Part shown: positions 1-10,683 of the stretch, piece by piece
Numbering within the stretch: position 1 is the first letter of the stretch
Layout: each line of letters starts with the position of its first letter
The notes under the pieces: generated by a model
Databases searched by the model: none
Told to the model about the DNA's origin: nothing
The model's input: the letters and a program-made list of their open reading frames with translations, nothing else
Program-made: the position numbers and the translations under genes
Assembly (NCBI GenBank): GCA_013361595.1
Contig: JABFXT010000002.1
Span: 1 to 10,683 of the forward strand
DNA length: 10,683 bases
Origin: Nocardia sp.
Lineage (GTDB): Bacteria > Actinomycetota > Actinomycetes > Mycobacteriales > Mycobacteriaceae
Direction: 5' to 3'

Positions 1-911
1 GCGAAGATCTCGGTCACCACCCGGCGGCCGATCTCCATTCCGCGGGCGAGGACGCCGGGATCGGTTTCGACGCTGCTGATATCCGGCGACCCGGCCGGTG
101 GATGGATCTGGCACGCCGCCGTGCCCATCCCGGCGATCACCCCGTCCTCCAGCGCCTGCTGGCCCGGTCGCAACTTCCACGCCCGGTAGGCGCCGGGTGC
201 GATGAACCGCATATAGGTGCCGCCGACCATATCGTGCAGCCAGGGTGCCGGTGGGCGGCGTTCGTCGGAGCGCCGGGTCCGCAGGATCAGCGCGTGGGTG
301 GCCCCGGCCTTCAGCGCGCTGCGGACCGGGACCGTTTCCGAGAGCCCGCCGTCGAAGTACCGCCGCCCGCCGAGTTCCACCGGGGGCCCGGCCAGTAGCG
401 GCAGCCCGGAGGAAGCCCGCAGCGCGGTCTGCAGTGTCGCCTTGTCGACGATGAACGGATGCAGGTCCACCGGTGCGCCGGTGCGGATATCGGTGGCGAT
501 GGGATGGAACGTGGTCTCGTTGGCCAGGATGGCCGGGAAATCCATCGGGTGCAGTCCGTCGTACACCTTGTGGACCAGATAGTTCAGATCGAACGCGGGC
601 CGGCCGCGCAGCATCCGGGCCGGATCGATCGCCCGGCGCATGATCGCCGCGTCGGTCCAGGCCTTCAGGCCTCGTCCCGCCCGGCCGCACAGCAGCCAGG
701 CCGCGTTGATCGCGCCCGCCGAGGTGCCGTACACGGCGTCGAAGACGCCGGCCAAGCCGAGCTCCTCCAGCGCGTGCACCATACCGCTGGAGTACACCCC
801 GCGGCTGCCGCCGCCTTCGATGACGAGGACGAGCCGACGACCGTCGGCCCGGCTACCGGATGCGAAACGGTCGCGGATCACCTCCGCGACCGTCGGCTGT
901 ACTGCGCTCAC
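1..911 (-). CDS. Patatin-like phospholipase/acyl hydrolase, 3' end outside window
   Basis: About 303 codons are visible from a GTG at 911 and the frame stays open to the left edge, so the C-terminus is missing. The protein has the patatin signature: an oxyanion-hole motif GGGSRG at residues 33-38, the nucleophile elbow GTSAG with Ser64, and the second member of the catalytic dyad in FDGGL with Asp187. By family knowledge it would be a serine lipid acyl hydrolase; the substrate cannot be read from the sequence. No signal peptide or membrane segment is seen before the catalytic core, so a cytoplasmic or membrane-peripheral location is likely. No Shine-Dalgarno precedes the GTG, but a TATGGT box ends 6 nt before it, suggesting a leaderless message. 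It follows accA3 on the same strand but is separated from it by two hairpins, so it is probably its own transcription unit. Confidence 0.9.
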   Translation of the reverse strand, partial: MSAVQPTVAEVIRDRFASGSRADGRRLVLVIEGGGSRGVYSSGMVHALEELGLAGVFDAVYGTSAGAINAAWLLCGRAGRGLKAWTDAAIMRRAIDPARMLRGRPAFDLNYLVHKVYDGLHPMDFPAILANETTFHPIATDIRTGAPVDLHPFIVDKATLQTALRASSGLPLLAGPPVELGGRRYFDGGLSETVPVRSALKAGATHALILRTRRSDERRPPAPWLHDMVGGTYMRFIAPGAYRAWKLRPGQQALEDGVIAGMGTAACQIHPPAGSPDISSVETDPGVLARGMEIGRRVVTEIF

Positions 912-917
912 CAGGTC

Positions 918-923
918 ACCATA
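918..923 (-). promoter_or_regulatory. Putative -10 box for leaderless patatin gene
   Basis: On the minus strand TATGGT (TANNNT type) lies 6 nt before the GTG at 911, so transcription would begin at or beside the start codon. No clear -35 box is seen; the upstream DNA is occupied by the large dyad at 926-965. Confidence 0.4.
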
Positions 924-925
924 CG

Positions 926-965
926 CCGGAGCGGGTGGCGGCCATCGGCCGCTCACCCGCTCCGG
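926..965. repeat. Large dyad/hairpin between accA3 and patatin gene
   Basis: The left arm (926-943, ccggagcgggtggcggcc) pairs with the right arm (947-965) over 18 bp with one bulged base and a 3-nt centre. On the minus strand no U-tract follows. It could be a second terminator for accA3, or an operator covering the spacer and -35 region of the patatin promoter. Confidence 0.7.
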
Positions 966-1016
966 AGCACTGTGCATCTACTGTTGGCCGGCTGGTCGGC
1001 ATGCTGTCGCATACCG

Positions 1017-1045
1017 GTCGCGGCCCACAGCGAGGCGGCCGCGAC
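1017..1045 (-). terminator. Probable accA3 terminator hairpin
   Basis: gtcgcggcc (1017-1025) and ggccgcgac (1037-1045) form a perfect 9-bp stem with an 11-nt loop, starting 10 nt after the accA3 stop codon. It lacks a U-tract, which is common for hairpins after genes in high-GC actinobacteria. Confidence 0.5.
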
Positions 1046-1055
1046 GCCGAGCCGG

Positions 1056-2846
1056 TTACTTGATCTCGGCGAGAACGGTGCCCTGCGTGATCGCGGCACC
1101 GGCGGCCACACTCAGCCCGGTCACCACACCGGCCTTGTGCGCGTTGACCGGGTTCTCCATCTTCATGGCCTCGAGTACCACGATCAGATCGCCCGCCTCG
1201 ACCGTCTGGCCTTCCTCGACCGCGACCTTGACGACCGTGCCCTGCATGGGCGCGGTCACGGCGTCACCGGAGGCCGCGCCGCCACCGGCGCCACCACGCG
1301 TGCGCGGCTTCGGCTTCTTGCGCACCGCACCCGCACCGGCGACCGGAGCGCCGGAACCGACGGAGAACTGGCCCGGCAGCGAAACCTCGACCCGCCGGCC
1401 GCCGACCTCGACCACGACCTTCTGCCGCGGCTCGTCGTCCTCGTCGACCGGGGCGCCGCCGGTGAACGGCTCGACGGAGTTCTTCCACTCCGTCTCGATC
1501 CACTTGGTGTAGACGTCGAATGATTCACCGTCGCCGACGAAGGCCGGATCCTCCACGATCGCCCGGTGGAACGGGATGACCGTGGCCAGGCCGTCCACAT
1601 GGAACTCGGCGAGCGCGCGCCGCGCCCGCTCCAGCGCCTGGGTCCGGTTCTCGCCGGTGACGATCAGCTTGGCCAGCATGGAATCGAACTGGCCGCCGAT
1701 CACGCTGCCCTGGACGACGCCGGAGTCCACGCGCACACCCGGGCCGGTGGGCTCGGAGTACTCCGTGACCGGGCCCGGGGCGGGCAGGAAGCCGCGGCCC
1801 GCGTCCTCGCCGTTGATCCGGAACTCGAAGGAGTGCCCGCGCGGAGTCGGGTCCTCGGTGAGCTCCAGCTTCTCGCCGTCGGCGATACGGAACTGCTGGC
1901 GGACCAGGTCGATACCGGAGGTCTCCTCGGTGACCGGGTGCTCGACCTGCAGGCGGGTGTTCACCTCGAGGAACGAGACGGTATCGCCCTGCACCAGGTA
2001 TTCGACCGTGCCGGCGCCGTAGTAGCCGGCCTCCTTGCAGATCGCCTTGGCCGAGGCATGGATGCGCGCCCGCTGGTCATCGGTCAGGAAGGGGGCCGGA
2101 GCCTCCTCGACCAGCTTCTGGAAGCGGCGCTGCAGCGAGCAGTCACGGGTACCGGCGACGATCACATTGCCGTGCTGGTCGGCGATGACCTGAGCCTCCA
2201 CATGGCGGGCCTTGTCCAGGTACTGCTCGACGAAGCACTCGCCGCGACCGAAGGCGGCGACCGCCTCACGGGTGGCCGACTCGAACAGCTCGGGGATCTC
2301 TTCGATGGTGTGCGCGACCTTCATACCGCGGCCACCGCCACCGAACGCGGCCTTGATCGCGACCGGCACGCCGTACTGCTTCGCGAATTCGACGACCTCG
2401 TCGGCGTTCTTCACCGGGTCCTTGGTGCCCGCGGCCATCGGCGCCTTCGCCCGTTCGGCGATATGGCGCGCGGTGACCTTGTCACCGAGGTCGCGGATCG
2501 ACTGCGGCGACGGGCCGATCCAGATGAGCCCGGCGTCGAGGACGGCCTGGGCGAAGTCGGCGTTCTCGGAGAGGAAGCCGTAACCCGGATGGATCGCGTC
2601 GGCGCCGGATTTGGCGGCGGCATCGAGGATCTTGTCGAAGACCAGGTACGACTCCGCGGAGGTCTGGCCGCCGAGGGCGAAGGCTTCGTCGGCGAGCTTG
2701 ACGAAGGGCGCGTCGGCATCGGGTTCGGCGTAAACCGCGACACTGCCGAGGCCGGCGTCCTTGGCCGCCCGGATAACGCGCACGGCAATCTCGCCTCGGT
2801 TAGCTACGAGTACCTTCGTGATCCGCGCGCTGGCATGGCTGGGCAC
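1056..2846 (-). CDS. accA3: Acyl-CoA carboxylase alpha subunit (biotin carboxylase + biotin carrier)
   Basis: This 596-residue protein carries both alpha functions: ATP-dependent carboxylation of biotin with bicarbonate, and carrying the carboxybiotin to the beta subunit. The biotin carboxylase N-domain begins [14 protein letters not shown] (from residue 11); the ATP-grasp glycine loop GGGGRG is at 169-174, and [15 protein letters not shown] at 295-308 is the classic active-site stretch. A basic, glycine-rich linker (about 508-527) leads to the biotinyl domain, where AMKM places the acceptor at Lys562, 34 residues from the C-terminus. The length matches M. tuberculosis AccA3 (about 600 residues). 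The GTG at 2846 is preferred over an ATG at 2864 because AGGAGG sits just before it and the homologue starts in the same place. It is biotinylated by the BirA encoded in this window and partners AccD5/AccE5. Confidence 0.97.
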
Positions 2847-2850
2847 TGAG

Positions 2851-2856
2851 CCTCCT
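2851..2856 (-). promoter_or_regulatory. accA3 ribosome binding site deciding the GTG start
   Basis: A perfect AGGAGG on the minus strand lies 4 nt upstream of GTG 2846. It falls inside the reading frame of the longer ATG form (2864), which argues against that longer start. Confidence 0.75.
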
Positions 2857-3207
2857 GTGTGCAATCTCTTTGTTCGATGTGCGGGATGGGCCGCGCTTCG
2901 GCTCCGCTCCCGCGGATCGGGGTCCGCTGTCCGGCTTCCGAAGGTTCGGATCGCTTGGTGGGGCTCCGGGTCCGTGGGTTCGGATCCGCTACGCGGGCTC
3001 CGCGCCCGTGGTCGACACTAACTGTCTCGGGGCGAGTGTAGGCAGTCTGCCAACAAAGCCGGAACTCGGATAGGGCTACCGGGGAGTAGGTCCCAGATCA
3101 CAAACGTTCCTACCTGGGCATGTGGAAAACTCTCGGTCCATCGGTGCCGGTGCGTACGGCTGTATCCCTCCCTTTCCGCTGTAAAGTTCGCGCCTGTCCG
3201 GGCGGGG
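2857..3207 (-). promoter_or_regulatory. Gene-free accA3 upstream region with candidate promoter
   Basis: No convincing gene was found in this stretch on either strand. On the minus strand a TACACT -10-like box (3035-3040) has a weak TTCCGG (3059-3064) 18 nt further up, and a GGCAG-A-CTGCC palindrome (3041-3051) directly abuts the -10, an operator-like position. A start near 3028 would give a leader of about 180 nt. The leader DNA (2890-3010) is GC-rich with recurring short units, for example ggttcgga-tc(c)-gct at 2943 and 2978, and ccgaa-gg-ttcgg at 2938-2949. Mycobacterial relatives, as I recall, carry a sufE-like gene between sseA and accA3; no such frame is seen here. Confidence 0.45.
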
Positions 3208-4065
3208 TCACAGGCCGCCCGTCACGATCGGCATCCGGACCGAATTCCCCCATTCCGTCCACGAGCCGTCATAGTTGCGTACCGACTCCCGCCCCAGCAG
3301 GTACCTCAGCACGAACCAGGTGTGGCTGGACCGTTCGCCGACCCCGCTGTAGACGGTCAGCGGACCCGCGGCGAGATCACCGTAGATCCCGTCCAGTTCG
3401 GCCCGGCTCCGGAATCGGCCCTCGGGGGTGAGCGCGCTGGTCCAGGGGATGTTGACGGCACTGGGGATATGTCCGCCGCGCAGGGCGGTACCGGGTCCGC
3501 CCTCGCCGGGATCGCCGGCGTATTCGTGCGGTGAGCGCACATCGACGAGTGGTTCGCCCAGATGATCGAGGACATCCTCGCGGAAGGCCCGGAACGTCGT
3601 ATCGTCGCGTTCGGTGTGCGGGTACCGGCTGCGGGACGGTTCGGGCGTTTCGAAGACCATATCGCGCCCCTCGCCGATCCACGCGTCGCGGCCGCCGTCG
3701 AGCAAGCGGACGTCGGCGTGGCCGAACATGGTCAAAACCCACAGCGCGTGCGCGGCATGGGAGTTACCGTCATTGCCGTACAGCACGACGGTGTCGTCGT
3801 GTTCGACGCCCTGGGATCGCATGAGTTCGGTGAACCGCTCGCCATCGATATAGTCACGGGTCACCGGGTCGTCGAGGTCGCTGCGCCAGTCGAGCTTGCT
3901 GGCACCGGGAACATGGCCTATGCCGTAGAGGAGGACGTCGGCATTACATTCGATGATCTTCAGTCCGGGCGTGCCGAGGTTTGCCGACAGCCATTCCGTG
4001 GTTACCAGACGGTGTGGGTAAGCATAGGAGACGAAGGCGGGATATGGGTCCGGGGCGACGGGCAC
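3208..4065 (-). CDS. sseA: SseA-type tandem-rhodanese sulfurtransferase homologue, catalytic Cys replaced by Ser
   Basis: The 285-residue protein has two rhodanese domains (about 18-130 and 155-282) and closely follows M. tuberculosis SseA, including GHIP(S)AVNIPW at 198-207 and the C-terminal block GERSSHTWFVL...VRNYDGSWTEWGN. Normal family members move sulfane sulfur from thiosulfate or mercaptopyruvate-type donors through a persulfide on a Cys at the start of the active-site loop. Here that position is Ser240 (codon AGC, plus-strand 3346-3348), and the next residue, Arg in the mycobacterial sequence, is Gly. The only cysteine in the protein is Cys40 in the first domain. Everything else looks intact, so this is either a re-purposed or catalytically dead homologue, or a recent point change. 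Start: GTG 4065 with GAAGGA 8 nt upstream (4074-4079). It is divergent from the regulator at 4234 and upstream of accA3. Confidence 0.92.
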   Translation of the reverse strand: MPVAPDPYPAFVSYAYPHRLVTTEWLSANLGTPGLKIIECNADVLLYGIGHVPGASKLDWRSDLDDPVTRDYIDGERFTELMRSQGVEHDDTVVLYGNDGNSHAAHALWVLTMFGHADVRLLDGGRDAWIGEGRDMVFETPEPSRSRYPHTERDDTTFRAFREDVLDHLGEPLVDVRSPHEYAGDPGEGGPGTALRGGHIPSAVNIPWTSALTPEGRFRSRAELDGIYGDLAAGPLTVYSGVGERSSHTWFVLRYLLGRESVRNYDGSWTEWGNSVRMPIVTGGL

Positions 4066-4233
4066 GTTCGGATTCCTTCACAGGAGGCGGGCAGTGCTGA
4101 CGACAGGTTCGAGCCGCACTGTGGATAGTAAGTGTGACTTGACGTGAACTTGTCGCAGAGCACAAAGTCGGTGCAATGGGCGATTTAGTCGCACAGATCT
4201 CCGATAAAGTCTCCCCGAAGGAGGGGGTGAGCT
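4066..4233. promoter_or_regulatory. Divergent sseA / regulator promoter region
   Basis: For the plus-strand regulator, TTGACG (4139-4144) and CAAAGT (4163-4168) are spaced by 18 nt, and a strong AAGGAGG (4218-4224) lies 9 nt before ATG 4234. For sseA on the minus strand, TACTAT (4125-4130) is a good -10 with no clear -35. The two promoters are back-to-back, and an imperfect palindrome centred on ACGT (4139-4148) overlaps the regulator's -35. This layout would allow the regulator to control both itself and sseA. Box assignments are by eye. Confidence 0.4.
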
Positions 4234-5214
4234 ATGTCTGATTCTTGGCCGCGGCGGCGCCTGCTCGCGATCCTCCGCGGTGCGAGCGAGCCTCTCGACG
4301 CCCAGCAGCTGGCGCAGATCACCGGCCAGCATGTCACCACGGTGCGATTCCATCTCGACATCCTCACCCGGGAGTCGCTGGTCCGGCAGTTCCAGCAACC
4401 GCCGCGCGGTCGCGGGCGTCCGCGGATCGGGTACAAGGCGGTCCAGCGGACCATCGGGTACCAGGACCTGGCCCAGGTACTGGCCGATCAGCTGGGACCC
4501 GATACGGAACGGCAAGCGGCCGCCGGTCTGGCGGCCGGGCGAGCCTGGGGAGACAAACTCGATACGGCCGGGGAACCGGTCGAGTCGGTGCGCGATACCA
4601 AGGATCGCATCGTCTCGTTGATGTCGGAGCTGGGTTTCGCCCCGGAGCGGGACGGCCGCGAGAACGGTGTCCGCGATCCCGAGGAGGGCGCGGTCGTCCG
4701 GCTGACGGCCTGTCCGCTGCGCGATCTGGCGCGGACCCACACCGAAGTCGTCTGCGGGGTGCATCGCGGGCTGCTGGCCGCGCTGCTGGAGCGATCCGGG
4801 GCGCAGGGCCGGGTGGAGGCCGAATTGGTGCCGTTCGTGGCCGAGGAGATGTGTGAGGTGCGTTTACGGCGCATCACTCCGCCCGCCGATCGGGCGCCGG
4901 CCGCGGAACCGGCCGAATCCGCCGTAACCGCCGCCCGCCGGCGGCCACAGCCCGGCCGGATCGATCCGGCCGCCGGACAGGCCGCGCGGTTGTCGCGGGT
5001 CTCGGGTCAGACGGTGCCGCCGGGCAGTCAGCTGCCACCGGCGTCGGCCGCGCTGGATTCCGACCCGCTCCCGGCCGCTACCGGGCCGCTGGCCCCGTCC
5101 GCCCGGCAACAGGGCGGGCAGGGATTCCGCGGCACACCGCCCTCAGGTGCGGTCGGCCCACAGCTGGGCGACACCAACGCCCACTTCCTGGAGCAGTCGG
5201 CGCAGCAGTGGTAG
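4234..5214 (+). CDS. SufR/COG2345-like winged-helix transcriptional regulator with long disordered tail
   Basis: The N-terminal 75 residues form a winged helix-turn-helix of the ArsR/DeoR type (PLDAQQLAQITGQHVTTVRFHLDIL, 20-44), followed by an Arg/Pro/Gly wing (GRGRPRIGY, 59-67). The middle domain ends with TACPLRDLARTH...EVVCGVHRGLL and EEMCEVRL, giving three cysteines at 160, 174 and 207. That arrangement resembles COG2345 regulators, which include the Fe-S sensor SufR, so a metal or Fe-S effector is possible but unproven; the cysteine spacing is not identical to SufR as I know it. Residues from about 215 to 326 are Ala/Pro/Arg/Gln-rich, low complexity and probably disordered; relatives usually stop near 210-240. 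The last 72 bp overlap the 3' end of maf on the other strand. GC-rich third positions persist through most of the tail. Start ATG 4234 has a strong ribosome site. Confidence 0.8.
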   Translation: MSDSWPRRRLLAILRGASEPLDAQQLAQITGQHVTTVRFHLDILTRESLVRQFQQPPRGRGRPRIGYKAVQRTIGYQDLAQVLADQLGPDTERQAAAGLAAGRAWGDKLDTAGEPVESVRDTKDRIVSLMSELGFAPERDGRENGVRDPEEGAVVRLTACPLRDLARTHTEVVCGVHRGLLAALLERSGAQGRVEAELVPFVAEEMCEVRLRRITPPADRAPAAEPAESAVTAARRRPQPGRIDPAAGQAARLSRVSGQTVPPGSQLPPASAALDSDPLPAATGPLAPSARQQGGQGFRGTPPSGAVGPQLGDTNAHFLEQSAQQW

Positions 5215-5787
5215 GCCGATCCCGACGACGCTGGACGGATCCCCGTCGATCCGGTCGACGAACCAGCCGCCCAGCCCGTCGAGGGTGAACGCGCCCGCCA
5301 CCTGCAACGGTTCGCCGGTGGCGATATAGGCGTCCAGCTCGGCGGGATCGGGTTTACCGAAGTGCACGGTGGTGGCGCTGCAATCGATCGCCTCGGCGAC
5401 GACGGTGCCGTCGCGCAGGCGGAGCACGCAATGCCCGGTGACCAGATCGGCGAAATGGCCCGCCATCGCCTGCCAGCGCGCGAGCGCCACCTCCGGCGTA
5501 TGCGGTTTGCCCTGTAACTCGCCGTCGATCAGCAGCATGGAATCGCAGCCGACAACGACGAGGTCGGAGTCGCCCTCGACGGTTGCTTCGCCGAACGTGG
5601 CCGCCACGGCCCGGGCTTTCGCCCGGGCCAGTTCGACGACCACTTCCCGTGGCCCGGTACCGGCCGGAAGGGCCGCCGCTACGGCGTCCTCGTCCACATC
5701 CGATACCCGGACGACGGGTTCGATACCGGCGGCGCGCAGCACCGACCGGCGGGCAGGGGACGCGGACGCGAGTACCAGCCGGGTCAC
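5143..5787 (-). CDS. maf: Maf-family nucleotide pyrophosphatase
   Basis: This 214-residue protein begins LVLASASPARRSVLRAAGI (4-22), the Maf signature with the Ser/Arg substrate-contact motif. It also has VVGCDSMLLIDGELQGKP (78-95), holding the catalytic Asp82 and Lys94. Maf proteins hydrolyse non-canonical or modified nucleoside triphosphates to monophosphates and are linked to house-cleaning and to septum/cell-shape control; which nucleotide is used here cannot be told. The orthologue sits in the same place after accE5 in M. tuberculosis. Start GTG 5787 has AGGAGA (5797-5802) 9 nt upstream and follows accE5 by 25 nt, so it is co-transcribed. Its 3' end is convergent with, and overlaps, the regulator gene by 72 bp. 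Confidence 0.94.
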   Translation of the reverse strand: MTRLVLASASPARRSVLRAAGIEPVVRVSDVDEDAVAAALPAGTGPREVVVELARAKARAVAATFGEATVEGDSDLVVVGCDSMLLIDGELQGKPHTPEVALARWQAMAGHFADLVTGHCVLRLRDGTVVAEAIDCSATTVHFGKPDPAELDAYIATGEPLQVAGAFTLDGLGGWFVDRIDGDPSSVVGIGLPLLRRLLQEVGVGVAQLWADRT

Positions 5788-5812
5788 GTCTGGGGATCTC
5801 CTGTATTCGGTG

Positions 5813-6142
5813 TCAGAACCGCAGATGCGACAGCTGCGGATAGGAGTACGGCGAGAACGGGGAGTTACCGCGATGTAGCAGGGTCGGCTTGCCCCACAGG
5901 TCCTGCGGACCGGACTCGGCCGATGCGGAACCCGCGGCGGCGGCAGCGGTGAACACGCAGACCAGCGCGGCGATCTCCGCGTCGGTGGGTGCGCCCTTCT
6001 CGATCACGAGGAAAGGCTGCTCCCCGTTCGTTGCGGCGGCAGTGCCCACGGCAGCTTCGGACGCGGCATCGGCCGACACATCCCTGGTCGCGAGGTCCAG
6101 TTCCGCTGCGGCCAATACTTCTTCTTCTGCCACAATCGTCAC
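5813..6142 (-). CDS. accE5: Acyl-CoA carboxylase epsilon subunit
   Basis: A small 109-residue protein with the AccE pattern: an Ala/Glu-rich, poorly conserved N-terminus (1-42), then the helix FLVIEKGAPTDAEIAALVCVF (44-64), then an LWGKP motif and a tyrosine/aromatic tail ending HLRF at the C-terminus. Epsilon subunits dock on AccA3/AccD5 and raise carboxylase activity; they have no catalytic residues of their own. It lacks the repeated N-terminal extension of the longer M. tuberculosis AccE5. Start GTG 6142 is chosen because GAGAGGA (6152-6158) lies 9 nt upstream and no earlier start exists in frame before a stop. It lies between accD5 (114 nt away) and maf (25 nt away) on the same strand. 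Confidence 0.92.
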   Translation of the reverse strand: MTIVAEEEVLAAAELDLATRDVSADAASEAAVGTAAATNGEQPFLVIEKGAPTDAEIAALVCVFTAAAAAGSASAESGPQDLWGKPTLLHRGNSPFSPYSYPQLSHLRF

Positions 6143-6256
6143 AGTGCCAGATCCTCTCTCTTGCCTCGAGCCGGCTCGCGCAGTTCAGCGAGCCGATCCT
6201 CGCTCACCGACGGCATACCCGGAATCAGTGTGCGGCCTACTGAGCGTATCGCCGGA
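6143..6256 (-). other. accD5-accE5 intercistronic spacer with hairpins
   Basis: The spacer contains a perfect 12-bp palindrome cgagccggctcg (6167-6178) and a stem agcgag/ctcgct (6187-6192 with 6199-6204, 6-nt loop). These could act as RNA-processing or partial-attenuation structures that set the ratio of AccD5 to AccE5/Maf. No gene is seen. Confidence 0.4.
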
Positions 6257-7897
6257 TCACAGCGGGATGTTGCCGTGTTTCTTGGGCGGCAGGGTCACCA
6301 TCTTCCGCTCGAGCAGCCGCAGCGCGGAGACGATCTGGCCGCGAGTGTGCGACGGCGGGATCACCGCGTCCACGTAACCGCGCTCGGCGGCCACGTACGG
6401 ATTGACCAAGGTGTCCTCGTACTCGTTCTGCAGTTCCAGACGCAATTTGTCCACGTCGGACCCGTCGCGAGCGGCATCGGCGAGTTTCTTGCGGTACACG
6501 AACCCGACCGCGCCGGAGGCCCCCATCACGGCGATCTGAGCGGTGGGCCAGGCCAGGTTCACATCGGCGCCCATATGCTTGGAGCCCATGACGTCGTAGG
6601 CGCCACCGTAAGCCTTGCGGGTGATGATCGTGATTTTGCCCACAGTGGCCTCACCGTAGGCGTAGAGCAGCTTGGCGCCACGCCGGATGATGCCGTTGTA
6701 CTCCTGGTCGGTACCGGGCAGGAAGCCCGGAACATCCACCAGGGTGATGATCGGGACATTGAACGCGTCGCAGGTGCGCACGAACCGCGCGGCCTTCTCC
6801 GAAGCGTCGATATCGAGGCAGCCGGCGAACTGGGTCGGCTGGTTGGCGACGATGCCGACACTGCGGCCGTCGACCCGTCCGAAGCCCACGATGATGTTCA
6901 TGGCCCGCTCGGCCTGGATCTCGAGGAATTCGTCGTCGTCGAGCAGCCGGCGGATGACCTCGTGCATGTCATAGGGCTGGTTCGGCGAATCCGGGATCAG
7001 CGAGTCGAGTTCGAGATCCTCTTCGGTGAGCGATTCCTCGATCGCGCCGGTGATCGGATCGGAGGCCGGGAAGCGCGGCGCCTCGGCACGGTTGTTGCTC
7101 GGCAGATAGGACAGCAGATCCTTGACGTAGTCGAGAGCGTCCTGCTCGCCGGAGGCGACGTAATGGGCCGAACCCGACTTCACCATATGGGTGTGGGCGC
7201 CGCCCAGCTCCTCCATGGTGACCTCTTCGCCGGTGACCGTCTTGATGACGTCCGGGCCGGTGATGAACATCTGGCTGGTCTGGTCGACCATCACCACGAA
7301 ATCGGTGAGGGCGGGGGAGTACACGTGCCCGCCCGCGGCGGCACCCATGATCAGCGAGATCTGCGGGATCACCCCGGAGGCCTGGATATTGCGATGGAAG
7401 ATCTCGCCGTAGAGGCCGAGCGACACCACACCCTCCTGGATGCGGGCACCGGCGCCCTCGTTGATGCCGACCAGTGGACGACCGGTCTTCAACGCCAGGT
7501 CCATGACCTTGACGATCTTCTCGCCGTACACCTCGCCGAGGCTGCCGCCGAACACGGTCACGTCCTGGCTGAAGATGCACACCTCGCGGCCGTCGATGGT
7601 GCCGTAGCCGGTCACCACGCCGTCGCCGAGGGGGCGCTGCTTGTCCAGGCCGAAGTTCACACTGCGGTGCCGGGCCAGGGCGTCGAGTTCGACGAAGGAA
7701 CCCTCGTCGAGCAGGGCCAGAATGCGCTCGCGCGCGGTCATCTTGCCCTTGGCGTGCACCTTGTCGATCGCGGCCTCGCCCATCGGATGCTGGGCTTCTT
7801 CCAGCCGATTCCGCAGGTCAGCCAGTTTGCCGGCGGTGGTGTGGATATCGGGCGCACCTGCCGAATCCGGCGTGGGCTGCTGCTGGACACTCGTCAT
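6257..7897 (-). CDS. accD5: Acyl-CoA carboxylase beta subunit (carboxyltransferase)
   Basis: The 546-residue protein transfers the carboxyl group from carboxybiotin on AccA3 to an acyl-CoA (propionyl-CoA and related substrates for the AccD5 class), giving methylmalonyl-type extender units. The two carboxyltransferase domains are evident: GAAAGG (185-190) followed by [10 protein letters not shown] is the first oxyanion/acyl-CoA site, and [15 protein letters not shown] (431-445) the second. Asp435 in GAYD corresponds to the residue reported to govern acyl-chain selectivity in PccB/AccD5 crystal structures. [11 protein letters not shown] (146-156) is also typical. Length equals M. tuberculosis AccD5 within two residues. 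ATG 7897 has no Shine-Dalgarno but starts 7 nt after a TACACT box, so a leaderless transcript is predicted. It heads the accD5-accE5-maf operon. Confidence 0.97.
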
Positions 7898-7945
7898 GGG
7901 TCGGAGTGTAACCAGAGCCTCGGCGCGCTGTTAACCCAGATCTGG
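7898..7945 (-). promoter_or_regulatory. accD5 operon promoter (leaderless) with upstream palindrome
   Basis: On the minus strand TTAACA (7929-7934) and TACACT (7905-7910) are separated by 18 nt, and only 7 nt separate TACACT from ATG 7897. A perfect 10-bp palindrome ccagatctgg (7936-7945) abuts the -35 box, and just beyond it ctact-ggtg-agtag (7946-7959) is another inverted repeat. Both are well placed for a regulator of the carboxylase operon. Confidence 0.65.
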
Positions 7946-8012
7946 CTACTGGTGAGTAGACCCTGGTCGAGAAAACCCCAGGTGGGCAAGTCGTCGCCGG
8001 TTCATATGTGTA

Positions 8013-8049
8013 CCGCGAATCGCGGCGATCGTCCACGCGACACGCGTGG
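8013..8049. repeat. Paired CGCG-N3-CGCG palindromes in the divergent region
   Basis: ccgcg-aat-cgcgg (8013-8025) and ccacgcg-aca-cgcgtgg (8033-8049) are perfect inverted repeats with the same CGCG-N3-CGCG core. Their centres are 22 bp apart, about two turns of the helix, so they would present the same face to a pair of dimers. They lie between accD5 and the small ORF. Confidence 0.6.
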
Positions 8050-8119
8050 TGAATCGTCACAAGAGTAACCCCTCCGAGGCTCGGACGCGCGACCGGGAAT
8101 TAAATCGCTTTCGCACAAC

Positions 8120-8178
8120 TGGCCTGGGCAATATCCTTGCAGCAGGCCACTTTTGGAGCACAGAAGGGGGGTGGCCTG
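8120..8178 (+). promoter_or_regulatory. Leader with mutually exclusive hairpins before the 58-aa ORF
   Basis: Three arms are present: tggcctg (8120-8126), caggccac (8143-8150) and gtggcctg (8171-8178). The middle arm can pair with the first (7 bp) or the last (8 bp). The second pairing occludes the region just before ATG 8181 and holds the purine-rich ribosome site (8164-8171) in or beside the loop. This is the geometry of a switchable translational leader. I see no clear promoter upstream and do not recognise a riboswitch class. Confidence 0.5.
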
Positions 8179-8180
8179 TT

Positions 8181-8357
8181 ATGTGGCATTGGACAACTCG
8201 AACCGGAGAATTCCCGGAGGCCGTCGCGTTCACCCGGGTAACCGAACCGGAACCCACCGTCACCGAGACCGAGGCCGAAACCGAAGAGATCGAAGCCGGG
8301 GGAAACGACGCGGAATGCGGGGCTCCGCGGACATTCGGTTACGACCTGGCCGGCTAG
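8181..8357 (+). CDS. Small acidic protein of unknown function (58 aa)
   Basis: I do not recognise this protein. It starts with a tryptophan-rich MWHWTTRTGEF, has a Thr/Glu-rich central stretch (about 21-38, with repeated TE units) and a single Cys46 before the end APRTFGYDLAG. No membrane segment or signal peptide is seen. Support for a real gene is contextual: an AAGGGGGG ribosome site (8164-8171) 9 nt before ATG, structured leader arms immediately upstream, and a perfect stem-loop starting 3 nt after the stop codon. It occupies the space between accD5 and birA, which I recall as having no gene in M. tuberculosis. The frame is open further upstream to a GTG at 8046, but nothing supports that start. 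Its position suggests, without proving, a link to the carboxylase/biotin locus. Confidence 0.6.
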   Translation: MWHWTTRTGEFPEAVAFTRVTEPEPTVTETEAETEEIEAGGNDAECGAPRTFGYDLAG

Positions 8358-8360
8358 ACC

Positions 8361-8395
8361 CGGTGGTCACCGCACCCGCCGTGCGGTGACCACCG
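8361..8395 (+). terminator. Strong stem-loop after the small ORF
   Basis: cggtggtcaccgcac (8361-8375) pairs perfectly with gtgcggtgaccaccg (8381-8395): a 15-bp stem with a 5-nt loop, beginning 3 nt after the TAG stop. There is no T-tract. It would insulate birA from read-through of the upstream ORF. Confidence 0.7.
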
Positions 8396-8406
8396 CCCCG
8401 GCCGGA

Positions 8407-8412
8407 TAACCT
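8407..8412 (+). promoter_or_regulatory. Putative -10 box for leaderless birA
   Basis: TAACCT (TANNNT) ends 6 nt before the birA GTG at 8419, and no Shine-Dalgarno is present. The -35 region would fall in the right arm of the preceding terminator, with no recognisable hexamer. Confidence 0.4.
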
Positions 8413-8418
8413 GCCCTC

Positions 8419-9219
8419 GTGCAGAGGCCACCGTTGGACGTCGAACATCTGCGGCGAGCGCTGACCGGGACCCCGGAACTGGCGTTCTACACCGGAATCG
8501 ACGTGATCGAATCGACCGGATCCACCAACGCCGACCTGATCGCGCGCGCGGCCGACCCCGAGGTGGATCGCGTGGTCCTCGTCGCGGAAGCACAGGAGAG
8601 CGGCCGCGGCCGTCTGGCCCGCCCCTGGGCGAGCCCACCGCGCGCCCAGATATCGCTGTCCCTGCTCATCCGGCCCGACGGCCTCGATCCCGAGACCCTC
8701 GGCTGGCTACCACTGCTCACCGGAATCGCCGCGGTCGACGCGCTCACCACAACCGCTCGGGTACCCGCCGCCCTGAAATGGCCCAACGACGTCCTGATCG
8801 AAGGCCGCAAAGTCGCGGGAATACTCGCCGAAGTCGCGGCCGGCGGCACCCGGCCGGCGATTGTCGTCGGCATCGGCATGAACGTGAGTCTCACCGCCGA
8901 CGAACTCCCGGTCCCGCACGCCACTTCGCTGCTCCTCAGCGGCGCCGCCGAAACCGACCGCACCCGCCTCGTGCTGGCATTCCTCACCGAATTCGCGCGC
9001 CGCTACACCGACTGGCGGGAATCGGGCTGGGCGAGTGGACTGCTCGCCGACGCCTACCGGGAACGCTGCGCGACACTGGGCTCCCGGGTCCGAGCGGAAC
9101 TGCCGGGGGGCGGGGTGCTCACGGGCATCGCTCGCGATATCGACTCGGCGGGGCGGCTGCTGATCGACGACAAAGCGGTGGCGGCGGGGGATGTGACGCA
9201 TCTGCGGCCTGGAGATTGA
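8419..9219 (+). CDS. birA: Biotin-[acetyl-CoA carboxylase] ligase
   Basis: This 266-residue enzyme activates biotin with ATP to biotinyl-AMP and attaches it to the carrier lysine, here presumably Lys562 of AccA3. Motifs in order: STGSTNADL (32-40), the biotinyl-AMP loop GRGRLARPW (62-70), the KWPND catalytic/biotin-contact motif (120-124) and GIGMN (151-155), then the small C-terminal SH3-like domain ending near the tail (about 215-266). There is no N-terminal DNA-binding domain, so it is a group I ligase and not a bifunctional repressor like E. coli BirA; regulation of biotin genes must lie elsewhere. Start GTG 8419 lacks a ribosome site and is probably leaderless. It is divergent from accD5, as in M. 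tuberculosis, but separated from it by the small ORF. Confidence 0.96.
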   Translation: MQRPPLDVEHLRRALTGTPELAFYTGIDVIESTGSTNADLIARAADPEVDRVVLVAEAQESGRGRLARPWASPPRAQISLSLLIRPDGLDPETLGWLPLLTGIAAVDALTTTARVPAALKWPNDVLIEGRKVAGILAEVAAGGTRPAIVVGIGMNVSLTADELPVPHATSLLLSGAAETDRTRLVLAFLTEFARRYTDWRESGWASGLLADAYRERCATLGSRVRAELPGGGVLTGIARDIDSAGRLLIDDKAVAAGDVTHLRPGD

Positions 9220-9249
9220 GGCTGTGTTTTTGGCGCGCTGGCGCGCGCG

Positions 9250-9343
9250 GGGTTGAGGCCCCCTTGGTCTCGCCGTTCAGGCCTCGAGACTCGCGCTTCG
9301 CGCATGCGCTTCGAGGCCTGAACGGCGAGACGGGCCTCAACCC
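9250..9343 (+). repeat. Long palindrome downstream of birA
   Basis: An outer 12-bp stem (gggttgaggccc 9250-9261 with 9332-9343) is stacked on an inner 21-bp perfect stem (9267-9287 with 9311-9331); only a 5-nt bulge interrupts 33 bp of pairing. The loop itself contains the palindrome gcgcatgcgc (9300-9309). It lies 30 nt after the birA stop, so it may terminate birA, but it is much larger than the other hairpins here and looks like a dispersed palindromic element. The IS left end follows about 10 nt later. Confidence 0.75.
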
Positions 9344-9370
9344 TTTGAGGTGTCTCGTAAAACAGTGAGG

Positions 9371-9530
9371 ATGGGTGTGGCCCCGCAGCGGTTGGTCCTG
9401 ACCCTTCGTAAAACTGACCATGGTGTCTTGGCCGAGATCTGTCGGATCGGGTTGCTGCGGGGCCACCGCCCGCACCGGACGTGGTGGCCGTGACCTCATA
9501 GGAGCCTGTTACCGCAGACCCGTCACTGTT
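9371..9530 (+). ncRNA. Predicted IS110 bridge (seek) RNA
   Basis: IS110-group elements express a bridge RNA from the left non-coding end, with one loop for the target and one for the donor. Here gtggccccgcagc (9377-9389) and gctgcggggccac (9454-9466) form a perfect 13-bp stem around a 64-nt internal region with smaller hairpins (tggtc/gacca 9393-9397 with 9416-9420; ccga/tcgg 9432-9435 with 9442-9445). Inside it, ggtgtct (9422-9428) equals the left flank plus CT core (9349-9355), fitting a left target guide. gtcg (9441-9444) is complementary to the right-flank cgac (10677-10680), fitting a right target guide. In a second loop closed by gtgac/gtcac (9490-9494 with 9522-9526), cataggagc (9497-9505) equals the right end (10664-10672), fitting a left donor guide. 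The 3' limit is uncertain. Confidence 0.65.
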
Positions 9531-9600
9531 CTGTCCGCCCGCCCGGCTGGTGCGTGCCGCCCCACTCAATCGGTCGAGAAGCAGGACGGACCTTTCCAGC

Positions 9601-10659
9601 ATGACCCATCACGAACCCGAAGTCGAAGCCGAAGTCACCGGTGGTGTCGACACCCACCGCGATACCCACACCGCGGCGGTGCTCGACCCGCTCGGGCGGG
9701 TGCTGGGCACCGCGCAGTTCGTTGCCGGCGCCGCCGGTTACACGGCGTTGCTGGCATGGATGTGCGGGTTCGGGCGAGTAACCCGGGTCGGTGTCGAAGG
9801 CTGCGGCGCCTACGGCGCCGGACTGGCCGCGAGCCTGGCCGAGCAGTCGGTGACCGTGGTAGAGGTCGATCGACCCGGCCGGAGAACCCGCCGCTTCCAG
9901 GGCAAATCCGACCCGATCGACGCGATCGAAGCAGCACGGGCCACGCTGGCCGGCCACCGCACCGGCACACCGAAACAACGTGACGGCGGTGTCGAAGCGG
10001 TCCGGGTTCTGCGCATCGCGCGCCGATCCGCGGTCACCGCACGCGCCGACGCCCAACGCCGGATCAAAGCGTTGATCGTCACCGCGCCCGAGCACCTGCG
10101 GGCCCGGCTCCGCGGCCTCACCGATACCGCACTGATCACCACCTGCGCCGGGATGCGTCCCGGCCGCGCCGAGACCGGGTCACCGACCGGCGCGACGAAA
10201 ACCGCGTTGCGGTCGCTGGCGCGTCGTCACCAGCAACTCACCGTCGAGATCACCGACCTCGAGGAACTACTCGACCCGCTGGTCGCCGCGATCAACCCGG
10301 GCCTGGTCACCGCCCACGGCGTCGGCACCGACACCGCCGGCCAGCTCCTGGTCACCGCCGGACACAACCACCGCCGGATCCGTTCCGAAGCCGCGTTCGC
10401 ACGACTCTGCGGGGCCGCACCCATCCCGGCCTCCTCCGGACGCACCCACCGCCACCGCCTCAACAGAGGCGGCGACCGGCAAGCCAACGCCGCCCTGCAC
10501 CGCATAGCGATCACCCGGCTGCGCTGGGACCCGGCCACCCGCGCCTACGCCGAGAAACGCACCACACAAGGCCTAACCAAAAAAGAGATCATCCGCTGCC
10601 TCAAACGCTATATCGCACGCGAGATCTACCACCTCATCACCAACCCACCCACCACTTGA
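9601..10659 (+). CDS. IS110-family DEDD/serine recombinase (transposase)
   Basis: A 352-residue, uninterrupted protein. The N-terminal RuvC-like domain (about 10-165) has the DEDD residues: Asp17 in GVDTHRDTH, Glu66 in GVEGCGAYG, and Asp104/Asp107 in KSDPIDA. A coiled-coil-like helix (about 200-225) follows, then the C-terminal transposase_20-type domain: GVGTDTAGQLL (240-250), AFARLCGAAPIPASSG (265-280) with the candidate catalytic Ser278/279, RLNRGGDRQANAALH (286-300), and LTKKEIIRCLKRYIAREIY (325-343). With its bridge RNA it would carry out excision to a circle and RNA-guided insertion. ATG 9601 is chosen over an in-frame GTG at 9550 because the shorter form begins at the usual distance from the first Asp; the ribosome site (AGGACGGA, 9583-9590) is modest and 10 nt away. 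Confidence 0.95.
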   Translation: MTHHEPEVEAEVTGGVDTHRDTHTAAVLDPLGRVLGTAQFVAGAAGYTALLAWMCGFGRVTRVGVEGCGAYGAGLAASLAEQSVTVVEVDRPGRRTRRFQGKSDPIDAIEAARATLAGHRTGTPKQRDGGVEAVRVLRIARRSAVTARADAQRRIKALIVTAPEHLRARLRGLTDTALITTCAGMRPGRAETGSPTGATKTALRSLARRHQQLTVEITDLEELLDPLVAAINPGLVTAHGVGTDTAGQLLVTAGHNHRRIRSEAAFARLCGAAPIPASSGRTHRHRLNRGGDRQANAALHRIAITRLRWDPATRAYAEKRTTQGLTKKEIIRCLKRYIAREIYHLITNPPTT

Positions 10660-10661
10660 CA
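10656..10661 (+). promoter_or_regulatory. Outward -35 box at the IS right end
   Basis: A perfect TTGACA overlaps the recombinase stop codon and points out of the element. On the excised circle it would sit 17 nt before TAAAAC (9358-9363) of the left end, driving the bridge RNA and recombinase. In the integrated state it could pair with a flanking -10 beyond this window. Confidence 0.6.
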
Positions 10662-10683
10662 TCCATAGGAGCATCTCGACGCA

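Follow-up and report, generated by a model that had tools for sequence, protein, structure and literature searches.

The window, the whole 10,683-nucleotide stretch of Nocardia sp. contig JABFXT010000002.1 that we analysed (contig C374 of genome G000), carries at its end an insertion sequence that runs from A9364 to C10675 and, judging by its domains and ends, is a member of the IS110 group of the IS110 family. Its 352-residue product matches the Pfam models DEDD_Tnp_IS110 and Transposase_20, indicating a RuvC-like DEDD recombinase, and scores 151.6 bits against the NCBIfam IS110 model NF033542 (cut-off, 140); the ISCro4 transposase, whose structure has been solved (9t56), is a weak sequence match (E 3.2e-6). 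A long palindromic repeat forms the left flank, and eight bases of right flank precede the end of the contig. The element and its surroundings comprise the following features.

9236..9354 (no strand), long palindromic (REP-like) repeat forming the left flank, with the insertion at its right rim (repeat matches; empty copies uninterrupted at the insertion point)
9355..9363 (+), left target, positions 1-9 (TCGTAAAAC; guide match, empty sites)
9364..9368 (+), right donor, positions 10-14 (AGTGA), the first bases of the element (kept in relatives, variable before; empty sites)
9601..10659 (+), IS110 recombinase (DEDD_Tnp_IS110, Transposase_20; domain-model matches)
10664..10675 (+), left donor and right end CATAGGAGCATC, its last base the shared C10675 (right ends of relatives, alignment)
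10676..10683 (+), right target TCGACGCA (TCGAC follows CTCGTA[A/G]AAC in 12 empty copies; contig end)

The non-coding ends are unequal in length: 237 bases, which hold the putative RNA, precede the ATG and 16 follow the stop codon. When upstream regions were aligned, 27 of 29 were conserved from (A/G)(C/T)AG(T/A)GA onward and variable before it, the exceptions (L038 and L041) having other sequence at that point and left ends further upstream. The left boundary proposed in a first-pass annotation of the window lies too far to the left. Right ends read ATC in 24 of 25 sequences (ATT in L064) and in all six further right ends, which were found by alignment instead; later pattern searches required GACATCCATAGGAGCATC and so are uninformative about variation there. 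The first and last 60 bases contain no long terminal inverted repeats, their longest exact inverted match being 7 bases and lying more than 25 bases inside both ends. Target duplication beyond the core is absent, and comparison with empty sites leaves one shared base. We rejected assignment to the IS1111 group, in which the RNA and the long non-coding end would lie downstream of tnp; here the RNA is upstream and the right end is 16 bases. A second copy, 81% identical, is present on contig C531 of the same genome and a third left end lies at the edge of contig C305, both adjoining the same kind of palindrome. In five relatives (L051, L053, L054, L058 and L067), the right end is found roughly 200 to 800 bases past the point where the recombinase match stops, and additional sequence may therefore be present in these copies.

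The left end is predicted to encode a bridge RNA made up of target and donor parts.

9374..9558 (+), bridge RNA with putative ends (consensus fold of family RNAs)
9379..9402 (+), target-loop stem, 5′ arm (helix 1: 17/22 pairs changed on both sides)
9441..9464 (+), target-loop stem, 3′ arm (helix 1, partner of 9379-9402)
9416..9427 (+), target-loop apical hairpin, GAC/GUC (helix 2: 100% of cells paired, 1/3 pairs changed on both sides)
9468..9478 (+), donor-loop outer stem, 5′ arm (helix 3)
9547..9557 (+), donor-loop outer stem, 3′ arm (helix 3)

In a consensus fold of 31 family RNAs, 97% of cells are paired and 20 of 48 pairs are changed on both sides. None of 500 shuffles reached any of five measures, and slid versions were at most 42% paired. 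The support comes mainly from the target stem (17 of its 22 pairs), the donor helices being nearly invariant. The stem-loop described in the first-pass annotation is present, with 9379-9402 pairing with 9441-9464 through compensatory changes that go beyond chance, and both the domain models and the 31-RNA fold agree with its reading of an IS110-group element whose left end, upstream of the recombinase, holds a bridge RNA. Helix 5 of the consensus fold joins one donor guide to the other (9498-9503 with 9523-9529), and none of its pairs is changed on both sides; an open donor loop is therefore an assumption taken from IS621, and it is assumed here that the donor guides open to read DNA. The window RNA folded alone has an unexceptional energy (z -0.6 and -1.3), and an Rfam search returned no family at its cut-off.

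A regex scan of 166 sequences yielded 43 elements with a left end and RNA, the window's included; four RNA matches lacking a recognised left end were excluded. Comparison of these elements located the guides of the target part, neither of which is paired in the consensus fold.

9406..9414 (+), left target guide TCGUAAAAC (9/9 to the flank here)
9430..9436 (+), right target guide GGCCGAG, pairing with CTCGGCC (signal at the first, second and fifth base past the core)
9437..9438 (+), putative handshake bases AU of the target loop, able to pair with AT at donor positions 7-8 (GAT unchanged in 31 RNAs; right ends ATC)

TCGTAAAAC is a direct repeat, at 9355-9363 and 9406-9414, that matches at 9/9 positions, where about 0.0009 such repeats are expected by chance in the 237-base non-coding region. 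Across the family, the RNA segment that joins the stem to the apical hairpin covaries with the left flank: the match averages 8.69 of 10 in 42 elements, against a permuted maximum of 6.55 (5,000 permutations), and is 9/9 in 26 and 8/9 in 14 of the 43, these copies not all being independent and representing 27 distinct targets and 24 distinct guides. Between the window and C531, position 7 is A versus G, and flank, guide and handshake base change together. The right target guide is weaker than the left, fitting at five of seven positions in the window and six of seven at C531. Among 28 elements, agreement reaches 93% versus 56% permuted at the first base past the core, 71% versus 43% at the second and 57% versus 26% at the fifth, and is near the permuted level at bases 3, 4 and 6 (23 elements for the sixth). 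The order of the guides, target before donor, and their polarity, with left guides equal to the top strand and right guides complementary to it, had been read correctly in the first pass. The sequences then chosen as target guides do exist: ggtgtct is present at 9422-9428 and in the left flank (9349-9355), but is not the left target guide, belonging instead to the conserved hairpin, whose 3′ arm it includes (G55, C57 and T59, counted along the first row of the alignment, are invariant in 31 RNAs with differing flanks), and gtcg is present at 9441-9444, but is not supported as a right target guide, lying as it does in a conserved GAUCUGUCGG stretch.

The insertion point can be read from uninterrupted copies of the repeat, which is found on 38 contigs of the same genome including the window's (40 of 63 candidates scored). 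A first comparison gave seven element-free palindrome copies reading CTCGTA[A/G]AAC|TCGAC; a pattern search of the genome gave 12 such empty sites, those seven included, and none with the reversed pattern. The repeat end lies upstream in 11 of the 12 (L204 is without it); L200 and L203, at contig edges, have only about a dozen bases of upstream repeat. Two variant empty sites, L178 and L189, read CTCGTAAAAC|TCGGCAC and CTCGTAAGAC|TCGGTTC; sites of this TCGG type fit the right target guide better and resemble the C531 site (CTCGTAAGAC|TCGGCAC). Given that empty copies read CTCGTA[A/G]AAC^TCGAC or a close variant, the window target is TCGTAAAAC^TCGACGCA, at the palindrome rim. At positions 8-9 the target has AC and the donor TC, so C9363 is the sole base shared with the donor junction GGAGCATC|AGTGA, and the CT core proposed earlier was rejected in view of the empty sites. 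The programmed target proposed with it lacks GTAAAACT, which the empty sites carry inside that supposed target. Nine empty palindrome copies (7 + 2), read without requiring AACTCGAC in a reading that did look for CGTA, have AACTCGAC or GTAGAACT/GTAAGACT; the proposed target GGTGTCTCGAC occurs once among 244 sequences, in an unrelated genome. Several contigs start or stop near a copy of the 9236-9354 repeat family.

The donor part contains two further guides and a second set of handshake bases.

9497..9505 (+), left donor guide CAUAGGAGC (repeated exactly at 10664-10672)
9523..9528 (+), right donor guide UCACUG (fully complementary to C9363-A9368)
9529..9530 (+), donor-loop handshake bases UU, facing A8 and A7 of the target (covariation in 38 elements)

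The left donor guide CATAGGAGC had been recognised in the first pass and is upheld here: cataggagc occurs at both 9497-9505 and 10664-10672, recurs in relatives and exceeds chance. It matches the right end through position 6 only, with mismatches at positions 7-9, and covariation between the two was sought in six elements and none was seen. The right donor guide, which had been called poor, is TCACTG at 9523-9528, a perfect match that covaries in relatives. It is a perfect complement in 35 of 38 elements, as TCACTG with CAGTGA (18) or TCTCTG with CAGAGA (17), the imperfect cases being TCACTG with TAGTGA (2) and CCACTG with CAGTGA (1); these counts leave out a spurious pattern match, TCACTGGAC. 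In 5 of the 43 elements the pattern found no donor part, and by eye these sequences look truncated or rearranged. According to Hiraizumi et al. (PMC11208158), bases beside the right guides pair with the partner DNA after exchange. In our set, the donor-loop handshake faces target position 8 as A-U in 37 of 38 elements and G-U in one, and position 7 as G-C in 34, A-U in three (the window, L050 and L055) and C-C in one (L042). Because position 8 is A in the target and T in the donor, we infer that each right guide is better matched to the product than to the substrate.

Taken together, the data indicate that the locus very probably holds an IS110-group element with a left-end bridge RNA, inserted by means of its guides into the rim of a palindromic repeat. 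The left end would encode the RNA with its target and donor parts, the donor guides (9497-9505 and 9523-9528) would pair with the joined ends ...CATAGGAGCATC-AGTGA..., and the recombinase would exchange strands after position 9, carrying the element into the rim of the multi-copy repeat; the handshake bases beside both right guides would then pair with partner DNA. Transcription of the RNA, its binding, the position of cleavage and catalysis are steps that we infer from sequence.

It is very improbable that the flank repeat in the left end is a DNA-level att repeat read by the protein, or a duplication, with no RNA guiding. The repeat is direct and about 50 bp away, as slippage can produce, and L053 has a 51-base duplication there; yet covariation of the match extends over 24 distinct guides and 27 distinct targets, its place in a fold that shows compensatory changes is fixed, the right donor guide is complementary and itself covaries, and so do the handshake bases. 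The first-pass model (GGTGTCT as left target guide, CT as core, gaggtgtCTcgacg as target and a right donor guide that is weak) has almost no chance of being correct: although its 7-mer occurs in the flank and the RNA region in the right order, it overlaps a hairpin that is conserved whatever the flank, the empty sites have GTAAAACT inside its supposed target, another left guide matches 9/9 and covaries, and the same RNA beside other flanks, which the annotation had named as evidence against itself, strikes its own guide, the C531 RNA keeping GGTGTCT next to a GGGGGCCTCG flank. On these sequence comparisons, three of its four guides are wrong, as are its left boundary, core and target.

Joining of the ends would also bring together a promoter-like site.

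10656..10661 (+), -35-like box TTGACA in the right end, which overlaps the stop codon of tnp (joined-end comparison)
9367..9372 (+), -10-like box GAGGAT, 17 bases after TTGACA once the ends are joined (joined-end comparison)

The resulting TTGACA-N17-GAGGAT site could express the RNA and recombinase from the circle. A TTGACA-N17-box arrangement is present in 28 of 29 joined ends (GAGGAT 13, GATGAT 13, GAGTAT 1, GATGGT 1), a count in which some right ends came from a pattern containing GACA; the remaining junction, L055, has TAGACA. The target-part fold, the covariation of guides and handshake bases, the empty sites and the junction boxes are demonstrated by comparison of natural sequences, in which guides, targets, empty sites and handshake bases are visible together, with guide switching between relatives.

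The element resembles IS621 in its IS110-group membership, left-end RNA, target guides before donor guides and guide polarity, as well as in its handshake bases, promoter-like site from joined ends and REP-type target (PMC11208160, PMC11208158). Its target sequence differs, and unlike IS621, which has a shared CT core, it has AC in the target and TC in the donor, with one base in common, and the handshake would reach position 8 (same reports). An IS621-type core, that is, a dinucleotide that target and donor share and all four guides include, was not found; only C9 is shared and the left donor guide is mismatched at positions 7-9, which makes this a variant of the IS621 scheme, the target and donor cores agreeing at one of their two bases and differing at the other. 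The upstream non-coding RNA that reads both target strands, and natural redirection through guide changes between relatives, recall the seekRNAs of ISEc21 and ISMch6 (PMC11187229); those elements target sites within IS3-family transposase genes, whereas the site here is a palindrome rim and in relatives is often a gene end. Insertion tied to repetitive extragenic palindromes is shared with ISPpu9, ISPpu10 and ISPa11 (PMC1525189), which are Pseudomonas elements, whereas the one described here is from an actinobacterium and its relatives in our set mostly carry another kind of guide. REP targeting by IS110 elements was already known (PMC1525189; IS621, PMC11208160).

Unexpectedly, guide positions 6-8 are TGA in 33 of 43 RNAs and TAA in 2 of 43, and the window's guide is not one of these 35. 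For 37 elements the flank covers 300 bases or more, and in 30 of them a stop triplet occupies target positions 6-8. In 17 of these 37, a frame that looks coding (80 codons or longer, with GC above 75% and highest at third positions and lowest at second positions) terminates exactly at the target, versus 3 of 162 generic TGAC/TAAC sites in the same flanks. That most insertion sites are gene ends, as counted with any open frame, was rejected, this stricter test having cut the share to 17/37. Among guide-like sites ACNNCTGACC in G962, 8 of 30 (the first 30 listed of 171) are gene ends, a share that does not differ significantly from 17/37 (p = 0.13), and the guide sequence may therefore explain much of the gene-end excess.

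Frames of at least 60 codons end at the target in 26 cases; 20 were compared with Pfam, giving 12 above the cut-off, one only below it (L039) and seven with no match. Domains reaching the last few residues include TerD, SRP54, Y_phosphatase3 and DUF427, and the SRP54-domain frame is presumably FtsY-like. The end of traB is the insertion point in an annotated Embleya plasmid. Inspected by eye, six of 143 matching plasmid records comprised three with a stop triplet at an intact left end (L208, L209 and L212), one without it (L210) and two in which an intact left end is absent (L211 and L213). In a recombinase tree of 34 of 46 rows, from which 12 short or poor proteins (L209 among them) were dropped, the two palindrome-aimed copies form one supported pair inside a supported, mainly TGA group, and the two TAA elements (L050 and L055) belong to separate supported groups; with a midpoint root and open inner forks, the tree gives no direction of change.

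We lean slightly towards explaining gene-end siting by selection against other insertions, with the guide TGA held by the handshake (G7, A8) and by descent, and no advantage in reading stops. The G962 comparison fits this explanation, as do the 20 of 37 insertions that fail the gene-end test, some of them out of frame, whereas TAA guides with a handshake U in two separate supported groups (L050 and L055), both at coding-like stops, a further TAA guide in L209 (by eye) and the scarcity of gene ends among generic sites speak against it. Tentatively, and with some doubt, we raise the idea that the guides of an actinobacterial IS110 lineage have become adapted to the stop codons of their hosts (TGA or, together with a matching handshake base, TAA on separate branches). 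Such elements would insert at gene ends without protein change, even at a presumed ftsY-like gene, and the window's branch would have been redirected to a palindrome present in many copies. That a strategy of homing to stop codons has evolved is possible on these sequences and, if real, would mean that an RNA-guided element found many harmless sites through a feature present in every gene. Among the open-access papers listed by our searches, none was seen to describe stop codons as targets of IS110 elements; neither PMC11208160 nor PMC11187229 has 'stop codon' in its main text, and where PMC11187229 once mentions a 'termination codon' it is that of tnp.

Fragments of the left end are also present elsewhere. 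Remnants in L162 (G115) and L163 (G061) follow the element as far as the core base of the left target guide, where the match ends; another, L164 (G061), stops at that base together with its contig. The 51-base duplication in L053 (Frankia) has the same breakpoint as these remnants. As the guide DNA mimics the left target, self-targeting or slippage may cause such remnants and the duplication; the remnants broken at the guide core may reflect self-targeting, in too few cases to claim it. In L043:1718-1759, the left end is tandemly duplicated, with a 21-base unit (ACAGAGATGATGTTCATGAGC).
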